Below the pieces are notes generated by a model. The model searched no databases and was not told the origin of the DNA. It was given only the letters and a program-made list of their open reading frames with translations. A program made the translations under genes and the position numbers. Source: an uncultured Acidimicrobiales bacterium (GTDB lineage Bacteria > Actinomycetota > Acidimicrobiia > Acidimicrobiales > AC-14). From it: a DNA stretch of 40,509 nucleotides. Where the stretch lies: positions 1 through 40,509 of the forward strand of contig CADCTB010000208.1 of assembly GCA_902805665.1 (NCBI GenBank). Reading direction: 5' to 3'. Below are positions 1-40,509 of the stretch, piece after piece (the first letter of the stretch is position 1; the number at the start of each line of letters is the position of its first letter).

Positions 1-449
1 ATGGCGAGGGCGGCGTGGGGGTACCCGCTGGCGTGCCGGGAGGCCAGCAGCGGCGCCATCCCGGATTCCAGAGCGGCGAACGGCAGGGGGATGCCGATGA
101 GCCCGGTGGAACAGACCAGGACCTCCTCGGGCTGGCAGCCGAGACCTTCGGCGACGAGGGCACACGTGCGCTCGGCGTGCTCGCGTCCGGTGACACCCGT
201 GGCCGCGTTGGCGTTGCCGCTGTTGATCACGACTGCGGACGCGTAGCCCCCGGTGGCCTCGAGGTGGGCCCGGGTGACCTGCACCGGAGCAGCCGGGGCC
301 AGGTTCGATGTGAAGACTGCGGCCGCCGGAACCGGGCGCCCGTCGGCCGTGGCCACGAGGGCCAGGTCCGGCTCGCCACTCTCCTTGATCCCGCACGCCA
401 CCCCCGACGCCACAAAGCCGGGGACGTGCTCGGTCACTGGATCCGTCAC
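1..449 (-). CDS. argJ: Bifunctional glutamate N-acetyltransferase/ornithine acetyltransferase ArgJ, N-terminal part
   Basis: ArgJ moves the acetyl group from N-acetylornithine to glutamate, so it both makes N-acetylglutamate and releases ornithine in arginine synthesis. The window holds about the first 149 codons; the rest lies beyond the left edge. Visible signatures are a segment reading VINSGNANAATG and, near residue 115, CSTGLIG, whose Thr-Gly forms the oxyanion hole in this family. The self-cleavage threonine lies outside the window. The start is a GTG overlapping the argC TGA by 4 bases (GTGA), so translation is probably coupled to argC. Truncation by the window edge is the only uncertainty. 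Confidence 0.93.
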   Translation of the reverse strand, partial: MTDPVTEHVPGFVASGVACGIKESGEPDLALVATADGRPVPAAAVFTSNLAPAAPVQVTRAHLEATGGYASAVVINSGNANAATGVTGREHAERTCALVAEGLGCQPEEVLVCSTGLIGIPLPFAALESGMAPLLASRHASGYPHAALA

Positions 450-1468
450 GGATACACCCCGATCGAGGAAAGGCCGGCAGTCTCGTCGAGGCCCAGGAGG
501 AGGTTGGCGCACTGCACCGCCTGCCCCGACGCCCCCTTGACCAGGTTGTCCAGGGCGGCCAGGACGAGGATCCATCCGGTGCGCTCGTCGTAGCGGGCCG
601 AGAGGTGCACGGCGTTCGATCCCCAGGTGGCCTTGGTCGAGGGGCTGGCGGCCGACACCACCACGAACGGCTCGCCGGCGTAGGCGCCGGCCAGCAGGCC
701 CAGGATCTCCTCCGTCGACGGCGTGGTGCCGGGCGCCGGGCGGGCGTAGCAGGTGGCCAGGATGCCCCGGGTCATGGGCGCGAGGTGCGGGGTGAACAGG
801 AGGGATGCGCCGACCGACTGCTCCATCTCCGGCGTGTGGCGGTGGTCGAGCAGGCCGTAGGCGGTGAAGTCCTGGTTGGCGGTCCCGAAGTGGGTGCCGT
901 GCTTGAGGGCCCGGCCGGCGCCGGAGACGCCGCTCGCCGCGTCCACGATGATGCCCGTGGTCTCGATTGCACCGGCCGCCGTCAGCGGCGCCAGGGCCAG
1001 GGCGGCCGCCGTGGGGTAGCACCCGGCGGACGCCACGGCGTCGACCTTGGCGATGTGGTCCCGATGGAGTTCGGGGAGCCCGTAGGCGAACCGGTCGAGC
1101 AGGTCCGGTGCCACGTGCTCCTCGCCGTACCAGCGCTCGTACACGGCCGGGTCGCGCAGCCGGAAGTCGGCCCCCAGGTCGACGACCTTCACCCCGGCGC
1201 CGAGCAGGGCAGGCATGAGCCGCTGCGACGCCCCGTGGGGGAGGGCCAGGAAGACCAGTTCGACGTCGGTCACCAGCGCGGGATCGAACGGCTCGAACGC
1301 CAGTCCGGGGTAGCCGGCGGCCAGGCTCGGATAGAGCGCGCCGACTAGTGTCCCCGCCTGGGTGTCGCCCGTCGCCCACGCCACATCCAGGTCGGGATGG
1401 GAGTGGCACAGGCGGAGGAGCTCGGCTCCCGCATAGCCCGACGCTCCGACGACCCCGACCCGAACCAC
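446..1468 (-). CDS. argC: N-acetyl-gamma-glutamyl-phosphate reductase ArgC
   Basis: ArgC reduces N-acetylglutamyl phosphate to the semialdehyde with NADPH in arginine synthesis. The product is about 340 aa, normal for the family. It has the N-terminal nucleotide-binding loop GASGYAG near residues 8-14 and the catalytic cysteine in ASAGCYPT at about residue 150. The frame opens further upstream to a TTG at 1504. The GTG at 1468 is preferred because it places the Rossmann strand right at the N-terminus, as in homologues, and because a promoter ends exactly 7 bases upstream, which would make the mRNA leaderless. It is first in an argC-argJ operon, probably repressed by ArgR through an ARG box. 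Confidence 0.95.
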   Translation of the reverse strand: MVRVGVVGASGYAGAELLRLCHSHPDLDVAWATGDTQAGTLVGALYPSLAAGYPGLAFEPFDPALVTDVELVFLALPHGASQRLMPALLGAGVKVVDLGADFRLRDPAVYERWYGEEHVAPDLLDRFAYGLPELHRDHIAKVDAVASAGCYPTAAALALAPLTAAGAIETTGIIVDAASGVSGAGRALKHGTHFGTANQDFTAYGLLDHRHTPEMEQSVGASLLFTPHLAPMTRGILATCYARPAPGTTPSTEEILGLLAGAYAGEPFVVVSAASPSTKATWGSNAVHLSARYDERTGWILVLAALDNLVKGASGQAVQCANLLLGLDETAGLSSIGVYP

Positions 1469-1475
1469 GGGACTG

Positions 1476-1504
1476 ATGATACACAATGATGAATAATCAT
1501 TCAA
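1476..1504 (-). promoter_or_regulatory. argC promoter (-35 TTGAAT, 17 bp spacer, -10 TATCAT)
   Basis: On the minus strand a -35 TTGAAT (1504-1499) and a -10 TATCAT (1481-1476) are separated by exactly 17 bases. Each hexamer is close to the sigma-70/SigA consensus. Only 7 bases lie between the -10 and the argC GTG, so transcription should begin at or next to the start codon, and no SD sequence is present. The prediction is a leaderless transcript. The start point itself is inferred. Confidence 0.75.
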
Positions 1505-1935
1505 CCCGATGGGGTTTGGCCCTGGCCCTTGCCGCTGTCCTCGGCGTGTCGTGCGGCGGCGGATCCGACGACGGTGCTGCCACCAACAAGGCCGACTGGG
1601 AGAAGAAGCACGCCAGCGCGGTGAAGGTGGTCAGCGAGGACATCGACAGGTCCGTCCAGGCGCTGAACGCCGGCCAGCGTCCGGTGGTGCTGTCGGAGTG
1701 CACCCAACTCAAGGACGACCTGGCCGACGCCAAGAAGGCGGTTCCCGTGCCCGACCCCGCGGTCGACGCCGCTCTCAGCAGCGCACTGGCCGCCACGGAG
1801 ACGGCGATGAACACCTGTGTCGAAGGTGGCCGTGTGGCCAGCGACGCCTCCATCGTCGAGAAGGCCCAGCGGGAGATGAAGACGGCCCGCGAACAATACG
1901 ACGCCGCGCAGAAGGCCATCGAGGCCTGGCAGTAA
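1486..1935 (+). CDS. Putative small lipoprotein of unknown function
   Basis: This 149-residue product is not recognised as a named family. It has a short N-terminus, a hydrophobic stretch (about residues 10-21) and then GVSC followed by GGGSDDG, which resembles a lipoprotein signal with the lipid-bearing cysteine at residue 23. The -3 position is Gly instead of the usual Leu, so the lipobox is imperfect. The mature part is hydrophilic, mostly helical by eye, and holds two further cysteines that could form a disulfide. Two start ATGs stand in tandem (1486, 1489) and both overlap the ARG box. It is divergent from argC and convergent with pheT, 12 bases apart. Confidence 0.7.
   Translation: MMNNHSTRWGLALALAAVLGVSCGGGSDDGAATNKADWEKKHASAVKVVSEDIDRSVQALNAGQRPVVLSECTQLKDDLADAKKAVPVPDPAVDAALSSALAATETAMNTCVEGGRVASDASIVEKAQREMKTAREQYDAAQKAIEAWQ
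1488..1505. promoter_or_regulatory. ARG box (ArgR operator)
   Basis: The 14 bases TGAATAATCATTCA (1490-1503) fit the ArgR consensus TGAATwwwwATTCA in both arms and differ only at one central position. The box overlaps the argC -35 hexamer and spacer, the usual place for repression. It also lies over the first codons of the divergent lipoprotein gene. Binding by ArgR is inferred; no argR gene is in the window. Confidence 0.82.
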
Positions 1936-1947
1936 GAGACCGGGCGC

Positions 1948-4302
1948 TCAGCCCCGCAGGCGGGCCGGATGCGTGGATGTCACCGCGTCTATCGCTCGCA
2001 GCCGCAGGGCGGTGAGCTCGTCCTCGGTGAGGGTGTGGTCGAGGGCCGAGAACCGCAGTCGCCAGGCCAGGCTGCGCTCGCCCTCCAGCGACGGGCTGCG
2101 GAAGACGTCGAACAGCTCGATCCGCTCGAGCACGTCGCCGGCGGCCCGGCTCAGCGTCCGCTCGACCGCGGCCGCGGGCACCGTCTCCTCGACGACGAAC
2201 GCCAGGTCGATGTCGGCGGACGGGAACCGACTGATCGGCCGGTGGATGGCGGGCCGGCGGGGCGACGCCAGGAGGGCGCCCAGGTCGAGCTCGAACCAGC
2301 CCACCCGTCCCTCGATGGCATAGGCGGCCAGGACCTGCGGGTCGACCTCTCCGATTCCGCCCACCGGCCGGCCGCCGGCCAGGACCCGGGCGCTCCGGGT
2401 GGGATGAAGGCCGGGCAACGAGGTGGTCTCGAGGGCCACGTCGACCAGTCGCATGCCGTCGGTGAGCACGTTCCAGATCCGAACGGCGTCCTGGGCGTCG
2501 CCCCCGCCGAGGGCCACGGCCAGGTGCTCCGGCTCGTTCGGCAGCTGCTCGCCGGGCGGTGGGAGCAGGAAGATGTGACCGATCTCGAACAGGCCGACGT
2601 CGGGGCGGCGGTGACCGGCGTTGGACGCGATCGCCCGGAGGAGCCCGGGCAGCAGTGACGGCCGCAGCAGCGACTCCTCGGCGGCCAACGGGTTCTCCAC
2701 CTCGACGGCGTCGGGCGGCAGCCCGGCCCGGGCCAGATCCTCGGCGGCGAGGAACGAGGTGGCCCACGCCTCGGACAAACCGGCGCCGACGAGGATCTCG
2801 CGGGCCCGCCGCCGATCGCGCTGGTACGCCGAGAGCCCGCCCACCTTGGTGATGGCCGGCATGGTGCGGGCGATCCGGGTGTAGCCGTGGTGGCGGGCCA
2901 CCTCCTCGATCACGTCGATCTCCCGCTCGCAGTCCGGCCGCCAGGAGGGGACGTCGACCCGGAAGTCCCCGTCGCCGGTGGGCGTAGAGCGGAAGCCGAT
3001 CGGCTGCAGGTAGCCCGAGACGTCGGCCGGCGACAGCCCGGTGCCCAGGATGGCGTTGACCCGGCTCGTCCGCAGCACCACGCGGGCCGGCCTCGGCAGG
3101 TCGCCCCGCACGTCGACGCTCGGGCCGGCCACCGTCGCGCCGGCCACCTCGCCCGCCAGCTGGCAGAAACGGGCCACGGCGCGGTTCACGCCGTCGGGAT
3201 CGACGCCACGCTCGAAGCGCACCGACGCCTCTGTCCGCAACCCGAGCCGCTTCGACGTCCGCGCCACCGCCACAGGGTCGAACCAGGCCGCCTCCAGGGC
3301 CACTGTGGTGGTGGCCGCGCTGATCTCGCTCGACGCCCCACCCATGACGCCGGCGATTCCCACCGCCGCTCCGTTGGCGTCGCAGATGAGGCAGTCGTCG
3401 GGCCCCAGAGCGCGCTCGACGTCGTCGAGGGTCACGAGGGTCTCCCCATCGCGCGCCCGGCGCACCAGCAGTCCGCCGCCCGGAAGCCGGTCGAGGTCGT
3501 AGGGATGGTTGGGCTGGCCCAGCTCGAGCATCACGTAGTTCGACACGTCGACGATGTTGTTGATCGGCCGCATGCCGGCCAGCGTCAACCGCTGGGCCAT
3601 CCACTGCGGCGAGGCGCCGATGCTGACGCCCGACAGGACCGTGCCGGTGAACTGCGGACAGAGGTCCGGCGCCTCGACCACGACCGACACCGTGGCCCCG
3701 TACTCGCCGCCGGCGGGCGCCGGCAGCTCGGGGATCGAGAACGGCACCCCCAGGTGGGCCGCCAGGTCCCGTGCCACCCCCGCCACCGAGAGGGCGTCGG
3801 GCCGGTTCGGGGTGACGTCGAGGTCGAAGACCACGTCGGCCGCGATGCCGAGCGCCTCGGTGAGAGGCGTGCCGGGCGCCAGCTCGGCGTCGAGGATCAT
3901 GATCCCCTCGCCGTCGGCGCTGAGGGCCAGCTCGGCCCCGGAGCACAGCATGCCGTTCGACCACTGACCGCGGACGTTGCGCCGCCCGATCTGCATCCCT
4001 CCGGGCAGCCGGGCGCCGACCGGCGCCAAGGGGACGAGATCGCCTGCCGCGAAGTTGAACGCCCCGCACACGATCTGCAGGTCGGCGCCGTCACCGGCGT
4101 CGACGTCGACCACCTGGACCTTGTCGGCGTTGGGGTGGGGCCGGGTGGCCAGCACCCGAGCGACGATCACGTCGCCCAGGCCCTCCCCGAAGGTTTCCAT
4201 GCCCTCCACGACCAGGCCCAGCCCCGAAAGAGCCGCGGCCAGGTCAGCGGGGTGGCCGGAGATGGGCGCGAAGTCACGAAGCCAAGAAAGCGGGACGCGC
4301 AT
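1948..4302 (-). CDS. pheT: Phenylalanine-tRNA ligase beta subunit PheT
   Basis: PheT is the large subunit of the alpha2-beta2 enzyme that charges tRNA-Phe. At 784 aa it has bacterial length. The N-terminus MRVPLSWLRDF is typical and leads into an EMAP-like tRNA-binding domain (about residues 40-150, including NADKVQV and NGMLCSGAEL). The B3/B4 editing region and the B5 domain follow, and the C-terminus ends in a ferredoxin-fold anticodon-binding domain starting around FPSADIDLAFVV. It follows pheS in the same operon but, unlike its neighbours, with a 166-base gap. Confidence 0.97.
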   Translation of the reverse strand: MRVPLSWLRDFAPISGHPADLAAALSGLGLVVEGMETFGEGLGDVIVARVLATRPHPNADKVQVVDVDAGDGADLQIVCGAFNFAAGDLVPLAPVGARLPGGMQIGRRNVRGQWSNGMLCSGAELALSADGEGIMILDAELAPGTPLTEALGIAADVVFDLDVTPNRPDALSVAGVARDLAAHLGVPFSIPELPAPAGGEYGATVSVVVEAPDLCPQFTGTVLSGVSIGASPQWMAQRLTLAGMRPINNIVDVSNYVMLELGQPNHPYDLDRLPGGGLLVRRARDGETLVTLDDVERALGPDDCLICDANGAAVGIAGVMGGASSEISAATTTVALEAAWFDPVAVARTSKRLGLRTEASVRFERGVDPDGVNRAVARFCQLAGEVAGATVAGPSVDVRGDLPRPARVVLRTSRVNAILGTGLSPADVSGYLQPIGFRSTPTGDGDFRVDVPSWRPDCEREIDVIEEVARHHGYTRIARTMPAITKVGGLSAYQRDRRRAREILVGAGLSEAWATSFLAAEDLARAGLPPDAVEVENPLAAEESLLRPSLLPGLLRAIASNAGHRRPDVGLFEIGHIFLLPPPGEQLPNEPEHLAVALGGGDAQDAVRIWNVLTDGMRLVDVALETTSLPGLHPTRSARVLAGGRPVGGIGEVDPQVLAAYAIEGRVGWFELDLGALLASPRRPAIHRPISRFPSADIDLAFVVEETVPAAAVERTLSRAAGDVLERIELFDVFRSPSLEGERSLAWRLRFSALDHTLTEDELTALRLRAIDAVTSTHPARLRG

Positions 4303-4387
4303 CAGACGGAACCGCCAGGAATGGCGGCGGCTGCGAGCGCCGCCAGAGGCGGCCCCCCCAGCTGCCGGCCAGGAGATGAACGGCGGA

Positions 4388-4412
4388 GGCGGTCCGGCTC
4401 GGCCGGACCGCC
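4388..4412. repeat. Perfect inverted repeat in the pheS-pheT gap
   Basis: GGCGGTCCGGC and its exact complement flank a 3-base loop (TCG), an 11 bp stem. It lies in the 166-base gap (4303-4468) between pheS and pheT, inside an operon otherwise packed with overlapping genes. The rest of the gap is GC-rich and contains a purine-rich run of GAGCGA-type words near 4435-4458. No coding capacity is apparent and no T-tract follows the stem on either strand, so an intrinsic terminator is unlikely. Confidence 0.7.
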
Positions 4413-4468
4413 GGAGCGCGAATAGCTCGCCCGAGCGGAGTGAGCGAAGCGAACGAGCAAGGGCGAAA

Positions 4469-5518
4469 TCAGAATTGCTCCAGGAACCGGATGTCGTTGG
4501 CGATGAAGTGGCGGATGTCGTCGATGTCGTGGCGCATCATGGCGCAGCGGTCGATCCCGAAGCCGAAGGCGAAGCCGGAGTACTCCTCGGGGTCGATGCC
4601 GGCGGCGGCGAACACGTTGGGGTCCACCATCCCGCAGCCGCCCAGCTCGATCCAGCCCGACTGCGAGCAGACCCGGCAGCCCCGACCCTCGCAGAAGATG
4701 CAGCTGACCTCGAACTCCGCCGAGGGCTCGGTGAAGGGGAAGAACGACGGCCGCAGGCGGGAGTGGATGTTCGGGCCGAAGTACGCGCTGGTGAACGCCT
4801 CGATGGTGCCGGCCAGGTCGCCGAAGGTGATGCCGCGGTCGACGACGAGGCCCTCGATCTGATGGAACACCGGCAGGTGCCGGGCATCGGGGGTGTCCCG
4901 GCGATAACAGCGGCCCGGCGCCACGATGTAGATGGGCGGCGGCTGGCTCTGCATCACCCGGATCTGCACCGGCGACGTGTGGGTCCGGAGCAGGGTGGAC
5001 TCGGCCGCCCCCAGTCGCACGTAGAGGGTGTCCCACATGCTGCGGGCCGGATGGGCGGGCGGCATGTTGAGAGCCTCGAAGTTGTACCAGTCGGTCTCCA
5101 CCTCGGGACCCTCGGCCACCTCGTAGCCCATGGCCACGAACAGGTCCTCGAGCTCGTCGCGGGCCTGGGTCACGAGGTGGCGGTGCCCTCGGGTGGCGTG
5201 CCGTCGCTCGATGACCTCGGTGAGGTCGAGCCGCTCGGCCTCGATCCGGGCCGCACGCTCCCCGGCCGCCAGCTTCTCGGCCCGGTCGGCGACCGCAGCC
5301 TGCACCCGGCTGCGGGCGGCGTTGATCGACCGGCCGGCTTCCTTGCGCTCCTCCACGTCCAGCTGGCCGAGCCGGGAGTTGAGGAGGGCCAGCGCCGAGC
5401 GCTTCCCGCCGACGAGCTCCTGTTCGACGAGGCGAAGCTCGGCCACCGACCGCGCCGCGGCGACGCGCCCCAGTCCGTCGGCCTCGACCGCCGCTACTTC
5501 GTCGGCGAGGGCGGTCAC
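4469..5518 (-). CDS. pheS: Phenylalanine-tRNA ligase alpha subunit PheS
   Basis: PheS is the catalytic subunit that activates phenylalanine. The 349 aa product starts with the family's coiled-coil tRNA-binding arm (about residues 1-90). The class II core then shows motif 1 around MGYEVAEGPEVETD, motif 2 in GRCYRRDTPDARHLPVFHQ, and motif 3 in FGFGIDRCAMMRHDI near the C-terminus. The GTG start overlaps the TGA of the upstream histidine kinase gene by 4 bases (GTGA), which fixes the start and implies coupling. Confidence 0.97.
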   Translation of the reverse strand: MTALADEVAAVEADGLGRVAAARSVAELRLVEQELVGGKRSALALLNSRLGQLDVEERKEAGRSINAARSRVQAAVADRAEKLAAGERAARIEAERLDLTEVIERRHATRGHRHLVTQARDELEDLFVAMGYEVAEGPEVETDWYNFEALNMPPAHPARSMWDTLYVRLGAAESTLLRTHTSPVQIRVMQSQPPPIYIVAPGRCYRRDTPDARHLPVFHQIEGLVVDRGITFGDLAGTIEAFTSAYFGPNIHSRLRPSFFPFTEPSAEFEVSCIFCEGRGCRVCSQSGWIELGGCGMVDPNVFAAAGIDPEEYSGFAFGFGIDRCAMMRHDIDDIRHFIANDIRFLEQF

Positions 5519-6570
5519 CGCAGGGCCTCGGGTGGCTCGACCGGCAGCGTGAACCGAAAGACGGATCCCCGGCCGACCTCCGACTCGACGATCAGCCGGC
5601 CGCCATGGGCTTCGACCAGGCCGCGGCTGATCCAGAGCCCCAGTCCCGAGCCGGTCGGCCGGGTCTCGGCTCGGCGGAAGAACTTGGTGAACACCCGGGG
5701 GAGGTCCGAGTCCGGGATGCCCTCACCCTTGTCGGCCACGGCCACCGTGGCCTGCCCGTTCTCGAAGGCGCCCGTGACCCGCATGCTGCGGGGGTCGGCG
5801 TACTTCGCCGCGTTCTCCACCAGGTTGGTGAGCACCTGCTCGATCTTGTCGGGATCCGCGTAGACCTGCGGGAAGTTTTCGGGGAACCGGACGTCGGCCG
5901 CCAGCCGGGTCTCCATCATCCGGACCTTCTCGAGGACGCCGTTGACCAAAGGCACGAGGTCGATCATCTGCCGGCGCAGGACCAGCCGCCCGCTCTCCAG
6001 CCGGCTGATGTCCAGGAGCTCGGTGACCAGGCGGGTCACGCGGTCGGCGTCGTGGTGGACCTGCTCCAGCATCATCCGCTTCTGGTCCTCGCCCAGGCGG
6101 TCCCACCGGTTGAGCAGCAGGCTGGTGTAGCCCTTGACCGACGTCAGCGGCGATCGCAGTTCGTGGCTCACGGTGGAGATGACCTCGATACCGTCGCCCG
6201 CCACCGGCCGCCTCCGGGCGCCGTCGCGCATCATGAGAACCGCACCCGTGAGCCTTCCATCGCCGTCGCGCTCGTACCGGCCGGTGATCAGCGCCCGCAC
6301 CCGGCGACCCCCCGCGCCGCGCAGCCAGACCTCCTGCTCGGGGATGCGGGACACGGAGCGCAGCCGGGCAGAGGGGTGCCACCCCTGCGCCACCAGCGAA
6401 CGCCCATCGGAGTCCCGGGGCTCGAGGATCTCCGACAGGAGCCGGCCGACAAGCTCGTCGGTGCGGTGGCCGGTGAGCGTGGCCGCAGCCTCATTGGCCG
6501 ACCGGACCCGGCACTCGCCGTCGACCTCGAGCACGGCATCCGGCAGCCGGTCGATCGGCAGCGCACTCAT
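5515..6570 (-). CDS. Cytosolic PAS-domain sensor histidine kinase
   Basis: This 351 aa protein has a PAS-type sensor domain (about residues 5-115), a HisKA dimerisation domain with the phosphoacceptor His near residue 136 in STVSHELRSPLTS, and a HATPase_c domain. The latter shows an N box around residues 249-254 (NLVENA), a G1 box (ADKGEGIP, about 279-286) and a G2 box (GSGLGL, about 307-312). No transmembrane segment or signal peptide is visible, so it should sense an internal cue. The ATG at 6570 overlaps the trmH stop by 4 bases, and its own stop overlaps pheS. No response regulator is adjacent, so it is an orphan kinase embedded in a translation operon. The ligand and partner are unknown. 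Confidence 0.93.
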   Translation of the reverse strand: MSALPIDRLPDAVLEVDGECRVRSANEAAATLTGHRTDELVGRLLSEILEPRDSDGRSLVAQGWHPSARLRSVSRIPEQEVWLRGAGGRRVRALITGRYERDGDGRLTGAVLMMRDGARRRPVAGDGIEVISTVSHELRSPLTSVKGYTSLLLNRWDRLGEDQKRMMLEQVHHDADRVTRLVTELLDISRLESGRLVLRRQMIDLVPLVNGVLEKVRMMETRLAADVRFPENFPQVYADPDKIEQVLTNLVENAAKYADPRSMRVTGAFENGQATVAVADKGEGIPDSDLPRVFTKFFRRAETRPTGSGLGLWISRGLVEAHGGRLIVESEVGRGSVFRFTLPVEPPEALR

Positions 6571-7373
6571 GCAGCTCTTTGGCGGGCGGCCTCGAAGCAA
6601 AGCACGGCCGCCGCCATTCCTACGTTGAGGGACTCGGCCCGACCCTCCATCGGAATCGACACCCATCCGTCGAGCCCGCCGGCCACCGACGCCGGAAGGC
6701 CATGGGCCTCGTTCCCGAGCACCAGCGCGGTCGGAGCGGTGAGGTCGACCTGGTAGTACGGCCGGCCGTCGTCGGCTCGCGTCCCCAGGCGGCGCAGGCC
6801 CCACTCCCCCAGCGTGCCCAGGACCTTCACCGGCTCTCCTCTAGCCACGATCCGTGTGTGGAACAGCGAGCCGGCAGACGCCCGAACACACTTCGGGTTG
6901 TACACGTCGACCGAACCGTCACAGCAGATTATGCCGCCTACTCCGGCCGCCTCCGCGCTGCGCAGCACGGTCCCGAGGTTGCCCGGGTCCCGTACGTCGA
7001 CGCACACCACCACCAGCGACGCCCCGGCGAGCTCGTCGAGGTCCAGGTCGAGGGTGCGGGCGATGGCCAGGACCGGCTGGGGGGTGACCGTGCCCGCCAC
7101 CCGTTCGAGCACTCCGGGGGCCAGGTCGAACACCGGGACGCCGGCCGCGACCGCCCGGGCCACGACAGGAGCGGCGGCCCCGGGCGGCACGAACAGGCAT
7201 TCCAGCGCCACCCCCGAGTCCAGCGCTTCGGCCACCAGCGTCGGTCCCTCGACGACGAACGCCTGCTCCCGGTGCCGCATGGAGGACCGCTCCATCAGCT
7301 GGCGCAGCCGCTTGACCCGGGCCGAGGTGAAGGCGAGCCCCAAGTCCCGCCGCTCGGCCCCGCCCGGTGTCAC
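6567..7373 (-). CDS. TrmH/SpoU-family RNA 2'-O-methyltransferase
   Basis: A 268 aa SPOUT methyltransferase that probably 2'-O-methylates rRNA or tRNA with S-adenosylmethionine. The N-terminal substrate-binding domain contains [17 protein letters not shown]. The C-terminal knotted domain carries all three motifs: [24 protein letters not shown], and [19 protein letters not shown]. The start chosen is the GTG at 7373, which overlaps the rplT TGA by 4 bases (GTGA). Earlier starts in this frame would lie inside rplT. Placement between rplT and pheS is common in Actinobacteria. The exact target nucleotide cannot be read from the sequence. Confidence 0.92.
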
Positions 7374-7732
7374 GATGCCTGGCGGCTCTCCTGTGCCAGC
7401 TTGACCAGGCCGGCGAAGGCCGTGGGGTCGGTGACGGCCAGGTCGGCCAGCACCTTGCGGTCGACCTCCACCCCCGCCTCCCGCAGCCCGGAGATGAAGC
7501 GGCTGTAGCTCATGCCGTGCTGACGGCAGCCGGCGTTGATCCGCTGGATCCACAGCTGGCGGAAGTCGCCCTTGCGCGCCCGCCGGTCGCGGTACGCGTA
7601 GTGGAGGGCGTGCATGACCGCCTCGTTGGCGGACTTGTAGCTCCGGCTGCGGTTGCCGTAGTACCCCTTGGCCTGCTCGAGGACGGCGCGATGGTGCTTG
7701 CGGCCGTGAACCGAACGCTTGACCCTGGCCAT
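7370..7732 (-). CDS. rplT: 50S ribosomal protein L20
   Basis: L20 binds 23S rRNA early in large-subunit assembly. The 120 aa protein opens with [20 protein letters not shown] and includes [15 protein letters not shown], both characteristic. The SD AAGGAG stands 7 bases before the ATG at 7732. A second ATG only 2 bases after the SD is out of frame and too close to be the main start. The gene follows rpmI after a 160-base structured gap. L20 autoregulates this operon in some bacteria; that is known of the family, not shown here. Confidence 0.98.
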
Positions 7733-7752
7733 TTCATGGCTCCTTGTTCCTG

Positions 7753-7818
7753 GTAGCGGGCACCCGGGTCCTTCGGACCACGCCCGCTACTGCCGGTGGG
7801 GGCCCCTGCCCCACCGGC
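7753..7818. repeat. Double hairpin element, copy A (rpmI-rplT gap)
   Basis: Two stem-loops stand side by side. The first has a 9 bp outer stem GTAGCGGGC (7753-7761) paired with 7782-7790, enclosing GGTCC-TTC-GGACC (7767-7779). The second is a perfect 10 bp stem GCCGGTGGGG (7792-7801) paired with 7809-7818 around the loop GCCCCTG. A related element occurs at 38327-38412 between aroC and aroK. There is no T-tract. It fills most of the 7733-7892 gap, in which no gene is seen. Confidence 0.75.
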
Positions 7819-7892
7819 GGCGACCTGCGCTACCGGCTCTGGCGGGGGTTGTTGGACTTGACTTCGTACAAGTGGTGCGTAGCGATCAGCCT

Positions 7893-8087
7893 CTAGAGGC
7901 CGAGCATGCGCTTGACCTGGGCCTTGTCGCCGCCGGTGACTTCGGCGGCACGGCCGAGGCGGCGGGTCTTGACCGAGTTCTTCTTCTCCAGCAGGTGGGA
8001 GCGGAACGCCTTGCGCCGCAGAATGCGGCCCGTGCCGGTCACCTTGAACCGCTTGGCGGCGCCGCGGTGGGTCTTCATCTTGGGCAT
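7893..8087 (-). CDS. rpmI: 50S ribosomal protein L35
   Basis: L35 is a small basic protein of the large ribosomal subunit. The 64 aa product reads MPKMKTHRGAAKRFKVTGTG at its N-terminus and continues with the family's RRKAFRSHLLEKK segment, so identity is clear. A strong SD (GGGGAGGAG) precedes the ATG. It sits 20 bases after infC and before rplT, the conserved infC-rpmI-rplT order. Confidence 0.98.
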   Translation of the reverse strand: MPKMKTHRGAAKRFKVTGTGRILRRKAFRSHLLEKKNSVKTRRLGRAAEVTGGDKAQVKRMLGL

Positions 8088-8107
8088 TGCGTTCGTCTCC
8101 TCCCCGC

Positions 8108-8701
8108 TCAGACGGCGGGTGGGGTGGGGGGCTGGGGTTCGGGGGCTGCCTCGGGACTACCGGCCTTGGCCGCCGCCCGCGCCCTGCGGTCGGGAGCCAG
8201 GACCATCACCATGTTCCGCCCGTCGAGCTTCGGCGCTGCCTCCACCTTGGCCAGCGGCAGCTGCTCGGCGATGCGGTCCAGGATGCGCTTCCCCAGTTCA
8301 GGGTGGGCGACCTCCCGGCCTCGGAACATGATCGTGATCTTCACCTTGTGGCCCTCGTCGATGAACTCGCCGACCTTGCGGGTCTTCGTCTCGAAGTCGC
8401 CCCCGCCGATCTTGGGCCGGTACTTCATCTCCTTGATCGAGCTGGTGGCCGCCTTCTTGCGTGACTCCTTGTCGCGCTGTGCGGCCTCGTACTTCCACTT
8501 GCCGTAGTTGAGAATGCGGCACACCGGCGGTTCAGCGAGCGGAGCAACCTCGACCAGATCGAGCTCGAGTTCCCTGGCGATGGACAGGGCCTCCGGCAAG
8601 GTCTTGATCCCCAGCTGGTTGCCGTCCGGATCGACGAGGCGCACCTCACGCGCTCTGATCCGATCGTTGATCCTGAGGTCGGCGCCCTCCGGTGCGGCTA
8701 T
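8108..8701 (-). CDS. infC: Translation initiation factor IF-3, apparent AUA start
   Basis: IF-3 keeps ribosomal subunits apart and checks the start codon-anticodon match. The protein has the N-terminal RINDRIRAREVRLVDPDG segment, PPVCRILNYGKWKYE, and the C-terminal KVKITIMFRGRE and DGRNMVMVLAP motifs. The frame is closed by a TGA 9 bases upstream of 8701, and between that stop and RINDRIR there is no ATG, GTG or TTG. The ATA at 8701-8699 lies 9 bases after a good SD (AGGAG), giving 197 aa. The first in-frame GTG (8644) would delete the conserved N-terminal helix. infC is known in other bacteria to use AUU, AUC or AUA so that IF-3 represses itself. An ATG 2 bases after the SD is out of frame and opens a 20-codon reading frame that stops at 8646. 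Confidence 0.93.
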   Translation of the reverse strand: MAAPEGADLRINDRIRAREVRLVDPDGNQLGIKTLPEALSIARELELDLVEVAPLAEPPVCRILNYGKWKYEAAQRDKESRKKAATSSIKEMKYRPKIGGGDFETKTRKVGEFIDEGHKVKITIMFRGREVAHPELGKRILDRIAEQLPLAKVEAAPKLDGRNMVMVLAPDRRARAAAKAGSPEAAPEPQPPTPPAV

Positions 8702-8721
8702 GCGGCATCACTCCTTGAACG

Positions 8722-8754
8722 AAAAAAAGACGGACGTGCGGAAAGCAACGTCCG
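8722..8754 (-). terminator. Intrinsic terminator/attenuator in the infC leader
   Basis: On the minus strand a perfect 7 bp stem CGGACGT/ACGTCCG (8754-8748 with 8737-8731, loop 10) is followed by TC and seven T residues (8728-8722). It ends only a few bases before the infC SD, so it should cut off the operon unless it is prevented from forming. T-tracts this long are rare in such GC-rich DNA. Confidence 0.78.
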
Positions 8755-8798
8755 CCTCTGGCGGTCGATCGACCCGTCGCACTGGGCTGCCTTGCGAC
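8752..8798 (-). promoter_or_regulatory. Competing hairpins in the infC leader
   Basis: Three structures precede the terminator. CCGCC-TCT-GGCGG (8752-8764, plus strand) overlaps the terminator stem by 3 bases and could act as an antiterminator. GGTCGATCGACC (8763-8774) is a perfect palindrome. GTCGCA (8776-8781) pairs with TGCGAC (8793-8798). The mutually exclusive arrangement is typical of leader attenuation; the controlling ligand (L20, IF-3 or another) is unknown. Confidence 0.5.
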
Positions 8799-8854
8799 AG
8801 TTGGTGGCCGGGTGGGGGCCCGAGAGCCCCGCTTTCCGTATGCAGTTGTGGACC

Positions 8855-8861
8855 TAGGGTA
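8855..8861. promoter_or_regulatory. Candidate back-to-back -10 elements for the DUF1844 gene and infC
   Basis: TAGGGT (8855-8860, plus) fits the actinobacterial TAnnnT -10. It ends 6 bases before the ATG at 8867, predicting a leaderless DUF1844 mRNA. Shifted by one base on the other strand, TACCCT (8861-8856) could be the infC -10, giving a leader of about 150 bases. No good -35 is evident for either, so both are tentative. Confidence 0.4.
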
Positions 8862-8866
8862 CCAGC

Positions 8867-9286
8867 ATGAGTACCTTCTGGACACCCTCCGGCGAACGCC
8901 CGATCCCCAAGGACGAGCCCGGGGCTGCGCCGCAGCCCCCCAGTGGGCCCCCGATGGGCGAGGGCGGCGAAGAGATGGACGAGGAGCTGGCGGCCGAGTT
9001 CATGGCCATGCAGCAGCAGATGCTGCGGACGCCGGCGGCCATCGTCGTGGCCAACCACTGCATCGGCCTGGTCGAGCTGGCCGCCCTCCACCTGGGCCAG
9101 AACCCGCCCAACCTGGCCGACGCCCAGGTGGCCATCGACGCCTTGGCCGGCATGATCGACGCGGTCGGCCCCCGCATGGGCGAGAACGGCCCTCCCCTCC
9201 GCCAGGCCCTCAATCAGATGCGCATGGCCTACATCGAGGCCAAGAACGCCACCGCCCTGGCCGGCGGCGAGACCCCCGAGGACTAG
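8867..9286 (+). CDS. DUF1844 domain protein
   Basis: This 139 aa acidic cytosolic protein has a proline-rich, probably disordered N-terminus (residues 1-35). A compact helical domain follows with the recognisable run TPAAIVVANHCIGLVELAALH, then NPPNLADAQVAIDALAGMID and a closing amphipathic helix. I recognise this as DUF1844, which is frequent near infC in Actinobacteria. Its biochemical role is unknown. No membrane segment is visible. It is divergent from infC and probably leaderless. No SD is apparent before the ATG. Confidence 0.85.
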   Translation: MSTFWTPSGERPIPKDEPGAAPQPPSGPPMGEGGEEMDEELAAEFMAMQQQMLRTPAAIVVANHCIGLVELAALHLGQNPPNLADAQVAIDALAGMIDAVGPRMGENGPPLRQALNQMRMAYIEAKNATALAGGETPED

Positions 9287-9298
9287 GGAAAGGCCCGG

Positions 9299-9468
9299 CC
9301 CCCCCACAAGCCACAGTCGGCGGCCAGCCGCCGACCACATGACCGATGCCCACGGTGAGCGGAGTGGATCGGGCGCCCCCCCACAAGCGCCACAGTCAGC
9401 GGCCAGCCGCCGACCACATGACCGATGCACACGGTGAGCGGAGTGGATCGGACGCCCCCCCACAAGCG
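9299..9468. repeat. Tandem repeat, 77-79 bp units, two copies plus a partial third
   Basis: The word ACAAG recurs at 9306, 9383 and 9462, giving periods of 77 and 79. Each full unit runs from a C-tract through CACAAG, a palindromic core (TCGGCGG-CCAG-CCGCCGA in the first copy), ACATGACCGATGC and GAGCGGAGTGGATCGG. The second copy has a few substitutions that weaken the hairpin. It occupies the space between the DUF1844 stop and the propeller gene (9287-9578), in which no gene is supported. Confidence 0.85.
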
Positions 9469-9483
9469 CCCGATCCAACCCCT

Positions 9484-9536
9484 GGGCGCCGGAGAGGCGC
9501 CCACCGACCGGACGGCCGAAGGCCTTGTCCGGTCGG
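9484..9536. terminator. Hairpin cluster between convergent genes, possible bidirectional terminator
   Basis: GGGCGCC-GGAGA-GGCGCCC (9484-9502) is a 7 bp stem. Next to it CCGACCGGAC (9504-9513) pairs with 9527-9536 and encloses GGCC-GAA-GGCC (9514-9524). The position between the DUF1844 stop and the propeller gene stop fits transcription termination on both strands. No T-tract is present, so Rho-dependent or simple structural roles are equally possible. Confidence 0.45.
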
Positions 9537-9578
9537 AACCAGTGAGCTGCCGGCCCGTAGGGCCGACCAGGCCCTTCG

Positions 9579-11309
9579 TCAGCTGCGAAGCGGCTGACTG
9601 TCCTTGCTTTTGGCGGCCGGCGGAACCCGCCCTCCGGTCGACGACGCCGGCCCGGTGTCCTTGCGCCGGCTGAGCATGGACACCCCGAACAGCGCCAGGC
9701 CGACGACCAGCAGTCCGACCACCCCGGCCAGGGCGATCTTGGCCGCGCTCGACGTCCCTCCGCCGAGCTCCTCGTACTGGACCGCCGCGGTGTAGATGTC
9801 CTGCAGGCCCCCGCCCAGAGCGGTTGCGTCCGGGGACGAGAGGTCCGTGTTCCGGGTGTCGTCCCAGGCCAGCATGGTGTAGGCCTTGGCCGGAGCCAGC
9901 CCGGGCGGAGAGGTGATGTCGAAGTTGGTCGACCAGACACCGATCCGGCGGTCGATCGGCTTGTCGGTGACCCGAATGTTCTTCGACCACGTCGCGCCGT
10001 TGTCGTTCGACGTGGTCATGTAGACGTCGTTGGCCCGGTAGCCGGGGTCGTCACGGGAGTCCCAGAAGGCGATCTCGATCCGTCCGTTGGGCGCCACCGC
10101 GATGTTCGGGTAGTACTGACCGAACAGGTCCTTGGGGTCGTCGTCGGTGACGTTCCTGCGCTCCGACCACGTCCGGCCCCCGTCGGTGGAGCGGTAGTAG
10201 TAGATGTCCTGGTATCCGGTGACGCCGACTTTCTCGTAGCCGTCGGCCACCGCGTGCAGCGTCCCCTGATCACCGCCTTCCGGGCTCCACGTCACTGTCG
10301 AGAACGACCCGATGTTCCACTCGAACCCCGTGACGGGACTCGTGGTCCACGTCTTGCCCTGGTCCTCCGAGCGGGAGAGGAAGATGGCGTTCGACGGCCG
10401 GGGGAGGAGGTTGGCGTAGGTCGCCGGCCACATCGCGTAGACGGTTCCCTTGGCGTCAACCGTGACCGAGGGCCCGAAGCCGCCGAAGTTGGCCGGCTGA
10501 TCCGGAGTCGCCGCTCGAGTCCCGGGCGCGGGGACGGTGGTGGTGCTCGCGTTCGGCGCCGTGGTGGCGGACTGGAAGGCCTTCTGGCGCACGGCGCCGT
10601 CGGTGAAGACGGACTCGGCCAGATTGACCGGCTCACCGAACGTCTTCCCGCCATCGGTGGACGTGGCGACGACCGGCTGGACGGGCAGCGCGTTCGCGCC
10701 AGTGAAGCCCGGCTGCCGCCGGCCGGAGCCGACGTAGACCTTGTCCTGACCGCCGGTGCGGGCGTCGACCGCGAACCCGGTGATCGGCCGGTACGACTCC
10801 TGGGCCTCTCCCGCCTTGTTCCTGGCGTCCCGGGCGATCACCGGCTGCCAGGTGTCGCCGAGGTCGGTCGACCGGGAGACGACCATGCTCACGTTCCCGT
10901 TGATCCCGCCATCCTGGGTGTCCCAGCCGTCGAGGGCGTAGTACAGAGCATTGTCGCGGCCGAACGCGAGCAGGCCCTGGAAGCTCCCGCGGGGGTTGGA
11001 GTTACAGGATGGGTACGACGCCGGGCTGGGCGACGAGTCGAGGATCTTCCACGTCGAGCCGCCGTCCATGGTGCGGACCAGACCGCACCGACGGGTGCGC
11101 AGGTCGGCGAAGGCGCCGACCACCACCATGGGGTCCTTCGGGTGGGCCAGCAGGTTCGGCGCCGAATAGGTCCGGACCGGGTTGACGTCCTCCTTGGTCA
11201 CGTGCACGGGCGTGGTCAGCGCAGGCGGATCGGCCGCAGAAGCCGCCCCCTGCGCGAGCACCATCAGCCCGGCCGCGGCGACGGCGAGGCGGCGGGTCGT
11301 ACTGGTCAT
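9579..11309 (-). CDS. Exported, membrane-anchored sialidase-like beta-propeller protein
   Basis: The 576 aa product starts at the ATG at 11309 with a signal peptide (RRLAVAAAGLMVLAQGAASA). It then carries six Asp-box/BNR motifs of the form S/T-x-D-x-G-x-T-W/F: MDGGSTW, TDLGDTW, TDGGKTF, EDQGKTW, TDGGRTW and NDNGATW. These mark a six-bladed propeller as in sialidases, but Asp boxes are structural and I cannot identify the catalytic arginine triad and Tyr/Glu pair, so glycosidase activity is unproven. Near the C-terminus one hydrophobic helix (IALAGVVGLLVVGLALFGV) is followed by basic residues, so the propeller should face outward, tethered to the membrane. It follows hisG but is separated by inverted repeats and may have its own promoter. 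Confidence 0.85.
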   Translation of the reverse strand: MTSTTRRLAVAAAGLMVLAQGAASAADPPALTTPVHVTKEDVNPVRTYSAPNLLAHPKDPMVVVGAFADLRTRRCGLVRTMDGGSTWKILDSSPSPASYPSCNSNPRGSFQGLLAFGRDNALYYALDGWDTQDGGINGNVSMVVSRSTDLGDTWQPVIARDARNKAGEAQESYRPITGFAVDARTGGQDKVYVGSGRRQPGFTGANALPVQPVVATSTDGGKTFGEPVNLAESVFTDGAVRQKAFQSATTAPNASTTTVPAPGTRAATPDQPANFGGFGPSVTVDAKGTVYAMWPATYANLLPRPSNAIFLSRSEDQGKTWTTSPVTGFEWNIGSFSTVTWSPEGGDQGTLHAVADGYEKVGVTGYQDIYYYRSTDGGRTWSERRNVTDDDPKDLFGQYYPNIAVAPNGRIEIAFWDSRDDPGYRANDVYMTTSNDNGATWSKNIRVTDKPIDRRIGVWSTNFDITSPPGLAPAKAYTMLAWDDTRNTDLSSPDATALGGGLQDIYTAAVQYEELGGGTSSAAKIALAGVVGLLVVGLALFGVSMLSRRKDTGPASSTGGRVPPAAKSKDSQPLRS

Positions 11310-11398
11310 CGAAACAATCCCCCTGTTGCCGGCCCACGTGGCCCGTGAGCGAACCCAAACCCCACGGCGATTCTCCACCCGTGAGTGATGGCGCTCAA

Positions 11399-11435
11399 TA
11401 GGTGCGACACACACCTAGCGGGCGCGGGCGCGCCC
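11399..11435. terminator. Two inverted repeats after hisG, possible terminator
   Basis: Directly abutting the hisG stop, GGGCGCG (11420-11426) pairs with CGCGCCC (11429-11435). Beyond it TAGGTG (11399-11404) pairs with CACCTA (11412-11417). There is no T-run. The pair probably marks the end of the long pyr-rib-his operon, before the promoter region of the propeller gene (11310-11398), in which I see no clear -10/-35. Confidence 0.4.
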
Positions 11436-12310
11436 TAGTGGACGATCTTGGAGATCGGCAGCTCGATGATGTCGGTGGCGCCGTGGTCCTTGAGGGCCGG
11501 GATCAGGGTGTTGATCTGGTCCTTCGGCACGACGGTCTCCACCGCGTAGGCATCGGCGCCGAAGAGCTTCGAGACGGTAGGTGAGCGCAGGGAGGGCAGG
11601 AACTCTATGACCCCGTCGAGGTCGCCGGCGCTCACGTTCAGCTTCACCAGGACCCGGCCGCGCGCCTCCAGAGTGCCTTGCAGGAGGGTGTGAATCTGGC
11701 CCATGGCGTGGCGCTTGTCGGGATCCTCGTACGCCGCCCGGTTGGCGATCAGCTCGGTGTGGCTGACGAGGATCGTGTCGATCACCCGAAGGCCCGCCGC
11801 TCGTAGCGCCCGTCCGGTCTCGGTCAGCTCGACCACCGCGTCGACGATCTCCGGGACCTTGGCCTCGGTGGCCCCGTACGACAGGCGGATGTCGGCGGCC
11901 AGGCCGTGCTTCTCCAGGAACCGGCGGGTCAGCTCCGGGTACTCGGTGGCCACCCGGACACCGTCGCGGAGGTCGGCCACCGAGCGGGCCGGGTCGGCCT
12001 CCGCGACGGCCAGCACGATGCTCACCGGGCGGGCGGTGGCCTTGGAGTAGTGCAGCTCGCCGAGGGAGACGACCTCGCTCGCCGTCTCCTCGATCCAGTC
12101 GCGGCCGGTGATCCCGATGTCGAAGAGCCCCTCGGCCACGTAGCGGGCGATCTCCTGGGGACGCAGGATGCGGACGGCGTCGATCCGCGGATCGGCGACG
12201 GTGGCCTTGTAGTCGACGTCGGAGGCGCGCCGCACGGCCAGATCGGCGTCTTCGAACAGGGCAAGGGTGGACTTCTCGAGAGAGCCCTTGGGCAGGACCA
12301 GCTTGAGCAC
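11435..12310 (-). CDS. hisG: ATP phosphoribosyltransferase HisG, long form
   Basis: HisG joins ATP and PRPP in the first step of histidine synthesis. At 291 aa it is the long form with a C-terminal ACT-like domain, which does not need HisZ and is normally feedback-inhibited by histidine. Markers are the N-terminus MLKLVLPKGSLE, the segment FDIGITGRDWIEE, and the regulatory end with GDLDGVIEFLPSLRSPTVSKL. The GTG start lies 4 bases after the ribH stop. Other his genes are not in the window. Confidence 0.96.
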   Translation of the reverse strand: MLKLVLPKGSLEKSTLALFEDADLAVRRASDVDYKATVADPRIDAVRILRPQEIARYVAEGLFDIGITGRDWIEETASEVVSLGELHYSKATARPVSIVLAVAEADPARSVADLRDGVRVATEYPELTRRFLEKHGLAADIRLSYGATEAKVPEIVDAVVELTETGRALRAAGLRVIDTILVSHTELIANRAAYEDPDKRHAMGQIHTLLQGTLEARGRVLVKLNVSAGDLDGVIEFLPSLRSPTVSKLFGADAYAVETVVPKDQINTLIPALKDHGATDIIELPISKIVH

Positions 12311-12314
12311 GGGC

Positions 12315-12791
12315 CTACCCTGCCGACTTGGGCAATTGACGCAGCAGGTCCACCATCTCGATGGCGGTGGCCGCAGCCTCGAACCCCTTGTTGCCCATCT
12401 TGCCCCCGGCCCGCTCGAGGGCGGCGGCGACGTCGTCGGTGGTCAGCACGCCGAAGATCACGGGGATACCGGTGTCCAGCTGCACGCGGGCCAGCCCGGC
12501 CGCGCACTGCCCGCCCACGTGGATGTGGTGGTCGGTTGAGCCACGGATCACTGCGCCGATGCAGATGACGGCGTCCACGTCACCGGAGCCGGCCAGGCGC
12601 TGGGCGGCGAGGGGCAGCTCGAGGGCGCCCGGAACCGACGCTTCGACGATCGACGCCGGATCCATGCCGTGGCGGGTCAGCCCGTCGACACACCCGGCAC
12701 GCAGGCGGTCGGTGACGAGGTCGTTGAAACGGCTGGTGACGACGGCCACCCGCAGCCCGTCGCCCCGCAGACGTCCCTGATACGAGGTCAT
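12315..12791 (-). CDS. ribH: 6,7-dimethyl-8-ribityllumazine synthase RibH
   Basis: Lumazine synthase condenses dihydroxybutanone phosphate with the ribityl-pyrimidine. The 158 aa protein shows VVTSRFND near the N-terminus, SVPGALELPLAA, GAVIRGSTDHH with the catalytic histidine region, and PVIFGVLTTDD. The segment after IRGST reads DHHIHVGGQ, where many homologues have HxxYVxxE, a mild divergence next to the active site. It lies between ribBA and hisG in the riboflavin cluster. Confidence 0.96.
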   Translation of the reverse strand: MTSYQGRLRGDGLRVAVVTSRFNDLVTDRLRAGCVDGLTRHGMDPASIVEASVPGALELPLAAQRLAGSGDVDAVICIGAVIRGSTDHHIHVGGQCAAGLARVQLDTGIPVIFGVLTTDDVAAALERAGGKMGNKGFEAAATAIEMVDLLRQLPKSAG

Positions 12792-12819
12792 CGGCCCGAG
12801 GCCGTGCCGGCGAGAACAG

Positions 12820-14034
12820 TCATTCCTCGAGTCCTTCCAGAAGGTGGCCCATGCGCTGCTGCTTGGTGCGGAGGTAGCGGATGTTCTCGGGGTTGGGCAC
12901 CGACTCCAGCGGCACCCGCTCCACGATCTCCAGCCCGTAGCCGTCGAGGCCGCCGTACTTGGCCGGGTTGTTGGTGAGGAGGCGCATGGTGGTGATGCCC
13001 AGGTCCACGAGGATCTGGGCTCCCGTCCCGTACTTCCGGGTGTCGATGGGCAGGCCGAGGTCGAGGTTGGCGTCGACGGTGTCGCGCCCCTGATCCTGCA
13101 AGCTGTACGCCCGCAGCTTGTGGGCCATGCCGATCCCCCGTCCCTCGTGGCCCCGGAGGTAGACGACCACGCCCATGCCTTCGGTGGCGATCCGCTGCAT
13201 GGCCATCTGCAGCTGGACGCCGCAGTCGCAGCGCATGGAGCCGAGGGCGTCGCCGGTGAGGCACTCCGAGTGCACGCGCACCAGCACGTTGTCCTCGCCC
13301 TGCACCGCGCCCCGAACCATGGCGACGTGCTGCTCGCCGTCGAGGAGTGACTCGTAGACGTAGCAGGTGAAGTCGCCCCATTCGGTGGGCATCCGGGCGT
13401 CGGCGATCCGCTTGACCAGCTTCTCCCGCTGGCGGCGGAAACGGATGAGGTCGGCGATGCTGATGAGTGGCAGCCCGTGGGTCTGGGCCAGGCGCTCGAG
13501 CTCCGGTAGGCGCGCCATCGACGCTTTGTCCTCGCTCACCACCTCGCAGAGCACGCCCGCCGGGTACATGCCGGCCAGCCGGGCCAGGTCGACGGTGGCC
13601 TCCGTGTGCCCGGCCCGGTTCAGCACCCCGCCCTCCCGGCACCGGAGCGGGAACACGTGCCCCGGGCGGGCCAGGTCGGTGGGGCGGGTGGCCGGGTCGA
13701 TGAGGGCGGCGATCGTCGCCGCCCGGTCGGCGGCCGAGATCCCGGTGGTGGTGCCGTGGCGGCCGTCGACCGACACGGTGAACGCGGTGCGGTTGCTCTC
13801 GGTGTTGTCCAGCACCATGGGAGGCAGGTCGAGCTCGTCGAGCCGGTCCCCCATCATCGGCATGCAGATCACGCCGGAGGTGTGATTGAGGAAGAAGGCG
13901 ATCTTGTCGGCGGTGGCAGCCTCGGCCGCGATGACCAGGTCACCCTCGTTCTCCCGGCTGGCGTCGTCGACCACCACCACGATCTCGCCGGCCGCGAACG
14001 CGGCGACTGCTTCTTCTATCGGCGCGAACGGCAC
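12820..14034 (-). CDS. ribBA: Bifunctional DHBP synthase/GTP cyclohydrolase II RibBA
   Basis: The N-terminal half (about residues 1-205) is 3,4-dihydroxy-2-butanone 4-phosphate synthase, with [16 protein letters not shown] and [16 protein letters not shown]. The C-terminal half is GTP cyclohydrolase II, with [20 protein letters not shown], which carries the three zinc cysteines, and [14 protein letters not shown]. Together the domains provide both precursors for riboflavin. The 404 aa length is normal. The GTG start is 4 bases after the ribE stop. Confidence 0.97.
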
Positions 14035-14038
14035 ACAG

Positions 14039-14593
14039 TCATCTTGCCAGCAACCGCTCGACGTACTTGGCGAGTATGTCGAACTCCAGGTTCACCTTGT
14101 CGCCCGGCTGCAGCGATCCCAGGGTGGTCACCGCCGCAGTGTGGGGGATGACGGCCACGCGGAAGCGGTCGTCGTGGACCTCGGCCACGGTGAGGCTCAC
14201 CCCGTCGACGGCCACGGACCCCTTCTCCACCAGGTACCGCGTGTCGGGAGTGCGCACGACCAGATCGGCGCCTGCGGACACCACGTCGCCGAGCCCGTCG
14301 ACGTGGCCCTGGACCACGTGGCCACCCAGACGGTCCGACGGTCGCACCGGCCGTTCCAGGTTCACCGGGTCGCCCGGCTGCAAGCCCCCCAACGTGCTGC
14401 GGCTCAGGGTTTCGTCGACCACGTCGGCCGACCACCGTCCGGCATCGAGGGCGACGACCGTGAGACAGCAGCCGTTCACGGCGATGGAGTCGCCGATCTC
14501 GGCATCGGTGGTCACGAGCTCCGCCGCAAATGTGAACCGGTGGCCGTCCCGCCCGGCCACGGAGCCCATCTCCTCGATCAGGCCGGTGAACAT
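14039..14593 (-). CDS. ribE: Riboflavin synthase alpha subunit RibE
   Basis: Riboflavin synthase dismutates two lumazines into riboflavin. The protein is two tandem lumazine-binding barrels. The first starts [12 protein letters not shown] and includes [10 protein letters not shown]. The second starts near [13 protein letters not shown] and includes [13 protein letters not shown]. The ATG of MFTGLIEE (14593) is clearly the start and overlaps ribD by 16 bases. At 184 aa it is slightly shorter than usual. Confidence 0.96.
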
Positions 14594-15555
14594 TCCAGCC
14601 TCAGGTCGTCGCCGAGCCGCTCCACCGACTCGATGCGGCCCCGCCACAGGTCGGCGATCGTGGGCGCACCGCTTCCGGTGAAGAGCGGACGGGCGTCGTC
14701 GCCTCCGAAGAAGGCGGGCGCGAGGTAGAGCACGTACCGATCGACCAGCCCGGCCCGGTGGAAGTCGCCGGCCACCGTGGCCCCGCCCTCGACCATGGCC
14801 TGCAGCACGCCGCGCCGGCCCAGCTCGTCGAGCACGCCCCCGAGGTCGCCCTCGAGCTCCAGCGCCGGTTGGACTCTGGCGTCGGCCGGCGCATGCCCGA
14901 GCACGACCCGCAGAGGATCGGTGCCTTCCACGCCGCGCACGGTCAGCTCCGGGTCGTCGGCCCGAACGGTGCCCGCACCCACGATCACCGCGTCTGACTC
15001 CGCCCGCAGGCGGTGGGCGTCGGCCCGGGCGGCGTCACCGGTGATCCACCGGCTGGATCCGTCGGGCGCCGCGGAGCGCCCGTCGAGGGTGGCCGCCAGC
15101 TTGAGGACCACCCACGGGCGGCCGGTGCCCCGGTGCTTCAGGTACGGCGCCAGCTGGGCCCGCACCTCCTCGGCGCAGACGCCGACGTCGACCCTGATTC
15201 CCGCCGCTCGAAGGGCGCGGATGCCCCGGCCCCGTACCCGCTCGTCGGGATCCTCGACGCCGACCACCACCCGGGCGATCCCCGCGTCGACGATCTGGTC
15301 CACACACGGCGGCGTACGCCCGGTGTGCGAGCACGGTTCGAGGGTGGCGTAGATGGTCGCCCCCCGGGCGGCTTCGCCCGCCGCCTGCAGGGCATGGGCC
15401 TCGGCGTGGGGCCCACCGGGAGGCGACGTCGCCCCCTCGAAGCCGCCGGGCTCGATCACGCTCCCGACCCACGGGTTGGGCGAGGTGGATGTGCGCACGC
15501 CTGCGGCCAGCTCCAGGGCCCGCCGCATGGCCCGCTCGTCGGCGACTCCCCTCAT
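14578..15555 (-). CDS. ribD: Bifunctional pyrimidine deaminase/reductase RibD
   Basis: The N-terminal deaminase domain has the zinc site HAE (residues 50-52) and TLEPCSHTGRTPPC with the two zinc cysteines near 75 and 84. The C-terminal reductase domain starts at RPWVVLKLAATLDGRSA and includes SRWITGDAARADAHRLR and the late MVEGGATVAG. The ATG at 15555 overlaps the upstream mog stop by 4 bases. The 325 aa length is typical. It opens the ribD-ribE-ribBA-ribH run. No FMN riboswitch is seen, as expected for a gene internal to an operon. Confidence 0.96.
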   Translation of the reverse strand: MRGVADERAMRRALELAAGVRTSTSPNPWVGSVIEPGGFEGATSPPGGPHAEAHALQAAGEAARGATIYATLEPCSHTGRTPPCVDQIVDAGIARVVVGVEDPDERVRGRGIRALRAAGIRVDVGVCAEEVRAQLAPYLKHRGTGRPWVVLKLAATLDGRSAAPDGSSRWITGDAARADAHRLRAESDAVIVGAGTVRADDPELTVRGVEGTDPLRVVLGHAPADARVQPALELEGDLGGVLDELGRRGVLQAMVEGGATVAGDFHRAGLVDRYVLYLAPAFFGGDDARPLFTGSGAPTIADLWRGRIESVERLGDDLRLECSPA

Positions 15556-16031
15556 GCCGGATGGCCCGTGGGTCGGTTGGCGAGGAGGTCGAGGGCGTGG
15601 GGCAGCACGTCGAGCACGGCCTCGAGGGATTCGACGGCGCCGGCTGTTGAGCCGGGCGTGTTCAGCACCAGGCACTCGCCCACGGTGCCGGCCACGCCCC
15701 GGGAGAGCCTGCCCTTGGGTGGATCGGCGAGGCGCATGGCTTCCGCCATGCCCGGCGCCTCGCGGTCCAGCACCCGCGCAGTGCCCTCGGGCGTGAGGTC
15801 GCGAGGGCCGAAGCCCGTCCCGCCGGTGGTGATCAGGAGGCCCGCGAAGCCCGCCGCCATATCGGCCACCGCACCCGCCACAGAGTCCACCCCGTCGGCG
15901 ACGGTCCGCCGATCGACGACCTCGTAGCCGGCCGACATCAGACGTTCGGCGAGCTGCCGCCCGGACCTGTCCTCCCGCGTGCCGGCCACCACGCCGTCGG
16001 AGACGGTGAGGACTTTGGCCGCGAGCGTCAT
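15552..16031 (-). CDS. Molybdopterin adenylyltransferase-type protein (MogA/MoaB family)
   Basis: A 159 aa single-domain protein of the molybdopterin-binding fold. Key segments are VLTVSDGVVAGTREDRSG near the N-terminus, LLITTGGTGFGPRDLTPEG for the pterin-phosphate loop, and LVLNTPGSTAGAVE. MogA adenylates molybdopterin before metal insertion; the closely related MoaB cannot be told apart by eye. The ATG at 16031 follows a 68-base gap after fmt. It overlaps ribD by 4 bases. No other molybdenum cofactor gene is nearby. Confidence 0.88.
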   Translation of the reverse strand: MTLAAKVLTVSDGVVAGTREDRSGRQLAERLMSAGYEVVDRRTVADGVDSVAGAVADMAAGFAGLLITTGGTGFGPRDLTPEGTARVLDREAPGMAEAMRLADPPKGRLSRGVAGTVGECLVLNTPGSTAGAVESLEAVLDVLPHALDLLANRPTGHPA

Positions 16032-16099
16032 CCGGCGATCGTACGCACCGCGTGAGCCATGTCGGTCAGGGCCCAGGCCCCAGCGAGTCCTCGAGGTGG

Positions 16100-16963
16100 T
16101 CAGACCAGGCGCTCGCCGGGTTGCAGCCGGGCTCCGTTGCGCCACGACGTCCCCGGTTGCGGGCCCTTGCCCTCGGGCTGCACCTCGACCAGCACCAGAC
16201 CGCCGTCGCCCGTTCCTACCCGCAGCCCGCCGGCATCCAGCTCGCCCGGGGCCAGATCCGAACCGGCCGAGATCCGGGCCCGCAGCACCCGGAGGCGGCG
16301 GTCCCGGAACGTCGTCCAAGCCGACCCCAGGCGGATGACCCGGTGGAGCTCGATTGCCGGCCGGCTCCAGTCGAGACGGTGCTCGTCAGGCTCGATCTTG
16401 GCCGCGTACGTCGGCTCACCGACCTGGGGGCGGGGCTCGGGAAGTCCCGTGGCCAGGAGCTCCACCAGCATGCGGCTGCCGGTTGCGGTCAGCGCCGACC
16501 GCACATCGTCGAGCGTCTCCTCCTGGCCGATGGACCGCTCCTCGCACGCGTAGACCGGCCCCGTGTCCAGCCCCTCCTCCAGGGCCATGACACACACCCC
16601 CGTCGTTGGGTCGCCGGCGAGGATCGCCCGTTCGACCGGAGCGGCGCCCCGCCAGCGGGGCAGCAGCGAGAAGTGGAGGTTGACCATGGGCAGCACGGCG
16701 AGGATGTGGGGCTTGATGAGCCGGCCGTAGGCGACCACCACTCCCAACTCGGCGCCGGCCTCGACCACGTCGTCGACCCGGTCGGTGACCGGCAGGCCGA
16801 GCTGCTGCGCCGCCGCCTTCACGGGGCTCGGCACGAGGGCGCCTCCCCGACCCCGCTTCTTGTCCGGCCTGGAGACGACCAGGGCGATGTCGTGGCCGGC
16901 TTCCACCAGCGCCCGCAGGGGCGCGACGGCGACCTCCGGTGTCCCGAGATAGACGAGGCGCAG
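16100..16963 (-). CDS. fmt: Methionyl-tRNA formyltransferase Fmt, apparent CTG start
   Basis: Fmt formylates initiator Met-tRNA. The catalytic residues appear as N95 and H97 in VNLHFSLLPRWRG and D133 in EEGLDTGP, with RGRGGALVPSPVK as the folate/tRNA loop. Reading back from the core, the frame closes at a TGA, and no ATG, GTG or TTG lies between it and the first beta strand. The CTG at 16963 gives LRLVYLGTPEVAV, matching the usual MRLVFxGTPE start exactly, 8 bases after the def stop. The next regular start (GTG 16906) would delete that strand. The product is 287 aa, shorter than the E. coli enzyme but intact in its motifs. Confidence 0.93.
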   Translation of the reverse strand: MRLVYLGTPEVAVAPLRALVEAGHDIALVVSRPDKKRGRGGALVPSPVKAAAQQLGLPVTDRVDDVVEAGAELGVVVAYGRLIKPHILAVLPMVNLHFSLLPRWRGAAPVERAILAGDPTTGVCVMALEEGLDTGPVYACEERSIGQEETLDDVRSALTATGSRMLVELLATGLPEPRPQVGEPTYAAKIEPDEHRLDWSRPAIELHRVIRLGSAWTTFRDRRLRVLRARISAGSDLAPGELDAGGLRVGTGDGGLVLVEVQPEGKGPQPGTSWRNGARLQPGERLV

Positions 16964-16971
16964 CGGGACGC

Positions 16972-17496
16972 CTATCCCACCGGCTCACGGTCGTCGCCCG
17001 CCTCGGACAGGCCCATGGCCCGGCGACGGAGGGCCCGCATGGCGTCCTTGTGCTGGCGCCGGTCGAGGTGGGAGAGCAGGAGCCGGCCGTCGAGGTGGTC
17101 GACCTCGTGCTGGAGCATGCGGGCCATCAGCTCATCGCCGTCGATGGAGATCGGGTCGCCGTCGAGGTCGAAGCCGTCGACGTGGACCTCGGCGAAGCGC
17201 ACGATCGGCCAGTGCAGGTCGGGAACCGACAGGCAGCCCTCGGTGTACTCCCATTCGCCCCGGTGCCCGGAGAGCACGGGGTTCACGATGGCTCCCGGGC
17301 CGTCGCCCACGTCGTAGACGAAGAGCCGTTTCTGCACCCCGATCTGGTTGGCGGCCAGCCCCACCCCGGGCGCGTCGTACATCGTCTCGAGCATGTCGTC
17401 GGCCAGCTTGCGCAGCGTGGCGTCGAACTCGGTGACCTCGGCGCACGGCAGCCGCAGCACCGGGTCACCGAAGGTGCGGATGGGATACACGGCCAT
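16972..17496 (-). CDS. def: Peptide deformylase Def
   Basis: Deformylase removes the formyl group from nascent proteins and works in pair with Fmt. All three motifs are present: GVGLAANQIG (about 44-53), EGCLSVP (about 86-92, with metal ligand Cys88), and QHEVDHLDG (about 129-137, His130 and His134 as ligands, Glu131 catalytic). The 174 aa length is typical of type 1 enzymes. It lies directly before fmt. Confidence 0.97.
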   Translation of the reverse strand: MAVYPIRTFGDPVLRLPCAEVTEFDATLRKLADDMLETMYDAPGVGLAANQIGVQKRLFVYDVGDGPGAIVNPVLSGHRGEWEYTEGCLSVPDLHWPIVRFAEVHVDGFDLDGDPISIDGDELMARMLQHEVDHLDGRLLLSHLDRRQHKDAMRALRRRAMGLSEAGDDREPVG

Positions 17497-17547
17497 GGCG
17501 ACCGAGAGTAGCTGTCGAGGCGCGGCCGTCCGTGCTGTCGCGCCGGC

Positions 17548-19314
17548 TCACGCGCGAAGGGGATCGACCTCGATGCGCAGCCGGCCCGGAGGCCTCGGCG
17601 TGGCCGCCAACGCGTCGCAGAGGGTCCGATGATCGGGAGCCCGCAACAGCCACCGGTCGTTGGCCGGGCCGAGCACTTCCACCCGGCCATCAGCCGGGAG
17701 CGTGGCGACGAACGCGGCCGCGGCCTGGCCGGAGACGGTGGCCACCGCTGTCTCGGGCGGGAACCGGAGCGCAGCCCGTCGAGCGGCCTCGACGACTGCC
17801 AGGCGCGACGGATCGGCGTGGACCGCCGCGTCGATCACCTCGTGGCCCGGAAGGCGGGTCTGCACGAGGATCCGGCCGCCGGCGCTGCGCCCGCCGACCA
17901 GGCGGGCGGCCCGGGCCAGCATGCCCAGTGCGGCCTCGGCGGCCCGGTAGCGAGGAGCCAGCAGCTCCTGGTCGAGGTCCAGGAACGCCACCGCCCGCGC
18001 CCCCGCGACCCGGTGCAGCACCGCTTCGGTGCCCACCAGGATCGGCACGCCGTCGGGTGGCGGACCGGCTTCGGTGTCCGCCGACACCTCGGCGACCGGC
18101 CGGTTGGCCAGCAGCTCGAGCTCCTCACGGGCCCTGGTCACCCCCACCCGCAGGGTCGCCAGCCGGGACCCGCCACACGCCAGGCACACGCGCGGCCGGA
18201 CGGTGCCGCACCGACGGCAGCGCAGCGCCTCGTCGACACCGTCGACCGCGGCGCCACAGGCCTCACAGCGCACGAGCTCCCGGCAGGTGGCGCAGGCCAG
18301 GAGCCGGGCCCGGCCCTTGCGGTTCAGGACGCAGATCAGGCGGGCGTCCGGCTCGGCCTGGCGAGCCATGGCCACGAGCCGGGACGAGTAGAGCCCCGAC
18401 CCCGGGGGCTCCGCCCTGCGGTCGACGACCTCGAGGACCGGCCACCCGCTGCGCTCCTCGTTGCGGGAGAGACTCACCAGCGGCCCGTAGCCGAGGGCCT
18501 CGAGTGAGGGGCACGGCGAGGTCAGGACACACGGGACGTCGGCCCGGCGGGCCCGCTCCACGACCACGTCGCGTGCGTTCCAGGTCGGCGCCCGCTCCTC
18601 CTGGTACGCCTCATCGTGCTCCTCGACCACCAGGACCGCGCCCAACCGCGGGCGGGGGGCCCAGGCGCCGGCGCGAGCGCCGACGGCCACGCAGCCCCCG
18701 GCCGCAGCGAGGGCCCACTCCTGGGGTACGAGGGCGACCCGGTGGCCCTCCCGGCGCAGCCGGGCCGCCAGGTAGGCGGCCGCGGCGACCGACGGCGTCA
18801 GGACGAGGGCGTCCCCGCACGCGGCGACGTCGAGGGCCACCGGCAGCACGTCTCCGGCAGGTGGGATGCGGACCACCGTCACCCCGGCGGCCAGGGTCGA
18901 CGGCGCCGGAAGCGGCGGTGAGGCAGTCGCAGGCAGAGCCCGGACGGCACGCGGCGGCGAGGCGGTGCCGAGGAGCTGGGCGGTCCGGCCCGCCCAGCGC
19001 CAGGCCGCCCATCGGGCCAGGGCGACGATGTCCGCCGGTGGTCCCCAGCCGGTGACCTTGGCCAGGGGCTGCAGCGGTCGGTCGGTGCTCGCCTCGCCGG
19101 CCAGCCCGACCACCCATCCCCCGATCCGCCGGCCCTGGAGCCCGACGCGCACCATCGTCCCGATGCGGACCTCCGGCGCGAGGTGGTCGGGTATGAGGTA
19201 GTCGAAGACCTTCTGGAGCGGAAGGTCCGGGAGGACTCTTGCTATCCGGATCTCGGCAGCTAGACGAGCTCGAGTGCCCGCTTCACCTCGTCGAGGCGCG
19301 AGAGGCGTTCCCAC
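17548..19314 (-). CDS. priA: Primosomal protein N'-like PriA, helicase-defective form
   Basis: PriA restarts stalled replication forks. The N-terminal DNA-binding domain ([16 protein letters not shown]...RIGGWVVGL) and the zinc region, with four CxxC pairs (CATC, CEAC, CRRC, CLAC), are intact. A Walker A GxGKT motif is absent where [12 protein letters not shown] stands. A DEAH-like [12 protein letters not shown] remains. Loss of ATPase motifs is usual in actinobacterial PriA, so it probably loads proteins without unwinding. At 588 aa it is short. The only regular start before the conserved N-terminus is the GTG at 19314, which overlaps metK by 55 bases. Confidence 0.9.
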
Positions 19315-20459
19315 GTGAACTCCTTCTCGGAGCGCCCGAAGTGGCCGTAGGCGGCGGTGCGCCGGTAGATCGGCTTGCGCAGGTCGAGATCGCGGATGAT
19401 CGCCGCCGGGCGGAGGTCGAACACCTCGTTGGCCATCTTGGCGATCTTGAGCGGGTCGACCTGCTCCGTGCCGAAGGTCTCGACCATGATCGACACGGGC
19501 CGGGCCACGCCGATGGCGTAGGCCACCTGGATCTCACAGCGCCGGGCCGCACCCGAGGCCACGACGTGCTTGGCCACCCAGCGGGCCGCGTACGCCGCCG
19601 ACCGGTCGACCTTGGACGGGTCCTTGCCGGAAAACGCCCCTCCGCCGTGGCGGGCGGCGCCGCCGTAGGTGTCGACGATGATCTTCCGGCCGGTGAGGCC
19701 CGTGTCGGCGTGAGGGCCGCCCAGCTCGAAGGCGCCCGTGGGGTTGGCCAGAAGCTCGTACTTGTCGTCGGCGAACTCCGCGGGCAGGAGCGGGTGGATC
19801 ACGTGCTCGCGCAGGTCCGGCTTGAGCAGGGTCTCGGTGTCGAGCCCGGGCTGGTGTTGGCTGGAGATCAGGACCGTCCGCAGCTTGACCGGCCGGCCGT
19901 CCTCGTAGTCCACGGTGACCTGGGTCTTGCCGTCGGGCCGCAGGTAGGGCATGACGCCGGCCTTGCGCACCTCCGACAACCGCTGGGCCAGGCGGTGGGC
20001 CAGCCAGATCGGCATGGGCATGAGGTCGTCGGTCTCGTCGCAGGCGTAGCCGAACATCATTCCCTGGTCGCCGGCGCCCTGGGCGTCGATGTCGTCCTCG
20101 GCGCCCTTGCCGGTGCGGACCTCGTACGCCGTGGTCACGCCCTGGCTGATGTCGGGCGACTGCTCGTCGATGGCGGTGATGACGCCGCACGTGTGCCCGT
20201 CGAACCCGTACGACTCCCGGTCGTAGCCGATGTCGCACACCGTCTTCCGGACGATCTTGGGGATGTCCACGTAGGCGCTGGTGGTGATCTCGCCGGCCAC
20301 GACCACCAGGCCGGTCGTGAGGAGGGTCTCGCAGGCCACCCGGCCCATGGGGTCCTCGGCCAGGATGGCGTCGAGAATCGCGTCGGAGACCTGGTCGGCC
20401 ATCTTGTCGGGGTGACCCTCGGTCACCGATTCCGACGTGAACGTGTACCCGCTGCTCAT
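19260..20459 (-). CDS. metK: S-adenosylmethionine synthetase MetK
   Basis: MetK makes S-adenosylmethionine from methionine and ATP. The 399 aa enzyme has [18 protein letters not shown] near the N-terminus, [16 protein letters not shown], and the phosphate loop [19 protein letters not shown]. The ATG at 20459 overlaps the coaBC stop by 4 bases. Its 3' end is overlapped by the inferred start of priA. Confidence 0.98.
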
Positions 20460-21736
20460 GTGCCTCCCTTGGTGTCCGCGCCCAATCCTTGCTCACGCGG
20501 CGGAGAGCCGCCAACTACTCGGCGGAGGTCGGCGACCAGATCGAGCACGATCGCGGCAAGCGCCCGCTTGCTGGTGAGCGCCACCTCGGTCCAGTTGCCG
20601 CCCGCGTCGAGCAGCGTGGCGGCGTTGGTGTCGTGGCCGAATCCGGCGCCCTCCGCAGTGACGTCGTTGGCCACGATGAGGTCGAGGCGCTTGGCCCGGA
20701 GCTTCTCCCGAGCGCCGGTGCGCACGTCGCCGGTCTCCGCCGCGAAGCCGACGAGCACCTGACCGGGGCGCTTGCGCCGGCCCAGCTCGGCCAGGATGTC
20801 GGTGGTCGGTTCGAGCACGATCTCCGGCAGCCCGTCGGCCTTGCGCAGCTTCGCCTCAGCCGCCAGCTTGGGCCGGAAGTCGGCGACTGCGGCGGCCATG
20901 ATCACGATGTCGGCGCCGGCCGCCCGGGTCAGGACGGCGGACTCCATATCCGCCGCGGTGTCCACCCGCACCACCTCGACACCGGGTGGCGCGGGCCGGT
21001 CGGCCGCAGTCACGAGGGTGACCCTGGCGCCCCGGGCCGCGGCCTCTTCGGCCAGGGCTTCGCCCTGCTTGCCGGAGGAGCGGTTCCCGAGGAACCGGAC
21101 GGGGTCGAGCGCCTCCCGGGTGCCCCCGGCCGTGACCAGCACGGTCTTGCCGACCAGGTCCGGGGGCGACAGGAGGCGGCCGACCGCGGCCACGATCTCC
21201 TCCACCTCGGCCAGACGGCCGGCGCCCTCGTCGCCGCCGGCCAGCCGGCCGACTCCGGGTTCCACGATGAGCACCCCACGGCGACGCAGGGTGGCCACGT
21301 TGTCGGCAGTGGCCGGGTGCTCCCACATCTCGGTGTGCATGGCCGGGCAGACGACCACCGGCGCCCGCGTGGCGAGCAGGGTGGCGGTGAGCAGGTCGTC
21401 GGCGACACCCGCCGCATACTTGGCCAGCAGGGTGGCCGTGGCCGGCGCCACCAGAATCACGTCGGCCGACCGCCCCAGCGCGGTGTGGGGGATCGGGTGT
21501 GTGTCCGACCACAGCGAGTCGTGCACGGGCTCCGAAGCCAGGGCCGACAGGGTGGCTGGTCCCAGGAAGCGCATCGCGTCGGCCGTCATGACCGGCGACA
21601 CATGGACGCCGTCATCGACCAGCCGACGACACACCTCCACCGCCTTGTACGCCGCGATGCTCCCGCACACCCCAAGCACGACGTGCTTGCCCGCCATCCG
21701 CCGTTCCGACAAATCCCGATGGGATTCGGCGGTCAC
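20456..21736 (-). CDS. coaBC: Bifunctional phosphopantothenoylcysteine decarboxylase/synthetase CoaBC (Dfp)
   Basis: This flavoprotein performs two steps of coenzyme A synthesis. The N-terminal CoaC half shows [13 protein letters not shown], the catalytic histidine region [12 protein letters not shown], and [13 protein letters not shown]. The C-terminal CoaB half begins at [20 protein letters not shown] with RSSGKQG, followed by [15 protein letters not shown] and KLRKADG. The GTG start overlaps the rpoZ TGA by 4 bases (GTGA). The context mihF-gmk-rpoZ-coaBC-metK matches mycobacteria. Confidence 0.97.
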
Positions 21737-21999
21737 TTCATGGCTTCCTCGGCCTCTTCGGTGCGGGTGAAGGTGATCTTGTTGGCCGCGATCTCCTCGA
21801 GGGCGATCGACAGAGGCTTGCGGGAGACCGAGGCGACCTGCGGAGGCACGATGGCGCCCAGGCCCTCGCCGAGCTGGCTGAAGTACGAGTTGATCTGCCG
21901 GCCCCGCTTGGCGGCCAGGCTGACCAGGCTGAACTTGGAGTCCACCTTGTCGAGCAGGCTCTCGATGGCCGGGTGGATCATGGTGGCGCGTTCAGACAC
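21733..21999 (-). CDS. rpoZ: RNA polymerase omega subunit
   Basis: Omega helps assemble RNA polymerase around beta prime. The 88 aa product includes [20 protein letters not shown], the conserved [12 protein letters not shown] helix, and [15 protein letters not shown]. The GTG at 21999 is chosen because GAAGGAG lies 4 bases upstream; an internal ATG six codons later is possible but has no SD. It lies 40 bases after gmk and is coupled to coaBC. Confidence 0.95.
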
Positions 22000-22039
22000 T
22001 GTGCTCCTTCGAAAGCCGCGGTCCTCACTGGAGAAACTG

Positions 22040-22582
22040 CTACTGGCGGCGGGACTCCAGGATAGCAGCGACCTCCTCGATGGCCCGGCCAAGGTCGTCG
22101 TTGACCACGATGTGGTCCGCCAAGGAGCGGCCGGCTTGCTCCTCGGCAGCGGCGGCGGCGAGGCGGCGGGCGATCAGGTCCTCCCGGTCGCCTCGGCCCC
22201 GCAGCCGTTCCTCCTGCGCCTGGCGCGACGGGGCCTCGATGAAGACCACCACCGCCTCGGGATGGCGGGCACGAACCTGGGCCGCACCCTGCACGTCGAT
22301 CTCCAGCAGCACGTCGTGGCCTTCGGGGGGCTCCGGCCAGGGGGTCCCGTACCGGTGCCCGAACACCTCGGCCCACTCCAGGAAGCCGCCGGCGGCCACG
22401 TGGGCGTCGAACCTCGCCGGGTCGACGAAGACATAGGCATCCGGCGGCTCCCCCTCGCGGGCGGGCCGGGTGGTCCACGACCGGCTCAGCCACAGATTGG
22501 GCAGCCGCTGACACAGGGCCGAGGCGATGGACCCCTTCCCGACCCCCGAAGGGCCGGCGATGACGAAGATCTGCCCGCTCAG
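22040..22582 (-). CDS. gmk: Guanylate kinase, no canonical start codon (CTG proposed)
   Basis: Guanylate kinase converts GMP to GDP. The P-loop [14 protein letters not shown], the GMP-binding [13 protein letters not shown], and [19 protein letters not shown] are all intact, and the C-terminus is of full length. From the P-loop back to the TAG of mihF (22705-22703) the same frame holds no ATG, GTG or TTG: it reads through four 9-codon repeats (SAESRHRTQ-like) and then [11 protein letters not shown]. The CTG at 22582 gives [13 protein letters not shown], a typical N-terminus of 180 aa in total, but no SD precedes it. Alternatives are initiation at ATC, stop readthrough from mihF, or a base error in the assembly. 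Confidence 0.9.
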
Positions 22583-22595
22583 GAGGGTGCTTCGC

Positions 22596-22703
22596 TGTGT
22601 GGGATGGCGGCTCTCCGCCGACTGTGTGCGATGGCGGCTCTCCGCCGACTGTGTGCGATGGCGGCTCTCCGCCGACTGTGTGCGATGGCGGCTCTCCGCC
22701 GAC
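22596..22703. repeat. Tandem repeat, four copies of 27 bp, between mihF and gmk
   Basis: Four head-to-tail 27 bp units begin at 22596, 22623, 22650 and 22677. Each contains GATGGCGGCTCTCCGCCGAC, with the hairpin GGCGG-CTCT-CCGCC. Only one base differs among the units (GGG in place of GCG in the first). Because 27 is divisible by 3, all frames stay open through the array; on the minus strand it reads SAESRHRTQ in the gmk/mihF frame. The last base is the first base of the mihF stop triplet as read on the plus strand. Confidence 0.95.
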
Positions 22704-23026
22704 TAGGAGTCGGCGGGAAACGCCTTCAGCAGCGACTCCCGCTGCTGGGCGCCCAGGCCGCGGACCCGCCGGGCCTCGCTGATCCCGATCTGCTCCATCA
22801 TGCGCCGGGCTCGGACCTTGCCGACGCCCGGCAACGACTCGAGCACGGTGACCACCTTCATCTTGCCGACCACCTCGTCGCGCTCGGCCTGGTCGAGCAG
22901 CTCCTTGAGCGTGGTGGAGCCCATCTTGAGCTTCTCTTTGAGCTCGGCCCGCTGGCGGCGGGCGGCAGCGGCCTTGGCGAGCGCCGCCGAGCGCTCGTCG
23001 GGCGTGAGCGCGGGCGGCAGCGGCAT
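22703..23026 (-). CDS. mihF: Actinobacterial integration host factor MihF
   Basis: MihF is a nucleoid-associated protein of Actinobacteria with a helix-two turn-helix core; it is unrelated to the IHF of proteobacteria. The 107 aa protein begins MPLPPALTPDERSAALAKAA, then AAARRQRAELKEKLK and the DNA-binding LESLPGVGKVRARRMMEQIG. The ATG at 23026 is preferred over a GTG three codons upstream because it matches the family N-terminus. It precedes gmk, as in mycobacteria, but here the two are joined by an in-frame repeat after its TAG. Confidence 0.95.
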   Translation of the reverse strand: MPLPPALTPDERSAALAKAAAARRQRAELKEKLKMGSTTLKELLDQAERDEVVGKMKVVTVLESLPGVGKVRARRMMEQIGISEARRVRGLGAQQRESLLKAFPADS

Positions 23027-23077
23027 GCCGCGCACGATAGCGCACCCCTTCCCCGGCGGCTCAGCCGGGGGCGGTGG

Positions 23078-23827
23078 CTACGCCGCGGTCTCCTCCGCCG
23101 AGGCCACGCGCACACCGGCCGAGGACGCGCCGTAGTCCCGCCGGAACAGCAGTTCCTGGAAGAGGTCGCCGGGCGACGTCATCGAGATCGGCTGGATCTG
23201 CGCCAGGCCGGGGACCGCAGCCCGGGTGAAGACGTCCTCGATCACCCTGCGGCCGAGCTCCGAGCAGATCATCCGGTCCGGCTGGTCGATCCACGGCGTG
23301 GCCATCGCCAAGCGGAACAGGAGCCCTCGGCCGCGGTACAGGGCCGCCATCAGGGCGGCGGTGACGAGCGGCGCCACCCACACCGGACCGACGTAACGGG
23401 CAAGGGGCGGGCCGACAAGGAGCGGCACGGTGAGGAACGGGATGCGTCCGACGAGGCCCACGTAGATGATGCGGGCGATCGTCGCCCAGTCGTAGTCGAT
23501 GTGAGGCGAGAGTTTGGCCTCGGCGGCGGCCGCCACCTGCTCGCGCACCGCCGGGTCGTCGGAGAGGCGCAGCACGGTGGACACCGGAGGAGTGCGGCCC
23601 TCGGTGCGGACCACGCCCTTGGCCAGCGCCTCCACCATGTCCCAATGACCGTCGGCGACCTTGGTGATGATGCCGACGTGGTTGGTGCGGCTGGCGGTGC
23701 CGGCGGCGATGATCCGCGACACCGTCGCGCTCTTCTTCCCGAAGCCGACGGCGAAATGGATGTCGCCGCGGGCCGGCATCTCGTGCTCGTACACCGGACG
23801 GGGTCGAAGGTCGCCTGCAGTTGCCAT
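23078..23827 (-). CDS. Permuted NlpC/P60 (YiiX-like) cysteine hydrolase, putative
   Basis: The 249 aa product has RGDIHFAVG near residue 20, a His at about 50 in RTNHVGIITK, a Glu at about 67 in MVEALAKGV, and a Cys at about 188 in RMICSELG. This His-Glu-Cys order with a CSE motif is that of the circularly permuted NlpC/P60 papain fold (YiiX/YebB type). The substrate (cell-wall amide, lipid or thioester) cannot be inferred. Between His and Cys lies a hydrophobic stretch (about 120-165) that could form two membrane helices. No signal peptide is seen. A strong SD (GGAGG) precedes the ATG. It is inserted between pyrF and mihF. Confidence 0.7.
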   Translation of the reverse strand: MATAGDLRPRPVYEHEMPARGDIHFAVGFGKKSATVSRIIAAGTASRTNHVGIITKVADGHWDMVEALAKGVVRTEGRTPPVSTVLRLSDDPAVREQVAAAAEAKLSPHIDYDWATIARIIYVGLVGRIPFLTVPLLVGPPLARYVGPVWVAPLVTAALMAALYRGRGLLFRLAMATPWIDQPDRMICSELGRRVIEDVFTRAAVPGLAQIQPISMTSPGDLFQELLFRRDYGASSAGVRVASAEETAA

Positions 23828-23901
23828 CTCGCCTCCATGGGTTCAGGCCTGGACGCCTGTATGACCATGAGGCCGCGCGCAGCCCCGGAGATACGTCGGA
23901 T

Positions 23902-24588
23902 CTACTCGCCGTCCTCCAGGGACTGGGTGAGGGCAGCGGCCGCGGCCGCCGGGTCGCGGGCATCGGTCACCGTCCGACCGATCACCAGCAGGTCGGCGCC
24001 GACGCTGACGGCCTGGCGGGGCGTGGCCGGGCGGGCCTGGTCGTGCGCATCCGAGCTGGCCATGCGGATTCCCGGCACCACCGCCAGCAGGCGGGGTGCG
24101 AGCTGCTTCGCCTCATGGACGTCGGCCGCGGCCACCACCATCCCGCCACACCCCGACTCGACCGCGGCGGCCACGCGGTGGCCCAGGATGTGCGGGGGCG
24201 CATCGCCGTCGCTGGTGAGGATGGTCACGGCGAGGGCGACGGGACGGGGCAGCCCGGCGGCCTCGGCGCCCTCGGTGAGGCCCTCGACGCCGGCCCTGAG
24301 CATGATCGGTCCGGAGCGGGCGTGAAGGGTGAGGTAGCTGGCGCCCAGGGCGCCGATCACCCGTGCCGCCTTGCGCACCGTGGTGGGGATGTCGTGGAGC
24401 TTGAGGTCGAGGAACACGTCGTAGCCGAGGTCGGCTACCGCGCTCACCGCATCGGGGCCGGAGGCACTGAACAGCTCGAGGCCGACCTTGGCGGTGCGGA
24501 ACCACGGCTGCAGCTGGCGGGCCAGGCGAAGGGCCGGCACCAGGTCGTCGACGTCGAGGGCGAGCACCAGCTGGTCACGTGTCTGCAC
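23902..24588 (-). CDS. pyrF: Orotidine 5'-phosphate decarboxylase PyrF
   Basis: PyrF makes UMP from OMP. The 228 aa protein has LALDVDD at the N-terminus, AKVGLELF, the catalytic tetrad region LDLKLHDIP (Asp61, Lys63, Asp66), and a late PGIRMASSDAHDQARPATP phosphate-binding loop with GADLLVIGRTVTDA. The GTG start overlaps pyrD by 14 bases. This is the bacterial short (group I) type, not the longer mycobacterial type. Confidence 0.97.
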   Translation of the reverse strand: MQTRDQLVLALDVDDLVPALRLARQLQPWFRTAKVGLELFSASGPDAVSAVADLGYDVFLDLKLHDIPTTVRKAARVIGALGASYLTLHARSGPIMLRAGVEGLTEGAEAAGLPRPVALAVTILTSDGDAPPHILGHRVAAAVESGCGGMVVAAADVHEAKQLAPRLLAVVPGIRMASSDAHDQARPATPRQAVSVGADLLVIGRTVTDARDPAAAAAALTQSLEDGE

Positions 24589-25543
24589 GGCCCTTCCCTA
24601 CCAGATCGGCGAGGCGGGCGACGCCATGACGGCGGCACCACCGCTCCAATTCCGCAAGTATCCGGACCGGCGCCCGAGGGTCGGCGAAGGTGGCGGTGCC
24701 GACCTGCACCGCCGACGCGCCGGCCAGGAGCAGCTCCACCGCGTGCTCGCCGGTGGCCACCCCGCCCACCCCGACCACCACCGCATCGGGAAACGCGGAG
24801 CACACGTCGTGCACGGCCCGCACCGCCACCGGCCGGATGGCCGGTCCGGAGAGCCCCCCTCCACCGGCGCCGAGGCGGTAGCGGCGGGTCTCCACGTCGA
24901 TGGCCATGCCCATCACCGTGTTGACCAGCGTGAGGGCTTCCGCTCCCGCCTCCAGGGCGGCACCGGCGATCTCGGTGATGTCGGTGACGTTGGGACTGAG
25001 CTTGGCCCACCGCGGTCGCCGGCAACCCTCCGTCGCCGCCGTCGCGTCGGCGGTCAACGCGGCCGAGTGGGCGAACATCGCCCGGCGGCTCTCCCCGGTG
25101 CGGGCGACGCCATGGAGGTTGGGGCAGCTCAGGTTGACCTCCACCGCCACCACTCCGGGCGGCGCGTCGGCCAGGGCGGTGGCCGCCTTCTCGTAGGCCT
25201 CGACGGTGAACCCCCAGATGCTGGCCACCACTCGCGCGCCCGTCGCCAGCAGGGCCGGGAGCTCCTCCTCCATCCACGCCTCCACCCCCGGGTTCTGCAG
25301 CCCGACGCTGTTGAGCATGCCGGCGTCGACCTCGGTCACCCGCGGCGCGGGATTGCCCGCCCACGCCTCGGCCGAGAGCGACTTCACGACCACCGCCCCG
25401 AGGGACGACAGGTCCATGTAGCGGGCCAGCTCCGCCCCGTGCCCTGCCGTTCCCGACGCGGTCATCACCGGGTTGGGGAAGCGCACCGTCCCGACCGACG
25501 TCGACAGGTCTACGCTCCTGGACCGGCCTCCCGGGCCGGTCAC
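24575..25543 (-). CDS. pyrD: Dihydroorotate dehydrogenase, class 1 (1B-like) PyrD
   Basis: PyrD oxidises dihydroorotate to orotate using FMN. The core shows PVMTASGTAGHG, the catalytic cysteine (about residue 140) in VNLSCPN, WAKLSPNVTDITEIA as in class 1B enzymes, LTLVNTVMGMAID, and VGVGGVATGEHAVELLLAGA. The normal N-terminus would start just before VDLSTSVGTVRFPNP, but no regular start codon is there. The first in-frame one upstream is the GTG at 25543, inside the first copy of a 68 bp repeat; it adds VTGPGGRSRS, giving 322 aa. A GTG within VRFPNP is a less likely alternative. Class 1B enzymes usually work with PyrK, which is not in this operon. Confidence 0.93.
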   Translation of the reverse strand: MTGPGGRSRSVDLSTSVGTVRFPNPVMTASGTAGHGAELARYMDLSSLGAVVVKSLSAEAWAGNPAPRVTEVDAGMLNSVGLQNPGVEAWMEEELPALLATGARVVASIWGFTVEAYEKAATALADAPPGVVAVEVNLSCPNLHGVARTGESRRAMFAHSAALTADATAATEGCRRPRWAKLSPNVTDITEIAGAALEAGAEALTLVNTVMGMAIDVETRRYRLGAGGGGLSGPAIRPVAVRAVHDVCSAFPDAVVVGVGGVATGEHAVELLLAGASAVQVGTATFADPRAPVRILAELERWCRRHGVARLADLVGKGRADT

Positions 25544-25754
25544 TGGTCCACACTCCCTTCGGGAGAGCGTCCCAGTGAATGCTTCTTGGACCGGCCTCCC
25601 GGGCCGGTCACTGGTCCACACTCCCTTCGGGAGAGCGTCCCAGTGAATGCGTCTTGGACCGGCCTCCCGGGCCGGTCACTGGTCCACACTCCCTCCGGGA
25701 GAGCGTCCCAGTGAATGCTTTATGGACCGGCCTCCCGGGCCGGTCATAGGTCCA
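25520..25754. repeat. Tandem repeat, 68 bp units, three copies plus a partial fourth, between carB and pyrD
   Basis: Copies start at 25520, 25588, 25656 and 25724 with an exact 68-base period and almost no divergence. Each contains GACCGGCC-TCCCG-GGCCGGTC, then a nested hairpin in which CACTGG pairs with CCAGTG around CTCCC-TTC-GGGAG. The third unit has a T-to-C change in the inner loop. The last copy is truncated, has TCATAGGTCCA where the others have TCACTGGTCCA, and runs into the carB 3' end; its TCA is the carB stop. The first copy contains the proposed pyrD GTG. Confidence 0.96.
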
Positions 25755-28700
25755 GGCGTTGCTGGCCCTCCTCGTGGAACTCCTGCAGCGATCGCACTGA
25801 CAGGCCGTGGCGGGCCCAGTCGGCGATTCCCCCGGCCGCCGCGAGCGCCGCCGCCGCCGTGGTGAGGCAGGGCACGCCCTGCACGTTGGCGGCCAGGCGG
25901 ATGTAGGACCCGTCGGCCCGCGGCCCACGGCCCCGCGGCGTGTTGACGACGAGGTCGATCTCGCCGTTGGCGATCAGGTCCACCGCCGACCGCCCGCTGT
26001 CCCCGCCCCCGCTGCCGGGGCCGCTCGGGCCCTGGCCGACCTTGCCGACGACCTCGCCCACCGGCACGCCGTTGTCCTGCAGGTACCGGGCGGTACCACC
26101 GGTGGCGGCCAGGCCGAACCCCAGCTCGACGAACCGCCGGGCGGCGATCAGGCCGCCCGGCTTGTCCCGATCGGCGAGGGACAGGAAGACGGTGCCCCGC
26201 TCGGGCAGGCGGTCGCCGGCCGCGGTCTGGCTCTTGGCGAACGCCAGGCCGAACGTGACGTCGATGCCCATGACCTCCCCGGTCGAGCGCATCTCGGGTC
26301 CGAGGAGCGTGTCGACGTCGGGAAAGCGGTTGAACGGCAGGACCGCCTCTTTCACCGAGACGTGGGCTCCGGGCGCCGGTGGCTTGAGCACGCCCTCGGC
26401 CCGCAACTCGGCCAGCGTGGCGCCCACCATCACCCGGGCCGCCACCTTGGCCAGGGGGACGCCGGTGGCCTTGGCCACGAAGGGCACCGTCCGGCTGGCA
26501 CGCGGGTTGGCCTCGATGACGTACACGTTGTCGCGCTGGACCGCGTACTGGACGTTGAGGAGACCCCTCACCCCGAGCGCCTCGGCGATGGCCCGGGTGT
26601 GGCCCTCGATCACTGCAACAATGGCGGCGGTGAGGGTCGGCGGCGGGATCACACAGGCGCTGTCGCCCGAGTGGACACCGGCTTCCTCGACGTGCTCCAT
26701 GATCGCGCCGATCAGCACCTCGCCCGTTGCGTCGCGCAGCGCGTCCACGTCGACCTCGATGGCGTCCTCGAGGAAGCGGTCGACGAGCACCGGTCGCTCC
26801 GCCGACAGCCCGCCCTCGCGGCCGAGAGATCCGAAGCCGGCCAGCTCGGCCATGGCCCGGGCCAGATCCTCGTCGTTGTAGACGATCTCCATGGCCCGCC
26901 CGCCGAGCACGTACGACGGCCGGACCAGCGCGGGGTAGCCGATCCGGTTGGTGATGGTCAGGGCGGCGTCGAGGTCGGCGGCCGTGCCCCCGTCGGGTTG
27001 CGGGATGCCCAGGCGGATGCAGAGGGCGTTCCACCGCTCCCGGTCCTCGGCCTCGTCGATGGCGGCCGGAGGCGTGCCCAGGACCAGCTCGGCGGGGATG
27101 CGCCCGGCCAGCTTCAACGGCGTCTGGCCGCCCAGGGAGACGATGACCCCGAGCAGCTGCTCCTTCTCCACCTCGAGCACGTTCATGACGTCCTCGTAGG
27201 TCAGCGGCTCGAAGTAGAGGCGGTCGCTGGTGTCGTAGTCGGTGGACACGGTCTCGGGGTTGCAGTTCACCATCACGGTGTCGAACCCGGCATCGCGCAG
27301 GGCGAAGCTGGCGTGCACGCAGCAGTAGTCGAACTCGATCCCCTGGCCGATGCGGTTGGGGCCCGACCCGAGGATCACGACCGTCGGCCGCTGACCGCCC
27401 TGCGCCTCGTCCTCGTCCTCGTACGTCGAGTAGTGGTACGGCGTGTTGGCGTCGAACTCGGCCCCACAGGTGTCCACCGTCTTGAACGTGGCCTTCACCC
27501 CGGCGGCCAGCCGGGCGGCACGGACGTCGTGCTCGGGCACGCCCCAGAGCCAGGCCATCTGGGCGTCGGCGAAGCCGAGCCGCTTGGCCCGCCGCCAGTC
27601 CCGCCTGGTCATCCCCCCAGCGGTACCGATTGAGGTCAACCTCCCTCGTTCGTCCGTGATCAGGCAGATCTGGTCGAGGAACCACGGGTCGACGCCGGTG
27701 GCCTGGTGCAGGCGCTCCACGCTGATCCCGCGGCGCAGGGCGCCCTCCAGCTGGAACGGGCGATCGGGGGTGGCCACCGCGGCCCGGCGCACCAGCTCGT
27801 CGTCGTCGAACTCGTCGAGGGCGGCCTCGCCGGGGTCGCAGTTCAGGCCCCACCGGCCGTGTTCGAGCGACCTCAGTCCCTTCTGCAGGGACTCGGGAAA
27901 CGTCCGGCCGATGGCCATGGCCTCCCCGACCGACTGCATGCGCGTGCCCAGGACGCCCGACGTGCCGGGGAACTTCTCGAAGGCCCAGCGGGGCACCTTG
28001 GTGACGACGTAGTCGATCGTCGGCTCGAAGCTGGCCGGCGTCATGCGGGTGATGTCGTTGGGAATCTCGTCGAGGGTGTAGCCGACGGCGAGCCGGGCCG
28101 CGATCTTGGCGATGGGGAATCCGGTGGCCTTCGAAGCCAGCGCGCTCGACCTGGACACCCGGGGGTTCATCTCGATGACCACCATCTCGCCGGTGGCCGG
28201 GTCGACGGCGAACTGGATGTTGGATCCGCCGGTGTCCACGCCGATGCGACGGATGCACGCGAACGCCGCGTCGCGCATGCGCTGGTACTCGACGTCGGAG
28301 AGGGTCTGAGCGGGAGCCACCGTGATCGAGTCACCGGTGTGCACCCCCATGGGGTCGAGGTTCTCGATGGAGCAGACGACCACGCAGTTGTCGGCGTGGT
28401 CGCGCATCACCTCGAGCTCGTACTCCTTCCATCCCGCGATGGACTTCTCGATGAGGATCTCAGAGATGGGACTGGCGGCCAGGCCGGTCTCGGCCAGTCG
28501 CAGCAGCTCCTCGGCGTCCGCCGCGATCCCGGTTCCTCCGCCGCCCATGATGAACGAGGGCCGGATGATCACCGGGTAGCCGACCTCGTCGCCCACCTTG
28601 ACCGCCTCGTCGAGGTGGTACGCGAACCCCGAGTTGGGGACGGCCAGGCCGATTTCCGTCATCGCCGACTTGAACCGCTCGCGGTTCTCGGCGGTGTGGA

Positions 28701-29067
28701 TGGCCTCGATCGACGCGCCGATGAGCTCCACCTTGTAGCGGTCGAGCACGCCCCGCTCCGACAGCGCCACCGCCAGGTTCAGCGCGGTCTGGCCCCCGAG
28801 GGTGGGCAGGAGGGCGTCGGGCCGCTCCCGCTCGATGACGGCGGCGACGACGTCGGCGTCGAGCGGCTCGACATAGGTCCGGTCGGCGAACTCGGGGTCG
28901 GTCATGATCGTCGCCGGATTGGAGTTGACCAGGATCACCCGGTAGCCCTCGTCCCGCAGGACCCGGCAGGCCTGGGTCCCCGAGTAGTCGAACTCCGACG
29001 CCTGGCCGATGACGATCGGTCCCGAGCCGATCAGCAGGATGCTGTGGATGTCGGTGCGCTTGGGCAT
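25744..29067 (-). CDS. carB: Carbamoyl-phosphate synthase large subunit CarB
   Basis: CarB makes carbamoyl phosphate from ammonia, bicarbonate and two ATP. The 1107 aa protein has the usual duplicated ATP-grasp halves: the first starts at [21 protein letters not shown], the second at [21 protein letters not shown]. The C-terminal MGS-like regulatory domain begins near [15 protein letters not shown] and carries an unusual Gly/Ser/Pro-rich insert ([15 protein letters not shown]). The last codons, LDL then stop, are encoded where the truncated fourth 68 bp repeat begins. It lies 3 bases after carA. Confidence 0.97.
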
Positions 29068-29070
29068 CTC

Positions 29071-30213
29071 TCAGTGGACCGCCCGGAACGCGATCATGAG
29101 ATCCTTGAACTCCTCGAACAGGTAGCGGGCGTCGTGGGGGCCGGGCCCGGCCTCGGGGTGGTACTGCACGCTGAAGGCGGCGACGTCACGGGAGCGCAGC
29201 CCCTCGACGACACCGTCGTTGAGGTTCAGGTGGGTGACGTCGGCCGAGTTCACCGATCCCACCGTCACTGCGTAGTTGTGGTTCTGGCTGGTGATCTCCA
29301 CCGCGTTGTCCCGCAACCGCTTGACCGGGTGGTTGCCACCGTGGTGGCCGAACGGCAGCTTGTAGGTATCGCCGCCGAGCGCGGTCGCAAGCAGCTGATG
29401 GCCGAGGCAGATCCCGAACACCGGCACCTGGCCGAGCAGGCCGGCGATGTTGGAGATGGCGTAGGTGACCGCCGCCGGATCTCCCGGGCCGTTGGACAGG
29501 AAGACGCCGTCGGGCGGGTTGTCGAGCAGCTCGTGAGCCGGCGTCGACGCGGGGACGACCTCCACCGTGGCGATCCGGCTCAGCTGCCGCAGGATGCTGG
29601 TCTTTATGCCGAAGTCGTAGGCCACGACCCGCAGCGGCCCGTCACCGACGGTGTAGCGGACCGGCGTGGTGACCCCCGCCACCAGATCGAGCCCGTCCGT
29701 GCCCCGCTCGGCCTGGGCGGCGGCTCGCAGGGTGGCCTCGTCGGCAGTGCCGAACGCGCACGGCATGGATCCGGCCTCGCGGATGTGCCTTGTCAGGCGG
29801 CGGGTGTCGATGCCGGTGATGCCGGGCACCCCGTGGGCGGCGAGCCACGTGCCGAGGTCGACGGTGGACCGCCAGTTCGAAGGCCGGTGGGCCAGCTCCC
29901 GCACGATCACGCCCCGGCAGAACGGGCGGGCGCTCTCGGAGTCGGCCTCGCTGATCCCGTAGTTGCCGATGTGGGGATAGGTGAACGAGATCACCTGGCC
30001 GGCGTAGGACGGGTCGGTGATGACCTCCTGGTAGCCGGAGAGAACGGTGTTGAACACCACCTCCCCCGTGGCCACCTCCACCACCGCTCCCATGGCCTCA
30101 CCCTCGAAGACGGTGCCGTCGGCCAGGACCAGGTGCGCCTCGACCAACTCGTTCTGGTGACGATCCGACACGCCAGGGCGTGCTCGATCGTCACCAGCTG
30201 TCGGGGGGCTCAC
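29071..30213 (-). CDS. carA: Carbamoyl-phosphate synthase small subunit CarA
   Basis: CarA is the glutamine amidotransferase that feeds ammonia to CarB. The N-terminal domain contains [14 protein letters not shown] and [20 protein letters not shown]. The class I amidotransferase domain has [11 protein letters not shown], the nucleophile in [12 protein letters not shown], and the His/Glu pair in [12 protein letters not shown]. The GTG start overlaps the pyrC TGA by 4 bases (GTGA). At 380 aa the length is typical. Confidence 0.97.
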
Positions 30214-31502
30214 CGCTTTGCCACTCCGTCGACGACCACCGGTTCACCGCGCAGCACGGTGTGGCGGGCCCGGCCGGTGAGCTTGCGACCGGCGTAGGGG
30301 GTGTTGCGGGCTCGGCTGGCCAGGGCGTCGGGGTCGACGACCCAGGTGGCGGCCGGGTCGATCACGCAGAGGTTGGCCGGACGACCCTCGGCTACCGGCC
30401 CCCCGTGAGACGACTCGAGGCCGGCGATACGGGCCGGGTTCCAGGAGAGCAGCGCGAGCACGTCGGCGACCGGCAGGTCCAGCTCGGTCAGGGCCAAGGC
30501 CAACGCGGTCTCGAGCCCGAGCATGCCGGGACGGGCCTGGTCGAAAGGCACTTCCTTGTCCTCCGGGGCGTGGGGGGCATGGTCGGTGGCGATGGCGTCG
30601 ATCGTGCCGTCCGCCAGGCCGGCCTTCACAGCCACCACGTCCGCTGCGGTCCGCAGCGGCGGGTTGACCTTGTAGAGCGTGTCATAGCCCTCCACGGCCG
30701 CGTCCGTCAGGGTGAAGTGGTGAGGCGCCGCTTCCGCGGTGACGGCCAGGCCTTCGGCCTTGGCCGCCCGAACCGCGGCCACCGATCCGGCAGTCGACAG
30801 GTGGAGGAAGTGGACCCGGCCTCCGGTGAGCCGGGCCAGGGCGATGTCGCGCGCCACCATCAGCTCTTCGGCCTCCGCAGGCTGGCCGGGGACGCCGAGC
30901 CGGCTCGACCACTCCCCCTCGTGCATGTGCCCGCCGGCGGCGAGGACCTTGTCCTCGCAGTGCTGCGCCAGCGTCACACCGAGGGCCGAGGCGTATTCGA
31001 GGGCCCGGCGCATGAGCCGGGCGTCCTGCACGCCGTCGCCGTCGTCGGTGAACAGCCGGACGCCGAGGTCGGCCATCTCGCCGAGGGGCGCCAGCTCACG
31101 CCCGAGCCGCCCCCTCGTGATGGCGCCGGCCACCCGCACGTCACAGACCGCCGACACGCCCAGCTCGAGGACCTCGCGCACTGCGGCGGCACTGTCGAGC
31201 GCCGGCTCCGTGTTCGGCATGGCGACCACCGCGGTGAAGCCCCCGAGGGCTGCGGCCCGGGCGCCGGTCTCCACCGTCTCGGCCTCCTCCCGGCCCGGTT
31301 GGCGCAGGTGGGTGTGGAGGTCCACCAGCCCCGGGGCGACGATGCAGCCCGCGGCGTCGAGCACCGTGGCCCCGGCCGGAGTGGACATCCCGTCCTCCAC
31401 GGCCTGCACCAGGCCGCCATCGATGAGGACGTCGGCCACCCGCTCTCCGGTGACGTCAATGACCCGACCGCCTCTGATCAGCACGGGATGGCGGTCAGGC
31501 AC
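30210..31502 (-). CDS. pyrC: Dihydroorotase PyrC (class I)
   Basis: PyrC cyclises carbamoyl aspartate. The 430 aa amidohydrolase has the metal motif [42 protein letters not shown], the substrate-loop segment [11 protein letters not shown], and [13 protein letters not shown] with the last metal aspartate. These match class I enzymes of the Aquifex/Bacillus type. The GTG start overlaps pyrB by 8 bases, and its stop overlaps carA. Confidence 0.96.
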
Positions 31503-32412
31503 GGGGCTCCGATCCGAGGAGGAGGAAGAGGACGGCCATGCGCACGGCCACGCCGTTGGCCACCTGGCGGGTGATGAGGGACCGGGGCAGGTCGGCCACG
31601 TCGGCCGCGATCTCGACGCCGCGGTTGATGGGCCCCGGGTGCATCACCAGCGCGTCGTCGGGCAGCAGGTCGAACCGGTTCCGGGTCAGCCCGTAGCGGG
31701 CGGTGTACTCCCGCAGCGACGGGAGCAGGGCCTCGCTCTGGCGCTCGGCCTGCATGCGCAGGAGGTACACCACGTCGACCTTGGCCAGCACGCTGTCCAG
31801 GTCGTGACTGACCTCTACCGGCCAGCCGTCGAGGCTGGGCGGCAGCAGGGTCGGTGGGGCGACGATCGTCACCTCGGCGCCCAGCATGGTGAAGGCCAGC
31901 ACGCCTGACCGGGCCACCCGTGAGTGCTTCACGTCGCCGACCACGGCGATGCGGAGGCCAACCAGTGAGCCGCGCCGGCCCCGGATCGTGTAGCAGTCCA
32001 GCAGGGCCTGTGTCGGGTGCTCGTGCCATCCGTCGCCGGCGTTGATCACCGGGCAGCCGACCCACGAGGCCACCTGCCAGGGCACGCCGGCCGAGGAGTG
32101 GCGCACGACCAGGGCGTCGATGCCCATGGCCTCGATGGTCTGGCAGGTGTCGCGGAGCGACTCGCCCTTCTTGGCCGAGGAGGTCGACACCGAGAAGTTC
32201 ATGGTGTCGGCCGAGAGGCGCTTGGCGGCCATCTCGAACGACAGCCGGGTCCGGGTCGACTCCTCGTAGAACAGGGACACCACCGTCCGGCCCCGCAGCG
32301 CCGGCACCCGCGGGATCGCCCGCTCCGACACCTCCACGAAGGAGTCAGTGACCCGCATCACCTCCTCGATGCCGTCCGCTCCCAGATCGGCGACGGACAG
32401 GAGATGCTTCAA
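31495..32412 (-). CDS. pyrB: Aspartate carbamoyltransferase catalytic subunit PyrB
   Basis: PyrB joins carbamoyl phosphate and aspartate. The carbamoyl phosphate loop [16 protein letters not shown], the [12 protein letters not shown] segment, and [13 protein letters not shown] are all present in 305 aa. The start is a TTG overlapping the pyrR TGA by 4 bases (TTGA), so translation is probably coupled to pyrR. No regulatory chain gene (pyrI) is present, as is common in Gram-positive bacteria. Confidence 0.97.
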
Positions 32413-33008
32413 CGTCCGGACTGGGTCTTCCGCTCGGGACCGGTTCCCCGCTTCTCGCCCACGTCGACGCCGTCGTCGCGCACGTCGACGATCTCGTCGA
32501 GGCGGGTGGGGAGGTTCTTGCCCACGTAGTCGGGGCGGATCGGCAGTTCCCGGTGGCCGCGGTCGACCATCACGGCCAGTTGCACGGCCCGCGGCCGGCC
32601 GTAGGCGTTGAGGGCGTCGAGGGCGGCCCGGACGGTGCGGCCGGTGAACAGCACGTCGTCGACCAGCACCACGGTCAGGCCCGTGAGGTCGAAGGAGATG
32701 TCGGTTACCGCTTCCGGGATCACCGGCCGCAGGCCGATGTCGTCGCGGTAGAGGGCGACGTCGATGCTGCCGGTCGGTACCTCGACCCCCTCGATGCGGG
32801 AGAGGGCCTCGGCCAGTCGCCCAGCAAGGGGGACTCCGCCGGTCTGCAGTCCGATGAGCACCACACCGTCGAGGCCGTGGTTGCGCTCGACGATCTCGTG
32901 GGCGATGCGGGTGACCGCCCGCCGCAGGTCCTCGGCGTCCATGACCCGGCTGCGGGCAGAGAAAACGCCCCCGTACGGGGGCGTCGCTGCGCGCTCTCGC
33001 TCGGCCAT
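32409..33008 (-). CDS. pyrR: Bifunctional pyr operon regulator/uracil phosphoribosyltransferase PyrR
   Basis: PyrR binds pyr mRNA when UMP is high and also has uracil phosphoribosyltransferase activity. The PRPP motif [29 protein letters not shown], and the late [21 protein letters not shown] identify it. Two starts are possible. The ATG at 33008 has a strong SD (GAGGAG, 9-base spacing) and gives 199 aa with a 22-residue extension. The ATG at 32942 gives 177 aa, closer to the Bacillus protein, but lacks any SD. A terminator-like hairpin lies between the two. The first is chosen because of its SD. It is the first gene of the pyrimidine operon. Confidence 0.95.
32962..32984 (-). terminator. Terminator-like hairpin inside the pyrR 5' coding region
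   Basis: ACGCCCCCGTACGGGGGCGT (32965-32984) is a perfect 20 bp palindrome that folds to an 8 bp stem with a GTAC loop. On the minus strand it is followed by TTTCTCT, so with the last stem T there is a run of four U. It lies 7 to 15 codons after the ATG at 33008. In context with the upstream PyrR site it is a plausible attenuator. Confidence 0.7.
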
Positions 33009-33017
33009 GCGGGTCGG

Positions 33018-33023
33018 CTCCTC
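33018..33023 (-). promoter_or_regulatory. Shine-Dalgarno sequence of pyrR
   Basis: GAGGAG (within GGAAGAGGAG) lies 9 bases before the ATG at 33008 and directly after the PyrR-binding motif. It decides for the upstream start and could be shielded when PyrR is bound. Confidence 0.65.
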
Positions 33024-33030
33024 TTCCGTG

Positions 33031-33046
33031 CCAGCCTCACAGGACC
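33031..33046 (-). promoter_or_regulatory. PyrR-binding RNA element in the pyr leader
   Basis: The minus strand reads GGTCCTGTGAGGCTGG. This contains UCCnGnGAGGCU, the hallmark loop of PyrR-binding hairpins in pyr mRNA leaders. It stands between the proposed promoter and the pyrR SD, 8 bases upstream of the SD. PyrR itself is encoded directly downstream, which makes autoregulation by UMP likely. Confidence 0.82.
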
Positions 33047-33064
33047 AGCGTTAACGGCTCCCCG

Positions 33065-33070
33065 AGCGTA
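33065..33070 (-). promoter_or_regulatory. Candidate -10 of the pyr operon
   Basis: TACGCT on the minus strand fits TAnnnT and lies just after the stop of the Uma2-family gene, in the only gap before the PyrR element. Transcription would start near 33058, placing the PyrR motif close to the mRNA 5' end. No convincing -35 was found. Confidence 0.4.
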
Positions 33071-33075
33071 GCGCG

Positions 33076-33618
33076 TCAGGGAAGGATGGCTGTGACTTCG
33101 AGGACCAGATCGGGGAACGCCAGCGGGGCCAGCGACTCGCCGGCCCGCAGCTCCGACGTCGTACCGCCGCGGGTGACGTGGACCACCTCGGCGACCAGGT
33201 CGACGACCCAGACCTCCGGCACGCCGCCCGAGATGTAGAGCGGCGCCTTCCGGACCAGGTCGTGCCGCAGAGAGGTGTCCGCAACCTCGACTACGAGGAG
33301 CACGTCGGGCGGCATCGGATGATGGTCGGCGTAGAAATCAGGCCGGAACGGGAGAATCGAGAGATCGGGCTGGGGTTGGGAGTACTCGCCGACCTGGATC
33401 GCACCCTGCACCCGGACGATGACCTGCTCGCCCGCCGCGGCGAAGAACACCCGAGCCAGCCGGTCGACGCAGGCTCCGTGCCGCGTCCCGATGGGGCTCA
33501 TCTTCACGACCTCCCCGTCGATGAGCTCGACGCGGTCCTTCGGATCGAAGATTTCAGCCTCGGCCATACGGTGGTAGTCCTTCACCGTGAACCGGTACGC
33601 CGTGGGGCTGCGAGCCAC
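33076..33618 (-). CDS. Uma2-family (DUF820) restriction-endonuclease-fold protein
   Basis: A 180 aa member of the Uma2/DUF820 family, which has a PD-(D/E)xK nuclease-like fold and no settled function. The family pattern is clear: MAEAEIFDPKDRVELIDGEV near the N-terminus, then QPQPDLSILP with the conserved Asp, PPDVLLVVEVADTSLRHDLVRK with the Glu and Lys of the active site, and YISGGVPEVWVVDL. It sits alone between nusB and pyrR. Such genes are often multi-copy in genomes of cyanobacteria and actinobacteria. The GTG start is 6 bases after a -10-like TATAGT, so the mRNA may be leaderless. Confidence 0.88.
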   Translation of the reverse strand: MARSPTAYRFTVKDYHRMAEAEIFDPKDRVELIDGEVVKMSPIGTRHGACVDRLARVFFAAAGEQVIVRVQGAIQVGEYSQPQPDLSILPFRPDFYADHHPMPPDVLLVVEVADTSLRHDLVRKAPLYISGGVPEVWVVDLVAEVVHVTRGGTTSELRAGESLAPLAFPDLVLEVTAILP

Positions 33619-33624
33619 CCCCTC

Positions 33625-33630
33625 ACTATA
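33625..33630 (-). promoter_or_regulatory. Candidate -10 (TATAGT) of the Uma2-family gene
   Basis: TATAGT on the minus strand differs from TATAAT at one base and ends 6 bases before the GTG at 33618, consistent with a leaderless message. It lies in the 16-base gap between two divergent genes. No clear -35 is seen inside the neighbouring gene. Confidence 0.5.
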
Positions 33631-33634
33631 GCGA

Positions 33635-34081
33635 ATGTCGCGCCCTGACGATGTACTTCATGTCGCCGGCGATCAGGCCCTCGCCGCCGGTCACAAGATG
33701 CTCGACCACGTCGCCCTGGCCCGGGCCTGCGAGGCGCAGGGCCTCACCCACGACGAGTGGTTCGGGGGGCTGGTGGAGCTGCGGGAGCAGAAGCTCGTGC
33801 AGATGCGGGACTACGACGAAAAGGTGGCGCTGCTGGCCCTCACCCAGGCCGGGCTCTGGGCCTACGTGACCCGGTTCCGCGCCGATCTGGCCGACGTCAC
33901 CGAGCGACTCCTCGACGTGCTCGACGGGGTGGAGGCGAACGTCGCCCTCCCGCTCGGCGCCGACCTCGGCGAGTCACCCCTCCTCGTCGAAGCCGTCCTC
34001 GACCACCTCGCCGGCCGGCGGATGGTGGTCTTCAGCCGGGTCGGCGCCGACAGCTTTCGCATTCACCGGTTCACGATCTGA
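33635..34081 (+). CDS. Conserved-looking hypothetical protein, possibly winged-helix
   Basis: The 148 aa product is not recognised. It is rich in predicted helix; the segment HVALARACEAQGLTHDEWFGGLVELREQ followed by KVALLALTQAGLWAYVTRF could be a winged helix-turn-helix with a following helix, but this is by eye only. No signal or membrane segment is visible. It is divergent from the Uma2-family gene and converges on nusB, with the last 108 bases of both genes overlapping antisense. Codon use shows the strong third-position GC of real genes in this DNA. If nusB is correctly bounded, one of the two tails may be dispensable. Confidence 0.6.
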   Translation: MSRPDDVLHVAGDQALAAGHKMLDHVALARACEAQGLTHDEWFGGLVELREQKLVQMRDYDEKVALLALTQAGLWAYVTRFRADLADVTERLLDVLDGVEANVALPLGADLGESPLLVEAVLDHLAGRRMVVFSRVGADSFRIHRFTI

Positions 34082-34507
34082 CTCCCGGGTCGATTCGGCG
34101 ATGCGGGCGAGCATGCCGTTCACGAAGCGGCTCGACTCGTCGGTCGAGAAGCGCTGCGCCAGCTCCACCGCTTCGGAGATGACGGCTCCGGTCGGCACGT
34201 CGGGGCGGTGCAGCAACTCGAAGACGCCGATGCGCAGCAGGGCCCGGTCGAGGGCCGGCATGCGGTCGATCGTCCAGTCCTTGGCGTAGCTGGTGATCCA
34301 CTTGTCGAGCTCGTCGATGTGGGCGCCTACGCCGGTGACCAGCTCGGTGGCGAACTCAGCCGGCGCCACCGGCAGCCCGGCGAGCACCGCAGCCGGCGAC
34401 TGATCCTTGCTCTCGGCCTCGTAGAGCAGTGAGAGCGCCCGCTCGCGGGCCTGTCTCCGGCTTCCACTCCCGGCCGGAGGGCCGGCGTGGCCGGCGCCCC
34501 TGGCCAC
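33974..34507 (-). CDS. nusB: Transcription antitermination factor NusB
   Basis: NusB binds boxA RNA together with S10 during rRNA transcription. The all-helical core shows GSRRQARERALSLLYEAESKD, KDWTIDRMPALDRALLRIGVFELLH, TGAVISEAVELAQRFSTDESSRFVNGML, and ARIAEST. After this normal end comes a hydrophilic tail of about 35 residues (DREPVNAKAVGADP...) that lies antisense to the unknown plus-strand gene. The GTG at 34507 gives 177 aa; AGGA abuts it, so the SD spacing is poor. It follows efp after a 164-base gap. Confidence 0.93.
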   Translation of the reverse strand: MARGAGHAGPPAGSGSRRQARERALSLLYEAESKDQSPAAVLAGLPVAPAEFATELVTGVGAHIDELDKWITSYAKDWTIDRMPALDRALLRIGVFELLHRPDVPTGAVISEAVELAQRFSTDESSRFVNGMLARIAESTRESDREPVNAKAVGADPAEDHHPPAGEVVEDGFDEEG

Positions 34508-34671
34508 TCCTAGTGCCCCATCAGGTGACGTCGGCGATGCTCACGGCGAGTCAGGGGCGCCGCTGTCAAGGCCGCAGGACGAAGGCGCACATGGAGTGGG
34601 TCGAGGACGAGAACGCCGCCAGCGGTGGCCCTGGCCGGTATGAGCGCGGCGAAGGTTGCCTGATGGCGCAC
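34508..34671. other. Intergenic gap efp-nusB
   Basis: Between the nusB start and the efp stop I see no coding frame with family features, no strong inverted repeat, and no clear -10/-35 pair. It is less GC-rich in places and may carry a nusB promoter that cannot be recognised. Confidence 0.5.
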
Positions 34672-35232
34672 CTAGACCCGCGTCAGGTAGTCGCCGCTGC
34701 GGGTGTCGACCTTGATCTTGTCGCCGGGGTTCACGAACAGCGGGACCTGCACCACGTGGCCGGTCTCGAGGGTGGCCGGCTTGCGGGCGCCGGAGACCCG
34801 GTCGCCCTGGACGCCGGGCTCGGTCTGGGTCACGGTGAGCTCCACCGACGCCGGCAGGTCCACCCCGACGACCTGGTCGTTGTAGATCTGGAGCACTGCG
34901 GAGTCGCCCTCACGCAGGTAGTGGGTGGCCACGCCGAGGGTGGGCTCGTCGACGTTCATCTGGTCGTACGACGTGTTGTCCATGAAGACGTAGTGGGCGC
35001 TCTCGCGGTAGAGGTACTGCATCTCCCGCTTGTCGATCACCGCCTGCTCGAGCTTCTCGTCGGCCCGGTAGGTCCGGTCGAGCACCGCGCCGGTACGCAC
35101 GTTCTTCAGCTTGGTGCGGACGAATGCGCCGCCCTTTCCGGGCTTCACGTGCTGGAACTCGACCACGGTGAACAGCCCCTCGGGCAGATCGAGGGCCATG
35201 CCGTTGCGCAGGTCGTTGGTGGAAACGTTCAC
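34672..35232 (-). CDS. efp: Elongation factor P
   Basis: EF-P relieves ribosome stalling at proline runs. The 186 aa protein has three OB-like domains. Domain I contains VVEFQHVKPGKGGAFVRTKL, with the lysine of PGKGG at the tip that is modified in other bacteria. The C-terminus includes GHVVQVPLFVNPGDKIKVDTRSGDYLTRV. The GTG at 35232 overlaps the TGA of the peptidase gene by 4 bases (GTGA). Pairing with an M24 peptidase and aroQ is a common arrangement. Confidence 0.97.
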   Translation of the reverse strand: MNVSTNDLRNGMALDLPEGLFTVVEFQHVKPGKGGAFVRTKLKNVRTGAVLDRTYRADEKLEQAVIDKREMQYLYRESAHYVFMDNTSYDQMNVDEPTLGVATHYLREGDSAVLQIYNDQVVGVDLPASVELTVTQTEPGVQGDRVSGARKPATLETGHVVQVPLFVNPGDKIKVDTRSGDYLTRV

Positions 35233-36326
35233 AGAACCGCGAGCTCCTTGGTGGCGTTGGTGAGGACGGTGCAGCCCTCGTCGGTGACGACCACGGTGTC
35301 CTCGATGCGGACGCCGCCGTGCTCGGGGAGGTACACCCCGGGCTCGACGGTGACGACGTGGCCGGCCACCAGGGTATCGGTGGACGTCGAAGCCACCCGC
35401 GGGTCCTCGTGGATCTCCAGGCCGACCCCGTGACCGGTGCTGTGGAGGAACGCCTCGGCCCAACCCGCCTCGGTGATCACCGCGCGGCACACCTCGTCGA
35501 TGGCCTTCCCCTCGGCCCCGGCCCGGACCGCGTCGACACCGGCCTGCTGACTGTCGGCCACCACGTCGACCATGCGCCGGGCGGTGGCTGACGGCTCGCC
35601 CACGCACAGGGTGCGGGTCATGTCGGAGCAGTAGCCGTCGACGATGGCGCCGAAGTCGACGACGACCAGCTCGCCGGCCTCGATGCGCCGGCTGCTCGGG
35701 CGGTGGTGGGGCTTCGCCCCGTTGGGACCGGACGCGACGATGGTGTCGAACGAGGGTGCAGACGCACCGCCGCGTCGCATCTCGAAGTCCAGCTCCAGGG
35801 CGAACTGCTGCTCGGTCGGGCTCTCGGCCAGGCGGTGCCGGACCCGGGCCAGCGCCTCGTCGGCGATGGTCGCAGCCGCGGCCATCCGCTCGACCTCACC
35901 GGCGTCCTTCACCTTCCGCAGCTCCTCGACCAACCCCTCGGTGGCCACCAGCTCGGCGTCGGGGAACCACTCGCCGTCGAACTTCCGCTGCTGGGCCCAC
36001 GTGACCGCCGCCGCTTCCAGGCCGAGCCGGGCCACGCCGGCCGTCTCCTCCTGGAGGAACTCCTTCTGGCTTCCGGCGGTCAGGCCGATGCGGATCCGCG
36101 CCCCGACGCCGGCCTGGCTCAGCTCCAGCGCCGACTGGTCGCGGTACCGGCCGTCGGTGACGAACACCAGCTCGTCGGGCCGGACCAGCAGGAGGGCGGC
36201 CGAGCCGGTGAACCCTGTGAGGTAGCGGATGTTGACCAGGCGGGTGACCAGAAGGGCCTCGCAGCCGGCTCCGTCAAAGGCCTGCCGCAGGCGGGGGATG
36301 CGGCTCCCGACGTCCATCGACTTCAT
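35229..36326 (-). CDS. M24-family Xaa-Pro aminopeptidase
   Basis: A 365 aa creatinase-fold metallopeptidase that probably removes N-terminal residues before proline. The N-terminal domain runs to about residue 125. The catalytic domain shows the five metal ligands: two Asp in VVVDFGAIVDGYCSDMTRT, His in HSTGHGVGLEIHEDP, Glu in VTVEPGVYLP, and Glu in GVRIEDTVVV. The ATG at 36326 is chosen over the ATG three codons later (36317); neither has an SD. The position between aroQ and efp is conserved in many bacteria, fitting a link with proline-related translation. Confidence 0.93.
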   Translation of the reverse strand: MKSMDVGSRIPRLRQAFDGAGCEALLVTRLVNIRYLTGFTGSAALLLVRPDELVFVTDGRYRDQSALELSQAGVGARIRIGLTAGSQKEFLQEETAGVARLGLEAAAVTWAQQRKFDGEWFPDAELVATEGLVEELRKVKDAGEVERMAAAATIADEALARVRHRLAESPTEQQFALELDFEMRRGGASAPSFDTIVASGPNGAKPHHRPSSRRIEAGELVVVDFGAIVDGYCSDMTRTLCVGEPSATARRMVDVVADSQQAGVDAVRAGAEGKAIDEVCRAVITEAGWAEAFLHSTGHGVGLEIHEDPRVASTSTDTLVAGHVVTVEPGVYLPEHGGVRIEDTVVVTDEGCTVLTNATKELAVL

Positions 36327-36339
36327 GACAGCAACTGTG

Positions 36340-36777
36340 TCACTTGAGAAGCAGGAACACGGCTTCCACGGCAAGCCGGTAGCCGTGGCCGCCGAAGCCG
36401 GAGATGATCCCCGTGGCGACCGGCGTGATCACCGAGGTGTGGCGCCAGGGCTCCCGAGTTGCGGTGTTCGACAGATGGAGCTCCACCACCGGGCCGTCGA
36501 AGGCGGCGAGCGCGTCGCGCAGCGACCACGAGTAGTGGGTCATCGCCGCGGCATTGACGATGATGGCGGCCACCCGGCCCCGGGCGCCGTGGACCGCCTC
36601 CACCAGAGCCCCCTCGTGGTTCGACTGCAGGTGCTCCAGCTCGATGCCGAGGTCGGAAGCAACAGCCTTCGCTCCCGCGACGTGGTCGTCGAGCGTGGCC
36701 GAGCCGTAGATGTCGGGCTCCCGGATGCCGAGCAGGTTCAGGTTGGGCCCGGACAGCAGCAGCACCGTCGTGGCCAT
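36340..36777 (-). CDS. aroQ: 3-dehydroquinate dehydratase, type II
   Basis: AroQ dehydrates dehydroquinate in the shikimate pathway. The 145 aa enzyme carries all signatures of type II: LLLSGPNLNLLGIREPDIYG with the catalytic Tyr, LQSNHEGALVEAVH, IIVNAAAMTHYSWSLRDAL, and VELHLSNTATREPWRHTSV with the catalytic His. The ATG at 36777 shares one base with the aroB TGA (TGATG), implying coupling. Confidence 0.97.
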   Translation of the reverse strand: MATTVLLLSGPNLNLLGIREPDIYGSATLDDHVAGAKAVASDLGIELEHLQSNHEGALVEAVHGARGRVAAIIVNAAAMTHYSWSLRDALAAFDGPVVELHLSNTATREPWRHTSVITPVATGIISGFGGHGYRLAVEAVFLLLK

Positions 36778-37784
36778 CAGCCGGCCTCGACCAGGGTGGC
36801 TTCGACGGCCTCGGCCGGCACTCCGGACACCACCTCGACGCCCCGGGGACCGTCCAGGACGAACGTCATGCCGTCCAGGGCCTTCTTGTCCCGCCGCATG
36901 AGCTCGGCCAACTCGGCCGGGTCGCTCCCGGGTGGGATGTCGGTGGGCAGGTCGTATCCCATCACCACCCGCCGGTGCTCGGCGACAACGTCGTCGTCGA
37001 CCCGGCCGAGGCGGCGGGCCAGGCGGGCCGCGAAGACCAGGCCGATCGCCACCGCCTCCCCATGGCGCAGGTCGTAGCGACCGGCCGTCTCGAGCGCGTG
37101 AGCCAGGGTGTGGCCGTAGTTGAGCAGGGCACGCGTGCCGGTGCGCTCCAGCTCGTCGGCCGCGATGTGCTCGGCCTTGCACCGGACGCATGCGGCCACC
37201 GCCTCGTCGAGGGGCAGATCGGGGAGACGGTCGACGCCCAGGAACGCGTACTTGGCCATCTCACCCAGCCCGCTGCGGTATTCACGGGGCGGCAGGGTGC
37301 CCAGCACCTCGGTGTCGCACAGCACCGCCGAGGGCTGCCAGAAGGCGCCGACCAGGTTCTTGCCCTCAGGCAGGTTCACGCCCGTCTTGCCGCCGATGGC
37401 GGCGTCGACCTGGCCCAGGAGCGTGGTCGGCACGTGCACGACGGCGACGCCCCGGTGGTATACGGCCGCCGCGAACCCGGCCGCATCGGTCACCACCCCG
37501 CCGCCCACCGCCACCACGACGTCGCCCCGGGTCAGGCCCCACCGGGAGAACGCCCGGCACAGTTCCTCGACCGTCTCCAGGCACTTGGCCGCCTCGCCGT
37601 CGCCCATGACGAACGTGCGCTGCTCCACGCCGGCGTCGACAGTGACCGGGATGGTTTCCTGGGTGACGATCGCCGCCCGGTGCACGCCAACCGGCAGCAG
37701 CTCCAGGAGCCGGTGTCGGGCACCGGGACCGACCAGCACGTCGTACGAACGGTCGCCACCGAGAGGGACGGGGACGGTGATCAA
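36777..37784 (-). CDS. aroB: 3-dehydroquinate synthase
   Basis: AroB cyclises DAHP to dehydroquinate with NAD and a metal. The 335 aa protein shows VVAVGGGVVTDAAGFAAAVYHRG, the segment HVPTTLLGQVDAAIGGKTGVN, GAFWQPSAVLCDTEVL, and GHTLAHALET with a metal-binding His. The start is a TTG (37784) 4 bases after the aroK stop, giving MITVPVPLGGDRSYDV, a normal N-terminus. Confidence 0.97.
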   Translation of the reverse strand: MITVPVPLGGDRSYDVLVGPGARHRLLELLPVGVHRAAIVTQETIPVTVDAGVEQRTFVMGDGEAAKCLETVEELCRAFSRWGLTRGDVVVAVGGGVVTDAAGFAAAVYHRGVAVVHVPTTLLGQVDAAIGGKTGVNLPEGKNLVGAFWQPSAVLCDTEVLGTLPPREYRSGLGEMAKYAFLGVDRLPDLPLDEAVAACVRCKAEHIAADELERTGTRALLNYGHTLAHALETAGRYDLRHGEAVAIGLVFAARLARRLGRVDDDVVAEHRRVVMGYDLPTDIPPGSDPAELAELMRRDKKALDGMTFVLDGPRGVEVVSGVPAEAVEATLVEAG

Positions 37785-37788
37785 GGAG

Positions 37789-38355
37789 TCACCCGCCGGC
37801 TGGCCCGTGCTCGACCGCAGCCTCGATGCAGGCGACCACCTGGTCGGGCGTGAGGTCGTCGACGTCGACCACGATGTCGGCCACCTCCTCGTAGAGGGGG
37901 CGACGGATGGCGTCGAGGCTCTTCAGGACGCCGACCGGGTCGTCGTCGAGCAACGGGCGGTGGGTGCTCGACCCGAGGCGGGTGGCGAGCACCTCCGGAT
38001 CACACCGCAGCCAGACCACCGGATGGTGCAGCTGCATGAGCCGTCGGTTGCCCTCGTCGAGCACCGTGCCGCCGGCCGCGGCGATGACCCGGGGGGTGGT
38101 CGACGCCAGCGCGTCGGCCAGCACCAGGGCCTCGAGCCGGCGGAACTCGGGCTCCCCGTCGGCTCGCCAGATCTCGGCCACGGTCCGCCCGGTCATTGCC
38201 TCGATCTGGCGGTCGGAGTCGAAGAACTCCCACCCACGGCGCTTGGCCAGCCGCCGGCCCACGCTCGTCTTCCCCACAGCCATCATGCCCACCAACAGAA
38301 TCGAGCTCTCAGTCTGCCTCCGGCTCGGGGCACCCGGGTCGTTCCGACGCGGCAA
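37789..38355 (-). CDS. aroK: Shikimate kinase
   Basis: AroK phosphorylates shikimate. The P-loop ILLVGMMAVGKTSVGRRLAKR, FFDSDRQIEAMTGRTVAEIW, FRRLEALVLADAL, and VIAAAGGTVLDEGNR are all present. The start is uncertain. The TTG at 38355 gives 188 aa and is the nearest regular codon before the P-loop. A TTG at 38439, overlapping the aroC stop, would add 28 residues encoded by a hairpin repeat. Starting at the ATGs within VGMMAVGK would destroy the first strand. The kinase core itself is complete. Confidence 0.93.
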   Translation of the reverse strand: MPRRNDPGAPSRRQTESSILLVGMMAVGKTSVGRRLAKRRGWEFFDSDRQIEAMTGRTVAEIWRADGEPEFRRLEALVLADALASTTPRVIAAAGGTVLDEGNRRLMQLHHPVVWLRCDPEVLATRLGSSTHRPLLDDDPVGVLKSLDAIRRPLYEEVADIVVDVDDLTPDQVVACIEAAVEHGPAGG

Positions 38356-38412
38356 CTCCGTTGGCCACGTAGGCAGGCCCTCGCTGCCGGCGGGGGCCCC
38401 TGCCCCGCCGGC
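38327..38412. repeat. Hairpin element, copy B (aroC-aroK gap)
   Basis: A perfect 10 bp stem GCCGGCGGGG (38386-38395) pairs with 38403-38412 around the loop GCCCCTG, the same loop as in copy A at 7792-7818. One stem pair is C-G here and T-A in copy A, a compensatory change. About 40 bases away both copies also share GGGCACCCGGGTC followed by TTC and GAC (38328-38348 here). The middle part is not conserved. Confidence 0.75.
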
Positions 38413-38431
38413 GGGGACGGGATGCTGCGCA

Positions 38432-39583
38432 TCACTCAAGGGAGTCGAGGTATGCGTCCCGGTTGCGGACCACCTCGGCCACCGAGTCGCCACCGAACTT
38501 GTGCAGCGCCTCGCCGGCGAGGACCAGCGCGACCATGGTCTCGGCCACCACGCCCGCGGCGGGGACAGCCGTGACGTCGGTGCGCTCCTTGAAGGAGACG
38601 GTGGGCTCCTTGGTCTCGACGTCGACCGTCTTCAGCACCGGCCGGTTCAGGGTCGACAGCGGCTTCATGGCCGCCCGCAGGACGATGAGGCCGCCGGTGG
38701 ACATGCCGCCCTCGATGCCTCCTGCCCTGGTGGTCTCCCGGTGGTACGACTGCTCGTCGTCCCAATGGATCTCGTCGTGGGCCTCCGAGCCGCGGCGCGC
38801 CGCCGAGTCGAATCCCTCGCCGAACCCGACGCCCTTGACCGCCTGGATGCTGCAGATGGCCTGGGCGAGGAGGCCGTCGAGCCGGCGGTCCCAGTGGACA
38901 TGGCTGCCGAGACCGACGGGCACGCCGTAGGCCAGCACCTCGATGACCCCACCCAGCGAGTCGCCTTCCTTCGCCGCCGCCTTGATCTCGGCGATCATGG
39001 CCTCCTCGGCATCGGGGTCGAAGCAGCGGACCTGCGAAGCGTCGACTCTGTCGAGGTCGGCGGGGGTCGGTCGCTCGACGGACTTGGCCACCACCGGGCC
39101 CATCTGGACGACGTGGGAGATCACCGAGATGCCCAGGTGGGCGAGCAGGGCCTTGGCGCACGCCCCGGCGGCCACCCGGGCCGCGGTCTCCCGGGCCGAC
39201 GCCCGCTCGAGGACATCACGGGCGTCGGTCAGGCCGTACTTCTGCATGCCGGCCAGGTCGGCGTGGCCGGGACGCGGCCGGGTCAGCCGCTTCTCGGTGG
39301 CCCCTGGCGCGGGATCCATCTCCTGTGTCCACTTCGGCCATTCCGTGTTGGCGATCTCGATGGCCACCGGCGATCCCAGGGTGCGCCCGTGGCGCACGCC
39401 GCCGACCAGGGTGAGCTCGTCCTGCTCGAAGCGCATCCTCGGGCCCCGGCCGTACCCGAGCCGCCGGCGACCGAGCTCGGCGGCGATCTCCTCCACGGTG
39501 ATGGCCAGGCCGGCAGGGAGCCCGTCGACGATCACGACCAGGGCTTTGCCATGGGACTCGCCGGCGGTCAGGTAGCGGAGCAT
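38432..39583 (-). CDS. aroC: Chorismate synthase
   Basis: AroC removes phosphate from EPSP to give chorismate, using reduced FMN. The 383 aa protein has [21 protein letters not shown] at its start with the conserved His, [55 protein letters not shown], and [17 protein letters not shown]. The ATG at 39583 is the family start. No SD is evident. It precedes aroK-aroB-aroQ. Confidence 0.97.
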
Positions 39584-39668
39584 CGTCCCCGAATCTACCG
39601 GGGCGGGGCGCCGGCCTTCGGGGGATTGACCGATCCCGCCCGGTGGCATCGCAGCGGCCGCCCGGCCG

Positions 39669-40355
39669 TCAGCCGCGCCACCAGCGGATGATCGCCTCCC
39701 CGGCGAACACCGCGAGCGTGGAGCCCGCAGCCAGGAACGGGCCGAAGGCGATGTGGTCCTGCAGGCTGCGCAGACGCAGGACGGCGAGCACCACGCCCAC
39801 TGCGCTGATGAGGAGCACTCCGAGGAACAGCCCGGTGAACACGTGACCGAGGCTGATCCAGCCCAGGAAGAGGCCCAGGACGAACGACAGGCGCACGTCG
39901 CCGAAGCCCATCCCCGAGGGAGAGATGAGGTGGATGAGGAGGAGAGCCAGCCAGGCCAGCGTCGCCCCGATCACGGCGTGGCCGAACCGGTCCCACTCCC
40001 CGCTGATCAGCGCGGCCAGGGCGAGCAGGGGAACCGAGGCGAAGATCGTCGGGTAGACGATGCGGTTCGGGATGATCTGGAGCTGCGAGTCGATGACGCT
40101 CACGGACACGAGGCAGACGAAGAACACCAGGTAGGCGGGGATCACCCAGTCGCCGTCGAAACGGAACGCGGTGCCTGCGAACAGTGCGGCGGTGGCCGAG
40201 ATCACGACCACATGGCGGGGTGAGCGGGCCAGGCTGCGCAAGGGGGGAACGGGGCGGAGGGGCTGCTTGTCGGGCGCCCGGTCGATGAGCAGGTTGGCCA
40301 GCATCCCTCCGGGCACCCCCAGCAGGGCGCAGAACACGGCGGTGACGAGGGTCAT
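39669..40355 (-). CDS. Prepilin peptidase (A24 family), short form
   Basis: An integral membrane aspartic peptidase that would cleave type IV prepilin or related leader peptides. The 228 aa product has about six hydrophobic segments. The two catalytic aspartates are visible, Asp89 in [14 protein letters not shown] and Asp153 in [11 protein letters not shown] (the GxGD motif, here with Arg where Lys is common). The N-terminal cysteine-rich methyltransferase domain of full-length PilD is missing, so methylation is not expected. The ATG at 40355 overlaps the aroE TGA by 4 bases. Its location among aro genes is seen in other Actinobacteria; no pilin is in the window. Confidence 0.92.
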
Positions 40356-40509
40356 CGAGGAAGGGCTTGCAGGGCTGCGGCCCGCATGACCCCGATGGGC
40401 GCCGGGTGACCGGTCCACAGCTCGAAGGCCAAGGCGCCCTGGTGGACCAGCATGCCCAGCCCACCGGCCACGCGAGCCCCTTGGTCTCGGGCGGCGCGCA
40501 TCAGCGGGG
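40352..40509 (-). CDS. aroE: Shikimate dehydrogenase, C-terminal part
   Basis: The last 51 codons of a shikimate dehydrogenase that runs off the right edge. The segment [20 protein letters not shown] is the conserved C-terminal helix region of AroE, with the substrate-contacting Gln in LVHQGA. The stop overlaps the prepilin peptidase start (ATGA). It completes a set of aroE, aroC, aroK, aroB and aroQ in this operon. Confidence 0.9.

Follow-up and report, generated by a model that had tools for sequence, protein, structure and literature searches.

Organization of the infC locus

The window, i.e. the whole 40.5-kb stretch of DNA analysed here, is a contig of a metagenome-derived Acidimicrobiia genome whose nearest named relatives are the MAGs nzgw84 and nzgw82 (IF-3 identity 96% and 94%, respectively). 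Its minus strand carries, in this order, infC, rpmI and rplT, followed by the genes for a SpoU-type methyltransferase and a PAS histidine kinase and by pheS. The first three genes code for IF-3 (8108–8701; TIGR00168, 198 bits), L35 (7893–8087; TIGR00001) and L20, the ligand proposed below (7370–7732; TIGR01032 and PF00453), and the spacer between infC and rpmI (8088–8107) has only 20 bases. The sensor kinase gene (PAS-HisKA-HATPase; 5515–6804, minus strand) is located between the methyltransferase gene and pheS, and its 3' end overlaps the start of pheS.

On the other side of infC, a divergent open reading frame of 139 codons (8867–9286, plus strand) has no matches in NCBIfam or Pfam; its 5' end, which encodes WTPSGERP, is kept beside the leader in relatives, as judged by eye. 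The −10 boxes of the two divergent transcription units overlap as TAGGGTA/TACCCTA (8855–8867) and the ATG of the plus-strand frame lies 7 bases past TAGGGT, so that this frame is probably leaderless. Past it, at 9299–9456, a 79-nt sequence occurs twice in tandem, the two copies being 91% identical.

Translation of infC starts at an ATA codon (8701–8699) that is preceded by an in-frame TGA. Rare start codons are also the rule in the relatives (n = 128, scored by script), where we found ATA in 90 cases, ATC in 35 and ATT in three, and in each of the three ATT-called genes an ATA or ATC is also close by. Most relatives have an in-frame stop codon shortly upstream of the infC start, and in 79 of the 128 there is no ATG, GTG or TTG between that stop and the aligned start of IF-3. 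In Escherichia coli, IF-3 controls the initiation of infC translation at an AUU codon, and a rare start codon is a hallmark of such autocontrol. The ATA and ATC starts seen in the window and its relatives appear compatible with control of initiation by IF-3, by analogy with the AUU of E. coli. Genes for Acidimicrobiia-type IF-3 were also found in L226 and L246 (titled Bifidobacterium breve) and in L231 (titled Acidobacteria), with 69%, 72% and 74% identity to the window protein, respectively; the MAGs behind these entries may be mislabelled.

Layout of the infC leader

The interval between infC and the divergent frame is filled by a leader on the minus strand (about 8849–8709) that comprises, from 5' to 3', a −10 box, a short 5' strand, the hairpins P2 and P3, an upstream hairpin, a terminator, a T7 tract, the AAGGAG sequence and the infC ATA. 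The −10 element of the infC promoter, TACCCT (8856–8861), overlaps the TAGGGT (8855–8860, plus strand) of the divergent gene, and infC transcription would start near 8849. The 5' strand, CGGAAAGC (8831–8838), includes an AAG that adjoins P2 (GGGGC..GCCCC, 8815–8830); a single C separates P2 from P3, an irregular hairpin (ACCCG.CCAC ... GTG...CGGGT, 8772–8813) that carries two C-G pairs in succession close to its base.

The terminator has a 7-bp stem, CGGACGT/ACGTCCG (8754–8748/8737–8731), with a 10-nt loop, TGCTTTCCGC, and is followed by TCTTTTTTTC, which contains the T7 tract (8722–8728), ahead of the infC Shine–Dalgarno sequence AAGGAG (8711–8716). A 9-bp form of this stem, P5, includes one G-U pair and spans 8756–8729. 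The earlier note had described the perfect 7-bp stem and the T7 tract, and both are borne out: the 40.5 kb contain one 7-bp Watson–Crick stem followed by at least seven T in 10 (none on the plus strand, one on the minus strand), 20 dinucleotide shuffles contain none, and the T7 tract is the sole run of seven A or T in the window. A program scan for terminators did not list the infC terminator because it accepts loops of at most 8.

When the leader is folded as a single sequence, its stability is no greater than that of shuffled sequences (z = −0.61). The argument for an RNA structure rests on conservation and covariation, not on single-sequence fold stability.

Conservation of the leader in Acidimicrobiia

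A DNA search gave matches in 42 of 60 relatives, partly via the coding region. From 29 loci tried, 25 leaders were obtained (L019, L023, L025 and L028 lacked the anchor), of which 21 formed the alignment A1; L018 was left out for its long insert and L021, L024 and L026 because their terminators were not aligned. RNAalifold applied to A1 found P2, P3 and P5 unprompted. With the structure that also includes P1, the long-range pairing described in the next section, 97.7% of the 605 cells of A1 were paired, compared with 94.1% in shuffles and 36–52% when the partners were slid.

The earlier note had suggested a covariance model built from relatives as a check. Such a model, R1, was made from P2, P3 and P5, with P1 not included, and matched 123 of the 248 genomes of the order, 143 of 395 genomes of the class (E up to 0.01) and 21 of 396 genomes of the phylum, 19 of them within the class, in every case with a single match per genome. 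There was no R1 match in the other 125 genomes of the order, and in at least one leader, that of L252, the element was not visible by eye. The window, which is among the R1 training sequences, matches at 8709–8851 (minus strand; 122.5 bits, E = 7e-29 in its own genome). The search was repeated for 130 R1 matches, among them the full set of 123 from the order: 128 precede infC on the same strand and only two have no infC downstream, L092 (a weak phylum-level match with no IF-3 gene nearby) and L124 (where the contig end cuts the locus). Conversely, 77 of 80 loci picked by similarity of the IF-3 protein had an upstream R1 match at E up to 0.1; the leader is also present in a record of Acidiferrimicrobium sp. 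IK (L207), with an R1 score of 89 bits. In 121 of the 130 leaders, a TANNNT sequence lies between −30 and +6 relative to the leader start, the fraction in shuffled sequences being 0.23.

In the larger alignment A2, which has 99 distinct rows fitted to R1, a selection that favours features of the model itself, 96.5% of 2576 cells were paired and double changes were seen at 19 of 29 pairs; none of 500 shuffles scored as high and slid partners gave 33–54%. A2 has some genomes in common with another alignment, A5, and the two are not independent. The infC leader is a conserved RNA of Acidimicrobiia, and covariation supports P1, P2, P3 and P5. An infC leader that is structured and ends in an intrinsic terminator, as had been proposed from the window alone, gains support from its conserved position, the −10 box and covariation; attenuation as such is a matter of interpretation and is discussed below.

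At least seven of the nine P5 pairs are kept in 83 of 100 leaders. The T tracts that follow these 83 intact hairpins vary, with at least five T among the next nine bases in 46 leaders, four in 21 and three or fewer in 16. Almost every row of three sets retains both the AAG beside P2 and the two C-G pairs in P3 (98 of 100, 29 of 30 and 76 of 77).

P1, a long-range helix of the 5' strand with the terminator loop

The loop of the terminator contains GCTTTCCG (8739–8746), which is complementary to 8838–8831, so that the 5' strand GGAAAGC can pair with GCTTTCC in the loop to form a long-range helix, P1. The earlier note described the leader correctly, but gave no strand and missed this complementarity, its strongest feature. 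Since P1 is outside R1, the P1 counts on A2 were not fitted to that model: in the 99 distinct rows, 94.2% of the P1 cells are paired and one pair appears as A-U in 36, as G-C in 32 and as G-U in eight rows. Of the 83 rows whose P5 is intact, 67 retain six or seven of the seven P1 pairs; their P1 helices come in 29 sequence versions, among them GACAAGC/GCTTGTC, GAGAAGC/GCTTCTC and TGAAAGC/GCTTTCA. Without any column alignment, a run of at least six pairs was found in 70 of 130 leaders, as opposed to 41–48 when the loops were swapped among genomes and 10–22 when the letters were shuffled.

At two A-U pairs of P1 no other standard pair ever occurs (78 and 73 rows, with four and five rows unpaired, respectively), although the neighbouring pair covaries freely. 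Such invariance is as expected if these As serve a second role. In several divergent leaders without an aligned P5, the P1 partner is still present downstream, as judged by eye; in L078, also by eye, GCGAAGTC and GACTTCGC can be taken as the P1 partners if one base is read across the P2 boundary. Outside the class, P1-like pairing is weak, being significant against letter shuffles in only six of 24 leaders.

Two leaders from other families of the class, L083 and L084, have a short, strong terminator and a 5' GAAAGA that, by eye, is complementary to the U tract (UCUUUC) and not to the loop. In L274, an infC leader from another class (1310–1390 and downstream), GCCAAGAAGGGA and TCCCTTCTTGGC, in the 5' strand and the terminator loop, are perfectly complementary over 12–13 bases; this complementarity also overlaps P2.

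The hairpin upstream of the terminator, CCGCC-AGA-GGCGG (8752–8764), does share three bases with the 7-bp stem, as the earlier note said (CGG, 8754–8752), and shares 8756–8752 with the 9-bp form. As for its proposed part as a competing fold, the hairpin occurs in some relatives, all five pairs are present in only 12 of 21 leaders and no compensatory changes were seen by eye, and we rejected it as a sole antiterminator. P1 appears to be the better candidate for the alternative pairing.

Relationship to the Rfam L20_leader family

The leader of the infC-rpmI-rplT operon of Bacillus subtilis is described by the Rfam model RF00558, which has a curated cut-off of 58.7 bits. A comparative study of Bacilli leaders was reportedly carried out by Deiorio-Haggar in 2013. 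The remark that the window sequence is no obvious relative of L20-controlled leaders agrees with direct searches, as RF00558 had no match over the cut-off in the window, and none at E up to 10 in 8600–8900 or in seven loci of the class, including the window's own leader (L046). In substance, however, the remark did not stand, because leaders of intermediate character from other Actinomycetota link the window to RF00558. Of 246 Actinomycetota genomes, 50 matched RF00558 at E up to 0.01, one of them above the cut-off (65.6 bits) and none in the order of the window; the best match was at most 400 nt upstream of infC in 24 of the 26 matched genomes with infC coordinates. The infC leaders of other Actinomycetota classes have the same order of parts, and several of them match RF00558. 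A control run with this model also matched Thermotoga maritima, so that the L20_leader family may extend beyond Firmicutes even by Rfam.

We built two models from such leaders. R2 was made from 20 leaders outside the class (of 22 cores, L289 and L279 were dropped for long inserts) and, when run on 8600–8950 (351 bases), placed its best match at 8772–8835 of the minus strand, i.e. exactly at P2-P3, with 14.0 bits, the next match having 2.0. Over 45 loci, 44 of them from Acidimicrobiia, the leader was the best R2 site in 40, as counted by eye, and leaders occupied each of the first 31 rows. A run over 90 loci with the filters at their default yielded only 12 matches (E up to 5), eight of them at Acidimicrobiia leaders. 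R3 was made from only the 17 leaders with RF00558 support (L261, which lacks it, was excluded). The 13 best R3 hits over 21 loci, seven of them from Acidimicrobiia, were all infC leaders, and in the window R3 again picked 8772–8835, with 6.9 bits (E = 0.013 for 351 nt). The window scores of R2 and R3 would not be significant at whole-genome scale.

The covariation of P2-C-P3 and the placement of R2 and R3 agree in identifying a core of the RF00558 type, with two hairpins, a one-nucleotide joint and a C-ACC..GGU junction, in which P2 (aligned by both R2 and R3) corresponds to the first hairpin of RF00558 and P3 to the second. The element also has the same position, before the infC-rpmI-rplT operon, and, in the window, an intrinsic terminator after the core. 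Homology of the P2-P3 core to the RF00558 leaders, traced through intermediate sequences, is well supported: each line of sequence evidence is weak, but their sum assigns the RNA to the L20_leader lineage.

Further resemblances to RF00558 are the ACC..GGU base of the second hairpin and the AAG beside the first. There are also differences. The Acidimicrobiia leaders belong to Actinomycetota, are not matched by the Rfam model, have a GC-rich P2 instead of AGAAGC/GCUUCU, and have a longer terminator loop (mostly 8–12 nt versus the consensus UUUA) that can pair with the 5' strand; the Rfam consensus is without the P1 pseudoknot. Judged by sequence, the element shares descent and layout with L20_leader without reaching its curated score and has P1 as an additional long-range helix; L20 is the putative ligand of the leader.

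Other elements were noticed in the infC loci of other classes. T-box leaders score above the Rfam cut-off in L268 (371–595) and L262 (375–628, minus strand), sub-cut-off matches to the cspA thermoregulator model precede infC in L267 and L274, and a cold-shock-protein-like frame was seen by eye ahead of infC in L261, L267 and L271.

Comparison with known L20-dependent systems

In the B. subtilis leader, the L20 site is the H1/H2 junction, L20 binding leads to formation and stabilization of the terminator H4, and this RNA is narrowly distributed to Firmicutes (PMC6097659). In another report, L20 leaders are given for Gammaproteobacteria and Firmicutes, with Deltaproteobacteria added, and L20 sites are said to have in common an AA dimer plus two G-C pairs in succession (PMC7247131). 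As far as the description goes, the Acidimicrobiia leader would resemble the Deltaproteobacteria r-leader in both of these features; the scaffold of the latter is a different one according to its authors (PMC7247131). With the E. coli rpmI-rplT operator, a long-range pseudoknot plus a hairpin, it would share the proposed ligand L20 and has in common a long-range pseudoknot; in E. coli, however, infC escapes regulation by L20, which targets the translation of rpmI and rplT (PMC10931766), whereas here the element precedes infC and ends in a terminator. An operator of the E. coli type, translational and leaving infC out, does not fit this position before infC, and the spacer between infC and rpmI has only 20 bases. 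No description of L20 leaders from Actinomycetota turned up in our literature search, which had most subscription journals outside its reach. In Mycobacterium tuberculosis, a tabulated survey lists for infC a 5' UTR of 326 nt with a UTR/CDS ratio of 2.6 in exponential and 4.9 in stationary phase (PMC3207917, Table 8); this actinobacterial leader exceeds its coding region in transcript signal, as would be expected with an attenuator.

A proposed model for attenuation by L20

We consider it probable that this GC-rich RNA belongs, as a far-diverged member, to the L20 r-leader lineage and acts as a transcription attenuator of infC-rpmI-rplT; in the proposal of the earlier note, its control would extend to the methyltransferase, kinase and pheST genes. 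The homology is read from the sequence; that L20 binds, that attenuation takes place and what P1 does are our inference. Free L20, when in excess, would bind at the P2/P3 junction, to the AA beside P2 and the two C-G pairs of P3; the choice of the AAG and these pairs as putative contact nucleotides is our own mapping, made by analogy. Bound L20 would hold the 5' strand so that P1 cannot form, P5 would then fold and RNA polymerase would halt at the T7 tract just ahead of the Shine–Dalgarno sequence. With L20 taken up by rRNA, the 5' strand would pair with the nascent terminator loop, and P1, once formed, would cause P5 to fail or be delayed, so that the operon would be transcribed. The AUA start of infC would provide a separate, IF-3-sensitive step at translation. 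P1 may, on the other hand, coexist with P5 as a kissing-type pseudoknot, given a loop of 8–12 bases, and stabilize the stop, the reverse of the role proposed here.

An attenuator of this type with common descent from L20 leaders might have been re-targeted to IF-3, another operon product or another signal, as could be argued from infC being the first gene, from its AUA or AUC start in nearly all relatives and from the complete replacement of the outer P2 sequence relative to RF00558. We regard this as unlikely, since control by IF-3 at the start codon requires no structured leader and the AA dimer and two successive G-C pairs reported for L20 sites (PMC7247131) appear conserved. That the leader is constitutive and has no ligand, its terminator-like hairpin serving to fix the extent of read-through or the structure shielding the mRNA 5' end, seems quite improbable: the poor T tracts of some relatives and a single-sequence fold no more stable than shuffles would suit such a role, but near-invariant positions adjoin freely covarying ones, the long-range P1 is present and the family of origin is a regulated one.

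The least plausible reading, to which we give almost no weight, is a ribosome-mediated attenuator with a short leader frame. A GTG in GTGCGACGGGTC does start a frame of 24 codons in the window, but no Shine–Dalgarno sequence lies upstream of it, the frame stops after five codons in some relatives (GTGCGTCGGGTCGAATGA in L037) and the segment is accounted for by P3; a leader peptide was therefore rejected on sequence. We also looked for mimicry of the L20 site of 23S rRNA in L041 and L043, where a likeness was not established: GGTCGA is present in both rRNA and leader, and mimicry is not claimed since a 6-base match is expected by chance.

Rather than being peculiar to Firmicutes, L20 leaders could be ancient regulators whose range takes in Actinomycetota, with the Acidimicrobiia leader as a competition switch in which the As read by L20 are the same as those that pair with the terminator loop, so that protein and terminator would compete for one strand. 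In the AU-rich relatives L281, L287 and L288, this strand might form pairs with the U tract instead, and P1 would then be the moving part of the whole family. We put forward this broader scheme tentatively and consider it less likely than not.

Implications

If L20-dependent attenuation by this leader is correct, Actinomycetota would gain a feedback switch that is operated by a ribosomal protein and acts on L20, L35 and IF-3, and an r-leader believed to be narrowly distributed would merely have diverged past detection by its model. P1 would offer a concrete route from protein binding to terminator control, with one strand and two partners. The finding also suggests the over-abundant infC 5' UTR of M. 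tuberculosis as a candidate attenuator.
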